NCBI GenBank assembly: GCA_022425945.1
Contig: JAKMEK010000005.1
Coordinates: 1-46,407, forward strand
Source of the DNA: Flavobacteriaceae bacterium
Lineage (GTDB): Bacteria; Bacteroidota; Bacteroidia; Flavobacteriales; Flavobacteriaceae
Length of the DNA stretch: 46,407 nt
Direction: 5' to 3'
Below the pieces are notes generated by a model. The model ran no database searches, had not been told where the DNA came from, and worked only from the letters and a program-made list of their open reading frames with translations. Made by a program: the position numbers and the translations under genes. Position 1 is the first letter of the stretch. Each line of letters begins with the position of its first letter. Below, piece by piece: positions 1-46,407 of this stretch.

Positions 1-248
1 TAATTCGTGGAATTTAAACAAATGAGTAACAAAATATTTAAGCGACGAACTGTTCATAGATCAACTTATCGTTCATAATGAATAAATTACCATTGGACTT
101 AACAAAATAAGCCTTCACACTGCCAATGCCTTACCTTTAGAGTATTACAAATCCAACCTTCTTGTTCAACAAACCCTGCATAGCTTTGGTTATTGGAGGC
201 ATAACCCTTATCATTGTAACAGCATTAAGTAAAAACATTTTAGAATAC

Positions 249-277
249 TTGGGAGATTTTAATACCCCTAGTATTTG
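249..277 (+). promoter_or_regulatory. Possible promoter of the GH13 lipoprotein gene
   Basis: TTGG at 249-252 and TA-GTA-TTTG at 269-277 resemble the Bacteroidota -33/-7 pair, but the -7 box has one extra base between TA and TTTG. A transcript from here would begin near 284. That would exclude the upstream in-frame ATG at 275 and leave the ATG at 296. It is a single imperfect match and therefore weak. Confidence 0.3.
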
Positions 278-295
278 TCTTACTATCATAAAATC

Positions 296-1936
296 ATGCG
301 CAACCTAATCTTTTTCATTTTTACTATAATTCTTTTCTTTGCTTGCTCAAATGAGTCAGGTGAGGTTATGACAACACCTACCGCATCGCCTGAAGAAATT
401 ACAACTGATATTTGGTGGAATGATGAGGTGTTTTATGAAATATTTGTACGAAGTTTTTTAGATTCAGATGGGGATGGAATTGGGGATATAAATGGAATAA
501 TTAGTAAGCTTGACTATTTAAATGATGGGGATCCTGAAACGGATACAGATTTGGGTATTACCGCACTGTGGCTTATGCCTATCTTCCCTTCGCCTAGCTA
601 CCATGGATATGATGTAACCGATTATCGCGATATCAATCCAGATTATGGGACCCTTGAAGACTTCAAAAATCTAGTACGTCAAGCTCATGCCAGAGACATA
701 AAAATCGTCATTGATTTTGTGGCTAATCACACCTCTGAACTTCATCCGTGGTTTCTTGATTCTTCCCAAAATAAAAGTAAAAGAGATTGGTATGTTTGGA
801 AATCTGCACATCCAAATTTTAATGGTCCGTGGGGCCAAAATGTATGGCACCTCAGAAACAGTTCCTACTACTATGGTATATTTTGGCATGGAATGCCTGA
901 TCTAAATTTCAAGAACGATGAGGTAACCAATGAAATAAAAGATGTGGTTCGCTATTGGCATCAGGATATAGGTGTTGATGGATTCAGAATTGATGCTGTA
1001 AAACATTGGATAGAAGAAGGAAGTCAACAAGAAAATTCTGAAGCTACATTAGCTTGGTGGAGAGATTTTTATCAATATCAAAAATCGATGAGCCCATCCA
1101 TAATGACCGTAGGAGAAGCATGGACTTCTACACAAAACATTTTGCCTTATAGTAATAATCGACTTGACTACTGTTTTGAGTTTGACCTAGCTACCAGCAT
1201 CATAAATTCGATCAATAGAGAAACGGCAGATGAAATTCGATCAAAAATCAATCAAGTAAGTTCTAGTTACAGCCAATTTCAGTATGGTACATTTCTGACC
1301 AACCATGATCAAAATAGAGTCTTCAATCAACTAAATAAGAACATTCCTAAGGCAAAGCTTGCAGCCAGTATTCTTCTATCACTGCCAGGCATACCTTACC
1401 TATATTACGGGGAAGAAATCGGCATGGAAGGCATCAAACCTGACGAAGACATAAGAAGGCCAATGCAATGGGACAGCACCCAAAATGCTGGTTTTAGCAC
1501 TACCTCTCCATGGCATAATCTTAATCAAAATTATATTGATTTTAATGTAGCTGAACAACAAGAAAACAGTAATTCGCTATGGCGGCACTATCAAAAATGG
1601 ATCAATTATAGAAAAACAACCACTGCGCTAACTACTGGAGATTACCAAGGCGTTAGTGCAAGTACAAATAGCGTTTTTCCGTTTATGCGAATCAATGACG
1701 AAAGCCAAGAAAGCACTCTAGTCATCCATAACTTATCGTCTGCTGTTCAAGACCAACTTACAATAAATGTTGCTACAAGCAATCTCGATGCAGGGACCTA
1801 TCAATTGACAAATAGTGAAAATCAAGCAAATGTGGGGACACTAACCATTGGAACAAGTGGTGGGTTTGTGCAGGAATTGGATGCATTAAACATAGGACCA
1901 CAAGAATCATTACTTCTTGTGCTAGTAAAACAATAG
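296..1936 (+). CDS. GH13 family alpha-amylase/alpha-glucosidase, predicted lipoprotein
   Basis: A retaining alpha-glucan hydrolase of family GH13, probably lipid-anchored outside the cytoplasm. Counting from the ATG at 296, residues 1-16 are a hydrophobic signal followed by Cys17 in a lipobox-like FFAC. The four GH13 regions are intact: DFVANH (140-145), GFRIDAVKH with nucleophile Asp233, VGEAW with acid/base Glu274, and TNHD with Asp338. A DSDGDGIGD loop near residue 56 is typical of the oligo-1,6-glucosidase/trehalose-synthase/SusG-like branch. The 546 aa length fits a catalytic barrel plus a C-terminal beta domain. An ATG seven codons upstream (275) is in frame, but it would bury the signal peptide behind polar residues, so 296 is preferred. 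No SusC/SusD, MalP or transporter gene is next to it, so it is an orphan here. Its exact substrate (starch, maltodextrin or isomaltose) cannot be read from sequence. Confidence 0.9.
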   Translation: MRNLIFFIFTIILFFACSNESGEVMTTPTASPEEITTDIWWNDEVFYEIFVRSFLDSDGDGIGDINGIISKLDYLNDGDPETDTDLGITALWLMPIFPSPSYHGYDVTDYRDINPDYGTLEDFKNLVRQAHARDIKIVIDFVANHTSELHPWFLDSSQNKSKRDWYVWKSAHPNFNGPWGQNVWHLRNSSYYYGIFWHGMPDLNFKNDEVTNEIKDVVRYWHQDIGVDGFRIDAVKHWIEEGSQQENSEATLAWWRDFYQYQKSMSPSIMTVGEAWTSTQNILPYSNNRLDYCFEFDLATSIINSINRETADEIRSKINQVSSSYSQFQYGTFLTNHDQNRVFNQLNKNIPKAKLAASILLSLPGIPYLYYGEEIGMEGIKPDEDIRRPMQWDSTQNAGFSTTSPWHNLNQNYIDFNVAEQQENSNSLWRHYQKWINYRKTTTALTTGDYQGVSASTNSVFPFMRINDESQESTLVIHNLSSAVQDQLTINVATSNLDAGTYQLTNSENQANVGTLTIGTSGGFVQELDALNIGPQESLLLVLVKQ

Positions 1937-1972
1937 ACCCTCTTATCGTGCACAATTATTTGGTGAGATCAA

Positions 1973-2644
1973 TCATGATTTTGACTCGCTATTCTCCGCA
2001 TCCTCGGGTATCCACTTTATCTTAATAATACTCTGAAAATCTTTTATTACTTTTTGGGCATTATCGGTTTGGAAACGCCATTGGGTGTGTTCGAATGATC
2101 TAACTAGCTCTGCCTCGTCCAACATTTGAATATAGAAATTCTGAGCCATCTCTAACTTTTCAATCATGCTTTTTAGGTCTTGGCCTGCATCTACCTCAAC
2201 CATGGTGGTTTTTTTAACAATAGTTGCCTCGTATTGGAAGATGAATTTATCGTCTACGCGAAAACGTATCACAACTGGGATATCATTTTTGAAATCTTGT
2301 ATGGTCCAAAACATATTCGGGAAATAGGCGCGAATACTACCTGACAATGGTTCATTCTCTATAACAATACGAAGGTAAGTAGAAGGCTTATAGCCCGCAT
2401 ACTCGTGCTCACCGTAATAACCAGTCCCCACAATCGAAATACTATTGACTGGTTTTCTAGCAAAACGATTTTTCTCTCTACTAATGGTCCATTGACGCGT
2501 AACAGAATCCAAGTGCATTTTAACCGCAATAGTGGGTTCAGTAGATTTAATGGTATAGTTCCCAAATGATCTTTTTTCAGGAATCTGTGCGAATGTTTTA
2601 ACAAAAGTCAAACACACAAGAAAAAACAGCAACCTTCCGTTCAT
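1973..2644 (-). CDS. Secreted protein of unknown function
   Basis: A 223 aa protein that I do not recognise. The N-terminus (MNGRLLFFLVCLTFVKTFAQ) is a clear Sec signal, probably cleaved after the Ala-Gln, so the protein is periplasmic or outer-membrane associated. The rest is soluble and beta-rich looking, with a segment around residues 60-150 that alternates charged and aromatic residues. There is no lipobox, no T9SS sorting tail and no catalytic motif that I can identify. It converges with the GH13 gene (36 bp apart), with no obvious terminator between them, and is transcribed alone. The mature part (TVMVEVDAGQDLKSMIEKLEMAQN-like region) ends in a helical segment. Confidence 0.7.
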   Translation of the reverse strand: MNGRLLFFLVCLTFVKTFAQIPEKRSFGNYTIKSTEPTIAVKMHLDSVTRQWTISREKNRFARKPVNSISIVGTGYYGEHEYAGYKPSTYLRIVIENEPLSGSIRAYFPNMFWTIQDFKNDIPVVIRFRVDDKFIFQYEATIVKKTTMVEVDAGQDLKSMIEKLEMAQNFYIQMLDEAELVRSFEHTQWRFQTDNAQKVIKDFQSIIKIKWIPEDAENSESKS

Positions 2645-2799
2645 AAACTTGGCAATAGATATAGTTTAGCGCACCTAAAGATATCAAATAAAGAACAGCC
2701 TCAGCAATTGAAACTTGCTTTTAACGAAAAATCCTGATGCATACAGAATGAGCAGGGAAATTTTTAGAGAGAAAAAACCTATTGATAATTATTAGCTTA

Positions 2800-2830
2800 A
2801 AAATAAAAACCCCTGAATTAACAGAGGTTT
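2800..2830 (-). terminator. Intrinsic terminator of the tRNA operon
   Basis: On the minus strand, AAACCTCTG (2830-2822), a six-base loop and CAGGGGTTT (2815-2807) form a 9 bp stem with one G-U pair. It is followed by a T-rich run (TTATTTTT). It lies 15 bp past the end of tRNA-Arg, where the transcript would have to stop. Confidence 0.75.
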
Positions 2831-2844
2831 CTGATGGATTAAAG

Positions 2845-2918
2845 TGATCGAGACAGGATTCGAACCTGTGACCGTCTGCTTAGAAGGCAGATGCTCTATC
2901 CAGCTGAGCTACTCGACC
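2845..2918 (-). tRNA. tRNA-Arg (anticodon TCT)
   Basis: The minus strand folds as a cloverleaf. The acceptor stem GGTCGAG pairs with CTCGATC plus discriminator A, followed by D-arm TAGCTC...GAGC, an anticodon loop containing TCT between CTGC- and GCAG-type arms, and T-arm ACAGG-TTCGAAT-CCTGT. The gene is 74 nt long. CCA is not encoded. It is the third and last gene of a Ser-Pro-Arg tRNA operon. Confidence 0.96.
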
Positions 2919-2925
2919 CAAAATG

Positions 2926-3000
2926 TCGGGGTGGCAGGATTCGAACCTGCGACCTCCTGCTCCCAAAGCAGGCGCGATGACCGGGCTACGCTACACCCCG
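2926..3000 (-). tRNA. tRNA-Pro (anticodon TGG)
   Basis: The minus-strand cloverleaf has acceptor CGGGGTG paired with CACCCCG and discriminator A. The anticodon stem CCTGC/GCAGG encloses the loop TTTGGGA, so the anticodon is TGG. The T-arm is GCAGG-TTCGAAT-CCTGC. The gene is 75 nt long and CCA is not encoded. It lies 7 bp upstream of tRNA-Arg in the same transcript. Confidence 0.96.
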
Positions 3001-3032
3001 AAAAAAAAGCACGGATGCTTTTTTAAAAGTTG

Positions 3033-3116
3033 CGGAGAGACAGGGACTCGAACCCTGGCGACGCTTACACGTCGACAGATTAGCAATCTGCTCCATTACC
3101 ACTCTGGCACCTCTCC
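3033..3116 (-). tRNA. tRNA-Ser (anticodon GCT)
   Basis: A class II tRNA on the minus strand. Acceptor GGAGAGG pairs with TCTCTCC (one G-U), with discriminator G as expected for serine. The anticodon loop TTGCTAA gives GCT. A long variable arm (CGACGTGTAAGCGTCG) is present. The gene is 84 nt long and CCA is not encoded. It is the first gene of the tRNA operon, about 16 nt after the predicted transcription start. Confidence 0.96.
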
Positions 3117-3139
3117 TGGTCTAATCGTGATTAGGTTTG

Positions 3140-3170
3140 CAAATGTACTCCGAAGATGCTAATTATACAA
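3140..3170 (-). promoter_or_regulatory. Promoter of the Ser-Pro-Arg tRNA operon
   Basis: On the minus strand, TTG (3170-3168), a 20 nt spacer and TACATTTG (3147-3140) match the Bacteroidota primary sigma consensus (TTTG, about 19 nt, TAnnTTTG). Start of transcription would be near 3133, about 16 nt before tRNA-Ser. This is one of the best promoter matches in the window. Confidence 0.75.
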
Positions 3171-3197
3171 TGATTTACTAAGATTTTCTAAGCTTTT

Positions 3198-5240
3198 TTA
3201 CTCAGGATATTCCACACGCAAGTGATAGATATTAATCAACTTATTGATCAACACTTTTTTAACCGTTTCAATTTCAGCAAAAGTAATGTTTGAATTCACG
3301 AATTGGTCCTCTTCCATTTGCTGATTAATAATCTTAGCAACAAAACCCTCCAAAAGCTCAATCGAAGGGGCTTTTAGACTCTTTGAGGCCGCTTCAACGG
3401 CATCAGACATCATGACTATGGCCGTTTCCTTTGAGAAGGGCTTAGGTCCGTTGTAAGAAAAATCGTTTAAATCAACTTCATCCGATAACTCTTGCTGCTT
3501 CTTATAAAAATAATACACCTTAGAGGTTCCGTGATGGGTTCGAATAAAATCAATCACACGATCGGGTAATTTGTATTGCTTGGCGAGCTTGATACCATCC
3601 AATACATGCTGAATGATCATCTGGGCGCTATCTTTTGGAGATAGCTCGTCATGAGGGGATACTAGTGCTCGCTGATTTTCACTAAAAAAAGTTGGGTTGT
3701 TGATTTTACCGATGTCATGGTATAAGGCTCCAACACGAGTTAGGAGTACATTGGCATCAATGGCTAAAGCTGCAGCCTCAGCGAGGTTAGCTACCTGAAG
3801 TGAATGATGAAAAGTTCCTGGTGCCTTATTCGATAGCTCTTTAAAAACTATTGAATTGGTATCTGACAATTCTAACAAAGACGCGTCTGAGACCAATTTA
3901 AATACTTTTTCATAGAGATAAATTAGCGGTTGAACAAATAGCGTAAGCAAGCCATTGACCACAAAAAGACCAAATACGATGATATCTAGGGACTGAATAT
4001 CTCCAACTCGAATGGTAAAGAAAGCCAAGTAAACCATCAAATACACTAGGGTAATTTGGAATACAGAAATAAATAAATTAGCGCGTTTATACAGTTCAGA
4101 AACACTTAAAATAGTAACAATCCCAGCACTTGTCTGCAAGACCACATATTCGAAGCTATTGGGCACAATAAAACCAACGATGAGTACTGCTAATAAATGA
4201 ACAACTAATCCCAAGCGAGCATCAAAGAAAGTTTTCGTAATTAAAGGAAAAATACAAATGGGCAAAGCATATAAATAATCTTGATTCACTTCGAGCACCA
4301 GTATAGTCATGCCGACCATCATTAGAATATTAAAAAAAATGAAGGTCATTTTGGTATTATTCTCAAAAATTGATTGGCGGTATTTACGGATAAAAAAGAG
4401 GAGAAGTAAAAGCAATAACGAAACAATCAAGCTATACCCAAAAACAATCCACCCAAAGTTTTTATTCTGTAGATCTTCAGAAGAAAACTGTTGCTTTAAA
4501 GACCACAATTTCTCCCATTTAATCTCATCAATTATCTCATTGGTTGTAATGATAAACTCTCCTTGGGCAACAATATCACGTGTCGGTGATATGGTGAGGT
4601 ATAAATCAGCGATAGACTGTTCTGTATAGGTTTTATTATAACTTAAATTGGGCTCTAAAATTTCAAAAAGTAAATTATAATATTGCTTGCTGTAGTTTGA
4701 AAAGTTTGATTCGATAGCATTATCCAAATAGCCACTCAATGCAGTCAAATTTAACAAGGCATCAAAAGGAAGGTCTCGCTCAGATCGATCCAAAACCAAT
4801 GCAGCCCTTCTTCCACCCTCATGGGTGTAATTAATTGGAAGAACACCTTTGGCATAAATCTCTTCCAATAACTGCTGACCATACTCAAAGTAACGCTTGT
4901 AGCGTTGTGATTGTTTACTGAACGGGAAGTAGTTTTCAAAGTTCACTTCATAGGCCGCAACTACATCATCATATCGTGAAGCCTCTACATCAAAATAGGT
5001 GATGGCTTCTAGTTTAAGGCGTCTCTTTTCTGTGTTAATTTCATCCTCAGATTTGATGATGGCAAAATCGAAAGGTGCGTATAAAGTTTCATGGCCCCAG
5101 CTTTGCCCCTTTGAAAAGTCAAAGGCAAACTGACTCTTTACAGGAAAAAAATATACAATGAGGGCACAACTAAACAGATAAAGGAAGGCCTTGTATATAA
5201 GGGATTGTGAATTGTATAAAAACTCAATTAGTCGTTTCAT
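3198..5240 (-). CDS. pgpH: PgpH/YqfF-type 7TM-HD domain phosphohydrolase (probable c-di-AMP phosphodiesterase)
   Basis: A 680 aa membrane protein with the PgpH order. It has one N-terminal membrane helix (about 18-32), an extracytoplasmic 7TMR-HDED region (to about 260), a seven-helix membrane block (about 263-445) and a cytoplasmic HD domain. HD residues are visible as FHHS (His478/479), the paired HD at 508-509 in LYHDIGK, and later THHG. Family members in Listeria hydrolyse c-di-AMP to pApA; the same role here is inferred. The preceding tRNA operon is separate and on the same strand. The divergent neighbour is an NlpC/P60 gene, so the pair may share wall- or osmotic-related physiology, which is also inference. 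The length is slightly short of the roughly 700-850 aa usual in the family. Confidence 0.9.
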   Translation of the reverse strand: MKRLIEFLYNSQSLIYKAFLYLFSCALIVYFFPVKSQFAFDFSKGQSWGHETLYAPFDFAIIKSEDEINTEKRRLKLEAITYFDVEASRYDDVVAAYEVNFENYFPFSKQSQRYKRYFEYGQQLLEEIYAKGVLPINYTHEGGRRAALVLDRSERDLPFDALLNLTALSGYLDNAIESNFSNYSKQYYNLLFEILEPNLSYNKTYTEQSIADLYLTISPTRDIVAQGEFIITTNEIIDEIKWEKLWSLKQQFSSEDLQNKNFGWIVFGYSLIVSLLLLLLLFFIRKYRQSIFENNTKMTFIFFNILMMVGMTILVLEVNQDYLYALPICIFPLITKTFFDARLGLVVHLLAVLIVGFIVPNSFEYVVLQTSAGIVTILSVSELYKRANLFISVFQITLVYLMVYLAFFTIRVGDIQSLDIIVFGLFVVNGLLTLFVQPLIYLYEKVFKLVSDASLLELSDTNSIVFKELSNKAPGTFHHSLQVANLAEAAALAIDANVLLTRVGALYHDIGKINNPTFFSENQRALVSPHDELSPKDSAQMIIQHVLDGIKLAKQYKLPDRVIDFIRTHHGTSKVYYFYKKQQELSDEVDLNDFSYNGPKPFSKETAIVMMSDAVEAASKSLKAPSIELLEGFVAKIINQQMEEDQFVNSNITFAEIETVKKVLINKLINIYHLRVEYPE

Positions 5241-5346
5241 GAAATGAAAATGAGTGGAATATATTTTAAATTTCCTCTAAGGTAAGAAATGTTATTGTTG
5301 CAAGGGAAATTTCTATACTCTTGTCTGCTAGTTGCTTGATTTTCGT

Positions 5347-5354
5347 TACTTTTG
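5347..5354 (+). promoter_or_regulatory. -7 element before the NlpC/P60 gene
   Basis: TACTTTTG matches TAnnTTTG exactly. A TTG at 5321-5323 is the nearest -33 candidate, but its spacer (23 nt) is long. The predicted start of transcription is near 5361, about 25 nt before the TTG start codon at 5386. Confidence 0.45.
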
Positions 5355-5385
5355 GTATGCAGTTATTCTTAAAACATAAAGCAAG

Positions 5386-6135
5386 TTGAAATACGGTATT
5401 TGTCATTTAGGTGTTATTCCACTTCGGAAAGAAAATGACCACAAAAGTGAATTAATCTCACAACTGCTCTATGGGGATTCATTTAAAATAATTGACCAAC
5501 GCAAAGACTGGTTCAAAGTGCGTTTGGATTGGGACAAATATGAAGGTTGGATTACCCAAAACCAAGCCGTGTTAATAGAGGAAAAAGCACATAAGCTAAT
5601 TCAAGAACAAGCTTTCCTTGCTTCAAAACATTTGATTGATTTTGTGCATTTGGCCAATCAACAAATATTCCCCATTCCTTTGGGAAGCGATTTACGTTCA
5701 CTTTCATTGTTAGAGCACAGCATAGAGTACACTCCTGAAGCACTTTCTTCCAAGCGAGAAGATATTATACAAACCGCTTATCAGTTTTTACATGCACCCT
5801 ATCTATGGGGTGGAAAAACACCTATGGGAATCGACTGTTCAGGCTTAACACAAATGGTCTATAAAATTCACGGCATACCGCTTAAAAGAGATGCCTACCA
5901 GCAAGCACAACAGGGAAATAGTCTAAGTTTTATTGAAGAAAGCCAGCCAGGAGATCTGGCCTTTTTTGACAACAAAGAGGGAGACATCATCCACGTTGGT
6001 ATTTTATTGCAAAATCATTTCATTCTTCATGCACATGGAAAAGTACGCATTGATCGAATTGATCAGACTGGTATTTTCAATTCAGAACTACAAACCCATT
6101 CGCATAAACTGCGATTAATTAAATCTATCCTATAA
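5386..6135 (+). CDS. SH3 plus NlpC/P60 (C40) cysteine peptidase
   Basis: A 249 aa cell-wall peptidase that would cleave gamma-D-Glu-diamino-acid or similar bonds in peptidoglycan peptides. Residues 1-65 form a bacterial SH3-like domain (YGICHLGVIPLRKE...YEGWIT), and a second divergent SH3-like stretch covers about 66-120. The NlpC/P60 domain spans about 124-249 with Cys151 in GIDCSG, His203 in IIHVGI and a third polar residue, probably His215 or His217. The start is TTG. No ATG lies upstream in frame, and the conserved SH3 strand begins at the second codon, so the TTG is well supported. No signal peptide is visible, as is common for this flavobacterial group, so export is unclear. It ends at a strong shared terminator. 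Confidence 0.88.
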   Translation: MKYGICHLGVIPLRKENDHKSELISQLLYGDSFKIIDQRKDWFKVRLDWDKYEGWITQNQAVLIEEKAHKLIQEQAFLASKHLIDFVHLANQQIFPIPLGSDLRSLSLLEHSIEYTPEALSSKREDIIQTAYQFLHAPYLWGGKTPMGIDCSGLTQMVYKIHGIPLKRDAYQQAQQGNSLSFIEESQPGDLAFFDNKEGDIIHVGILLQNHFILHAHGKVRIDRIDQTGIFNSELQTHSHKLRLIKSIL

Positions 6136-6164
6136 AAAAAGCCTCCCAATGGGAGGCTTTTTTT
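6134..6164. terminator. Bidirectional terminator between the NlpC/P60 and TPR genes
   Basis: GCCTCCC (6141-6147), an AAT loop and GGGAGGC (6151-6157) form a perfect 7 bp GC-rich stem, preceded by A7 and followed by T7. It therefore works on both strands and lies exactly between two convergent genes. Confidence 0.9.
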
Positions 6165-6181
6165 GTGTAATGGACTACTAG

Positions 6182-7417
6182 TTATTGATGCTTTTCTTCT
6201 AAAGCTTTCATGGCTTTAAAACCTTCATTGTCACCAATTGTACCATAGATGTTTTTCAACGTTTTCACTGCATCAAGATTAGAATCATCAAGAGCAATTA
6301 AATCTTTAAGAATAGGCACACATTCAATGTAGATAGCTTCTCTTTGCTCCTTTAATTTATCATACTTAATATTGTCAGCACGTGAATTGGTCAATGAATT
6401 CATTTGTTCAACAATAGCCGCTTCATCTTTAAGTATAACAGCCACTAGGTTGAGGTATGCATTAGACATGCTCTCATCCAACGAAATCGCTTTTTCATAG
6501 AATTCTCTAGACTTTACGCTATCGCCTAAATCAGAGCTTACTACACCTAGGTTAAAATACAAAACAGCATTGTTTGGATCTTCCGCTAATGCTTCAATAA
6601 TCAAATCTTGGTAACGCTCTTTTTCATCTAACTCAATATAAATATTAGCTTCAGTCAAAATCAAACCAACATCTCCAGGATTGGCTTTACGGGCATCTTG
6701 TACAGCAGCGATTGCATTTTCTTTTTGCCCCAAAGTGTTGTAAATCAATGCAATGTTTTTTACGATTTCTGGATATTTTGAAGGCGTATCTTCTTCACGT
6801 TGATTGGTATATGCTTTTGATTTTTGGTAAATCGCATATTCTGCGCTCGAAACTTCTCTTTCTTCACCAGTTGCAACTTCAGTAACAAAATACTTGGTTA
6901 CAATTCCACTGTAGTTAATTTCTTTTAACTTTAAGTAATACTCAAGGGCAAGCGGATAATCATCTGCATTTACTGCATTGGTAGCAGCGTAATACAGGTA
7001 ATCAATGTTTGCGTCATTGTCTATCGTATAGGCTAAAAAGAGATTCTTTGAAGACGCTAAAAATGCTTTTTCTTCGGACTGCTTAATGGCAGTATTTACA
7101 AGATCTGAAGTTAATAGTGCTAATTCAGATGCTGCAAGTCCTTTGGCAGTAGCATTTGTGTTTACCAAAATTAAATTATCATAAGACAGTTGGTATTCTT
7201 CCTGCAAACGAGCAATTTGTCCTTTGAGCAAGTGGTACTGATCTTTAATCTTTGCATCATCAGTGCCTTCAATTACAGCTTGATTCGCTTGCAAAGAAGC
7301 AGATGCCTCAGTCAATTTTGAAGCTTTAAATAACTTTTGCGCTTGTTTAAGTTCTTTTTTTTGTGCGAAGCCAGCGCTTAACACCAATCCCAAGAAAAGG
7401 GTAAATAATTGTTTCAT
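6182..7417 (-). CDS. Exported TPR-repeat protein
   Basis: A 411 aa protein with a Sec signal (MKQLFTLFLGLVLSAGFAQ) and helical repeats. The clearest TPR units lie around residues 215-330 (pairs such as NPGDVGLILTEANIYIEL and NNAVLYFNLGVVSSDLG). It is probably a periplasmic scaffold; no enzymatic motif is visible. It lies 22 bp downstream of gyrA on the same strand and probably shares its transcript, ending at the bidirectional terminator. This gyrA-TPR arrangement is, to my knowledge, common in flavobacteria, but a functional link with gyrase is not implied. Confidence 0.82.
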   Translation of the reverse strand: MKQLFTLFLGLVLSAGFAQKKELKQAQKLFKASKLTEASASLQANQAVIEGTDDAKIKDQYHLLKGQIARLQEEYQLSYDNLILVNTNATAKGLAASELALLTSDLVNTAIKQSEEKAFLASSKNLFLAYTIDNDANIDYLYYAATNAVNADDYPLALEYYLKLKEINYSGIVTKYFVTEVATGEEREVSSAEYAIYQKSKAYTNQREEDTPSKYPEIVKNIALIYNTLGQKENAIAAVQDARKANPGDVGLILTEANIYIELDEKERYQDLIIEALAEDPNNAVLYFNLGVVSSDLGDSVKSREFYEKAISLDESMSNAYLNLVAVILKDEAAIVEQMNSLTNSRADNIKYDKLKEQREAIYIECVPILKDLIALDDSNLDAVKTLKNIYGTIGDNEGFKAMKALEEKHQ

Positions 7418-7439
7418 TGTTTACTTATTAATAATAGAT

Positions 7440-9944
7440 TTATTCAATATTCGTGCCATCAGTGGCATTTTCTTCACCCTCTAGGGTTTGATCTTCAATG
7501 GATTCCTCCTCTTTCATTACTTTCGCAACAGCTGCAATAGAATCGTCGCCTTTTAGATTGATCAATTTGACCCCCTGTGTAGCGCGTCCCATTACACGTA
7601 AAGAGTCTACGCTCATTCGAATTGCGATTCCAGATTTATTGATAATCATTAAATCATTCTCGTCAGAAACGTTTTTGATGGAAACGAGTTCCCCTGTTTT
7701 CTCTGTAATGGAAATGGTTTTAACTCCTTTCCCCCCGCGATTGGTTGCACGATAGTCTTCTAAACTCGATCGCTTTCCATATCCATTGGCAGAAACGACA
7801 AGTATATCTGTCGATAGATCATCAACAGAAACCATTCCAACAACAGCGTCATTGGGACCATTAAGTGTTATTCCTCTTACCCCCGAAGCATTTCTTCCCA
7901 TGGGGCGTGTTTTGCTCTCTTCAAAGCGGATGGCTTTACCAGATTTTACAGCAATGAGTATTTCACTTTCTCCATTGGTGAGTTTAGCCTCTAGTAACTC
8001 ATCACCGTCTTTAACAGTGATTGCATTGATCCCGTTTGCACGAGGTCTAGAATACTGCTCCAAGGAAGTCTTTTTGATCTGTCCTTGCTTTGTTGCCATG
8101 ATTACACAATGGCTATTTATGTACTCTTCATCCTTCAGGTCTTGCGTATTGATGAAAGCCTTTACCTTATCATCTTGTTCAATGTTGATCAAGTTTTGGA
8201 TTGCACGTCCCTTAGAAGTTTTTGAACCCTCAGGAATTTCGTAAACTCGCATCCAGAAACATTTTCCTTTTTGGGTGAAGAACAGCATATATTGATGGTT
8301 TGTCCCCACAAAAAGATGTTCTAGGAAATCTTCATTCCTTGTCGTACTGGCTTTTTGACCAACCCCTCCTCTATTCTGTGTTTTATATTCCGCCAAAGGT
8401 GTTCGCTTGATGTAGCCGGCGTGAGAAATGGTCACAACCACTTTTTCATCAGGAATCATATCCTCAATGCTGAAATTCCCACCAGCGTATTCAATTTTCG
8501 AGCGACGTTCATCACCATATTTGGTTTTGATTTGATCCAACTCTTCTTTGATGATCTCCATACGGCGATCTTTCTTTTCTAGGATGTCTTTTAAATCTGC
8601 AATGGTTTTGAGAAGTTCGTCATATTCAGCTCTAAGTTTGTCTTGCTCTAAGCCCGTCAGTTGACGCAAGCGCATTTCAACAATTGCTTTGGCTTGAATT
8701 TCTGAAAGCTCAAATTGCTCAATTAATTTTGCGCGCGCCTCATCGGCATTTGACGAAGATCTAATCAAAGCAATTACTTTATCGATATTGTCCGAGGCAA
8801 TAATTAGTCCCTCGAGAATGTGAGCACGCTCTTGGGCTTTACGCAATTCGAATTCTGTTCTTCTTACGACGACTTCGTGGCGATGCTCAACAAAATAATG
8901 AATCAACTCTTTTAGGTTGAGTAATTTTGGTCGACCATTGACCAAAGCAATATTATTTACACTAAACGAAGATTGTAGTGCTGTATATTTATATAACTTG
9001 TTGAGAACAATGTTAGGTATGGCATCTCGTTTGAGAATATAAACGATACGCATCCCATTTCTGTCAGACTCATCACGGATATTCGAAATCCCTTCTATTT
9101 TTTTGTCATTGATTAACTCAGCAGTTTTACGAATCATTTCAGCTTTGTTCACCTGATAGGGGATCTCATCGACAATGATACACTCACGCCCATTAACTTC
9201 CTCAATATTGGTTTTTGCGCGTAATACAATGCGTCCACGACCAGTATGAAAAGCATCCTTAACACCCTCATAACCATAAATGGTACCCCCAGTAGGGAAA
9301 TCAGGTGCTTTGATGGACTGCATGAGTTCATCAATGGTTATGTCGTTATTATCGATATAATTAACAATACCGTCTATCACCTCAGTGAGGTTGTGGGGGG
9401 GCATATTGGTAGCCATACCAACAGCAATCCCAGATGCGCCGTTAATCAATAAAGTTGGAACTTTCGTAGGTAGCACGGTTGGCTCTTTGAGGGTATCATC
9501 AAAATTTAACTGATGATCAACAGTATCTTTTTCGATATCAGCGAGTAAATCTTCTGATATTTTACGCATTCTTGCCTCGGTGTATCGCATTGCAGCCGGA
9601 CTATCACCATCAACAGATCCAAAGTTACCTTGTCCGTCAACTAACAAGTAGCGTAGACTCCACTCCTGCGCCATCCGAACCATGGTGTCATAAACAGATG
9701 TATCCCCATGTGGGTGATATTTACCCAATACTTCTCCAACGATACGAGCAGACTTCTTGTAGGCAGTTGTTGCACGAATTCCTAATTCATGCATGCCATA
9801 GAGCACGCGACGGTGCACAGGCTTTAAACCATCCCGAACATCAGGTAAGGCACGTGACACAATGACAGACATTGAATAATCAATGTATGCCGATTTCATC
9901 TCGTCTTCAATGTTGATCGGAATTAACTTTTCTCCTTCAGCCAT
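7440..9944 (-). CDS. gyrA: DNA gyrase subunit A
   Basis: An 834 aa type II topoisomerase A subunit, the DNA cleavage and wrapping half of gyrase. The winged-helix/tower region carries the catalytic Tyr121 in AAMRYTEAR. The C-terminal beta-pinwheel holds a GyrA box (QNRGGVGQ, about residue 530) that separates gyrase from topoisomerase IV, and a related TNRGGKG repeat lies further on. The quinolone region reads [10 protein letters not shown], so the residue matching E. coli Ser83 is Thr82 and that matching Asp87 is Asp86. The acidic C-terminal tail ([15 protein letters not shown]) is normal. It is transcribed away from clpC across a 233 bp divergent gap, and the TPR gene follows it. Confidence 0.97.
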
Positions 9945-10177
9945 AATATTAATTTGGTCTTAGTGTATTTCATGCTAAAATAAATATTTCTGTACCACTC
10001 TCACTGCATTCGGGAAGATTTTCTAACCGATTTATTAACATAATTATCGGAAAAAAGATTGATGAGATTTCACTACCTAATCTTTGATAATTAAAGTTTT
10101 TTTTGTCTATTAGCTAGGAGTTTCAAATGGTTTGGAACGATGTTTGGAATGATGTAGATGAAAAAAAACGGATAACT

Positions 10178-12709
10178 ATGGATGACAACTTTTCTCCACG
10201 CGTAAAGGATGTTATTTCTTTTAGCAAAGAAGAAGCCCTTCGTTTAGGGCATGATTATATTGGAACCGAGCATCTAATGCTAGGAATATTGCGCGATGGC
10301 GGAGGAAAGGCAATCTCTATCCTTACGGCCATTGATGTTGACTTGGATAACCTTCGCAAAAAAGTTGAAATCCTGAATCCTGCCTTGCTAGACAACGCTC
10401 GATTAGAAAACACCAAACGTAATCTCCACCTCACTCGTCAGGCAGAACGTGCATTAAAAACAACCTTTTTGGAAGCCAAATTGTTTCAAAGTGATTTGAT
10501 CGACACCATACACCTGTTGTTGTGTATACTTAGAAACGAAAACGACCCAACAACCAAATTACTTGAAAAACTAAATGTAAACTATGATCTTGTCAAGGAA
10601 GAGTTTAAGTCTATGTTGACAAACGATAGCGATTATCTCGATATTTCTGGCTCAGCATTTCCTGAAGAAGGAGAAGACAGCGGAGAGGACAATAAACAAA
10701 ATCCCTTTGTTCCTGCTGCTGAACCTACTAAATCAAAAAAATCAAAAACACCAGTTCTCGACAACTTCGGAAAAGACATCACGGCACTAGCATCACTCGA
10801 TAAACTAGACCCTGTCGTTGGTCGTGAGAAAGAAATTGAGCGTGTTTCACAAATTTTAAGCCGAAGAAAAAAGAATAACCCATTGCTTATTGGAGAACCT
10901 GGAGTAGGTAAATCTGCCATTGCAGAAGGCTTGGCTCTTCGAATCGTCGAAAAGAAAGTTTCACGTGTTTTGTACGGCAAACGTGTCATCTCGCTTGATT
11001 TAGCAAGCCTTGTGGCGGGTACCAAATACCGCGGACAATTTGAAGAACGCATGAAAGCTGTCATGAACGAATTAGAAAAGAATGATGACATCATCCTCTT
11101 TATCGATGAAATACACACCATTGTTGGTGCCGGTGGTGCTACCGGAAGCCTTGATGCTTCAAATATGTTCAAGCCCGCACTAGCAAGAGGAGAAATTCAA
11201 TGCATTGGTGCTACTACCCTAGATGAATACCGTCAAAACATTGAAAAAGATGGTGCACTAGAAAGACGATTTCAAAAGGTCCTTATTGAGCAAACTTCTG
11301 AAGAGGAAACCCTAGAAATCTTGCAAAACATTAAAGTAAAATACGAAAACCATCATAATGTAACCTTTACAGATGAGGCACTCGTGGCTTGTGTAGAACT
11401 CACTAGTCGTTATGTGTCTGACCGCTTTTTACCAGACAAAGCAATCGATGCATTAGATGAAGCTGGCTCACGTGTACACATCAAAAACATGAATGTACCG
11501 CAAGAAGTCATTGAGCTTGAAGAAGAACTTGACCGGGTTCGAATCCACAAAAATAACGTGGTTAAAAAGCAAAAATATGAAGAGGCAGCAAAATTACGTG
11601 ATGATGAAAAACGTGTTGAACGAAACTTAATTACTGCGCAAGAAAAATGGGAAGAAGAATCTAAACTCAATCGTGTAGAAGTAACCGAAACCCACATTGC
11701 AGATGTGGTGGCTATGATGACAGGAATCCCCGTGCAAAAGATCGTTTCTACCGAGAAAAACAAATTGTCAAATCTGACCAATATCATTGGGGAAAATCTA
11801 ATTGGTCAAAAAGAAGCCGTCGAAAAAGTTGTCAAATCAATTCAACGAAATAGAGCAGGCTTAAAAGCACCTGACAAACCTATTGGATCATTTATTTTCC
11901 TAGGACAAACAGGTGTTGGAAAAACACAACTGGCAAAAATACTTGCGCGAGAAATGTTTGACTCCGAAGAAAACCTGATTCGTATCGACATGAGTGAATA
12001 CATGGAGAAGTTTGCCATCTCTCGTTTGATCGGAGCACCTCCAGGATATGTAGGCTATGAAGAGGGTGGTCAATTGAGCGAAAAAGTTCGAAGAAAACCC
12101 TACTCAGTCATCCTCCTAGATGAGGTTGAAAAAGCTCATCCAGACGTTTTCAACATGCTTTTACAGGTACTCGATGATGGCTTTTTAACAGACAGTTTAG
12201 GACGAAAAATTAACTTTCAAAATACGATCATCATCATGACCTCCAATATTGGAGCGCGTCAAATAAAGGATTTCGGAACCGGAGTTGGATTCAGTACATC
12301 CGCCCAAAAAGCACAATCCAATGATCTTGAAAAGGGCGTGATCGAAAATGCTTTGAAGAAAACATTTGCTCCCGAATTCCTCAACCGTATAGATGATATT
12401 GTTATTTTCAATGCACTTGAGAAAGATGATATCATGAAAATTGTCGATATCGAACTCAACAAATTAAGCAAACGAATTGCAAAACTAGGCTACAGTCTAA
12501 AACTCAGTAAAAAAGCTCTAAGCTTTTTGGGAGACAAGGGATACGACAAAAAGTATGGAGCACGTCCGCTATCAAGGGCAATTCAACGCTATTTAGAAGA
12601 CCTAATCGCTGAAGAAATTGTTTCTAACCGGATAAAAGAAGGTGATTCCCTCAAAATTGATTGGAATGGAGAGGATGAAAAACTTTCACTTTCACTAAAA
12701 ACAACCTAA
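10178..12709 (+). CDS. clpC: ClpC-type AAA+ unfoldase of the Clp protease
   Basis: An 843 aa two-ring AAA+ chaperone that feeds proteins to ClpP. In order it shows a Clp N domain with two repeats (FSPRVKDVISFSKEEALRLG...), the first AAA module (GEPGVGKS, IDEIHT), a middle UVR-like motif (KQKYEEAAKLRDDEKRVE) that marks ClpC rather than ClpA, the second AAA module (GQTGVGKT, LLDEVEKAHPDV) and a D2-small domain. The start at 10178 (MDDNFSPRV) matches the conserved N-terminus. An in-frame ATG at 10127 has an AGGAG seven bases before it and would add 17 residues containing a repeated VWNDVWNDV, so both starts are possible. No mcsAB or ctsR neighbours are present, as expected outside Firmicutes. 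A perfect terminator follows. Confidence 0.95.
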   Translation: MDDNFSPRVKDVISFSKEEALRLGHDYIGTEHLMLGILRDGGGKAISILTAIDVDLDNLRKKVEILNPALLDNARLENTKRNLHLTRQAERALKTTFLEAKLFQSDLIDTIHLLLCILRNENDPTTKLLEKLNVNYDLVKEEFKSMLTNDSDYLDISGSAFPEEGEDSGEDNKQNPFVPAAEPTKSKKSKTPVLDNFGKDITALASLDKLDPVVGREKEIERVSQILSRRKKNNPLLIGEPGVGKSAIAEGLALRIVEKKVSRVLYGKRVISLDLASLVAGTKYRGQFEERMKAVMNELEKNDDIILFIDEIHTIVGAGGATGSLDASNMFKPALARGEIQCIGATTLDEYRQNIEKDGALERRFQKVLIEQTSEEETLEILQNIKVKYENHHNVTFTDEALVACVELTSRYVSDRFLPDKAIDALDEAGSRVHIKNMNVPQEVIELEEELDRVRIHKNNVVKKQKYEEAAKLRDDEKRVERNLITAQEKWEEESKLNRVEVTETHIADVVAMMTGIPVQKIVSTEKNKLSNLTNIIGENLIGQKEAVEKVVKSIQRNRAGLKAPDKPIGSFIFLGQTGVGKTQLAKILAREMFDSEENLIRIDMSEYMEKFAISRLIGAPPGYVGYEEGGQLSEKVRRKPYSVILLDEVEKAHPDVFNMLLQVLDDGFLTDSLGRKINFQNTIIIMTSNIGARQIKDFGTGVGFSTSAQKAQSNDLEKGVIENALKKTFAPEFLNRIDDIVIFNALEKDDIMKIVDIELNKLSKRIAKLGYSLKLSKKALSFLGDKGYDKKYGARPLSRAIQRYLEDLIAEEIVSNRIKEGDSLKIDWNGEDEKLSLSLKTT

Positions 12710-12715
12710 AAGATT

Positions 12716-12750
12716 AACTCTCTAAGTATTCCTTAGAGAGTTTTTTTTTT
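12716..12750 (+). terminator. Intrinsic terminator of clpC
   Basis: AACTCTCTAAG (12716-12726), a TATTC loop and CTTAGAGAGTT (12732-12742) make an 11 bp perfect stem that runs straight into a T tract ending at 12750. It separates clpC from the thr operon promoter immediately downstream. Confidence 0.93.
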
Positions 12751-12757
12751 AAAACAC

Positions 12758-12788
12758 TTTATCAACTAAAGCATTTAAACTATTTTTG
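12758..12788 (+). promoter_or_regulatory. Promoter of the thrABC operon
   Basis: TTTA (12758-12761), a 19 nt spacer and TATTTTTG (12781-12788, followed by CAC) fit the Bacteroidota -33/-7 consensus with the right spacing. Transcription would start near 12795. That is about 15 nt before the leader ORF and 150 nt before thrA. Confidence 0.7.
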
Positions 12789-12808
12789 CACTATAATTTT
12801 AGGTAACT

Positions 12809-12874
12809 ATGTCAATGTCAACATCACTTAATGTATTTTTCAATTTCCAAACGGAAACCCCATGGGGGGTATAG
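12809..12874 (+). CDS. Candidate thr operon leader peptide (21 codons)
   Basis: A short ORF lies just after the predicted start of transcription. It begins MSMSTSLNV, continues with a Phe-rich FFNF and ends QTETPWGV before TAG at 12872. Thr codons are ACA, ACG and ACC (positions 5, 15 and 17). Its last five sense codons form one half-overlapping GC-rich hairpin (12857-12870). The placement between promoter and thrA fits a leader peptide whose translation senses charged tRNA. The codon content is not dominated by Thr or Ile, however, and no U-tract terminator follows, so the mechanism is open. Confidence 0.45.
   Translation: MSMSTSLNVFFNFQTETPWGV
12857..12870 (+). promoter_or_regulatory. GC-rich hairpin at the end of the thr leader ORF
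   Basis: ACCCC (12857-12861) can pair with GGGGT (12866-12870) over an ATGG loop. It lies inside otherwise AT-rich leader RNA and covers codons 17-21 of the leader ORF. A second palindrome, TTCCTTTAAAGGAA (12919-12932), sits 14 nt before the thrA start and could mask its translation start. Confidence 0.45.
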
Positions 12875-12946
12875 CAACAAATTAAGCGTAAACATTAACA
12901 AGAATCACCAACCCTAAATTCCTTTAAAGGAAAATAATCTTAAAAC

Positions 12947-15388
12947 ATGAAGGTTTTAAAATTTGGCGGAACCTCCGTCGCAACCCCCACAAGTATTTCA
13001 AATGTATTAGCCATTGTTCAAGAACAAGAACAATGTACTGTTGTTGTCTCTGCCCTAGGTGGTGTAACAGATCTTCTGGTCAAGGCACTCGAAAAAGCAG
13101 CAGCACAAGACAAATCCTACACCTTGCTTTTTAAGGAAATCGAAGAGCGTCATCTAGAACTCATTAAAGCATTTATTCCTATAAAAAACCAAAGTAGCTT
13201 GATCGGTTTTGTCAAAGTTGAAATAAATCGCCTCGAAACTCTTTTAGATGGAGTGGCAATGCTGCAAGAAATCACTCCAAAAACAATGGATAGAGTGACC
13301 AGTTTTGGAGAAAGCCTCTCGGTTAAGATCATTGAAGCCATATTTCTTGAAAACAAGTTAGACACACGTTTATTGGATGGTCGTGATTTAATTCAAACGA
13401 CACAACAGAGCGGACGTTTAGCCATTGATTGGAAAAAAACCAAGGAGAACACTGCTAAACTTTACGAAAACACAAGCACTAAGGTCACCCTCGTTCCGGG
13501 CTTTGTAGCTCGAAATGAAAAAGGAGAGGACACTACCCTTGGACGTGGTGGATCAGATTTCACCGCTTCAATTCTAGCAAACGTGCTCGATGCTTCTTCA
13601 CTAGAAATTTGGACAGATGTAAGTGGAATGTATTCAGCTCACCCAAAAATTGTGGCTCAAGCCAACCCAATTGAAAAACTGAGTTACCTAGAAGCAATGG
13701 AACTCTCTCATTTCGGGGCTAAAGTAATCTATCCCCCTACCCTCCAACCCTTAGTAGAAAAGAATATCCCTGCATGGATAAAAAATACTTTTGCAAAAGA
13801 AGAACAAGGCACCTTAATTACTTCAGAAACAGATGCTCCATCTGCGGCAGTTGTCAAAGGTATTAGTCATATTGACAATGTGTCTTTAGTTACCCTCGAA
13901 GGGAGTGGTATGGTAGGTATTCCAGGATTCTCAAAGCGGCTTTTTGAGGTATTATCCATAGAGAAGATCAATGTTATTATGATTGTTCAAGCCTCTTCAG
14001 AGCACTCTATCTGCATTGGACTTAGGACAGATGATGCACAGCGCGCTAAAGAAATTATCGATGAAGAATTCGCTTTCGAAATCTCACTTAGAAAAGTAGA
14101 CCCTGCAACGGTAGAAAACAACATGGTCAATGTGGCTATGGTAGGAGATAACATGCGAAATCACCAAGGAATTAGTGGTAAGATGTTTAGTACCCTAGGG
14201 GCAAACAATGTAAACATTCGTGCTATCGCACAGGGTGCGTCGGAAAGAAACATCTCTCTCATTATTGCAGAGAATGATATTCACAAAGCCCTAAACTGCT
14301 TGCATGAAGCCTTCTTTGAAGCTAACATCAAAGAACTTAACCTCTTCATTATTGGAGTGGGAAATGTTGGCAGCAAATTGATGGAACAAATTGAACAGCA
14401 AAAAACCTATCTACACAATATACTACAACTCCGTATACGAGTTATTGCTATCGCAAATTCAAGAAAAATGCTTTTGAGTCAAGACGGCATAGATCTATCG
14501 CAATGGCAAAAAGAACTTGACCAAGCTTCAACAAGCAATGTAGATGTGTTTTTTGACCATGCCAAAACGCTTAACTTGCGCAACAGCATCTTCATTGACA
14601 ATACAGCAAACGCTTCTATTGCGACTGAATACAAACGTTATTTGGAAAATAATATAGGAGTGGTCACCTGTAACAAAATTGCCTGTGCCGATCAATTTGC
14701 TAATTATTTAGACCTTAAAAAAACAGCCAGTAAATACAATAGTCCCTTCTTATTTGAAACTAATGTAGGAGCTGGATTACCTATCATCGACACCCTAAGC
14801 AACCTTATCGCCTCTGGGGACAGAATTCATAAAATTCAGGCAGTGCTTTCGGGGAGTCTTAACTTTGTATTCAACAATTTCTTAACCAAAGATTCTTTTA
14901 AAGACGTTGTCATTCAGGCCCAAGAGGAAGGTTTCACCGAACCAGACCCTAAAATTGATTTGAGTGGTGTTGATGTTGCGCGTAAAATATTGATCCTCGC
15001 TAGAGAGAGTGGGATTAAGCTTGAACTCGAAGACATCGAAAATACACCATTTTTACCTAAAGCATGTTTAGACACTCCAGATAACGAAAGCTTTTTCGCC
15101 TCTTTAGAAGAGCACAAAGAACATTTCAATTCTATACTTGTCAGTGCACAAGAAAATAATGCACGTCTGAAATACGTTGCGCAATTGGAAAACAGAACGG
15201 CAAGTGTTGGCTTGCAAGAAATTCCACAAGGACACGATTTTTACAACCTTGAAGGAAGTGATAACATCATACTCTTTTACACCGATCGTTACAGTAGTCA
15301 GCCCCTAATTATAAAAGGTGCAGGTGCAGGTGCCGCAGTAACTGCTTCTGGTATTTTTGGAGACATCATACGAATAGGAAAACGCTAA
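12947..15388 (+). CDS. thrA: Bifunctional aspartokinase/homoserine dehydrogenase I
   Basis: An 813 aa fused enzyme catalysing the first and third steps from aspartate to threonine/methionine. The aspartokinase domain (1 to about 290) opens with LKFGGTSVA (4-12) and carries the GRGGSDFTA loop (199-207). Two ACT regulatory segments lie about 315-460 (MVGIPGFSKRLFEVLS, NMRNHQGISGKMF), so Thr feedback inhibition is expected. Homoserine dehydrogenase starts near residue 465 with the NAD(P) motif IGVGNVG (469-475) and contains ETNVGAGLP. The length matches E. coli ThrA (820 aa). It is the first gene of thrABC, with stop and next start overlapping as TAATG. Confidence 0.97.
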   Translation: MKVLKFGGTSVATPTSISNVLAIVQEQEQCTVVVSALGGVTDLLVKALEKAAAQDKSYTLLFKEIEERHLELIKAFIPIKNQSSLIGFVKVEINRLETLLDGVAMLQEITPKTMDRVTSFGESLSVKIIEAIFLENKLDTRLLDGRDLIQTTQQSGRLAIDWKKTKENTAKLYENTSTKVTLVPGFVARNEKGEDTTLGRGGSDFTASILANVLDASSLEIWTDVSGMYSAHPKIVAQANPIEKLSYLEAMELSHFGAKVIYPPTLQPLVEKNIPAWIKNTFAKEEQGTLITSETDAPSAAVVKGISHIDNVSLVTLEGSGMVGIPGFSKRLFEVLSIEKINVIMIVQASSEHSICIGLRTDDAQRAKEIIDEEFAFEISLRKVDPATVENNMVNVAMVGDNMRNHQGISGKMFSTLGANNVNIRAIAQGASERNISLIIAENDIHKALNCLHEAFFEANIKELNLFIIGVGNVGSKLMEQIEQQKTYLHNILQLRIRVIAIANSRKMLLSQDGIDLSQWQKELDQASTSNVDVFFDHAKTLNLRNSIFIDNTANASIATEYKRYLENNIGVVTCNKIACADQFANYLDLKKTASKYNSPFLFETNVGAGLPIIDTLSNLIASGDRIHKIQAVLSGSLNFVFNNFLTKDSFKDVVIQAQEEGFTEPDPKIDLSGVDVARKILILARESGIKLELEDIENTPFLPKACLDTPDNESFFASLEEHKEHFNSILVSAQENNARLKYVAQLENRTASVGLQEIPQGHDFYNLEGSDNIILFYTDRYSSQPLIIKGAGAGAAVTASGIFGDIIRIGKR

Positions 15389-16311
15389 TGAAAGAAATTA
15401 AACTCTTTGCTCCGGCCACTGTGGCCAATGTATCCTGTGGCTTCGATGTTTTGGGCTTTTGTCTAGATCCTATCGGAGATGAAATGATCATCCGAAAAAC
15501 AGATCAGCCAGGAGTACGTATTACTAAAATAGAAGGGCAAGACCTACCCTTATCTACCAAAAAAAATGTTGCAGGGGTTGCTGCTGAAGCACTACTTGCA
15601 TCATTGGCTACTTCCTTTGGATTTGAAATAGAGATTTATAAAAAAATCAAAGCTGGAAGTGGCATTGGTAGTAGTGCTGCTAGTTCTGCAGGTGCTGTTT
15701 TTGGCATCAATGAGCTCTTGGGTAGACCCTATTCAAGGAATGAATTGATACAGTTTGCCATGAAAGGAGAAGTGCTTGCAAGCGGTGTTGGTCATGCAGA
15801 CAATGTCGCCCCTGCCCTGCTCGGTGGCTTTACCTTAGTTCGTTGCAATAAGCAGGTAGATGTAGTAGCCCTCCCTTCACCTTCAGAACTATATGCAACC
15901 ATTATACATCCAAAAATAGAACTCCGTACCGCGGATGCACGTTCTGTTCTCAAAAAAAACATTCCCTTAAACAAAGCCATTGAACAATGGGGAAATCTTG
16001 CTGCTTTAGTAAGTGGTCTCTATACCGATAACTATGAATTGATTTCTCGTTCATTGGTTGATGTTATCATTGAACCTGAACGCTCTCCGCTAATTCCTTT
16101 TTTCAGTGAACTAAAAGGAGCTGCATTGGATGCAGGCGCCCTAGGAAGCGGCATCTCAGGATCTGGACCATCCATTTACGCACTATCGCGGGGAGAAGAA
16201 ACTGCCAAAAAAGTACGTCAAGCCATGGAGAAAGTATTCCTACCAATGAACATTGACTTTGACACTTATGTGTCTAAAATCAATACAGAAGGGATAAAAA
16301 TTATTGAATAA
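15388..16311 (+). CDS. thrB: Homoserine kinase
   Basis: A 307 aa GHMP-family kinase that phosphorylates homoserine, the fourth step of threonine synthesis. The N-terminal FAPATVANVSCGFDVLGF block and the ATP-binding KAGSGIGSSAASSAGAV loop (about 88-104) are intact, as is the C-terminal GSGISGSGPS glycine motif. Its ATG shares one base with the thrA stop, and its stop abuts the thrC start, so the three genes are translationally coupled. Confidence 0.97.
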   Translation: MKEIKLFAPATVANVSCGFDVLGFCLDPIGDEMIIRKTDQPGVRITKIEGQDLPLSTKKNVAGVAAEALLASLATSFGFEIEIYKKIKAGSGIGSSAASSAGAVFGINELLGRPYSRNELIQFAMKGEVLASGVGHADNVAPALLGGFTLVRCNKQVDVVALPSPSELYATIIHPKIELRTADARSVLKKNIPLNKAIEQWGNLAALVSGLYTDNYELISRSLVDVIIEPERSPLIPFFSELKGAALDAGALGSGISGSGPSIYALSRGEETAKKVRQAMEKVFLPMNIDFDTYVSKINTEGIKIIE

Positions 16312-17607
16312 ATGCACTATTACAGTCTAACAAATCCCTCAGAAAAAACAAATTTTGCAACTGCCGTTGTCAATGGAATTGCACCAGACAGAGGCTTATA
16401 TTTTCCTGAATCAATCCCAAAATTACCTGAAGATTTCGTTGCATCAATCGAAGAATTAGACATACAAGAGATGGCAACAATTGCCATGCTTCCCTATGTT
16501 GAAGGAGACATTCCTCGCGATGAATTAGAGCGTATCATTCGAAATACCTTAGATTTTGATTTCCCAGTTGTCCCAATCAGTGACCATATTGGAAGCCTTG
16601 AGCTATTTCACGGACCAACACTTGCATTTAAAGATGTTGGTGCACGATTCATGGCACAATCGCTTGGGTATTTTAATGCACAGAAGAGTAGTCAAAATGT
16701 TACTGTTTTAGTTGCAACATCAGGAGACACAGGAGGTGCTGTGGCCAATGGCTTTTTGGGTGTTGAAGGAATTGACGTTGTCATTCTTTACCCCAAAGGA
16801 AAGGTGAGTAAAGTACAAGAATTACAGCTTACGACTTTGGGTCAAAACATTACTGCCTTAGAAATCGATGGTGTTTTTGACGATTGTCAAGACATGGTAA
16901 AAACGGCCTTTTTGGATAAGGAGATCACTTCAAAAAGAAAACTAACTTCGGCCAACTCCATCAATGTTGCCCGTTGGTTACCTCAAATGCTCTACTACTT
17001 CATCGCATACCGTGCACTAGCATCGCGAAAGCAACCCATTGTATTCTCTGTCCCTAGCGGAAATTTCGGAAATATTTGTGCCGGTATGATGGCGCAACAG
17101 ATGGGATTACCCATTGACCACTTTATTGCCTGTACAAACGTAAATGATGCTGTACCAACTTATCTTGAAACTGGTAAATACAATGCAGTAAACACAACAC
17201 CAACTATTTCTAATGCCATGGATGTAGGTGATCCAAGCAACTTTGTCCGCATACAAAAGATTTATGGAAATCAGTTCGATAAGCTTAGTGCTCATCTTTC
17301 AGGCTATCGTTTTACTGATGAAGCCACAAGGGCAGCCATGAAAGAAATTCACAACAATTCAGGATACATTGCCGATCCTCACGGTGCGGTGGGTTACCTA
17401 GGATTAAAAGAGTACTTGAATGATCATCCGGGTAAATATGGTGTGTTCTTAGAAACGGCTCATCCAGTAAAATTCCTTGACACTGTTGAGGAAACCTTGG
17501 CGACTAAGGTAGCACTGCCCTCGCGTATACAAACCCTTTTCAACAAAGAACAAAAAAGTATTCCAATCACTAATTACAGCGATCTAAAAGCGTATTTATT
17601 GGCTTAA
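16312..17607 (+). CDS. thrC: Threonine synthase
   Basis: A 431 aa PLP enzyme converting O-phosphohomoserine to threonine. The PLP lysine is Lys107 in LAFKDVGARF. The phosphate-binding SGDTGGAVANGF motif and NSINVARWLPQ are present. The N-terminal Thr_synth_N-type start (MHYYSLTNP...FATAVVNGIAPDRGLYFPE) is complete. It begins at the base after the thrB stop. The last four bases overlap the convergent M24 peptidase gene, leaving no room for a separate terminator. Confidence 0.97.
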   Translation: MHYYSLTNPSEKTNFATAVVNGIAPDRGLYFPESIPKLPEDFVASIEELDIQEMATIAMLPYVEGDIPRDELERIIRNTLDFDFPVVPISDHIGSLELFHGPTLAFKDVGARFMAQSLGYFNAQKSSQNVTVLVATSGDTGGAVANGFLGVEGIDVVILYPKGKVSKVQELQLTTLGQNITALEIDGVFDDCQDMVKTAFLDKEITSKRKLTSANSINVARWLPQMLYYFIAYRALASRKQPIVFSVPSGNFGNICAGMMAQQMGLPIDHFIACTNVNDAVPTYLETGKYNAVNTTPTISNAMDVGDPSNFVRIQKIYGNQFDKLSAHLSGYRFTDEATRAAMKEIHNNSGYIADPHGAVGYLGLKEYLNDHPGKYGVFLETAHPVKFLDTVEETLATKVALPSRIQTLFNKEQKSIPITNYSDLKAYLLA

Positions 17608-19223
17608 TTGGATAAGGAAGGAAGTACGAATTGATTCAAGGGACTTTCCTCTTGCATCATCGCTTCTATGGCCTCCCATTTACGGGGAGCTCCCTCTGAG
17701 AGATTAATCGGTCCGTTGGCGGCAATTAAAATGTCATCTTCAATTCGGATTCCAATGCCCCACCATTTTGGATCACAGGGACTGTTGTTTGGGATATATA
17801 TACCTGGTTCAACCGTAATGATCGCATTTTCGGGAAGTGGACCATAATTACTTAAATCGTGAACATCTAGCCCAATATGATGTGCCGCTCCATGTGGGTA
17901 ATAGGCGCGAAATTCTTCTTCCTTTTCGATAATTCCGAGAGCCAAAAGTCCTTGAGCAACCACTTCTTGGGTTGCCTTGGTGATTTTAGCCGTCGTTCCT
18001 CCAACAACTGCCTTGGCAATTCCTGCTTCTTGCGCATTGTATACAATTTCATAAAGTTGTCGTTGAGCGGTTGTAAAAGTCCCTTTGACAGGAAGTGTTC
18101 TTGTAACATCAGCCGTATAGCCTTCATATTCTGCACCTAAATCCATTAACATTAAATCTGTATCGGCTGGTTGATCGCTATTCTCTATGTAATGGAGTAC
18201 ACAAGCATTATTTCCGGCACCTACAATGGATGGATAACCTTCATAAGCTGCTCCATATTTCTTGAAGACGTATTCATGTATGCCCTGCACCTCGCGTTCT
18301 GACATTTTAGGATGAAGTGCTTTCATGACTTCAACCTGTCCTATGGCTGAAATTTCGATCGCTCGCCTCAATTGTTTCAATTCGAAGGGGGTTTTCACTT
18401 CACGTAAGTCCCCCATAATACGTTCGAGCTTTTCCACATCGAAACGATATTTTTCTAGCACAAAAGCTGTTTTTGACTTCAAATCAGCGGGCACCTCCAA
18501 AGCAGCTAAAGCAGCAAAATCTTTGATAATAGGATCATCCAACAAAGTAGTATCGCGCTCTGTTTGCCATTTCACATAACGTTTTAATCGGTCAAAAGTT
18601 TCCGGAGTTACCGTGCTAATGGACTGTTGAATGCTGTACTTTGTTGGATTAAAATCCGAAGGGAAGTTAATTGCCTTTTTGAATGTTTTCTTTAATTGAT
18701 ATAAATCATAGGGGTCTCCCGCTAAATCGCGCTCATCATTTTGAAAATCAACAATCAATACCTGATCGAAAGTGGAGAAATCTGGGGGTGACAATACAAA
18801 ACTATCACGAAGAGCAACACGTTCAAAACCCATTGCTTGCGCTCCCTCTACTCCAAGGCGATAACCATTCCACTGCTCTGCACGGGCATCTCGTTCTTGA
18901 ATGTATATTTTCTCTGAATAGACTCCGTTCTGATCCGATTGCGGAGTTGAAAAGATCAGTATTACCGATTGTGGTTCTCGCCATCCAGTCAAGTAAAAAA
19001 AGTTAGGGTCCTGATGATAAATAAAATCTACATCATTTGCTCTGTTACGCGTTGGATTAGCAAAAACAACAGCTACACTGTTGGGTGGAAGTTCAGCACC
19101 CAAGGCCGCACGACGGCTTTTATGGAACGCCAAGGCTTCAGCTGAGGGTATTTTTGCTTGCCCGAAAAGAAAGCCGCTAAAAACAATTAATCCAATTGAG
19201 AGAAGAAGTGAAGATTTGTGCAT
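17604..19223 (-). CDS. Secreted Xaa-Pro aminopeptidase-like M24B metallopeptidase
   Basis: A 539 aa metallopeptidase with an N-terminal signal (about 1-22, ending FLFGQA), an AMP_N domain (about 28-200) and an M24 catalytic domain from about 280. The two-metal site is complete: Asp361 (DLGAEYEGYT), Asp372 (ADVTRT), His448 (PHGAAHHIG), Glu472 (VEPGIY) and Glu495 (IRIEDD). Such enzymes remove an N-terminal residue preceding proline. The signal peptide places this one in the periplasm, where it may process imported peptides. It is convergent with thrC and divergent from gcvT. A CAAATTTA at 19274-19281 reads TAAATTTG on its strand and may be its -7 box, though the -33 match is poor. Confidence 0.92.
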   Translation of the reverse strand: MHKSSLLLSIGLIVFSGFLFGQAKIPSAEALAFHKSRRAALGAELPPNSVAVVFANPTRNRANDVDFIYHQDPNFFYLTGWREPQSVILIFSTPQSDQNGVYSEKIYIQERDARAEQWNGYRLGVEGAQAMGFERVALRDSFVLSPPDFSTFDQVLIVDFQNDERDLAGDPYDLYQLKKTFKKAINFPSDFNPTKYSIQQSISTVTPETFDRLKRYVKWQTERDTTLLDDPIIKDFAALAALEVPADLKSKTAFVLEKYRFDVEKLERIMGDLREVKTPFELKQLRRAIEISAIGQVEVMKALHPKMSEREVQGIHEYVFKKYGAAYEGYPSIVGAGNNACVLHYIENSDQPADTDLMLMDLGAEYEGYTADVTRTLPVKGTFTTAQRQLYEIVYNAQEAGIAKAVVGGTTAKITKATQEVVAQGLLALGIIEKEEEFRAYYPHGAAHHIGLDVHDLSNYGPLPENAIITVEPGIYIPNNSPCDPKWWGIGIRIEDDILIAANGPINLSEGAPRKWEAIEAMMQEESPLNQFVLPSLSN

Positions 19224-19299
19224 AAGTATTGTTTTTAATCCAAAAAAGGTAGAATAATTCTTCTATTTTAGCTCAAATTTACTGTTTTTAACAAAGCGA

Positions 19300-20385
19300 A
19301 TGAAAAAAACTAAACTGAATCCAATTCATCATGATTTAGGCGCCAAAATGGTTTCTTTTGGTGGATTTGAAATGCCTGTAAGTTACTCCAGCATTAAAGA
19401 AGAACACCACTGTGTACGTGAAAAAGTAGGGGTTTTTGATGTTTCGCATATGGGTGAATTTTTTGTGGAAGGTCCTCAAGCGCTATCCCTTTTACAACAC
19501 GCTTGTAGTAATGACATTTCCAAACTTGTCCCAGGTAAAGCGCAATACAATTACTTCCCAAACCGTCAAGGTGGAATAGTGGACGATCTTATTGTGTACC
19601 AACTTTCCAGCCAAAAGTATTTATTGGTAGTAAATGCCTCCAATATCGATAAAGATTGGGACTGGCTAAGGGAAGTAAATCAAGAATTCAACGCTGAGCT
19701 AACCAACGCTTCTGACAGCTATGCTCTCTTGGCCATTCAAGGGCCAAAAGCAATTGAAGCAATCCAATCATTGACCACATATGATCTCAATAGTTTAGCA
19801 TTTTATGCACACTGCACGACCGAATTTGCTGGGGTAAAAGAGGTAATCGTAGCTACCACAGGATACACTGGTTCTGGAGGAGTAGAAATTTATTGCAAAA
19901 ACGAAGATGTTGAGGCCGTGTGGAAGGCTGTTTTTGAGGCTGGAGAAGCCTTTGGCATTCAACCCATTGGATTGGCTGCCCGTGACACCCTTCGCCTAGA
20001 AATGGGGTACTGTTTATATGGTAATGAAATCAATGACACAAGTTCTCCAATAGAAGCGGGCTTAGGATGGGTAACCCGTCCAGCAACAAATTTTATCAAT
20101 GCTGATGTCATTGGTCAACAGAAAAGTGAAGGGGTTGCACAAGCATTGGTCGGTTTTGAATTAACCGATCGAGGAATCCCACGAACAGGACACGAAATTG
20201 TTGATGAAAAAGGTCGCATTATCGGAAAGGTGACCTCTGGCACACAATCTCCTTCCCTAAACAAAGCCATAGGGCTGGGCTATATTCCCAAGACATATGC
20301 CAAAGAAGGGAGCGTTTTTGGTATTCAGATTCGCAACAAAGTTATTGCGGCCAAAGTTGTTTCTTTACCTTTTTACACCCCCTAA
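19300..20385 (+). CDS. gcvT: Glycine cleavage system T protein (aminomethyltransferase)
   Basis: A 361 aa tetrahydrofolate-dependent aminomethyltransferase. It takes the aminomethyl group from lipoylated H protein, releasing ammonia and giving methylene-THF. The GcvT N-terminal signature (LGAKMVSFGGFEMPVSY, VSHMGEF), the folate-binding core (GYTGSGGVEIY, ARDTLRLEMGYCLYGNE) and the C-terminal barrel (GKVTSGTQSPSLNKAIGLGYI) are complete. gcvP and gcvH are not nearby, which is usual for flavobacteria. An SDR gene follows 9 bp later and may be cotranscribed. Confidence 0.97.
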   Translation: MKKTKLNPIHHDLGAKMVSFGGFEMPVSYSSIKEEHHCVREKVGVFDVSHMGEFFVEGPQALSLLQHACSNDISKLVPGKAQYNYFPNRQGGIVDDLIVYQLSSQKYLLVVNASNIDKDWDWLREVNQEFNAELTNASDSYALLAIQGPKAIEAIQSLTTYDLNSLAFYAHCTTEFAGVKEVIVATTGYTGSGGVEIYCKNEDVEAVWKAVFEAGEAFGIQPIGLAARDTLRLEMGYCLYGNEINDTSSPIEAGLGWVTRPATNFINADVIGQQKSEGVAQALVGFELTDRGIPRTGHEIVDEKGRIIGKVTSGTQSPSLNKAIGLGYIPKTYAKEGSVFGIQIRNKVIAAKVVSLPFYTP

Positions 20386-20394
20386 AAAAATCGC

Positions 20395-21219
20395 GTGAAA
20401 CGTATCTTAATCTTAGGAGGAAGCGGATTTATTGGGTATGCTTTGTACAAAGAACTTAGTCCGTATTTCAACACCTATTGTACTTATTATTCTGAGAAGA
20501 AATTCAAAAGCAATCAACAGTTTTTCCATTTCGATCACAGCCAGGATGACATCCATGTTTTATTAAAGAAACTACGGCCAAAATTGATCATTTCTGCTTT
20601 ACGGGGCCCTTTTATTGACCAAATAGAATTGCATGAGCAGTTGATCGATCATGTCAAACATTTCAATTGTCGCCTACTATTTCTTTCTTCCTCTAACGTC
20701 TTCGACGCCTTTCATAATTACCCCTCTTATGAATTTGATAAAACCTTATCTGAAAGTGTATACGGACGATTAAAAATCAATATTGAAAACAGCATCATGC
20801 GCATGCCGACCAGCAAATACGTCATCGCGCGTTTACCCATGGTCTATGGACTTCACTCTCCTAGGGTCAGAGAAATGGAAGACAAAATGGAAAGCAATGA
20901 AGCTGTGGAGGTTTTTCCCAATACGATCATTAACCTTATCAGTGATCGCAAATTAAGTCAACAAGTTCACTACATCATAAACCAACAATTAACGGGTGTT
21001 TTTCATTTGGGGAGTACAGATCTCATAACGCATCATGAGTTTCACAAACGTTTGGCAGCCAAACGCGGGTGGAACAAAATGATTTTCAAACAGGTATACA
21101 CCACTAACGACATGCGATACATTGCCGTTTTACCAAAGGAAAACAAACTCCCCCAACACCTAAACACCACCTGCGAAGAAGTATTGGAAGACTCCTTTTT
21201 AAACCAAGGGTTTTTATAA
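20395..21219 (+). CDS. NAD(P)-binding SDR, NAD-dependent epimerase/RmlD-like
   Basis: A 274 aa extended short-chain dehydrogenase-like protein. The Rossmann motif GGSGFIG is at residues 8-14. A Ser-rich strand (LLFLSSSNVFDAF) is followed by YGRLKIN, with the Tyr-x-x-x-Lys catalytic pair. The fold resembles RmlD/GDP-fucose synthase, but the substrate cannot be inferred. The start is GTG at 20395; no in-frame ATG precedes the Rossmann motif, so the start is firm. It lies 9 bp after gcvT and 38 bp before the yebC-type gene. Confidence 0.8.
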   Translation: MKRILILGGSGFIGYALYKELSPYFNTYCTYYSEKKFKSNQQFFHFDHSQDDIHVLLKKLRPKLIISALRGPFIDQIELHEQLIDHVKHFNCRLLFLSSSNVFDAFHNYPSYEFDKTLSESVYGRLKINIENSIMRMPTSKYVIARLPMVYGLHSPRVREMEDKMESNEAVEVFPNTIINLISDRKLSQQVHYIINQQLTGVFHLGSTDLITHHEFHKRLAAKRGWNKMIFKQVYTTNDMRYIAVLPKENKLPQHLNTTCEEVLEDSFLNQGFL

Positions 21220-21241
21220 GGCGAGAGAGTTCTTATATTTG
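21211..21241 (+). promoter_or_regulatory. Promoter of the YebC/PmpR gene
   Basis: TTTT (21211-21214), 19 nt, then TATATTTG (21234-21241, followed by C) match the Bacteroidota consensus. Start of transcription would be near 21248, giving a leader of about 10 nt. The -33 half overlaps the last codons of the SDR gene. Confidence 0.6.
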
Positions 21242-21257
21242 CCACAAACATATACAC

Positions 21258-21974
21258 ATGGGAAGAGCATTTGAATTTAGAAAAGCCCGAAAAATGAAAC
21301 GCTGGTCAGCAATGGCTAAAACGTTTACGCGTATCGGGAAAGACATCGTTATGGCTGTAAAAGATGGAGGCCCAGATCCAGACAACAATGCTCGCCTACG
21401 TGCCGTTATTCAAAATGCCAAAGCAGCCAACATGCCCAAAGACAATGTTGAGCGTGCAATTAAAAAAGCCTCGGACAAAAACACCGATAACTTTAAAGAA
21501 GTTCTATTTGAAGGATATGCTCCCTTTGGTATTGCCATTCTGGTTGAAACTGCCACAGACAATAATAATCGAACTGTAGCAAATGTGCGCAGTTACTTTA
21601 ACAAAGCAAATGGAAACCTTGGGACCTCAGGCTCTGTAGAATTTATGTTCGATCGAACCTGTAACTTTCGTATTCAAGGGGATAACCTCGATCCTGAAGA
21701 AATGGAACTAGAATTCATTGATTTTGGAGTCGAAGAGGTCTTTGCTGACGATGATGGCATTCTTCTCTATGGCCCTTTTGAAACCTTTGGTGACATTCAA
21801 AAAGAATTAGAAAAACGCGAACTTGAAATCTTGTCTTCTGGTTTCGAACGCATTCCACAAACACTCACTAAATTATCGGCTGAGCAACAAGAGGAAGTTG
21901 AAAAACTGATCGAAAAGATAGAAGAAGACGACGATGTACAAAACGTCTATCACAACATGGATATTAGTGAATAG
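21258..21974 (+). CDS. YebC/PmpR family protein (TACO1-like)
   Basis: A 238 aa member of the universally conserved YebC family. Members are described as DNA-binding regulators or as translation factors acting at polyproline-like stalls; which applies here is unknown. The N-terminal MGRAFEFRKARKMKRWSAMAKTF and the core NVERAIKKASDK, ILVETATDNNNRTVANVRS and SGSVEFMFDR are characteristic. The C-terminus is acidic. The last 11 bases overlap the convergent acyltransferase gene. Confidence 0.95.
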   Translation: MGRAFEFRKARKMKRWSAMAKTFTRIGKDIVMAVKDGGPDPDNNARLRAVIQNAKAANMPKDNVERAIKKASDKNTDNFKEVLFEGYAPFGIAILVETATDNNNRTVANVRSYFNKANGNLGTSGSVEFMFDRTCNFRIQGDNLDPEEMELEFIDFGVEEVFADDDGILLYGPFETFGDIQKELEKRELEILSSGFERIPQTLTKLSAEQQEEVEKLIEKIEEDDDVQNVYHNMDISE

Positions 21975-22515
21975 TTCGGGTATATTCTGGTACCTTCCCC
22001 ACTACTCCTTTAAACAATCCTTCTAGGTAAGTGAAGTCTTTCTCCTTGCTGTCAGTGGGCGTAAACAAGGGATGAAACTTCATTATTCTGTTTTCCCAAT
22101 CCAGTGCGATTGGTAAAATGGGGACTTTGGCGTTTTTCGCGATATAATAAAAGCCTGTTTTCCATTCATCCACCTTTTTTCGTGTTCCTTCGGGGGCAAT
22201 CGCCATGCGAAAAACTGCTGATTCACCATACATACGGGTAATTGCGTCCACTACATTTTCGTTTTTCTTGCGGTTTAGAGGCTTTCCGCCCAAACCTTTA
22301 AAAAACCATGATGTCAAAGGAGTAAACAACTCTTTCTTTCCCACAAAATGAATTGTTTCTTTTAGAAAGGTGCGCACGCCAATGGCCACAAAAAAATCCC
22401 AATTGCTGGTGTGAGGTACAACAGCAATAACATACTTAGGATCCTTGGGAAAATTTCCTTCCAACGAAAACTTGAATACCTTAAAGGCAAAAAATTGTGC
22501 GATTTTTCGAAACAT
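21964..22515 (-). CDS. PlsC-like 1-acyl-glycerol-phosphate acyltransferase family protein
   Basis: A 183 aa protein with the glycerolipid acyltransferase box HTSNWD (His35 to Asp40) and motif III APEGTRKK (107-114), plus a KPLNRKKN motif II. It is shorter than PlsC (about 240 aa) and lacks an obvious N-terminal membrane anchor, so it may act on a different acceptor or bind membranes peripherally. Function as a phospholipid or amino-lipid acyltransferase is inferred from the boxes only. It stands alone between convergent yebC and the upstream helicase gene on the same strand. Confidence 0.82.
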   Translation of the reverse strand: MFRKIAQFFAFKVFKFSLEGNFPKDPKYVIAVVPHTSNWDFFVAIGVRTFLKETIHFVGKKELFTPLTSWFFKGLGGKPLNRKKNENVVDAITRMYGESAVFRMAIAPEGTRKKVDEWKTGFYYIAKNAKVPILPIALDWENRIMKFHPLFTPTDSKEKDFTYLEGLFKGVVGKVPEYTRTIH

Positions 22516-22582
22516 AGTTACGGTAGTGGATTAATTCTTGAGTAATAAAATACCCTACAAATATATTGATTTTAGTAGCTCA

Positions 22583-24016
22583 TTATTCATTTTCAGAGGG
22601 GAAGTAGGTTTTGGCAAAACCAATTAAAAACAACTGCTCTTTTGCCCTTGTCAAAGCTGTATACAACCAACGATAGTAAGCGGTAGAAGGACCGTCGGGT
22701 AAATAAGGCTGCTCAATGAACACGTTCTTCCACTGCCCCCCCTGTGATTTGTGACAGGTGATGGCATAAGAATACTTCACTTGCAAGGCATTGAAATAAG
22801 GATTATTCTTAACGGCCATAAAGCGTTTGTATTTCGTCGTCAAATGCTTGTAATCCTCCATAACCGCTTGGTAAAGTTCATTTCCCTGCTCGTAGCTAAG
22901 GGAAGGGCTTTCCATCGTAAGTGTATCGACCAAAAGCATTGTTTCGAATGGCTTCTCCTCTGGGTAATCCACCATATCTACTTCTACCTTAGCAAAACGA
23001 AAACCATAGATCTCTTTGTGTTCTATGATACGAAGCACTTTTACCAAATCGCCATTGGCAATAAAGCCAGGAGCCGACTCCGGATCCAACCAAAAATAAT
23101 TGTTCTTGACCACCATCAACTGATCGCCTACCGACAGCTCTGCCTCCAGAAACAATATCCGCTGTCTAATTTGCTGATTATATGAATTTGCACGTTTATT
23201 CGAACGGACAATAAAAACCGTTTCCTCTAAACCTTCTTGCTGAATGGAATCCTCCAAGGCTTCAAGAATCTCGTTTCCCTCGACCATTCGGCGTACATCG
23301 CTACCAGCATCCAAATCAAATTGAAAATCAGCTAAATTTGATTCATCCAAAAACTGGCGCAAATGGGTTGCATTGGCAAGAATACCCGAACCATGTTTCT
23401 GGCGGACAACCTCTTGCAAAGAACATTCTACGACTTCTTTGTTAAATTCACGCGACAAATAGTCAGCGTCTAATGCTGGACTGATGTCTAAGTGCACCGG
23501 AGGCAGCTGAGCTGGATCACCAACCAACAATAATTTACAATTGGTGCCGGCATCTACATACTGCATTAAATCGCCCAATAAAGACCCATTTTCAAATAGT
23601 TTAGTGTTCTGTCGATCGTCTCCTATCATCGAGGCCTCGTCTACAACAAAAAGGGTGTTTTTAAATTTATTTGGCTTTAGGGTGAATTTCATTCCACTTC
23701 CTCCTTCGCTTTTAGTGAAATAAATTTGCTTGTGTATGGTAAAAGCCTTTTTACCAGCATAACCACTCATCACCTTTGCTGCACGTCCAGTAGGGGCCAT
23801 TAATACTGCACGATAGGCGACTTTTGAGAGGTAGTTGACCAAATGTCCAATAGAAGTTGACTTCCCCGTTCCTGCATATCCTTTTAAAACGAATACTGTA
23901 GACGAACTCGCATAAAACAAGTATTCGGTTATTTCATTGATCCATAACGCCTGAGAAGCAGTGGGTTGAAACGGGAACTTTTTGATTAATAAAGCGTTAA
24001 ATTCGCTGGGTTGCAT
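22583..24016 (-). CDS. RecD/Pif1-like superfamily 1B DNA helicase
   Basis: A 477 aa ATP-dependent helicase. Walker A is GYAGTGKST (46-54) and Walker B is VVDEASMI. A GDPAQLPPV motif III follows, and the C-terminal UvrD_C_2-like motif is YAITCHKSQGGQWKNVF with TALTRAKEQLFLIG. The architecture resembles the short Dda/RecD2-like AAA_30 helicases of Bacteroidota rather than the RecBCD RecD subunit: no RecB/RecC neighbours and no N-terminal RecD extension. A 5'-3' polarity is expected for the family. It is divergent from the membrane-protein gene at 24107. Confidence 0.88.
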   Translation of the reverse strand: MQPSEFNALLIKKFPFQPTASQALWINEITEYLFYASSSTVFVLKGYAGTGKSTSIGHLVNYLSKVAYRAVLMAPTGRAAKVMSGYAGKKAFTIHKQIYFTKSEGGSGMKFTLKPNKFKNTLFVVDEASMIGDDRQNTKLFENGSLLGDLMQYVDAGTNCKLLLVGDPAQLPPVHLDISPALDADYLSREFNKEVVECSLQEVVRQKHGSGILANATHLRQFLDESNLADFQFDLDAGSDVRRMVEGNEILEALEDSIQQEGLEETVFIVRSNKRANSYNQQIRQRILFLEAELSVGDQLMVVKNNYFWLDPESAPGFIANGDLVKVLRIIEHKEIYGFRFAKVEVDMVDYPEEKPFETMLLVDTLTMESPSLSYEQGNELYQAVMEDYKHLTTKYKRFMAVKNNPYFNALQVKYSYAITCHKSQGGQWKNVFIEQPYLPDGPSTAYYRWLYTALTRAKEQLFLIGFAKTYFPSENE

Positions 24017-24055
24017 AAAAGAATTTAGCCGAAAGATAAATCATTTATTAAAACC

Positions 24056-24085
24056 TTTTCTGAATAAAAAAAAATTGTAGTTTTG
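24056..24085 (+). promoter_or_regulatory. Promoter of the membrane protein-DUF3822-rsmD operon
   Basis: TTTT (24056-24059), 18 nt, then TAGTTTTG (24078-24085). The -7 box fits TAnnTTTG exactly. The predicted start near 24092 lies after the first possible start codon (24083) and before the ATG at 24107, so it decides the start of the first gene. Confidence 0.6.
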
Positions 24086-24106
24086 TTTTATTCAAAAACA
24101 CAAACA

Positions 24107-24757
24107 ATGAAGATTGCCATACAAGCTGTCCTTTGGATTTTAATCGTTTTTTTTAGTTACAAGATTTATGATTCTATCAATGGACCAATTAATTTCAACA
24201 AAACAAAAAACGAACGTTACGCCAAAGTAATTGATCGTTTAAAAGACATTCGCAAAGCGCAAATTGCGCACAAAGACGTAAATGGTGTTTTTGCCAACAA
24301 CTTTGACAGTCTCGTTGCTTTTGTTGATACAGGAATTTTCACGCTCATTCAAAAAAGAGACTCCTCATACTTAGAATACGATAAGGTATACCGTATTGAC
24401 ATGTTGAGAGAGGTGATTGTAGTCGATACATTGGGAACTGTACCGGTAAAAGACTCCTTGTTTGGTACTAGTGAAAATTACAGAAACATGGCTTTCGTTC
24501 CTATTAGTGGTGTCGAAGACAGCACATTTCACATAGAGGCTACTATCATTGAGAAAAATGATTTTAAAGTTCCTGTATTTGAGGTCAAAGTAGCTAAAGA
24601 CATTGTTCTATTCGATCAAAATAGAGATTTAGTCAAACAAGAAAACGAAACAATTTCTGTTGATGGTGTCAATGGGCCTTCGATTATCTTGGGTTCACTA
24701 ACCGATGTAAGCACCAACGGAAACTGGCCAACCATCTTTGATGCAGCTAAACAGTAA
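24107..24757 (+). CDS. Single-pass membrane protein of unknown function
   Basis: A 216 aa protein with one N-terminal membrane helix (IAIQAVLWILIVFFSYKIYDSI), a helical stretch rich in Lys/Arg (about 30-60) and a beta-rich extracytoplasmic remainder. I do not recognise a named family. The helix-then-RKAQIAHKDVNGVFANNFDSL pattern faintly resembles pseudopilin-like proteins, but no prepilin peptidase site is present. It is the first gene of an operon with the DUF3822-like gene (17 bp overlap) and rsmD. Conservation of that neighbourhood in flavobacteria would be the best clue to its role. Confidence 0.7.
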   Translation: MKIAIQAVLWILIVFFSYKIYDSINGPINFNKTKNERYAKVIDRLKDIRKAQIAHKDVNGVFANNFDSLVAFVDTGIFTLIQKRDSSYLEYDKVYRIDMLREVIVVDTLGTVPVKDSLFGTSENYRNMAFVPISGVEDSTFHIEATIIEKNDFKVPVFEVKVAKDIVLFDQNRDLVKQENETISVDGVNGPSIILGSLTDVSTNGNWPTIFDAAKQ

Positions 24758-25505
24758 TCAAAATACACTTCAAGATTTATCCATCCTTATCCTTAAGGAT
24801 GGATTTTCTTTTTGTACCCATGAGCAACAGTATTTCTTCCGCTTAGAAGATGAAAACCCCTCTACAGATTCTCTAAAAAGTTGGATACACTACCATCAAA
24901 TCAACACAGAGAAGACAACATTGATTTATACGGACTATCCCGGAGTGACCGTACCGCTATCCTTGTTTGACAAAGAACAGCCACAACTTTATTTAAACAC
25001 ATCCTTTTCTTCTGATGAAGACTACATTGTTCAGTCAAAACTACTAGATAAGACCGATCAAGCAATTGTTTTTCCTGTACTACAGAAATGGCAGCGTCTT
25101 TTCAAGGAAGTGCTTCCCAAAGCGAGCATCAGCCATCTAACAGCGTTATTACTTCCTGATCTGGCAGCGTTTTCCTTTGGAAAGACCAAGAAAAACATGT
25201 TTGTCCATCTTCGAGAAAATGAGTTTGACCTCTTTTTATTTCAAGGCGGTCAGCTACTTCTTCAAAACAGTTTTCCTCAAAAGAATGTCGATGACTTTTT
25301 GTACTATCTGTTCTATGTAACAGAACAGTTTTACCTTAAACCAGAACAATTCAACCTTACCTTTATGGGCAAGTATGAAAGCTTCGATGAATACTACCTT
25401 GGCGCGCAAGAATTTCATGAACTAATCGATTATTTTGAACCACACTACCCTAGTCCTAGTCCAGACCACCCAGTGCCGTTTTTCTTAAGCTATAAGAACC
25501 GATGA
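24741..25505 (+). CDS. DUF3822-like protein
   Basis: A 254 aa protein resembling the DUF3822 family, which is restricted to Bacteroidota and usually lies directly before rsmD, as here. The family is thought to have an actin-like ATPase fold, but no biochemical function is known to me. A segment such as FVHLRENEFDLFLFQGGQLLLQNSF is typical. The ATG at 24741 overlaps the end of the previous gene by 17 nt, and its stop overlaps the rsmD start as ATGA. Translational coupling through the three genes is likely. Confidence 0.75.
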   Translation: MQLNSNQNTLQDLSILILKDGFSFCTHEQQYFFRLEDENPSTDSLKSWIHYHQINTEKTTLIYTDYPGVTVPLSLFDKEQPQLYLNTSFSSDEDYIVQSKLLDKTDQAIVFPVLQKWQRLFKEVLPKASISHLTALLLPDLAAFSFGKTKKNMFVHLRENEFDLFLFQGGQLLLQNSFPQKNVDDFLYYLFYVTEQFYLKPEQFNLTFMGKYESFDEYYLGAQEFHELIDYFEPHYPSPSPDHPVPFFLSYKNR

Positions 25506-26035
25506 GAATAATATCAGGGGAATTAAAGGGAAGACGAATTACTGCGCCTAAAAAGCTTCCTGTGCGGCCTACCACCGATCGTGCCAAAGAAGCTTTATTC
25601 AATATTTTAAATCACCGGCTAGAATGGCAAGACATCTGCACCCTAGACCTATATGCAGGAACGGGAAACATATCATATGAACTTGCATCGCGTGGAGTAC
25701 AAAAGTTAACAGCAGTAGATCAAAACAAGCATTGTGCCCATTTCATTTATCAAACCAATGAAGCCTTAGGGCTTCCCATCACGGTAGTAAAAAACTCCGT
25801 AGAGAAATTTTTAGAACATCCGATAGGGGCCTTTGATTTTATCTTCGCCGATCCACCCTATGCATTTACAGAAGAGACCCTCCTTGCTCTAGCCAACACT
25901 CTGCTAGAAAATAACTGGCTCACAGAAAATGGCCTCCTCATCATTGAACATGACAAACACCTTGACCTAAAGCATCATCGAAGGCTGAGCGAAGAGCGTA
26001 CCTATGGAAGTAGTCGTTTCAGCTTTTTTGAGTAG
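25502..26035 (+). CDS. rsmD: 16S rRNA (guanine966-N2)-methyltransferase
   Basis: A 177 aa SAM-dependent methyltransferase that modifies G966 of 16S rRNA. The N-terminal MRIISGELKGRRI...RPTTDRAKEALFNIL block is diagnostic, the SAM loop is LDLYAGTGNIS (48-58) and the catalytic motif is DPPY (117-120). The length is normal. It ends the three-gene operon and faces the RNase P RNA gene on the other strand 30 bp away. Confidence 0.95.
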   Translation: MRIISGELKGRRITAPKKLPVRPTTDRAKEALFNILNHRLEWQDICTLDLYAGTGNISYELASRGVQKLTAVDQNKHCAHFIYQTNEALGLPITVVKNSVEKFLEHPIGAFDFIFADPPYAFTEETLLALANTLLENNWLTENGLLIIEHDKHLDLKHHRRLSEERTYGSSRFSFFE

Positions 26036-26064
26036 CATCAAGACTTTAATTAGTTAAAAGAAAA

Positions 26065-26366
26065 AAAAGCAGGCCATAAGCCGGATTCTGTCGTGTCTTA
26101 TCATTTATCTAGGTTCACAATTACTCATGAACTCAAACCGCCTACCCTTCTGTTTCGAACGAGCCGTTCTCAAACACAGATTTACTTGGCGTTGCACCGT
26201 ATAGAGTTTACCTGGTTTCACTACAGCCTTACCTGTACATTCTTTCTGCTGCACTTGTCCTATCCGCCTAAGGCGGATGACGGGTGTTACCCGCTATACT
26301 GCCCTGTGGTGTCCGGACTTTCCTCTCCTCGCCAAAAGGCGAGCAGCGATAAGAGACCTGCTTGCG
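26065..26366 (-). ncRNA. rnpB: RNase P RNA, bacterial class A
   Basis: On the minus strand the universally conserved segments are present: GAGGAAAGTCCGGAC near the 5' part, ACAGGGCAGT, a central GAAACCAGGTAAAC-type block, and ACAGAATCCGGCTTAT near the 3' end. P1 is closed by AAGCAGGTC pairing with GGCCTGCTT, followed by a T-run. Two local hairpins (CTCGCC/GGCGAG and CCGCC/GGCGG) fit P3 and a variable arm. The ends are set from P1, and the length of about 300 nt is typical for the phylum. Confidence 0.95.
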
Positions 26367-26367
26367 G

Positions 26368-26375
26368 CAAAGGTA
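26368..26375 (-). promoter_or_regulatory. -7 element of rnpB
   Basis: The minus strand reads TACCTTTG, an exact TAnnTTTG. It ends only 4-5 nt from the first paired base of P1, the distance expected between a -7 box and the transcript 5' end. No good -33 TTTG is visible at 19 nt. Confidence 0.55.
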
Positions 26376-26452
26376 CACTATTGTTAATAATTTTTGAAGC
26401 TAATCGCTACGATTACGAGGAATAACCAATCCGTTTTTTTACATTTGAATTA

Positions 26453-27532
26453 ATGGAAATCTTCGTCGTCTCAGCATTAAAATACCGCCCCCAACACTTT
26501 ACTGATGTTGTTGGTCAGCAAGCTATTACACAAACGCTCGAGAATGCAATCGATAAAGACCAACTTCCGCAAGCATTACTTTTTTGTGGGCCACGTGGAG
26601 TGGGCAAAACCACCTGTGCACGTATTTTAGCCAAAAAAATAAACAGTGCGGGTGAAACCGACACAGAACAAGACTTTGCGTTCAATATTTTTGAACTTGA
26701 TGCTGCCTCTAACAATTCTGTTGACGACATTCGAAAACTGAATGATCAGGTACGTATTCCACCACAAACAGGAACGCATAAAGTGTATATCATTGATGAG
26801 GTGCACATGCTCTCAACTGCTGCTTTCAATGCTTTTTTAAAGACCTTGGAAGAGCCTCCAAAGCACGTTATTTTTATTCTTGCAACCACTGAAAAGCACA
26901 AGATAATTCCGACCATTTTGTCCCGTTGTCAAATTTTTGAGTTCAAACGCATCACACCAAAAGACATTCAAGTCTACCTTGAAGGGATTGCCAAAGAGCA
27001 AAATGTACAATTTGAGGAAGAAGCCCTTTATCTTATTGGACAAAAAGCAGATGGTGCCATGCGCGATGCACTGTCAATTTTCGATCGTATGAGCAGTTTT
27101 TGCAATAAAAACCTCACCGTAGCTGCAGTTGCTGAAAATTTAAACATACTTGATCACAGTGCTTATTTAACACTAACCAGCAAATTGATTGACCATGCTA
27201 TCCCAGATGCATTGATTCAATACAATGAAATTGTACAAAAAGGATTTGACGGGCAACAATTCATCAGCGGCTTGGCGACTCATTTACGCGATCTCTACCT
27301 CTCTAAAGACCCCAAAACCGTTGGCTTACTAGAAATTGGTGAACGCCTTCAACAACAATACGCCGAACAATCGACGAAAGTTGACCTCGCCTGGTTAACC
27401 GATGCCATCGAACTTGCCAACAATTGTGAATTGAATTATAAAAATTCTCAAAACAAACGCTTGCACATAGAACTCTGTCTAATGCAAGTTGCCTCCCTCC
27501 ATTTCAATGGAGAAAAAAAAAAGGAAGCTTAA
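26453..27532 (+). CDS. dnaX: DNA polymerase III clamp-loader subunit DnaX, zero-frame (gamma-like) product
   Basis: A 359 aa clamp-loader ATPase covering domains I-III. Walker A is GPRGVGKT (46-53), Walker B is YIIDEVHML, and the SRC motif is TILSRCQ. The four zinc cysteines of E. coli DnaX are missing: after ARILAKKI the sequence passes directly to FELDAASNN, as is usual in flavobacteria. The zero frame ends at TAA 27530, three codons after a run of ten A (27513-27522). The protein homologous to tau resumes in the -1 frame, so this ORF alone encodes a gamma-like short form. TACATTTG at 26440-26447 lies only 5 nt before the ATG, hinting at a leaderless or very short leader. Confidence 0.93.
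   Translation: MEIFVVSALKYRPQHFTDVVGQQAITQTLENAIDKDQLPQALLFCGPRGVGKTTCARILAKKINSAGETDTEQDFAFNIFELDAASNNSVDDIRKLNDQVRIPPQTGTHKVYIIDEVHMLSTAAFNAFLKTLEEPPKHVIFILATTEKHKIIPTILSRCQIFEFKRITPKDIQVYLEGIAKEQNVQFEEEALYLIGQKADGAMRDALSIFDRMSSFCNKNLTVAAVAENLNILDHSAYLTLTSKLIDHAIPDALIQYNEIVQKGFDGQQFISGLATHLRDLYLSKDPKTVGLLEIGERLQQQYAEQSTKVDLAWLTDAIELANNCELNYKNSQNKRLHIELCLMQVASLHFNGEKKKEA
27513..27523 (+). other. Slippery site in dnaX (A10 with in-frame A AAA AAG)
   Basis: Ten A followed by GG. In the zero frame the codons are GAA AAA AAA AAG GAA GCT TAA. The heptamer A AAA AAG at 27517-27523 has the same phase as the E. coli dnaX slip site, and GGAG lies just upstream (27509-27512). A weak GGAA/TTCC hairpin lies just downstream. 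A -1 ribosomal shift, or addition of one A during transcription, opens the frame that continues to 28209. Confidence 0.8.
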
Positions 27533-28209
27533 TTCCCACCTCCTTCTTTCTACAGAAAAAACAGACCAATTACCCCGTACAACAAGCCATTAAGGAACAA
27601 CTTGTCGAAGAGGCTAAACCAGCATCAGCACTACCCAGAGAGGATCAGGAAAACCAAACTGCTTCAGTTCAGCCAAGCACAACACCACCAGAAACAGCGG
27701 TTGATGCCCCCATTAGTAAGCCGAAAATAAACATACAACCCAAAGAAGGTAAACAAATTTCTTCCCTCTCAATCGCAAGCATTCAACGAAAAAAAGAATG
27801 GGGACAGCAGCAAAAACCTGAGGAAACTAAGGTAGATTTACCCTCAGAAACCTTTAGTCAGGAAGAACTGGAGAAGCATTGGAAGATTTATCAAGAAGAA
27901 AAAACCGCCAAACGAGAACAAAACCTTGCCTCCTTATTTCAACTTGGTACGCCAAAAATCATCGATAAGAGCAACTTAGAATATGCGGTGCCCTCTTCCC
28001 TCAACAAAGTAGAAATGGAACGTGAATTCGTCTATTTCTTGCCATTTTTACGGAAGGCACTTAACAACTTCTCCATTGTTATAAACGTAATTGTAAAGGA
28101 ATCGGAAGAGAAGAAATTCATCTACACCCCTGAGGAAAAATACCAACGCTTAATTGAGGTGAACCCTATGCTAGCAAAACTGCGAAAAGAACTTGACTTG
28201 GACCTCTAG
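27523..28209 (+). CDS. dnaX: DnaX tau-specific C-terminal extension, -1 frame
   Basis: Reading from GGA at 27523 in the -1 frame, there is no stop for 228 codons until TAG at 28207. Joined to residues 1-357 of the zero frame it makes a 585 aa DnaX, a normal flavobacterial length. The extension holds a Pro/Gln/Glu-rich linker, the block ISSLSIASIQRKKEW, a helical region (FSQEELEKHWKIYQEE) and a C-terminal EKKFIYTPEEKYQRL...NPMLAKLRKELDLDL. These resemble the tail of single-ORF flavobacterial DnaX, which is from memory and not searched. Only the part from an internal ATG (28015) would be found as an ordinary ORF, yet the coding signal is continuous from the slip site. Confidence 0.88.
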   Translation, partial: GSLIPTSFFLQKKQTNYPVQQAIKEQLVEEAKPASALPREDQENQTASVQPSTTPPETAVDAPISKPKINIQPKEGKQISSLSIASIQRKKEWGQQQKPEETKVDLPSETFSQEELEKHWKIYQEEKTAKREQNLASLFQLGTPKIIDKSNLEYAVPSSLNKVEMEREFVYFLPFLRKALNNFSIVINVIVKESEEKKFIYTPEEKYQRLIEVNPMLAKLRKELDLDL

Positions 28210-28221
28210 TCATCAAAAGAA

Positions 28222-28258
28222 CAGAAAACAGTGAAAACGCTTTACTGCTTATTTTCTG
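28222..28258. terminator. Hairpin between convergent dnaX and ppx
   Basis: CAGAAAA-CAGTGAA (28222-28235) can pair with TTTACTG...TTTTCTG (28241-28258), with a four-base bulge and an AACGC loop. It overlaps the ppx stop codon. T-rich sequence on either side would suit a weak bidirectional terminator. Confidence 0.45.
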
Positions 28259-29132
28259 AGTAAAGCACTTTAATCATTCCATCGGCAAGTCCAATTTTTG
28301 GAACAAAGATCTCAGAAGCTCCGCTCCACTGAAGTGCCTTTAAATATATTTGTGTTGCGGGTATAATCACATCAGAACGATCTGGATTCAATTCCCATTG
28401 AACAATCCGCTCTTCATAACTCAGTTGATTGAGTTCGTTGTAGAGGGTGTTTAGTTTAATGAAACTCAAAGGCCTCCCCTCTTTCACTCCCGCAATCTTA
28501 AAAAGCTTATTGATGTTTCCCCCAGATCCCAATAAGGCAATTTTGGTATGGTTTTGCGTGTTCTGTTCAATCCAATGTTGAATCTCTACCCATATCTTAT
28601 CACTGACCATATTATTGATCATCCGTACAGTTCCAACCTTGAACGATTTTGAGGCAATACGCGCTCCCTTTACTAATACAGAAAACTCAGTACTCCCCCC
28701 ACCAACATCAATGAACAAGAAGGTTCTGTTCTTATTGATGGACTCAAAAATATTGGTGGTAGAAATGATTTCGGCCTCACGTTTTCCATCAATAATTTGT
28801 ATTTGTATACCAGTGGTTTTCTTTACCAATGCTACAACTTCTTCTGCATTATTGGCTTCACGAAGGGCAGATGTAGCACAAGCCATATAAGACTTTACAT
28901 TACTGATTTTCATGATATGCTTAAAGGCTTTCATCGCCTTAACGATTCGCTTTTTGTTCTTTTCAGAAATTTCACCCAACGTAAACGAATCTTCTCCCAA
29001 ACGAATGGGTACACGAACCATGGAACTCTTCATGAATTTGGGTGGCTTCTTTTTCGAACTAATGACATTAGAAATAAGCACCCGAATCGCATTTGATCCA
29101 ATATCTATGGCAGCATAACGTTCTATTTTCAT
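28242..29132 (-). CDS. ppx: Ppx/GppA-family phosphatase (exopolyphosphatase)
   Basis: A 296 aa ASKHA-fold enzyme that removes terminal phosphate from polyphosphate and/or converts pppGpp to ppGpp. The N-terminal phosphate loop is AAIDIGSNAIRVLI, the second is FLFIDVGGGSTEFSV and the third is IALLGSGGNINKL. It is much shorter than E. coli Ppx (513 aa) because the C-terminal HD-type domain is missing. That short form is usual for GppA-like proteins of Bacteroidota. It starts inside the end of ppk1 (ATGA overlap), which argues for a polyphosphate role. Confidence 0.9.
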   Translation of the reverse strand: MKIERYAAIDIGSNAIRVLISNVISSKKKPPKFMKSSMVRVPIRLGEDSFTLGEISEKNKKRIVKAMKAFKHIMKISNVKSYMACATSALREANNAEEVVALVKKTTGIQIQIIDGKREAEIISTTNIFESINKNRTFLFIDVGGGSTEFSVLVKGARIASKSFKVGTVRMINNMVSDKIWVEIQHWIEQNTQNHTKIALLGSGGNINKLFKIAGVKEGRPLSFIKLNTLYNELNQLSYEERIVQWELNPDRSDVIIPATQIYLKALQWSGASEIFVPKIGLADGMIKVLYSENKQ

Positions 29133-31180
29133 TCGGTTAATTTAGCACTAAAGTAATCGTAAGTAGCCCATTGAGATCGAATTGCCTCTCCCTTTTGCAG
29201 AACAAAAGCATTCTTGTTTGTTGTATTGACCAAGCGGGCTTTCACATTGTCATTCCAACTAATCATGAAGGTGTCCAACAACTCTTTTTGTAAATGTTCA
29301 TCGAGTATTGGACAGGCAACTTCTATACGGTTATCAATGTTTCTCGTCATCCAGTCTGCCGAGGAAATATACATTTTTGGCGATCCGTTATTTTCAAAAA
29401 TATAGACGCGGGGATGCTCCAAAAATTTATCGACTATGCTGATTACACGAATGTTTTCACTCATTCCTGCCACACCCGGAATGAGGCAACACACGCCTCG
29501 AACAATCATGTCTATTTGCACTCCAGCTCTACTCGCTTCATATAACTTTGAAATGATTGCATTGTTGGTGACATTGTTTAATTTCAACTGAATTCGGGCT
29601 ACTTTACCCTTCTTCTTGTTCGCAATTTCATTGTCGATCAATCGGAGTAAAGTTGGGAAGGTGTAGTGAGGAGAAACGATCAAATGCTTATACTTCTTGA
29701 TTTTATAATTCACCTCTAAAAAATCAAACACTTTCAATACGTCTTTGAGTATTTTTTGATGGGCAGTAAATAACGTATAATCGGTATAGATGCGCGCAGT
29801 CACTTCATTAAAGTTTCCTGTGCTTATGAACCCATAGCGCTTAAGCTTCTTTCCTTCCTGACGTTCAATCACACAAATTTTTGAGTGAACCTTTAAACCG
29901 GGCACTCCAAAAATCAATTGTACGCCAGCATTTTCCAGTTTTTCGGCTACTTGAATATTATTCTCTTCATCAAAACGAGCTTGCAACTCGATTTGCACAA
30001 GAACTTTCTTACCGTTCTTGGCGGCATTGATCAATGAACTAGCCACTTGTGAGAGCTTTGCCAAGCGATAAATCGTAATTTTTATCGTTTTTACTTTGGG
30101 ATCAAGAGCAGCCTCGCGTAAAAACTTAATGACATAGGCAAAGTTGTGGTAGGGAGTATAGATAAGGTAATCCTTCTTTGCCACCGCTTCCAGCATATTT
30201 TCACTCAGGGACAAATCATGAATCGGCAAAGGCTTGAATTTACTATACAACAATTCCTTCCGCTCCAAACTAGGGAAATTCATATAATCTCTACGGTGAT
30301 GATATCGTCCACCTGGGATTAAACTGTCCGAAGTAGCTACACCTAGCTTTCGCATCACAACACTCAAGGTTTCTTGGGCTATACTGCTGTCGTAAACCAA
30401 CCGCACCGGATCACCTACCAAACGATCTTTGACACTGTTAATGATTTTCTCGATATAACTTTTGCCAACATTCTCCTCAATGTCTAGTTCAGCATCTCGG
30501 GTTATTTTCAGCATATGCCCCTCTACGCTAGTATAGTTAAACATACTAAATATGAGGTGAAAATGGTAGCGAATCAGATCGTCCAACATCATGATGTATT
30601 GCTTCTCATTTTCTGAGGGAAGCACAACAAAGCGGTCAACTTCTTTAGGGATTTCAATAAAGGCGTAAAGCTTATCTTTTTCGGAACCACCACTAAGGTC
30701 CATTTTAATGGCCAGAAAAGCTGTGTTGTCTGAAAAATCTTGCTCTTCTTCTTTCAAGATAACCGTCACCAATGCAGGACTTACCTTTTGCAAGAAATAA
30801 TCTGTTAAAAATTCTGCCTGTGTTGGACTTACTTGCTTTTCATTGATGAAATGAATGTTCTCTTGCTTCAACTGAACTTCAATTTCAGCCAAGGCCTTTG
30901 CACTATCCTTTTGTAACTTAATTACACCATTGGTAATTTCAGCCAATAATTTTGTTGCCTCTATACCTCCTAGGGCTTTTTTTCCTGACTTTTCCGATTG
31001 GGCAATCCGCTTCACTGTAGCAAAACGCACTTGGAAAAATTCATCCAAATTATTGGAGAAAATACCCAAGAAGCGCAAACGTTCAATCAAGGGAACAGAG
31101 GAGTCGGCAGCCTCTTGCAACACGCGGGCGTTAAAATCTAACCAGCTTAACTCTCGATTGATGAATTTATCTTTTACCAT
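29129..31180 (-). CDS. ppk1: Polyphosphate kinase 1
   Basis: A 683 aa enzyme that reversibly polymerises the gamma phosphate of ATP into polyphosphate. The N-terminal FINRELSWLDFNARVLQEA and the head domain are complete. The phosphohistidine region KVHSKICVIER is present, with YGFISTGNFNE, TDYTLFT and the C-terminal SSADWMTRNIDNRIEVACPI. Length and order match the family. It overlaps sixA by 7 nt upstream and ppx by 4 nt downstream, in the tightly packed run pdxH-sixA-ppk1-ppx. Confidence 0.96.
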   Translation of the reverse strand: MVKDKFINRELSWLDFNARVLQEAADSSVPLIERLRFLGIFSNNLDEFFQVRFATVKRIAQSEKSGKKALGGIEATKLLAEITNGVIKLQKDSAKALAEIEVQLKQENIHFINEKQVSPTQAEFLTDYFLQKVSPALVTVILKEEEQDFSDNTAFLAIKMDLSGGSEKDKLYAFIEIPKEVDRFVVLPSENEKQYIMMLDDLIRYHFHLIFSMFNYTSVEGHMLKITRDAELDIEENVGKSYIEKIINSVKDRLVGDPVRLVYDSSIAQETLSVVMRKLGVATSDSLIPGGRYHHRRDYMNFPSLERKELLYSKFKPLPIHDLSLSENMLEAVAKKDYLIYTPYHNFAYVIKFLREAALDPKVKTIKITIYRLAKLSQVASSLINAAKNGKKVLVQIELQARFDEENNIQVAEKLENAGVQLIFGVPGLKVHSKICVIERQEGKKLKRYGFISTGNFNEVTARIYTDYTLFTAHQKILKDVLKVFDFLEVNYKIKKYKHLIVSPHYTFPTLLRLIDNEIANKKKGKVARIQLKLNNVTNNAIISKLYEASRAGVQIDMIVRGVCCLIPGVAGMSENIRVISIVDKFLEHPRVYIFENNGSPKMYISSADWMTRNIDNRIEVACPILDEHLQKELLDTFMISWNDNVKARLVNTTNKNAFVLQKGEAIRSQWATYDYFSAKLTE

Positions 31181-31665
31181 GTTTTTTGTGCCTCTTTTTT
31201 TGAACCGTAAACCAGGTCACCTTTGGCGACCTCTTTCCAGTTGTCTTGTGCAAAATTGAGTTGTATCCAGTCGGCCGTTTTCATCTCCGGAGCTCCACTG
31301 GCAGAAAAGTAGTCTGCTGCAACAGAGAAGGCAGGGTTATGCCCTACCAAAATAACCTTATTCCATGCGGGATTAAGTGCTTGAACAACAGAAACAATGC
31401 TTTCACCATCAAAACTATAAAGCGCTTCATTTAGATGAAAATGCTGCCAAGGAAAACCAATTTCATGCGCTAAAATCGCTGCTGTATGAAAGGCCCGATT
31501 AGCTGGACTAGACAAGATGCAATCAAAAGATTTAAACCTATTTTTTGCATGCTGCGCTACGGCCGATATGGCGTTCATTCCCTTGGGCAAAAGCGGCCGA
31601 TGCCGATCCGATACCCCATGCTCCCATGAAGATTTTGCATGCCGTAAAAAAAGCAATTCTTTCAT
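31174..31665 (-). CDS. SixA-like histidine phosphatase family protein
   Basis: A 163 aa protein of the histidine phosphatase superfamily. The N-terminal catalytic motif is LLFLRHAKSSW (Arg8, His9) and a second catalytic His sits in VGHNPAFS. SixA of E. coli removes phosphate from phosphohistidine of phosphorelay and PTSNtr proteins; the substrate here is unknown. An ATG four codons upstream (31677) is in frame, but the ATG at 31665 directly follows the pdxH stop (TAAGATG) and fits the family start. Its position before ppk1 recurs in other Bacteroidota, as far as I recall, so a link to phosphate or polyphosphate signalling is conceivable. Confidence 0.87.
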   Translation of the reverse strand: MKELLFLRHAKSSWEHGVSDRHRPLLPKGMNAISAVAQHAKNRFKSFDCILSSPANRAFHTAAILAHEIGFPWQHFHLNEALYSFDGESIVSVVQALNPAWNKVILVGHNPAFSVAADYFSASGAPEMKTADWIQLNFAQDNWKEVAKGDLVYGSKKEAQKTW

Positions 31666-31666
31666 C

Positions 31667-32320
31667 TTAAGGTGCAAGGCGTTTGCATTCCCAGTCCTGA
31701 GAAGCTGTTCGTGAAAATTCTAAGCGATCGTGCAAGCGATTTGGACGTCCCTGCCAAAATTCGATCTGTTGTGGACGAACCAAAAAACCGCCCCAATGGT
31801 CGGGTCTTTTGGGTGATGAGTCACGGTATTCTGCCTCTAGTGCTCGAAGGCGTTCTTGTAAAACTTCTTGAGACGAAATCTCATCGCTTTGATTGGAAGC
31901 AATTGCACCCAATTGACTCCCTAGCGGACGAGAATAAAAATACGCATCTGATTGCGATGGACTCACTTTTTCTGCAATCCCTTTAATGATCACTTGACGC
32001 TCTAAGCTTGGCCAAAAGAAACTTAATCCAACTTTAGGATAAGCCAAAATAGATTGCCCTTTTCGGCTGTTATAATTGGTGTAAAAAACAAAGCCTTCTG
32101 CACTAAACTGCTTCAAGAGAACAATGCGCGCTTTAGGAAAATCGTCTTCACCTAAGGTCACAATTGACATTGCATTGGCTTCTTCAATGGCAGGGTTTGC
32201 CTCAGCAGCAGCAAACCATTCTTCAAATAAACGAATTGGAGAAGTTGCTTTCAATGCATCTGATAAATCTCCTTTTTCGTAGGATTTACGCAGATGACCA
32301 ATGTCTTTAGATGTGTTCAT
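31667..32320 (-). CDS. pdxH: Pyridoxamine 5'-phosphate oxidase
   Basis: A 217 aa FMN enzyme that oxidises PNP or PMP to pyridoxal phosphate. Recognisable blocks are ARIVLLKQFSAEGFVFYTNYNSRKG, the FMN/PLP contacts in FYSRPLGSQLGAIASNQS, and the C-terminal RPDHWGGFLVRPQQIEFWQGRPNRLHDR. Complete and of normal length. It is the first gene of the pdxH-sixA-ppk1-ppx run. A partial -7 box (TACCTTG at 32342-32336) lies before it. ThrC and other PLP enzymes in the window depend on its product. Confidence 0.96.
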   Translation of the reverse strand: MNTSKDIGHLRKSYEKGDLSDALKATSPIRLFEEWFAAAEANPAIEEANAMSIVTLGEDDFPKARIVLLKQFSAEGFVFYTNYNSRKGQSILAYPKVGLSFFWPSLERQVIIKGIAEKVSPSQSDAYFYSRPLGSQLGAIASNQSDEISSQEVLQERLRALEAEYRDSSPKRPDHWGGFLVRPQQIEFWQGRPNRLHDRLEFSRTASQDWECKRLAP

Positions 32321-32384
32321 ATTTGCAAGGTACGATTTCGCCTTTTTTTTTGGAAATAAACGTCCCTAACTTTCTGTTTTTCTG

Positions 32385-33290
32385 TTAAAAAACAAAACGC
32401 TTTCCGTCTTCTGCTAGAGAAACCTTGCTGAAATGTGTATTGGCTTGAACAATAAATTCATTCAAATCGGGATAGCGCGAAGAAAAATGACCCAAAATCA
32501 ACTGTCCCACCTTGGCATCGGCAGCCACAAGTGCAGCTTCTTTTGCTGTGCTGTGCTTTGTTTTGAGTGCAAGGTCTTGATGATTGTCCAAAAAAGTAGC
32601 TTCGTGATACAAACAACTTACACCTTCAACCATTGCGGCTAAATCAGGTTTATAAGCCGTGTCGCTACAAAAGGCATAGGACTTGGTCTCATCTGGTGGA
32701 TTTGTTAGGGTAGCATTGGGCACTAAAGTCCCGTCTTCAAGGAAGATATCCTTTCCTTGCTTAAGGTTTTCCATGTCGCTAACATCCACTCCATAGTTGG
32801 CAATCATGGCCTTGTTTATTTTTCTCGGCCCAATTTTCTCCCGAAACAGATAACCATTGGTATACACCCTGTGATCCAACGGAAGCGTCTCTACGGTAAA
32901 CTTGTCGTGGTCTAAAATCAACTCAGAGGTAGTAGCTTCCAACTCGTGAAAGTACAGCTTATAATCGGTCCACGATTTGGCCAATTTCAATTGAAGGGTA
33001 ATGATTTCCTTAATGCCTTTGGGGCCGTAAATGTGCAGATCTGCCGATCGACCCAACAACCGAAAAGTACTGATGAGGCCAATGAGACCGTAGAAATGAT
33101 CCCCGTGTAGGTGAGAAATAAAGATGTGCTGAATTCGAGCAAATTTGATACCTAGTTTACGCAACTGAATTTGTGTTCCCTCACCGCAGTCAATCAAGAC
33201 CAACTGCCCCTTAATCTCCAATAGTTGCGCAGTAGTTTGTGCATTCTTTCGAGGGGTAGCTGCATTGCAACCAAGAATCGTCAACTCCAT
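32385..33290 (-). CDS. rnz: Ribonuclease Z
   Basis: A 301 aa metallo-beta-lactamase-fold endonuclease that matures the 3' end of tRNA precursors. The zinc motif HLHGDH is at residues 60-65. A second-metal CSDTAYKPDL and the C-terminal ILGHFSSRY are present, as is the flexible-arm region (about 150-200). This is the short RNase Z (ElaC) form. The tRNA genes in this window lack encoded CCA, so they are the kind of precursor it would cut. It ends the pyrR-pyrB-unknown-rnz operon. Confidence 0.95.
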   Translation of the reverse strand: MELTILGCNAATPRKNAQTTAQLLEIKGQLVLIDCGEGTQIQLRKLGIKFARIQHIFISHLHGDHFYGLIGLISTFRLLGRSADLHIYGPKGIKEIITLQLKLAKSWTDYKLYFHELEATTSELILDHDKFTVETLPLDHRVYTNGYLFREKIGPRKINKAMIANYGVDVSDMENLKQGKDIFLEDGTLVPNATLTNPPDETKSYAFCSDTAYKPDLAAMVEGVSCLYHEATFLDNHQDLALKTKHSTAKEAALVAADAKVGQLILGHFSSRYPDLNEFIVQANTHFSKVSLAEDGKRFVF

Positions 33291-33291
33291 C

Positions 33292-33597
33292 TTAAAAACC
33301 TAAATCACGTTCTATGCGTTCCATTTCGATCAGGTCTTCTGCCTCCCCCACAGTGGGCACTACAATCCAGTCTTCGGGTAAATCGGAATATTGGGTGGGA
33401 AGCGCTACCAAGACACGGGAATGAGCTTCAGTGCTTAATGCGGTCATTACATCCGTTAATTCGGCCATAAATTTCGCCGAAAAATAACTGTCTAATGCAT
33501 TCAATACCAAATCATTATCCGCTAGCGAAAGAAGCTTTATTTTATCCAAAGCATCGCTGAGATTTACTTTATGTATTGGTGTGTTAAAATCTCCCAT
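33292..33597 (-). CDS. Conserved protein of unknown function between pyrB and rnz
   Basis: A 101 aa soluble protein. The C-terminal half carries the pattern DWIVVPTVGEAEDLIEMERIERDLGF, which I recall as conserved in a small flavobacterial family always found next to rnz; the N-terminal half is divergent. Alternating strand and helix segments could form a STAS-like fold, but this is only an impression. It starts one base inside the pyrB stop (TAATG) and ends 1 bp before the rnz start, so it is translated with both. No function can be assigned. Confidence 0.75.
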   Translation of the reverse strand: MGDFNTPIHKVNLSDALDKIKLLSLADNDLVLNALDSYFSAKFMAELTDVMTALSTEAHSRVLVALPTQYSDLPEDWIVVPTVGEAEDLIEMERIERDLGF

Positions 33598-34535
33598 TAG
33601 GCTTCTGGTTTTATCAATTTTGCCGCAAGCAGATAGATTACTGCCATGCGAATAGCAACACCATTCTCAACTTGATCCAAGATAATGGCCTGCTCAGAAT
33701 CTGCAACATCAGAGCTAATTTCTACCCCTCTATTCATGGGGCCAGGATGTAAAATGATGATTTCTTTGCGGAGGCTCTTGAGTAACGGAAGCGTTAGACC
33801 ATACAACTGAGTATACTCGCGTATGGAAGGGAAATAACTTTTATCCATGCGCTCATTTTGGACGCGCAGCATATTGACGGCATCGCACCATCTAAGGGCT
33901 TTTTTGAAATCGGGTTCCACCTTCACACCCAAAGATTCAATGTGTTTGGGCAGCAAACTTTTAGGACCACAGACCTTCACCTCTGCACCCAGCATATTGA
34001 GGGCGAAAATATTGGATAGAGCCACACGTGAATGGAGTATATCGCCTACGATAACGATTCGTTTTCCGGCTACTTCCCCAAACTTCTCTCGAATGGAATA
34101 CGCATCTAGAAGGGCTTGAGTGGGGTGCTCATGCGTCCCATCACCAGCGTTAACAATACATGCGTTTACATTCTTGGAGAGAAACTCAGCGGCTCCTGGG
34201 TTGGGATGACGCATAACAACCATGTCCACTTTCATGGCTAGAATATTGTTTACCGTATCAATCAAGGTTTCTCCTTTCTTTACCGAGGACTGTGCTGCTG
34301 AAAAGTTAATGATATCGGCACTTAGTCGTTTCTCGGCCAATTCAAAAGATAATTTAGTTCGGGTAGAGTTTTCAAAAAATAAATTGGCAATGGTTACATC
34401 ACGGAGACTGGGCACCTTTTTTATGGGACGATTGATCACTTCTTTAAAATGATCAGCGGTTTCGAAGATCAAATGCAAATCTTCTTCCTTAAGGTATTTT
34501 ATGCCCAATAAATGATCAACACTTAGTTCTTTCAT
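33597..34535 (-). CDS. pyrB: Aspartate carbamoyltransferase catalytic subunit
   Basis: A 312 aa enzyme joining carbamoyl phosphate and aspartate, the first committed step of pyrimidine synthesis. The carbamoyl-phosphate site STRT is at residues 57-60. HPNPGAAEFL, DGTHEHPTQALLDAYSI and the aspartate-binding HPGPMNRGVEI are present. No pyrI regulatory gene follows, so control is expected through PyrR or transcription rather than allostery. It overlaps pyrR by ATGA. Confidence 0.97.
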   Translation of the reverse strand: MKELSVDHLLGIKYLKEEDLHLIFETADHFKEVINRPIKKVPSLRDVTIANLFFENSTRTKLSFELAEKRLSADIINFSAAQSSVKKGETLIDTVNNILAMKVDMVVMRHPNPGAAEFLSKNVNACIVNAGDGTHEHPTQALLDAYSIREKFGEVAGKRIVIVGDILHSRVALSNIFALNMLGAEVKVCGPKSLLPKHIESLGVKVEPDFKKALRWCDAVNMLRVQNERMDKSYFPSIREYTQLYGLTLPLLKSLRKEIIILHPGPMNRGVEISSDVADSEQAIILDQVENGVAIRMAVIYLLAAKLIKPEA

Positions 34536-35077
34536 ATATGGTCTTTCAATAAAAACACGGCATCAGCAGCATGGGTTTCGCTCCATTCTACCGTTACTTT
34601 ATCGTTTTGAAGTGCATCCACCTGTCGCCCAACATAGTCGGGCTGAATGGGTAGATCACGACTAAAACGACGATCAATTAATGTCAATAGTTCAATGCTT
34701 TTTGGACGTCCATAGGACTCAATGGCGGTCAAAGCTGCGCGTATGCTTCTCCCAGTATACAATACATCGTCAATAAAAACAATGTCTTTCCCTTCAATAG
34801 GGATGTTCATGTCTGTGGAGCTGGCCGCATGGGGTTTATCACTTCTGCGAAAATCATCCCGAAAGAAGGTAATGTCCAACTTTCCACTCTGCAAAGAAGA
34901 CACCTTGTAAACAGAAGTAAGTAGCTCAGTGAGCTTGTTGAGTACATTTACACCTCGAGGTTGCAAACCAATGAGGACGCAATTGGAAAAGTCTAAGTGA
35001 TTTTCGATTAACTGGCAAGCCAAACGATGCAGTAGAATATCGATTTGATGTGCATTGAGTAAAAGCTTAGGCTGCAT
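34532..35077 (-). CDS. pyrR: PyrR bifunctional pyrimidine regulator/uracil phosphoribosyltransferase
   Basis: A 181 aa type I phosphoribosyltransferase with the PRPP loop VFIDDVLYTGRSIRAAL (about 98-114). In Firmicutes PyrR binds an RNA anti-antiterminator in pyr leaders and also makes UMP from uracil. Here the predicted promoter leaves a leader of only about 9 nt, so the Bacillus-type attenuator cannot lie in front of this operon. First gene of pyrR-pyrB-unknown-rnz. Confidence 0.93.
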   Translation of the reverse strand: MQPKLLLNAHQIDILLHRLACQLIENHLDFSNCVLIGLQPRGVNVLNKLTELLTSVYKVSSLQSGKLDITFFRDDFRRSDKPHAASSTDMNIPIEGKDIVFIDDVLYTGRSIRAALTAIESYGRPKSIELLTLIDRRFSRDLPIQPDYVGRQVDALQNDKVTVEWSETHAADAVFLLKDHI

Positions 35078-35091
35078 AGGATTACTTTCTA

Positions 35092-35099
35092 CAAAAATA
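35092..35099 (-). promoter_or_regulatory. -7 element of the pyrR operon
   Basis: The minus strand reads TATTTTTG, an exact TAnnTTTG. The ATG of pyrR lies 15 nt downstream, so the leader would be about 9 nt. No convincing -33 box lies at 19 nt. The element is embedded in an inverted repeat TTCTA-N6-TAGAA (35088-35103), which might be an operator. Confidence 0.5.
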
Positions 35100-35130
35100 G
35101 AACTTTTTCACGTGGGATTTGTTTCAATCC

Positions 35131-35159
35131 AAAAAAAAACCCGCTGTAAACAGCGGGTT
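35131..35159 (-). terminator. Intrinsic terminator of rpsA
   Basis: On the minus strand, AACCCGCTG (35159-35151), a TTTA loop and CAGCGGGTT (35146-35138) form a 9 bp perfect stem followed by T9. It lies 24 bp after the rpsA stop and insulates the pyr promoter. Confidence 0.93.
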
Positions 35160-35182
35160 GTCTTTAAAAACAGTGGAAAAGC

Positions 35183-37033
35183 TTATTTCTTATCCATTTG
35201 CTCTTTTAAGTTTGCCAAGGCATCTAAGTCTCCAAGTGTAGTCTTTTCAGCATTGTCAGCTTGCATTTTCTTGGTAGCCGTACGTATGTTCTTACGTTCT
35301 TCTTCTCTGAAAATTGCTGTATGCGATGCAACAACACGTTTGAAGTCTTTATTGAATTCAATGATCTTGAAGTCAATTGCTTCACCTAAACCTACTTTAG
35401 AACCATCTTCTTTTTCTAAATGACGTGAAGGAACAAAAGCAACGATATCCTCGTTAAAGCTAATGGTCGCTCCTTTGTCTACGATCTCTGTAAGTGCAGC
35501 GTTGTGTACTGTACCTTCAGCGAATTCAGTAGCGTATTTATCCCAAGGATTGTCCTGTGTTTGTTTGTGTCCTAGACTCAATTTACGTCCATCCACATCC
35601 AATTCAAGTACTACAACGTCGATGGTTTCACCAACGGTTAATACTTCAGATGGGTGCTTCACTTTCTTGGTCCAAGAAAGGTCAGAGATGTACACTAAAC
35701 CGTCAATTCCTTCCTCCAATTCGATGAATACACCGAAGTTAGTGAAGTTACGAACGATCCCTTGGTGCTTAGAACCTACAGGGTATTTGGTAGTAATGTC
35801 TGTCCATGGGTCTTGCGATAATTGCTTGATCCCTAAAGACATTTTACGACTTTCTCTATCGATGGTCAAGATCTGAGCTTCTAGCTCGTCTCCAACATTA
35901 ACGAAGTCTTGTGCAGAACGCAAGTGCGTTGACCAAGACATTTCAGAAACGTGAATCAATCCTTCAACACCGTCTTCGATTTCAACAAAAGCACCGTAAT
36001 CTGCGATCACAACTACTTTTCCTTTTACTTTCTCACCTTCTTTGATGGTATCACCAAGCTTCTCCCATGGATGATCGCTCAATTGCTTCAATCCAAGTTG
36101 GATACGTGATTTGTTATCATCAAAATCAAGAATAACAACATTCAATTTCTGATCCAATTCCAAGATTTCGCTTGGGTGGTTGATACGACTCCAAGAAAGG
36201 TCGGTAATGTGAATCAATCCGTCTACTCCTCCAAGATCGATGAATACTCCGTAAGAAGTGATGTTCTTCACTGTTCCTTCGAGTACTTGTCCTTTTTCGA
36301 GTTGACCGATGATTTCTTTTTTCTGTTCTTCGATATCAGCTTCGATCAATGCTTTGTGCGAAACAACAACGTTTTTAAACTCATGGTTAATTTTCACTAC
36401 CTTGAATTCCATTGTTTTGTTTACATACTGATCGTAGTCACGGATTGGCTTAACGTCAATTTGCGAACCTGGTAAGAAAGCTTCAATACCGAATACATCG
36501 ACAATCATTCCTCCTTTGGTACGACATTTAACGAAACCATTCACGATTTCACCGCTGTCATGTGCATTGTTTACACGATCCCATGCTTTGATTACACGTG
36601 CCTTACGGTGCGATAAAACCAATTGACCGGTACGGTCTTCACGGATATCAACGATTACCTCAACCTTGTCTCCTTCTTTGAGGTTTGGGTTGTAACGGAA
36701 TTCGTTCAAGGAAATTACTCCTTCTGATTTTGCATTGATATCGATGATTGCTTCGCGGTCTGTCATATGGACAACCGTTCCTTCAATTACATCGTCATCT
36801 GCAGTGTCCACAAAGTTTTTGCTTACCAATTCTTCGAATTCAGCCAATTGCTTGTCTTCAATAACATCAATGCCTTCTTCGTAGTGGTGCCAATTGAATT
36901 CTGCCAAAAAGTCTTCTGCATTGTTCGCCGTTGGCGCTGCAGTTTCTTGGGTTTCTTCTTGAACTTGTGGAGTTTCAGCAGCCTGTGGAGCGTCTTGCTC
37001 TGGTGCTGCTTGTGGTGTAGTTTCTTCAGCCAT
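35183..37033 (-). CDS. rpsA: 30S ribosomal protein S1
   Basis: A 616 aa mRNA-binding ribosomal protein. After an acidic, Ala/Gln/Glu-rich N-terminal extension of about 40 residues there are six S1 repeats. They begin near residues 78, 160, 248, 333, 420 and 507, with clear cores such as EGTVKNITSYGVFIDLGGVDGLIHITDLSW. The C-terminus is Lys/Ala rich. Repeats 3-5 are closest to consensus. In Bacteroidota, S1 is important because Shine-Dalgarno pairing is little used. It has its own promoter, a leader of about 110 nt with possible structure, and its own terminator. Confidence 0.96.
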   Translation of the reverse strand: MAEETTPQAAPEQDAPQAAETPQVQEETQETAAPTANNAEDFLAEFNWHHYEEGIDVIEDKQLAEFEELVSKNFVDTADDDVIEGTVVHMTDREAIIDINAKSEGVISLNEFRYNPNLKEGDKVEVIVDIREDRTGQLVLSHRKARVIKAWDRVNNAHDSGEIVNGFVKCRTKGGMIVDVFGIEAFLPGSQIDVKPIRDYDQYVNKTMEFKVVKINHEFKNVVVSHKALIEADIEEQKKEIIGQLEKGQVLEGTVKNITSYGVFIDLGGVDGLIHITDLSWSRINHPSEILELDQKLNVVILDFDDNKSRIQLGLKQLSDHPWEKLGDTIKEGEKVKGKVVVIADYGAFVEIEDGVEGLIHVSEMSWSTHLRSAQDFVNVGDELEAQILTIDRESRKMSLGIKQLSQDPWTDITTKYPVGSKHQGIVRNFTNFGVFIELEEGIDGLVYISDLSWTKKVKHPSEVLTVGETIDVVVLELDVDGRKLSLGHKQTQDNPWDKYATEFAEGTVHNAALTEIVDKGATISFNEDIVAFVPSRHLEKEDGSKVGLGEAIDFKIIEFNKDFKRVVASHTAIFREEERKNIRTATKKMQADNAEKTTLGDLDALANLKEQMDKK

Positions 37034-37067
37034 AGCTAAAAAAATAGTTTTGTATTCTGCTGCATTA

Positions 37068-37130
37068 CAAGGCTTTAATCGAAAAACAACAGAAGTTGTT
37101 GGTGTTTGTTTTTGTCTACTCCTTGCCTTG
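37068..37130 (-). promoter_or_regulatory. Structured leader of rpsA
   Basis: Within the predicted 5' leader, CAAGGC (minus, 37130-37125) can pair with GCCTTG (37073-37068). This encloses a hairpin of AACAAC, a four-base loop and GTTGTT (37085-37100). Such a structure could support autogenous control by S1. The pairing is short and untested. Confidence 0.35.
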
Positions 37131-37148
37131 CTTAATCAAAAGAGTGCG

Positions 37149-37179
37149 CAAATATAAGGCTAAATGCTTGATGGACAAG
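37149..37179 (-). promoter_or_regulatory. Promoter of rpsA
   Basis: The minus strand shows CTTG (37179-37176), a 19 nt spacer and TATATTTG (37156-37149, followed by C), an excellent match to the Bacteroidota consensus. Transcription would begin near 37142 and leave a leader of about 110 nt. Confidence 0.75.
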
Positions 37180-37275
37180 GGAAAAATGATCAATTATGCG
37201 ATACACTTTTGACTTTTGGGATAGAAAATTTCTAAGGCTATTTTCTGTATCTTTCGTTTACCTAAACTTTACCTA

Positions 37276-37452
37276 ATGAAAACCTATACCACCCTTTATT
37301 TTTTTAGCCTAGTTGTTTTAATCTTGGCTGCCTACATCATTGCTTACACCACTGTATTCAACATGCTTTATATCGCTGGCATTTTGAGCCTAGTGGGCCT
37401 AATCCTCAACATGCTAGCCTTTCTAGGTATCAGAAGCATAAAAAAAATATGA
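37276..37452 (+). CDS. 58-aa two-helix membrane microprotein upstream of DUF4212 gene
   Basis: A 58-codon ORF begins at ATG 37276 (MKTYTTLYFFSLVVLILAAY...) and ends RSIKKI before TGA at 37450. Two hydrophobic helices (about 7-27 and 30-51) are separated by FNM, with a basic tail, so a small inner-membrane protein is likely. The stop overlaps the first possible ATG of the next ORF as ATGA. I do not recognise a family. It precedes the symporter genes on the same strand and may be an accessory of that transporter, which is inference from position only. Confidence 0.6.
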   Translation: MKTYTTLYFFSLVVLILAAYIIAYTTVFNMLYIAGILSLVGLILNMLAFLGIRSIKKI

Positions 37453-37502
37453 ACCCGACTGCTAACAAAAAAAATTGTACATTGAAGTTTCTAATTTTAA
37501 CG

Positions 37503-37760
37503 ATGAAGCACAAAATCAACGCCCATGCTTATTGGCAAAAGAACCTCCGCTACGTGGTCATTTTACTCTCCATTTGGTTTACTGTATCCTTTGGCTTTGG
37601 CATTCTCCTTGCGGACACACTAAACAACATCCAAATCGGTGGTTTTCCGCTGGGCTTTTGGTTTGCACAACAGGGCGCCATCTATGCTTTTGTGGTGTTA
37701 ATCTTTGTCTACATCTACCTCATGAATCGCCTCGATAAACACTACACATCTGAAAATTAA
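37503..37760 (+). CDS. DUF4212 small subunit of a sodium:substrate symporter
   Basis: An 85 aa two-helix membrane protein of the DUF4212 family, which always precedes a large SSS symporter. The signature YWQKNLRYVVILLSIWFTVSFG and GFPLGFWFAQQGAIYAFVVLIFVYIY is complete. An in-frame ATG at 37449 adds 18 residues (MNPTANKKN...) and overlaps the previous stop as ATGA. That start would be translationally coupled, but the conserved protein begins at MKHKINAHAYW (37503). The stop and the next ATG overlap as TAATG. Confidence 0.88.
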   Translation: MKHKINAHAYWQKNLRYVVILLSIWFTVSFGFGILLADTLNNIQIGGFPLGFWFAQQGAIYAFVVLIFVYIYLMNRLDKHYTSEN

Positions 37761-39421
37761 TGGAATTACAAACTTGGATCTGGCTATTTATTGGCCTTAG
37801 TTTTACGCTTTACATTGGCATTGCTTTTTGGTCCCGCGCCGGATCGACCAATGAATTTTATGTGGCTGGGGGGGGGGTACACCCCATTGCCAATGGCATG
37901 GCCACAGCGGCCGACTGGATGTCAGCCGCTTCCTTTATTTCCATGGCGGGAATCATTTCCTTTAGCGGTTATGACGGATCGGTTTTTTTAATGGGTTGGA
38001 CCGGAGGTTATGTTCTGCTCGCCCTACTCCTCGCCCCTTACTTACGCAAATTTGGAAAGTTTACTGTTCCCGATTTTATTGGCGATCGCTACTATTCTTC
38101 TACAGCCCGCTTGGTGGCTGTTTTTTGTGCCCTGCTGGTTTCGTTTACCTACATCGCGGGTCAAATGCGTGGAGTGGGCGTTGTCTTCTCGCGCTATCTC
38201 GAGGTCGACATTAACACTGGAGTATACATTGGCATGGCCATTGTTTTATTTTATGCCGTATTGGGCGGCATGAAAGGCATCACCTATACCCAAGTAGCCC
38301 AATATTGCGTACTAGTTTTTGCCTTTTTAATTCCGGCCATCTTCATCTCTTTTCTCAGTACTGGCTGGGTAATTCCCCAAATCGGCTTTGGAGCAAGCAA
38401 TCAGGAAGGAATGTACTTATTGGAAAAACTAGACGGTCTTCATCGTGAGTTGGGCTTTCATGCCTATACCAATGGCAGCAAGTCCACCCTAGACGTTTTC
38501 ATGATTACGGCTGCCTTGATGGTGGGGACCGCTGGGCTCCCCCATGTGATCGTTCGCTTCTTTACCGTAAAAAAAGTCAGTGATGCTCGAAAATCAGCTG
38601 GCTGGGCCCTCCTATTCATTGCCATCCTCTACACTACTGCTCCGGCAGTGGCGGTCTTTGCCCGGCTCAACCTCATCGAAACGGTTAGCGAACAGCCCTA
38701 TGCCCAACTGCCACAGTGGTTCAACAAATGGGAAGAAACAGGATTGCTTGGGTTTAAGGACAAAAATGGAGATGGCATCGTTCAATATGTGGCTGAACCC
38801 AGTCTAAATGAACTAAGCATTGATCGAGACATCATGGTTTTGGCGAATCCTGAAATTGCAGAGCTCCCGAACTGGGTCATCGCGCTAATGGCAGCAGGCG
38901 CACTAGCGGCGGCGCTCTCCACAGCAGCAGGCTTGTTGTTGGTGATTTCCTCTTCCATCTCACACGACCTCATCAAAAGCGTGCTCTACCCCAAGGTAAG
39001 CGAACGTCAAGAGTTGATTGCTGCGCGTTTGGCCGCAACAGTAGCCGTAGTATTGGCCGGCTATTTTGGCATTCACCCACCAGGCTTTGTAGCCGCAACG
39101 GTGGCCCTCGCCTTTGGCTTAGCAGCAGCTTCATTCTTTCCCGCAATTTTAATGGGCATTTTTAGCCTTAAAATGAATAAAGAAGGAGCAATTGCCGGCA
39201 TGTTGGTAGGCATCAGCCTTATGCTATTCTATATGACCAAGTTCAAATTTGGTTGGTTTGGCGGAGGCAACTCAGCCGACTGGTGGTGGGGCATTTCCCC
39301 TGAAGGATTTGGATCAGTCGCCATGGTGGCGAATTTTGCGGTAGCACTAATTGTTGCGCAATTTACCCCACCCACGCCTGCAACGATTCAACAACTCGTT
39401 AAAGAAATCAGAAAACCCTAA
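37760..39421 (+). CDS. Sodium:solute symporter family large subunit (VC_2705/ActP-like)
   Basis: A 553 aa SSS-family cation symporter with about 13 membrane helices. The N-terminal FYVAGGGVHPIANGMATAADWMSAASFISMAGII is the signature of the VC_2705 subgroup that partners DUF4212. A soluble loop (about 325-370, KDKNGDGIVQYVAEPS) is also typical. Substrates of relatives include short carboxylates such as acetate; acs or similar genes are not adjacent, so the substrate is unknown. A run of ten G encodes Gly-Gly-Gly at 37868-37877. Codon choice in this block looks more GC-rich than in its neighbours. Confidence 0.92.
   Translation: MELQTWIWLFIGLSFTLYIGIAFWSRAGSTNEFYVAGGGVHPIANGMATAADWMSAASFISMAGIISFSGYDGSVFLMGWTGGYVLLALLLAPYLRKFGKFTVPDFIGDRYYSSTARLVAVFCALLVSFTYIAGQMRGVGVVFSRYLEVDINTGVYIGMAIVLFYAVLGGMKGITYTQVAQYCVLVFAFLIPAIFISFLSTGWVIPQIGFGASNQEGMYLLEKLDGLHRELGFHAYTNGSKSTLDVFMITAALMVGTAGLPHVIVRFFTVKKVSDARKSAGWALLFIAILYTTAPAVAVFARLNLIETVSEQPYAQLPQWFNKWEETGLLGFKDKNGDGIVQYVAEPSLNELSIDRDIMVLANPEIAELPNWVIALMAAGALAAALSTAAGLLLVISSSISHDLIKSVLYPKVSERQELIAARLAATVAVVLAGYFGIHPPGFVAATVALAFGLAAASFFPAILMGIFSLKMNKEGAIAGMLVGISLMLFYMTKFKFGWFGGGNSADWWWGISPEGFGSVAMVANFAVALIVAQFTPPTPATIQQLVKEIRKP
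37868..37877 (+). repeat. G10 homopolymer in the symporter gene
   Basis: Ten consecutive G within codons for Gly-Gly-Gly-Val near residue 37. It is unusual in this AT-rich genome. Gain or loss of one base would truncate the symporter near its start, so the tract could act as a phase-variation switch. Confidence 0.9.
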
Positions 39422-39426
39422 TCTAG

Positions 39427-39765
39427 CTCTTCTCATTTTTTTTTGGCTCCACCTCGTCTTTTACAGAAACAGCCAAACAAATTCCGAATACCACCTCGAC
39501 ACTGGTCATTCGACTAGATAAAGTGCCCTACATTGATCAATCAGGCTTATACGCGCAAGAGTCCATCATTATTGACTTGGTTCAACGCAAAAAACGCGTT
39601 ATCTTGGTGGGTGTAAAAAAGCAACCCCGCTACATGATGGAGCGGATTGACATTATCCCTGATTTGATTCCCAAAGAACAACTCTTTGCTTACTTCAGAA
39701 GCTGTGTCAAATGGTTGATTGAAAATGTAGAAGATGAATACAACAGCTCGTCCGCTTTACCATGA
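39427..39765 (+). pseudogene. Remnant of a SulP transporter: C-terminal STAS domain only
   Basis: The frame is open from 39427 to TGA at 39763 but has no ATG; the first plausible start is GTG at 39523. Translated, it gives SFFFGSTSSFTETAKQIP, then LVIRLDKVPYIDQSGLY, then RIDIIPDLIPKEQLF. This is the STAS domain at the end of SulP anion transporters, from about its second strand to the end. The membrane body and the STAS beginning are absent, and the remnant begins 5 bp after the symporter stop. It is most simply the tail of a deleted sulP gene. A rescued free-standing STAS protein from GTG (80 aa) is possible but would lack the first strands. Confidence 0.75.
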
Positions 39766-40249
39766 AAAACAACGTTTTACCCAATGGTGGATGTGGGGAA
39801 TAATTCTTCTGCCATTGGGAATTGCGCTGAAGGCTTGCTTTAACCAATTCATCCAAGGAGTTCCCTTTGGAAACAATCCCATGTCGAATGACGGCTTGTT
39901 GGTATTTCTTCTCTTCGGGTGTTGTTTTGCCTATTTTTTCTATGTCAATGAATTGAGAACAAACATTAGTCAAGAGGCTATTCATTTACAATTCTATCCC
40001 TACACTTCTCGAAGCGTACGTTGGGATGAAGTAGCTCATTGTGAAGTAATCCCTTATGATTTTGTGGGTGGGTGGGGCGTGCGTCTCTGGACGCAATACG
40101 GCACCGTCTACAATGTGTGTGGTGGAAAAGGACTCTTTGTCCAGTTAAAAAATAAACAGAAATTCTTGATTGGCACCCAAAAACCGGAAGAACTCCAACG
40201 AATCATTGAACAACTTCAACAATCAAGACTTAATGTGGTCACAGAGTAA
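39734..40249 (+). CDS. Small membrane protein with a possible PH-like domain
   Basis: A 171 aa protein with two membrane helices (about 19-36 and 57-74). They are followed by a beta-rich cytoplasmic part (ELRTNISQEAIHLQFYPYTSRSVRWDEVAHCEVIPYDFVGGWGVRLW), a pattern seen in small bacterial PH-domain-like proteins such as DUF6141. It starts 32 nt inside the STAS remnant and ends 27 nt inside the convergent cmk gene. The start is the only reasonable ATG before the conserved EKQRFTQWW. Function unknown. Confidence 0.7.
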   Translation: MNTTARPLYHEKQRFTQWWMWGIILLPLGIALKACFNQFIQGVPFGNNPMSNDGLLVFLLFGCCFAYFFYVNELRTNISQEAIHLQFYPYTSRSVRWDEVAHCEVIPYDFVGGWGVRLWTQYGTVYNVCGGKGLFVQLKNKQKFLIGTQKPEELQRIIEQLQQSRLNVVTE

Positions 40250-40897
40250 CTGAAAAACTGCTTCGACATCCATTGCTGATGTATCAATTTCAATGGCATC
40301 TTGGGCCTTAACCAAGGGAGCTATGGCACGTGTACTGTCCAAGCGATCGCGCTCTATGACATTGGCCAAAACTTCATCGAGTGTACCTGGAATTCCTTTG
40401 GCTTGCATTTCAGCATAGCGGCGCTCAGCGCGAATTTCTGGCTTAGCATTTAAGAAGAATTTATGCGTCGCATTGGGAAAAACGACCGTACCTATATCAC
40501 GGCCATCCATGACTACAGATGTGTTATCTGATAATTTGCGTTGTTGTTCCAACAAATGCGACCGAACGGCAGCAGCTGTCGCAACCCTACTCACCAAATT
40601 AGAAACTTCTGTTGAACGCAATTCTTCCCCATACAAACGACCATTTAAGGCCATTAGCAGTTGTGCATCCTCACCTTCTACCCAAGAGAATTGTAGTGTA
40701 GGAAGTGCCTTCTCCAGTTCCGAGAGGGTAATTACATCATCGACAATCAAATTATTCTGCAAGACATAAAGACCAATGGCACGAAACATATAGCCGGTAT
40801 CTACATAGGTATAGCCCAAATGTGTAGCCAACCGTTTAGACAGTGTGCTTTTTCCTGTAGAGGCGTAACCATCGATAGCAATAACCTGTGTTTTCAT
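40223..40897 (-). CDS. cmk: Cytidylate kinase
   Basis: A 224 aa (d)CMP kinase. The P-loop is GYASTGKST (10-18). TYVDTGYMFRA, VVMDGRDIGTVVFP and ERRYAEMQAKGIP are diagnostic. The usual Y-R-A substrate segment reads FRA. It is last in the lon-NRDE-cmk run, 15 bp after the NRDE gene. It is convergent with the PH-like gene, whose end it overlaps. Confidence 0.95.
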   Translation of the reverse strand: MKTQVIAIDGYASTGKSTLSKRLATHLGYTYVDTGYMFRAIGLYVLQNNLIVDDVITLSELEKALPTLQFSWVEGEDAQLLMALNGRLYGEELRSTEVSNLVSRVATAAAVRSHLLEQQRKLSDNTSVVMDGRDIGTVVFPNATHKFFLNAKPEIRAERRYAEMQAKGIPGTLDEVLANVIERDRLDSTRAIAPLVKAQDAIEIDTSAMDVEAVFQLLCDHIKS

Positions 40898-40912
40898 ACA
40901 ACAAAGATAAGC

Positions 40913-41629
40913 TTAGTAGGTGGATTTATGCGTATGGAAGGTGCCATCCGTACGTTGGAAATAAAAATCAAGGCCGCGTGCGTTTTGAGCGATTGAAGAA
41001 ACACTTGTTGTAACTACTGGCACATTCACCAATGGCTGCGCACTACCTAAACGCGCTTGCAAGGCTTCTGGAGCAAAAGGGAGGTGCTCTGCATGAAAGT
41101 GCATGATCTCTTTTTGATCGGGCTGTTGACGTGCAACAAACTCTTTAAAGAGTAGCGAACGGTCCAACCACCATTCTTGGGTATATAAAGTACAGGAAGA
41201 CCATACGTATACCTCTTTAGTTGAGAGCGTTCTATGGTGCAACACTTGTTCATCCCATTTGAGTTCGCAAAAGTGACCCCCATTATAAAGCAGTAAGGTA
41301 AAGGGCTCCATGCCTTCGAAATTAAACGCCTCAGTAAATGAGTTGATGGAAGGGTAATCAAAATAGGCCAATGCCATTGCCCCTCTACTCATCAGGTAAT
41401 TTTCTTTCCGTTTGTGAGGTTCAAAGGCACCGTTTAAGACACAGGCAAACTGACCTTTGTCCGAATAAGCAAACCAAGTCCCTTTTGCCTCTGCATCTTG
41501 GGGGAAAGTAATCATCAAATCCCCTCGCTGCTCCTCGATGAGTTGCGAAGCGGCGCGCTTAGGATCTTCGTCTCGGTTTGAGGTGAAGACAAACCCATCA
41601 GCGGTAGGAACAAAGCTTACCGTACACAT
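40913..41629 (-). CDS. NRDE (TANGO2-like) family protein
   Basis: A 238 aa protein beginning MCTVSFVP with the SNRDE motif (17-21) that names the family. The Cys at position 2 after Met suggests an Ntn-hydrolase-like N-terminal nucleophile, as proposed for the TANGO2 group. The middle shows TWFAYSDKGQFACVLNGA and the tail ends QRTDGTFHTHKSTY. Eukaryotic TANGO2 has been linked to Golgi or haem biology; no bacterial role is known to me. It lies 2 bp after lon and 15 bp before cmk on the same strand, so it is cotranscribed. Confidence 0.88.
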   Translation of the reverse strand: MCTVSFVPTADGFVFTSNRDEDPKRAASQLIEEQRGDLMITFPQDAEAKGTWFAYSDKGQFACVLNGAFEPHKRKENYLMSRGAMALAYFDYPSINSFTEAFNFEGMEPFTLLLYNGGHFCELKWDEQVLHHRTLSTKEVYVWSSCTLYTQEWWLDRSLLFKEFVARQQPDQKEIMHFHAEHLPFAPEALQARLGSAQPLVNVPVVTTSVSSIAQNARGLDFYFQRTDGTFHTHKSTY

Positions 41630-41631
41630 GC

Positions 41632-44082
41632 TTATATTTTTTTAGCGAATTTCACCTTTTCATCGGTGATAGCGATGGCCAAAACCTCATGCATTTCTTT
41701 CACGAAATGAAATTGCAAGCCTTTGAGGTAATCCGCATTGATTTCTTCAATGTCCTTTCGATTGCTCTCACATAGAATGATTTCTTTTATTTTGGAACGC
41801 TTGGCCGCAAGGATTTTCTCTTTTATCCCACCTACCGGAAGCACCTTCCCACGAAGAGTAATTTCTCCCGTCATGGACAAATGCTTTTTTACACGCTTTT
41901 GGGTGAGCAATGAAACCAATGAGGTCAACATGGTAATCCCAGCACTAGGACCATCTTTTGGAGTGGCACCCTCTGGCACGTGAATGTGAATATTGTAGTC
42001 ATCAAAAGGAAAGTCGGATAAGCCCAACTTAGCCGCATTGGCCTTGATGTATTGCATGGCAATGGTCGATGATTCTTTCATTATTTTTCCGAGGTTCCCC
42101 GTAATGGATAATTGTCCTTTCCCGGGAGACAAAGCTGATTCGATAAAAAGAATATCTCCCCCAACTGAAGTCCACGCCAATCCAATAACCACTCCTGCCG
42201 TCTCATTGTTTTCATACAAATCGCGACTTACTTTTATGGGCCCTAGAATATCCTTGAGCTCGTTTCGCTTGGGCGACTTGATGTAAGCCTCTTCCATGGC
42301 AATTGATTTTGCTACATAACGCACCGACTTGGCCACTTGTTTCTCCAAACCACGCACCCCAGACTCTCGGGTATACCCCTCGACAATCGCTTCCAAAACA
42401 CTTTTAGACAACACCAAGTCTTTATCTTGTAAACCGTGCTCTTTCAACTGTTTGGGCAATAGGTGATTCTTGGCAATCATGGCTTTTTCTTCGATGGTAT
42501 ACCCACTAACATTGATGATTTCCATACGATCGCGCAATGCCGGCTGTATGCTTCCTAAACTATTTGCAGTTGCGACAAACATGACCTTGGACAAGTCATA
42601 CCCATACTCCAAAAAGTTATCGTAAAACGAACCGTTTTGTTCTGGATCCAACACCTCTAGCAAAGCAGAAGAAGGATCCCCTTGAGCGCTACTGGTGAGT
42701 TTATCGATCTCATCTAAAACAAAAACAGGGTTTGAAGTACCCGCTTTTTTCAGGCTTTGGATGATACGTCCGGGCAAAGCACCGATGTAGGTCTTACGGT
42801 GACCGCGAATCTCTGCTTCATCGCGCATACCCCCAAGGGAAATACGGACATATTCTCTACCCAAGGCCTCTGCGATAGACTTCCCTAAAGAGGTCTTTCC
42901 GACCCCAGGAGGGCCATACAAACAAAGAATGGGGGATTTCATATCATTGCGCAGTTTAAGCACAGCTAGGTATTCGATGATACGTTTCTTGACCTCTTCC
43001 AATCCATAATGATCGCGATCCAAGATTTTTTGCGCGCGCTTTAGGTCAAAAAGGTCCTCAGAAAATTCTCCCCACGGTAAATCCAGAAAGAGATCCAAAT
43101 AATTGCGTTGCACCGAATACTCCGCCACCTGCGGATTCATACGCTGTAACTTCATCAATTCTTTCCCAAAATGCGTTCCAACCTCTTCGGTCCATTTCTT
43201 GTCTTTAGCCCGCACTCGCATTTCTTCTACTTCTTCCTCATAGGAAACCCCACCCAATTCTTCTTGAATGGTTTTCATTTGCTGGTGCAGGTAGTACTCG
43301 CGTTGTTGTTGGTCCAGATCTGTACGAACCCTGGACTGGATGTCGTTTTTCAGTTCCAGCTTCTGATATTCTAAGTTCATGTATTTTAAACACAACAATG
43401 CACGATCTTTGATGTTGGCCGTAGACAAAATCTCCTGCTTCTCTTGTACGGTCAAACTCATGTTGGACGAAACAAAATTGATCAAGAATGAGTGACTTTG
43501 AATGTTTTTAATTGCAAAAGAAGCCTCTGTAGGAATGTTCTGACTCTCCTTGATAATCTTCAAGGCCAGGTCTTTTATGGACTCCACAATGGCGGTGAAC
43601 TCTGAGGTCTCTTGAACAGTCCTCTCTTCAATTACACTCTTAATCTTGACTTTTATGTAGGGGGTCTCCGTGATGAGCTGCTGAATTTCGAAGCGCTTTT
43701 TCCCTTGAATAATGATGGTTGTATTCCCATCGGGCATAGTCAGTACACGTAAAATCTGTGCAACCGTTCCCAAAGCATACACATCCACTATACTAGGATC
43801 TTCCACCTCTTGGTCTTTTTGCGCCACTACTCCAATGACCTTATCGCCTTTATTCGCTTCCTTTATGAGCTGAATGGACTTATCTCGCCCAACAGTTATG
43901 GGAATTACCACTCCAGGAAATAAAACTGTATTTCGCAGTGGCAAAATTGGCACTGCCTCGGGGAGATCTTCCCGTTCAAGGGCCTCTTCGTCTTCGGTGG
44001 TCAATAAGGGGATTAAATCGGCTTCGGCATCAATGTCTTGTAATGACAAATTGTCTAGGGAACTAAAAATTGGCTTGGACAT
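41632..44082 (-). CDS. lon: ATP-dependent protease La (Lon)
   Basis: An 816 aa AAA+ serine protease that degrades misfolded and regulatory proteins. In order it has a LON substrate-binding domain (PILPLRNTVLFPGVVIP), a long coiled-coil middle, Walker A YGPPGVGKT, Walker B PVFVLDEIDKL, and a peptidase domain with Ser713 in KDGPSAG and Lys756 in GGIKEK as the dyad. Complete and of normal length, with an N-terminal acidic extension of about 40 residues. Its leader carries a small AATGGC/GCCATT hairpin (44102-44121). It heads the lon-NRDE-cmk run. Confidence 0.97.
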   Translation of the reverse strand: MSKPIFSSLDNLSLQDIDAEADLIPLLTTEDEEALEREDLPEAVPILPLRNTVLFPGVVIPITVGRDKSIQLIKEANKGDKVIGVVAQKDQEVEDPSIVDVYALGTVAQILRVLTMPDGNTTIIIQGKKRFEIQQLITETPYIKVKIKSVIEERTVQETSEFTAIVESIKDLALKIIKESQNIPTEASFAIKNIQSHSFLINFVSSNMSLTVQEKQEILSTANIKDRALLCLKYMNLEYQKLELKNDIQSRVRTDLDQQQREYYLHQQMKTIQEELGGVSYEEEVEEMRVRAKDKKWTEEVGTHFGKELMKLQRMNPQVAEYSVQRNYLDLFLDLPWGEFSEDLFDLKRAQKILDRDHYGLEEVKKRIIEYLAVLKLRNDMKSPILCLYGPPGVGKTSLGKSIAEALGREYVRISLGGMRDEAEIRGHRKTYIGALPGRIIQSLKKAGTSNPVFVLDEIDKLTSSAQGDPSSALLEVLDPEQNGSFYDNFLEYGYDLSKVMFVATANSLGSIQPALRDRMEIINVSGYTIEEKAMIAKNHLLPKQLKEHGLQDKDLVLSKSVLEAIVEGYTRESGVRGLEKQVAKSVRYVAKSIAMEEAYIKSPKRNELKDILGPIKVSRDLYENNETAGVVIGLAWTSVGGDILFIESALSPGKGQLSITGNLGKIMKESSTIAMQYIKANAAKLGLSDFPFDDYNIHIHVPEGATPKDGPSAGITMLTSLVSLLTQKRVKKHLSMTGEITLRGKVLPVGGIKEKILAAKRSKIKEIILCESNRKDIEEINADYLKGLQFHFVKEMHEVLAIAITDEKVKFAKKI

Positions 44083-44101
44083 ATATTTTTATCTACGTCA
44101 A

Positions 44102-44121
44102 AATGGCATAAAAAAGCCATT
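44102..44121 (-). promoter_or_regulatory. Hairpin in the lon leader
   Basis: AATGGC and GCCATT are separated by eight bases, forming a 6 bp stem about 20-40 nt before the lon start. Upstream, TTTG at about 44179-44176 and TATGTGTA (44157-44150) could be the promoter, but the -7 box is two bases off consensus. The hairpin may be a regulatory element or chance. Confidence 0.3.
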
Positions 44122-44237
44122 CCTTCTGGTTTATCTGATTCTACACATAAAGATTCAATCATTATGCCAAAATAATGTTCCCTAGAATGTAACAATTCTC
44201 AATTTTCACATCTTATAGAATAGAAGACCATAGCTCC

Positions 44238-44927
44238 ATGATCAAAACAATGGAAATTGACCAACTCATCCAAGGTTGCCTAAAGAAAGATGAGTCAGCG
44301 CAAATGGAAGTATACAACCGCTATCATTTGTCCATGTATCACAGTGCTTTACGCATTGTAAAAAATCGAGTAGATGCAGAAGATGTGATGCATGAAAGTT
44401 TTTTAACGGCTTTTGAAAAATTAGCACAGTACAAGGGAGGAAATAAATTTGGGGGCTGGTTAAAACAAATCACCTTACGAAAAGCACTCCATTGCTGTGA
44501 AAAACGAAACAAACTAAAAACCTCGCCCCTTGAAGATGGGCGTTTTTACGAACCAGAAATCAATGCATCTACAGAAAGTACCGTAGAAAAATTCAACCTA
44601 AATAGCGCTGGTTCGGATAAAATTGACTTAAACATTGAAGCAACATCAGTAACAGCAAGATTGGCCGGTAGTGGGAAAATTATTCTGAAAGGGAATGCCA
44701 CGAACATAAATGCCAAACATGCGGGTTCTGGAAGCATCCGCCTTCAAGGCCATCAAGCAAAAAATGGCAAAGTATCCCTTGCGGGTTCTGGAAACGTATA
44801 TGTTAGCTCCAGTCAAAATTTAGAGGCCAGTGTTGAAGGCTCAGGAAGTGTGCGTTACTTTGGGGAGCCTAAAAACAAATTGCATAGCAAAGTAGACGGA
44901 TCTGGATCGGTGCGTCTAGCTAAATAA
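44238..44927 (+). CDS. Chimeric ORF: ECF sigma factor region 2 fused to GIN-domain (DUF2807) repeats
   Basis: A 229-codon ORF of two unrelated halves. Residues 1 to about 105 match region 2 of a flavobacterial ECF-type sigma-70 factor (DESAQMEVYNRYH, ALRIVKNRVDAEDVMHESF, FGGWLKQITLRKAL). Residues from about 112 to the end match the C-terminal part of a GIN or DUF2807 protein, with repeats at 124 (AGS), 143, 162 and 182 (AGSG), 200 (EGSG) and 220 (DGSG). Sigma region 4, the anti-sigma gene and the GIN signal peptide are absent. A deletion that joined two genes in frame is the simplest explanation. The product might still bind core RNA polymerase through region 2 but cannot be an ordinary sigma factor. 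The start at 44238 or 44250 is uncertain. The last 8 bases overlap the convergent MFS gene. Confidence 0.85.
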   Translation: MIKTMEIDQLIQGCLKKDESAQMEVYNRYHLSMYHSALRIVKNRVDAEDVMHESFLTAFEKLAQYKGGNKFGGWLKQITLRKALHCCEKRNKLKTSPLEDGRFYEPEINASTESTVEKFNLNSAGSDKIDLNIEATSVTARLAGSGKIILKGNATNINAKHAGSGSIRLQGHQAKNGKVSLAGSGNVYVSSSQNLEASVEGSGSVRYFGEPKNKLHSKVDGSGSVRLAK

Positions 44928-46251
44928 TAGCTGCCTTTCGATTAACCCGCAGCAGCATTATCGCCCCAAAGACAAAGAAAACACCAAAGAATACAATGGA
45001 GAAGCGCATGCTGCCTGTAATTTGATCAATGGCACCAAAAAGGAACATTCCAATGATGATTCCGACTTTTTCAGCCACATCATAGAAACTAAAATAGGAG
45101 GTGGTATCCTCGGTCTCTGGCAAAAACTTTGAATAGGCAGCACGAGAGGAAGCCTGAATCGCCCCCATGACCAAACCTACAAAACCGGCAATATAATAGA
45201 ATTGCGCGGGGGTTTCAATGGTAAAGGCATAGGCACAAATAATGGCCCAAATTATATTAATGACGATCAGGGTTGGGATGTTTCCATAACGAACAGAAGC
45301 CCGTGCAGAAAGAATTGAGCCAAAAATAGCCACAATCTGAATGAGTAAGATGCTCACGATCAGTCCCATGGTTTTTTCACTGTCCGACCCCCAAGCAATT
45401 TCCTCTTCCCCAAAATAGGCTGCAACCAACATCACTGTTTGTACCGCCAAGGAATAAATGAAAAAGGCTGATAAATAACGTTTTAACGGAAAATTACCTT
45501 CCATTTGCTTGTAGACGGTGCGTAATTCTCGGAAGCCGTTCCACAAGATGTCGCGTGTGATTTTTTCGTCATTTTTGTTTCCCTTGGGCAAAAAATACAA
45601 AGAGACCTGACTAAACAAAAACCACCACACCCCTACAGAAACAAAAGAATAGCGCATGGCCAGCATGGCTGCCTCACCGGCCGTACCCTCAATTCCGTAC
45701 AATTCCGGCTTCATGACCATGGATAAATTGAAAAGCAACAATAATACACTCCCAATGTACCCCATGGAATAACCGCGAGCGCTGGCGCGATCTTGCTGTT
45801 CTGGGTAAGCTACATCGGGTAAATACGAATTATAAAACACCAAACTGGCCCATAAACCAATCATGGCCAAGAAATAAAAGAACAAACCAATATAGATTGA
45901 ATCCAGTTCAAACCAATACAATCCAACACAGGAGAATGACCCCAAGTAAACGAAAAATTGCATGAAGTTCTTTTTGTTTCCCACAAAGTCGGCAATGCCC
46001 GAAAGCAACGGAGAAATAAATGCCACCACCAAAAATGCACAGCCTGTCACAAAACTGATCATGGCCGTATTTTTAACGTCATAACCGAAAAAATTGATTT
46101 GGTTATTCTCAGCAAAAAGCGCAGCATAATAGATTGGAAAAATCGCTGAAGAAATCACCAAGGAATACACCGAGTTGGCCCAGTCGTAGAAAGCCCAAGC
46201 ATTGATCAATTTTTTACTTCCTTTGGCTAGTGCATTTTTTGTTTCAAGCAT
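44920..46251 (-). CDS. MFS transporter, Atg22/UMF1-like family
   Basis: A 443 aa membrane protein with about 12 helices. The N-terminal NAWAFYDWANSVYSLVISSAIFPIYYAALF is the signature of the UMF1/Atg22-like subgroup. GIADFVGNKKNFMQFF carries the MFS loop 2-3 motif. The fungal relative exports vacuolar amino acids; the bacterial substrate is unknown. It is monocistronic as far as the window shows, and its end overlaps the chimeric sigma/GIN ORF by 8 bases. Confidence 0.88.
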   Translation of the reverse strand: MLETKNALAKGSKKLINAWAFYDWANSVYSLVISSAIFPIYYAALFAENNQINFFGYDVKNTAMISFVTGCAFLVVAFISPLLSGIADFVGNKKNFMQFFVYLGSFSCVGLYWFELDSIYIGLFFYFLAMIGLWASLVFYNSYLPDVAYPEQQDRASARGYSMGYIGSVLLLLFNLSMVMKPELYGIEGTAGEAAMLAMRYSFVSVGVWWFLFSQVSLYFLPKGNKNDEKITRDILWNGFRELRTVYKQMEGNFPLKRYLSAFFIYSLAVQTVMLVAAYFGEEEIAWGSDSEKTMGLIVSILLIQIVAIFGSILSARASVRYGNIPTLIVINIIWAIICAYAFTIETPAQFYYIAGFVGLVMGAIQASSRAAYSKFLPETEDTTSYFSFYDVAEKVGIIIGMFLFGAIDQITGSMRFSIVFFGVFFVFGAIMLLRVNRKAAII

Positions 46252-46407
46252 AATACAATATCATATAGTCTATAATTTTCAAGATACAATCTTTTTTGCG
46301 TGAGTGCTATTTTTTAAGAAAAAGTTATTCCGGTTTAAGTCAATAAAGGGTTTATAAGAAAAATCTATAAGTAGATTTAAATATCTATTTATGAGTATTT
46401 TAAACTT
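46252..46407. other. AT-rich intergenic tail
   Basis: This 156 bp stretch lies upstream of the MFS gene and runs to the window end. It is very AT-rich. I see no ORF, RNA gene or strong promoter match; TATCTTGA (minus strand) is only a partial -7 box. Confidence 0.4.

Follow-up and report, generated by a model that had tools for sequence, protein, structure and literature searches.

Is an open reading frame that begins as one protein and ends as another a new gene, or the remainder left by a deletion? The question is raised by a 46,407-nt stretch from a Flavobacteriaceae bacterium (assembly GCA_022425945.1, contig JAKMEK010000005.1, positions 1 to 46,407, forward strand; hereafter the window), in which a forward-strand ORF of 229 codons (44238–44927, ATG start, TAA stop) fuses, in a single frame, an N-terminal segment of an ECF sigma factor with a C-terminal segment of a GIN protein. 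Our preferred reading, to which we assign a probability of about 0.87, is that this ORF is a young in-frame deletion relic of a four-gene operon.

The sigma/GIN chimera is real. Its residues 26–87 match Sigma70_r2 in Pfam (PF04542; 2.6e-9, 37.2 bits against a cut-off of 24) over profile positions 2–65 of 71, and residues 109–211 match DUF2807 (4.8e-22, 79 bits against a cut-off of 24.2), limited to the C-terminal profile positions 79–181 of 181. Scanned separately, as the original prediction had proposed, residues 1–105 return Sigma70_r2 and residues 112–229 return DUF2807, along with matches below the cut-offs. Sigma region 4 has no Pfam match in the 229-aa product. In NCBIfam, the best 25 of 63 matching families are all sigma models (top score 57.2 bits against a cut-off of 204), none of these 25 being at its cut-off, and residues 112–229 are without any match. 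The expected loss of the GIN export signal along with region 4 also held: the chimera begins with the sigma stump in its place, and the GIN protein of a congener (G005) has at its N-terminus a hydrophobic stretch of signal type, as judged by eye and not by a signal-peptide predictor. As for the six AGSG/EGSG/DGSG-type repeats ascribed to the tail, five exact xGSG motifs can be read from the translation and the sixth is only a degenerate AGSD. On the reverse strand, ORFs across the region reach at most 63 codons.

Feature coordinates are collected in Table 1. Both anticipated flanks, lon and an MFS transporter gene, were found, the 3′ end of the latter overlapping the GIN 3′ end by 8 bp. The Pfam match to DUF2807 begins at 44562, already inside the junction zone, which contains no N.

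Table 1. Features of the lon-to-MFS interval in the window
Feature	Coordinates	Strand	Basis
lon protease gene, divergent left border	41632..44082	-	ORF; matches in 18 of 19 genus genomes
Putative sigma54-like lon promoter, TGGCAT-N5-TTGA	44155..44169	-	Seen by eye in congeners
Putative ECF-type promoter of the ancestral operon, retained, TGTAACA-N16-TCTTAT	44188..44216	+	Exact match at the same position in 10 genus genomes
5′ stump, N-terminal part of the ECF sigma gene (region 2 present, region 4 absent)	44238..44536	+	Pfam; nucleotide alignment to the G003 sigma gene stops at about 44536
Deletion junction zone	44537..44591	+	End of the sigma alignment and start of the GIN tblastn alignments
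3′ stump, C-terminal half of DUF2807/GIN with its stop codon	44592..44927	+	Pfam DUF2807 positions 79–181; tblastn to GIN of G005, G015, G014 and G018
MFS transporter gene, convergent right border	44920..46251	-	ORF; matches in 18 of 19 genus genomes

The parents of the two halves are found side by side in related genomes. Homologues were searched in 60 relatives and then in all 19 genomes of the genus (G000 being the genome of the window), and the lon-to-MFS stretches were compared by tblastn with whole parts. In the complete locus lon is divergent from the sigma gene, followed by an anti-sigma-like gene, a DUF4097 gene and the GIN gene, which is convergent with MFS. The original prediction had described a locus of sigma, anti-sigma-like and GIN genes between lon and MFS; those genes are indeed there, but the count of three does not stand, DUF4097 lying between the anti-sigma-like gene and GIN. 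Pfam finds regions 2 and 4 in the G003 sigma orthologue (region 4, PF08281, at 1.9e-14), DUF4097 in G015 (6.9e-6, over its cut-off) and a full DUF2807 in G005. The anti-sigma-like protein of G003 gave nothing above a Pfam cut-off, so that its name rests on gene position. Outside the genus, 17 of 18 loci (among L010–L030) carry sigma, anti-sigma and DUF4097 in this order within the stretch covered, and in L014 the GIN gene directly follows the anti-sigma gene. Since lon adjoins sigma in 11 of these 18 loci, the lon link is common, not general. A sigma match at 1e-22 or better is present in 189 of 397 family genomes. In the available part of PMC11237479, DUF4097, DUF2807 and DUF2154 are unified as a ‘Toastrack’ beta-helix domain, linked to membrane-stress systems, in places with an operonic sigma factor, and proposed to be an intracellular docking surface. 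Within the terms searched and the portions of articles available, we found no description of a sigma/anti-sigma/DUF4097/DUF2807 locus beside lon.

Within the genus (genomes of 1.4–2.2 Mb, many incomplete) this operon is partly or wholly lost in 12 of the 18 informative genomes, G000 included, the remaining genome (G002) having no usable locus. Both flanks lie on a single contig in 16 genomes. Fuller loci, about 2.8–3.1 kb between lon and MFS, are kept in six: G018 (3149 bp), G017 (3103 bp, about 130 too long as the MFS match stops 44 residues early), G014 (3008 bp) and G007 (2778 bp), with G015 and G003 split or cut by contig ends, their genes present, G003 only to the middle of DUF4097. ‘Intact’ is approximate for G017 and G007, because the GIN frame of the former is interrupted, close to Ns in the end of MFS, and the GIN gene of the latter itself contains Ns. 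Counting these six as intact, the lon+MFS nucleotide tree requires at least 7 independent losses. The reduced distances grade down from 1443 bp (G005) through 891 (G009), 855 (G010), 840 (G000), 734 (G004), 626 (G008), 600 (G013), 503 (G006), 487 (G012), 446 (G001) and 355 (G016) to 90 bp (G011). In G011 the lon-side motif is kept and no operon part is recognised, and its gap looks like the end state of operon removal. A different outcome is seen in G005 (L034): sigma, anti-sigma and half of DUF4097 are gone, and the whole GIN gene is kept with its N-terminal hydrophobic stretch, now sitting downstream of a promoter-like element.

The comparison of the lon-to-MFS interval that had been suggested thus sets 840 bp in the window against 2778–3149 bp in fuller congeners, and a single deletion of about 2 kb explains the product. 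What is missing is sigma region 4, the anti-sigma-like gene, the DUF4097 gene and the N-terminal half of GIN; the proposed origin by one internal deletion is borne out by the comparison with the four-gene locus, as a multigene deletion with both breakpoints inside genes and the frame kept. In the scenario that we propose, the operon between divergent lon and convergent MFS would have lost about 2 kb of its middle in the G000 lineage, and breakpoints inside its first and last genes would have happened to keep the frame, yielding sigma region 2 plus half of GIN. The remaining outer ends would have stayed beside lon with its promoter region and beside MFS, both kept in nearly all genomes. Elsewhere in the G000 assembly no DUF4097 gene was found at E 10 and no anti-sigma gene up to E 0.01 (the best, 0.2, being at chance level), absences limited by an assembly 85.7% complete; within the genus, 6 of 19 genomes were positive for DUF4097 and 6 of 19 for anti-sigma. 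Sigma region 4 occurs in G000 only in other sigma genes, at no more than 33–34%. At the junctions of other genomes, parent overlaps of about 10 bp (G013), about 6 bp (G009 and G001) and 3–4 bp (G004) suggest slippage between short repeats; they were judged by eye against sister-species parents, without a chance control and with the G000 junction left out.

Is the frame kept by chance or by selection? Five genomes have a junction within both sigma and GIN coding sequence, in frame in G000 and G001 and out of frame in G013, G006 and G004 (the sigma pieces left in G001 and G006 are short, at about 25 and 14 residues, and were identified by eye with help from the G016 match and not by their own tblastn). 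This share, two of five, is as expected by chance with one junction in three in frame (P ~0.54 for at least two, calculated by hand). G009 has an out-of-frame join of its anti-sigma gene to GIN, and the G012 junction falls upstream of where sigma begins. The in-frame case of G001 (L041, 183–449, reverse strand) is a second sigma::GIN fusion on another branch of the genus, with about 25 sigma residues and GIN residues 184–246; its GIN part has an omega of 0.24 (omega 1 rejected, p 0.0008) or of 0.4 (interval 0.12–1.0), the two fits having used different genomes.

Without constraint, a frame as long as this ORF would escape stop-creating substitutions with P 0.34 at 0.03 substitutions/site, 0.17 at 0.05, 0.027 at 0.1 and 4e-10 at 0.6, and with P 0.12 at 0.03 substitutions/site if 5% frameshifting indels are assumed. 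On a long branch the odds of survival are low, so that either the deletion happened recently or the protein is being maintained, and the controls described below favor a recent deletion. Relatives carrying the same compact fusion, which would count against a recent deletion, were looked for and none was found among the other 18 genus genomes and the samples of 397 family and 395 order genomes. Among the best matches in the family sample, G000 and G013 are followed by sigma genes whose frames have the usual length (widest query range 5–133 among the matches listed), and in the order sample, which overlaps that of the family, only G000 reached 1e-26. As at most 7 candidates were scored per genome in both searches, these may have overlooked a weak fusion.

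Leaving branch lengths free made the codon models unusable, synonymous changes being saturated and omega traded off with branch length. For this reason lon+MFS supplied fixed neutral branch lengths, with a single scale left to vary, and these give G000 a terminal branch of 0.60 substitutions/site. Along this branch omega is estimated at 0.066 for the sigma stump (background 0.072, p 0.80) and at 0.085 for the GIN stump (background 0.052, p 0.20), and a value of 1 is rejected for each half. The out-of-frame relatives behave alike: the G013 sigma stump has 0.06 against 0.076, and the GIN stumps that are out of frame with their sigma pieces in G004 and G006 have 0.12 and 0.09 against 0.09 (0.10 and 0.03 in a second fit). 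The GIN omegas are rough because the scale sat at its bound (2.72) in the fits with G000. All fits used chosen subsets, 6 to 10 of 10 sigma rows and 5 to 9 of 15 GIN rows; no fit included GIN from G007, G009 or G017, and the alignment leaves out the sigma fragments of G001, G006 and G016, which are short.

Since out-of-frame stumps are as constrained as in-frame ones, most of each branch seems to predate its deletion. For G000, if the ORF is unconstrained, an upper bound of about 5–6% of the branch would be neutral, or about 0.03–0.04 substitutions/site on the lon+MFS scale (last product by hand). A hint of relaxation comes from the intact sigma gene of G003, with an omega of 0.034, below its background of 0.077 (p 0.009): the G000 and G013 stumps, one in frame and the other not, are both at about twice this value. 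Open GIN tails with low omega also occur in G004, G006 and G012, and we considered that remnant tails may be kept for a function, yet in-frame and out-of-frame tails behave alike. With G013 out of frame and equally constrained, neither the open frame nor the low dN/dS demonstrates function; both are compatible with a recent deletion. The idea that the open frame is a sign of maintenance was not supported, given this relative, the two of five junctions in frame and a fusion found in no other genome searched. Of the options left by the original prediction, the relic is favored by recurrent losses, by a frame that is random among relatives and by the out-of-frame control. That the deletion is recent and that the product is functionless and little expressed is what we infer from these patterns.

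Several observations count against a relic and have to be weighed with its rivals. An open frame with omega 1 rejected for both halves is also what a functional chimera would show, and the ATG and a promoter-like element are retained. Such a protein might bind core RNA polymerase in the cytoplasm through region 2, nearly complete in the Pfam match, and dock through a beta-solenoid GIN tail, acting as a decoy or dominant-negative sigma. A docking role would agree with the surface proposed for Toastrack in the available part of PMC11237479, and chimeras from multigene deletions can be expressed, as stated in the available part of PMC7671302. In a single-sequence AlphaFold2 model (mean pLDDT 63.6), residues 131–229 are strand-rich, with 70–84 per block, residues 111–130 are at 59–62, and the sigma half is at 38–64 with one block at 77; the model hints weakly that the tail can still fold, and gives the half that would have to bind polymerase low confidence. 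Together with the absence of the fusion from every other genome searched, an in-frame rate equal to chance, an out-of-frame control that looks equally ‘constrained’ and a retained promoter that appears ECF-dependent, this leaves a functional protein highly improbable. The false joining of two stretches in a draft assembly (98 contigs, of the completeness given above) is very unlikely as well: the junction has no N, no copy of the missing middle genes turned up in the rest of the assembly, and 11 other genus genomes are shortened too, including the 1–7-contig assemblies G005, G008, G009, G012 and G013.

The deletion could also be older than G000 itself, a single fusion inherited by G000 and G013 with further loss in the latter, which would be compatible with a relic. 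The G013 deletion does extend past that of G000 on both sides: its junction joins sigma to about residue 96 with GIN from about residue 187 (G005 protein numbering) in different frames, and at the aligned start position its sigma stump lacks an ATG. A sister pairing of the two is not rejected by the amino-acid tree (AU p 0.33), a point against a young relic, is marginal at codon positions 1+2 (p 0.067) and is rejected by all nucleotide positions (p 0.001). In the lon+MFS tree G000 branches outside its nearest relatives, G003+G013 (bootstrap 100 for all positions, 96 for positions 1+2 and 72 for amino acids), and in G003 the sigma and anti-sigma genes and the first part of DUF4097 are still present; with the breakpoints of G013 also differing, the G000 and G013 deletions are, from these alignments and trees, most likely separate events. 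As a neutral frame would hardly last that long, a shared deletion would need selection in G000 and not in G013, and we regard it as unlikely.

Region 4 of a sigma factor recognises the −35 element, and its loss bears on expression of the relic. TGTAACA-N15–17-TCTTAT precedes the sigma gene in 10 genus genomes, and others have close variants of it. Outside the genus, inspection by eye shows a looser form in nearly all of 14 loci, of which the strict expression matched one. The element in the window is unlike TAnnTTTG, the promoter of the primary sigma factor of F. psychrophilum according to the available part of PMC9723704, and is probably an ECF promoter read by this very sigma factor. Reading it would require region 4, so the chimera could not do so and would be little expressed. 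Transcription by another ECF sigma is possible, as other sigma genes with region 4 are present in G000.

How does the chimera compare with known systems? Residues 26–87 are region 2 as in ECF sigma factors with Sigma70_r2 and Sigma70_r4_2; region 4, which the G003 orthologue has, is deleted in the chimera, and no anti-sigma gene was found beside it. Compared with DUF2807/head GIN proteins (‘Toastrack’ in the part of PMC11237479 available), it matches profile positions 79–181 with its residues 109–211, lacks the N-terminal half and the export signal, and carries its tail fused to a sigma stump. The closest likeness is to the M. tuberculosis in-frame chimeras from multigene deletions, some of them expressed and one with a shown function according to the accessible text of PMC7671302: there too breakpoints in two distal genes give one in-frame ORF, although the likeness here is in origin. 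The remnant, lying between two kept genes, may also recall ‘border-induced selection’, in which neutral sequence persists between conserved borders, a model that the available part of PMC9748784 applies to human introns.

The chimera is probably of no consequence as a protein, but it offers a useful natural experiment. A single genus shows the operon between lon and MFS in many states of loss, with intervals ranging from about 3 kb down to 90 bp, and an open frame with low dN/dS over a deletion fusion is insufficient for a new-gene claim, since an out-of-frame relative passes the same test. The pattern suggests that a genus with small genomes keeps dispensing with an ECF/Toastrack module that many relatives keep and that, extrapolating from the available part of PMC11237479, perhaps serves envelope stress. 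Were the functional reading true, it would describe a natural decoy sigma, freed from region 4 and anti-sigma and made by deletion in one step; as the genus deletes the operon repeatedly, the locus would keep generating such chimeras, two of which (G000 and G001) are in frame.

A reading of the promoter pattern as a regulon of this sigma was set aside: the 19 genomes contain 39 copies of it and 12 of the reversed pattern, and a match before an ABC operon persists with or without the sigma gene. This match, seen in G000, G013 and G018 (L091, G000:C42:3385-3414; L084; L097), is TGTAACA-N17-TCTTAT with CGTC at the place of the −10 element and precedes an apparent ABC transporter ATPase/permease operon, named by eye; it is perhaps the promoter of another ECF sigma factor. 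A near-identical 28-bp match, TGTAACAAAAGRGTTGCxxxAATCTTAT, recurs in G000, G003, G005, G010, G011, G013, G015 and G017 (L074, L077, L082, L083, L088, L092 and G000:C79:11414-11441) and may be a conserved coding or promoter site.

Upstream of lon, a motif of the TTGGCATAA type, similar to a sigma54 −24/−12 promoter, persists even in G011, which has lost everything else in the interval. We take the form in the window, TGGCAT-N5-TTGA, to resemble the sigma54 consensus. In F. psychrophilum, lon is listed under a sigma54 motif in the available part of PMC9723704.
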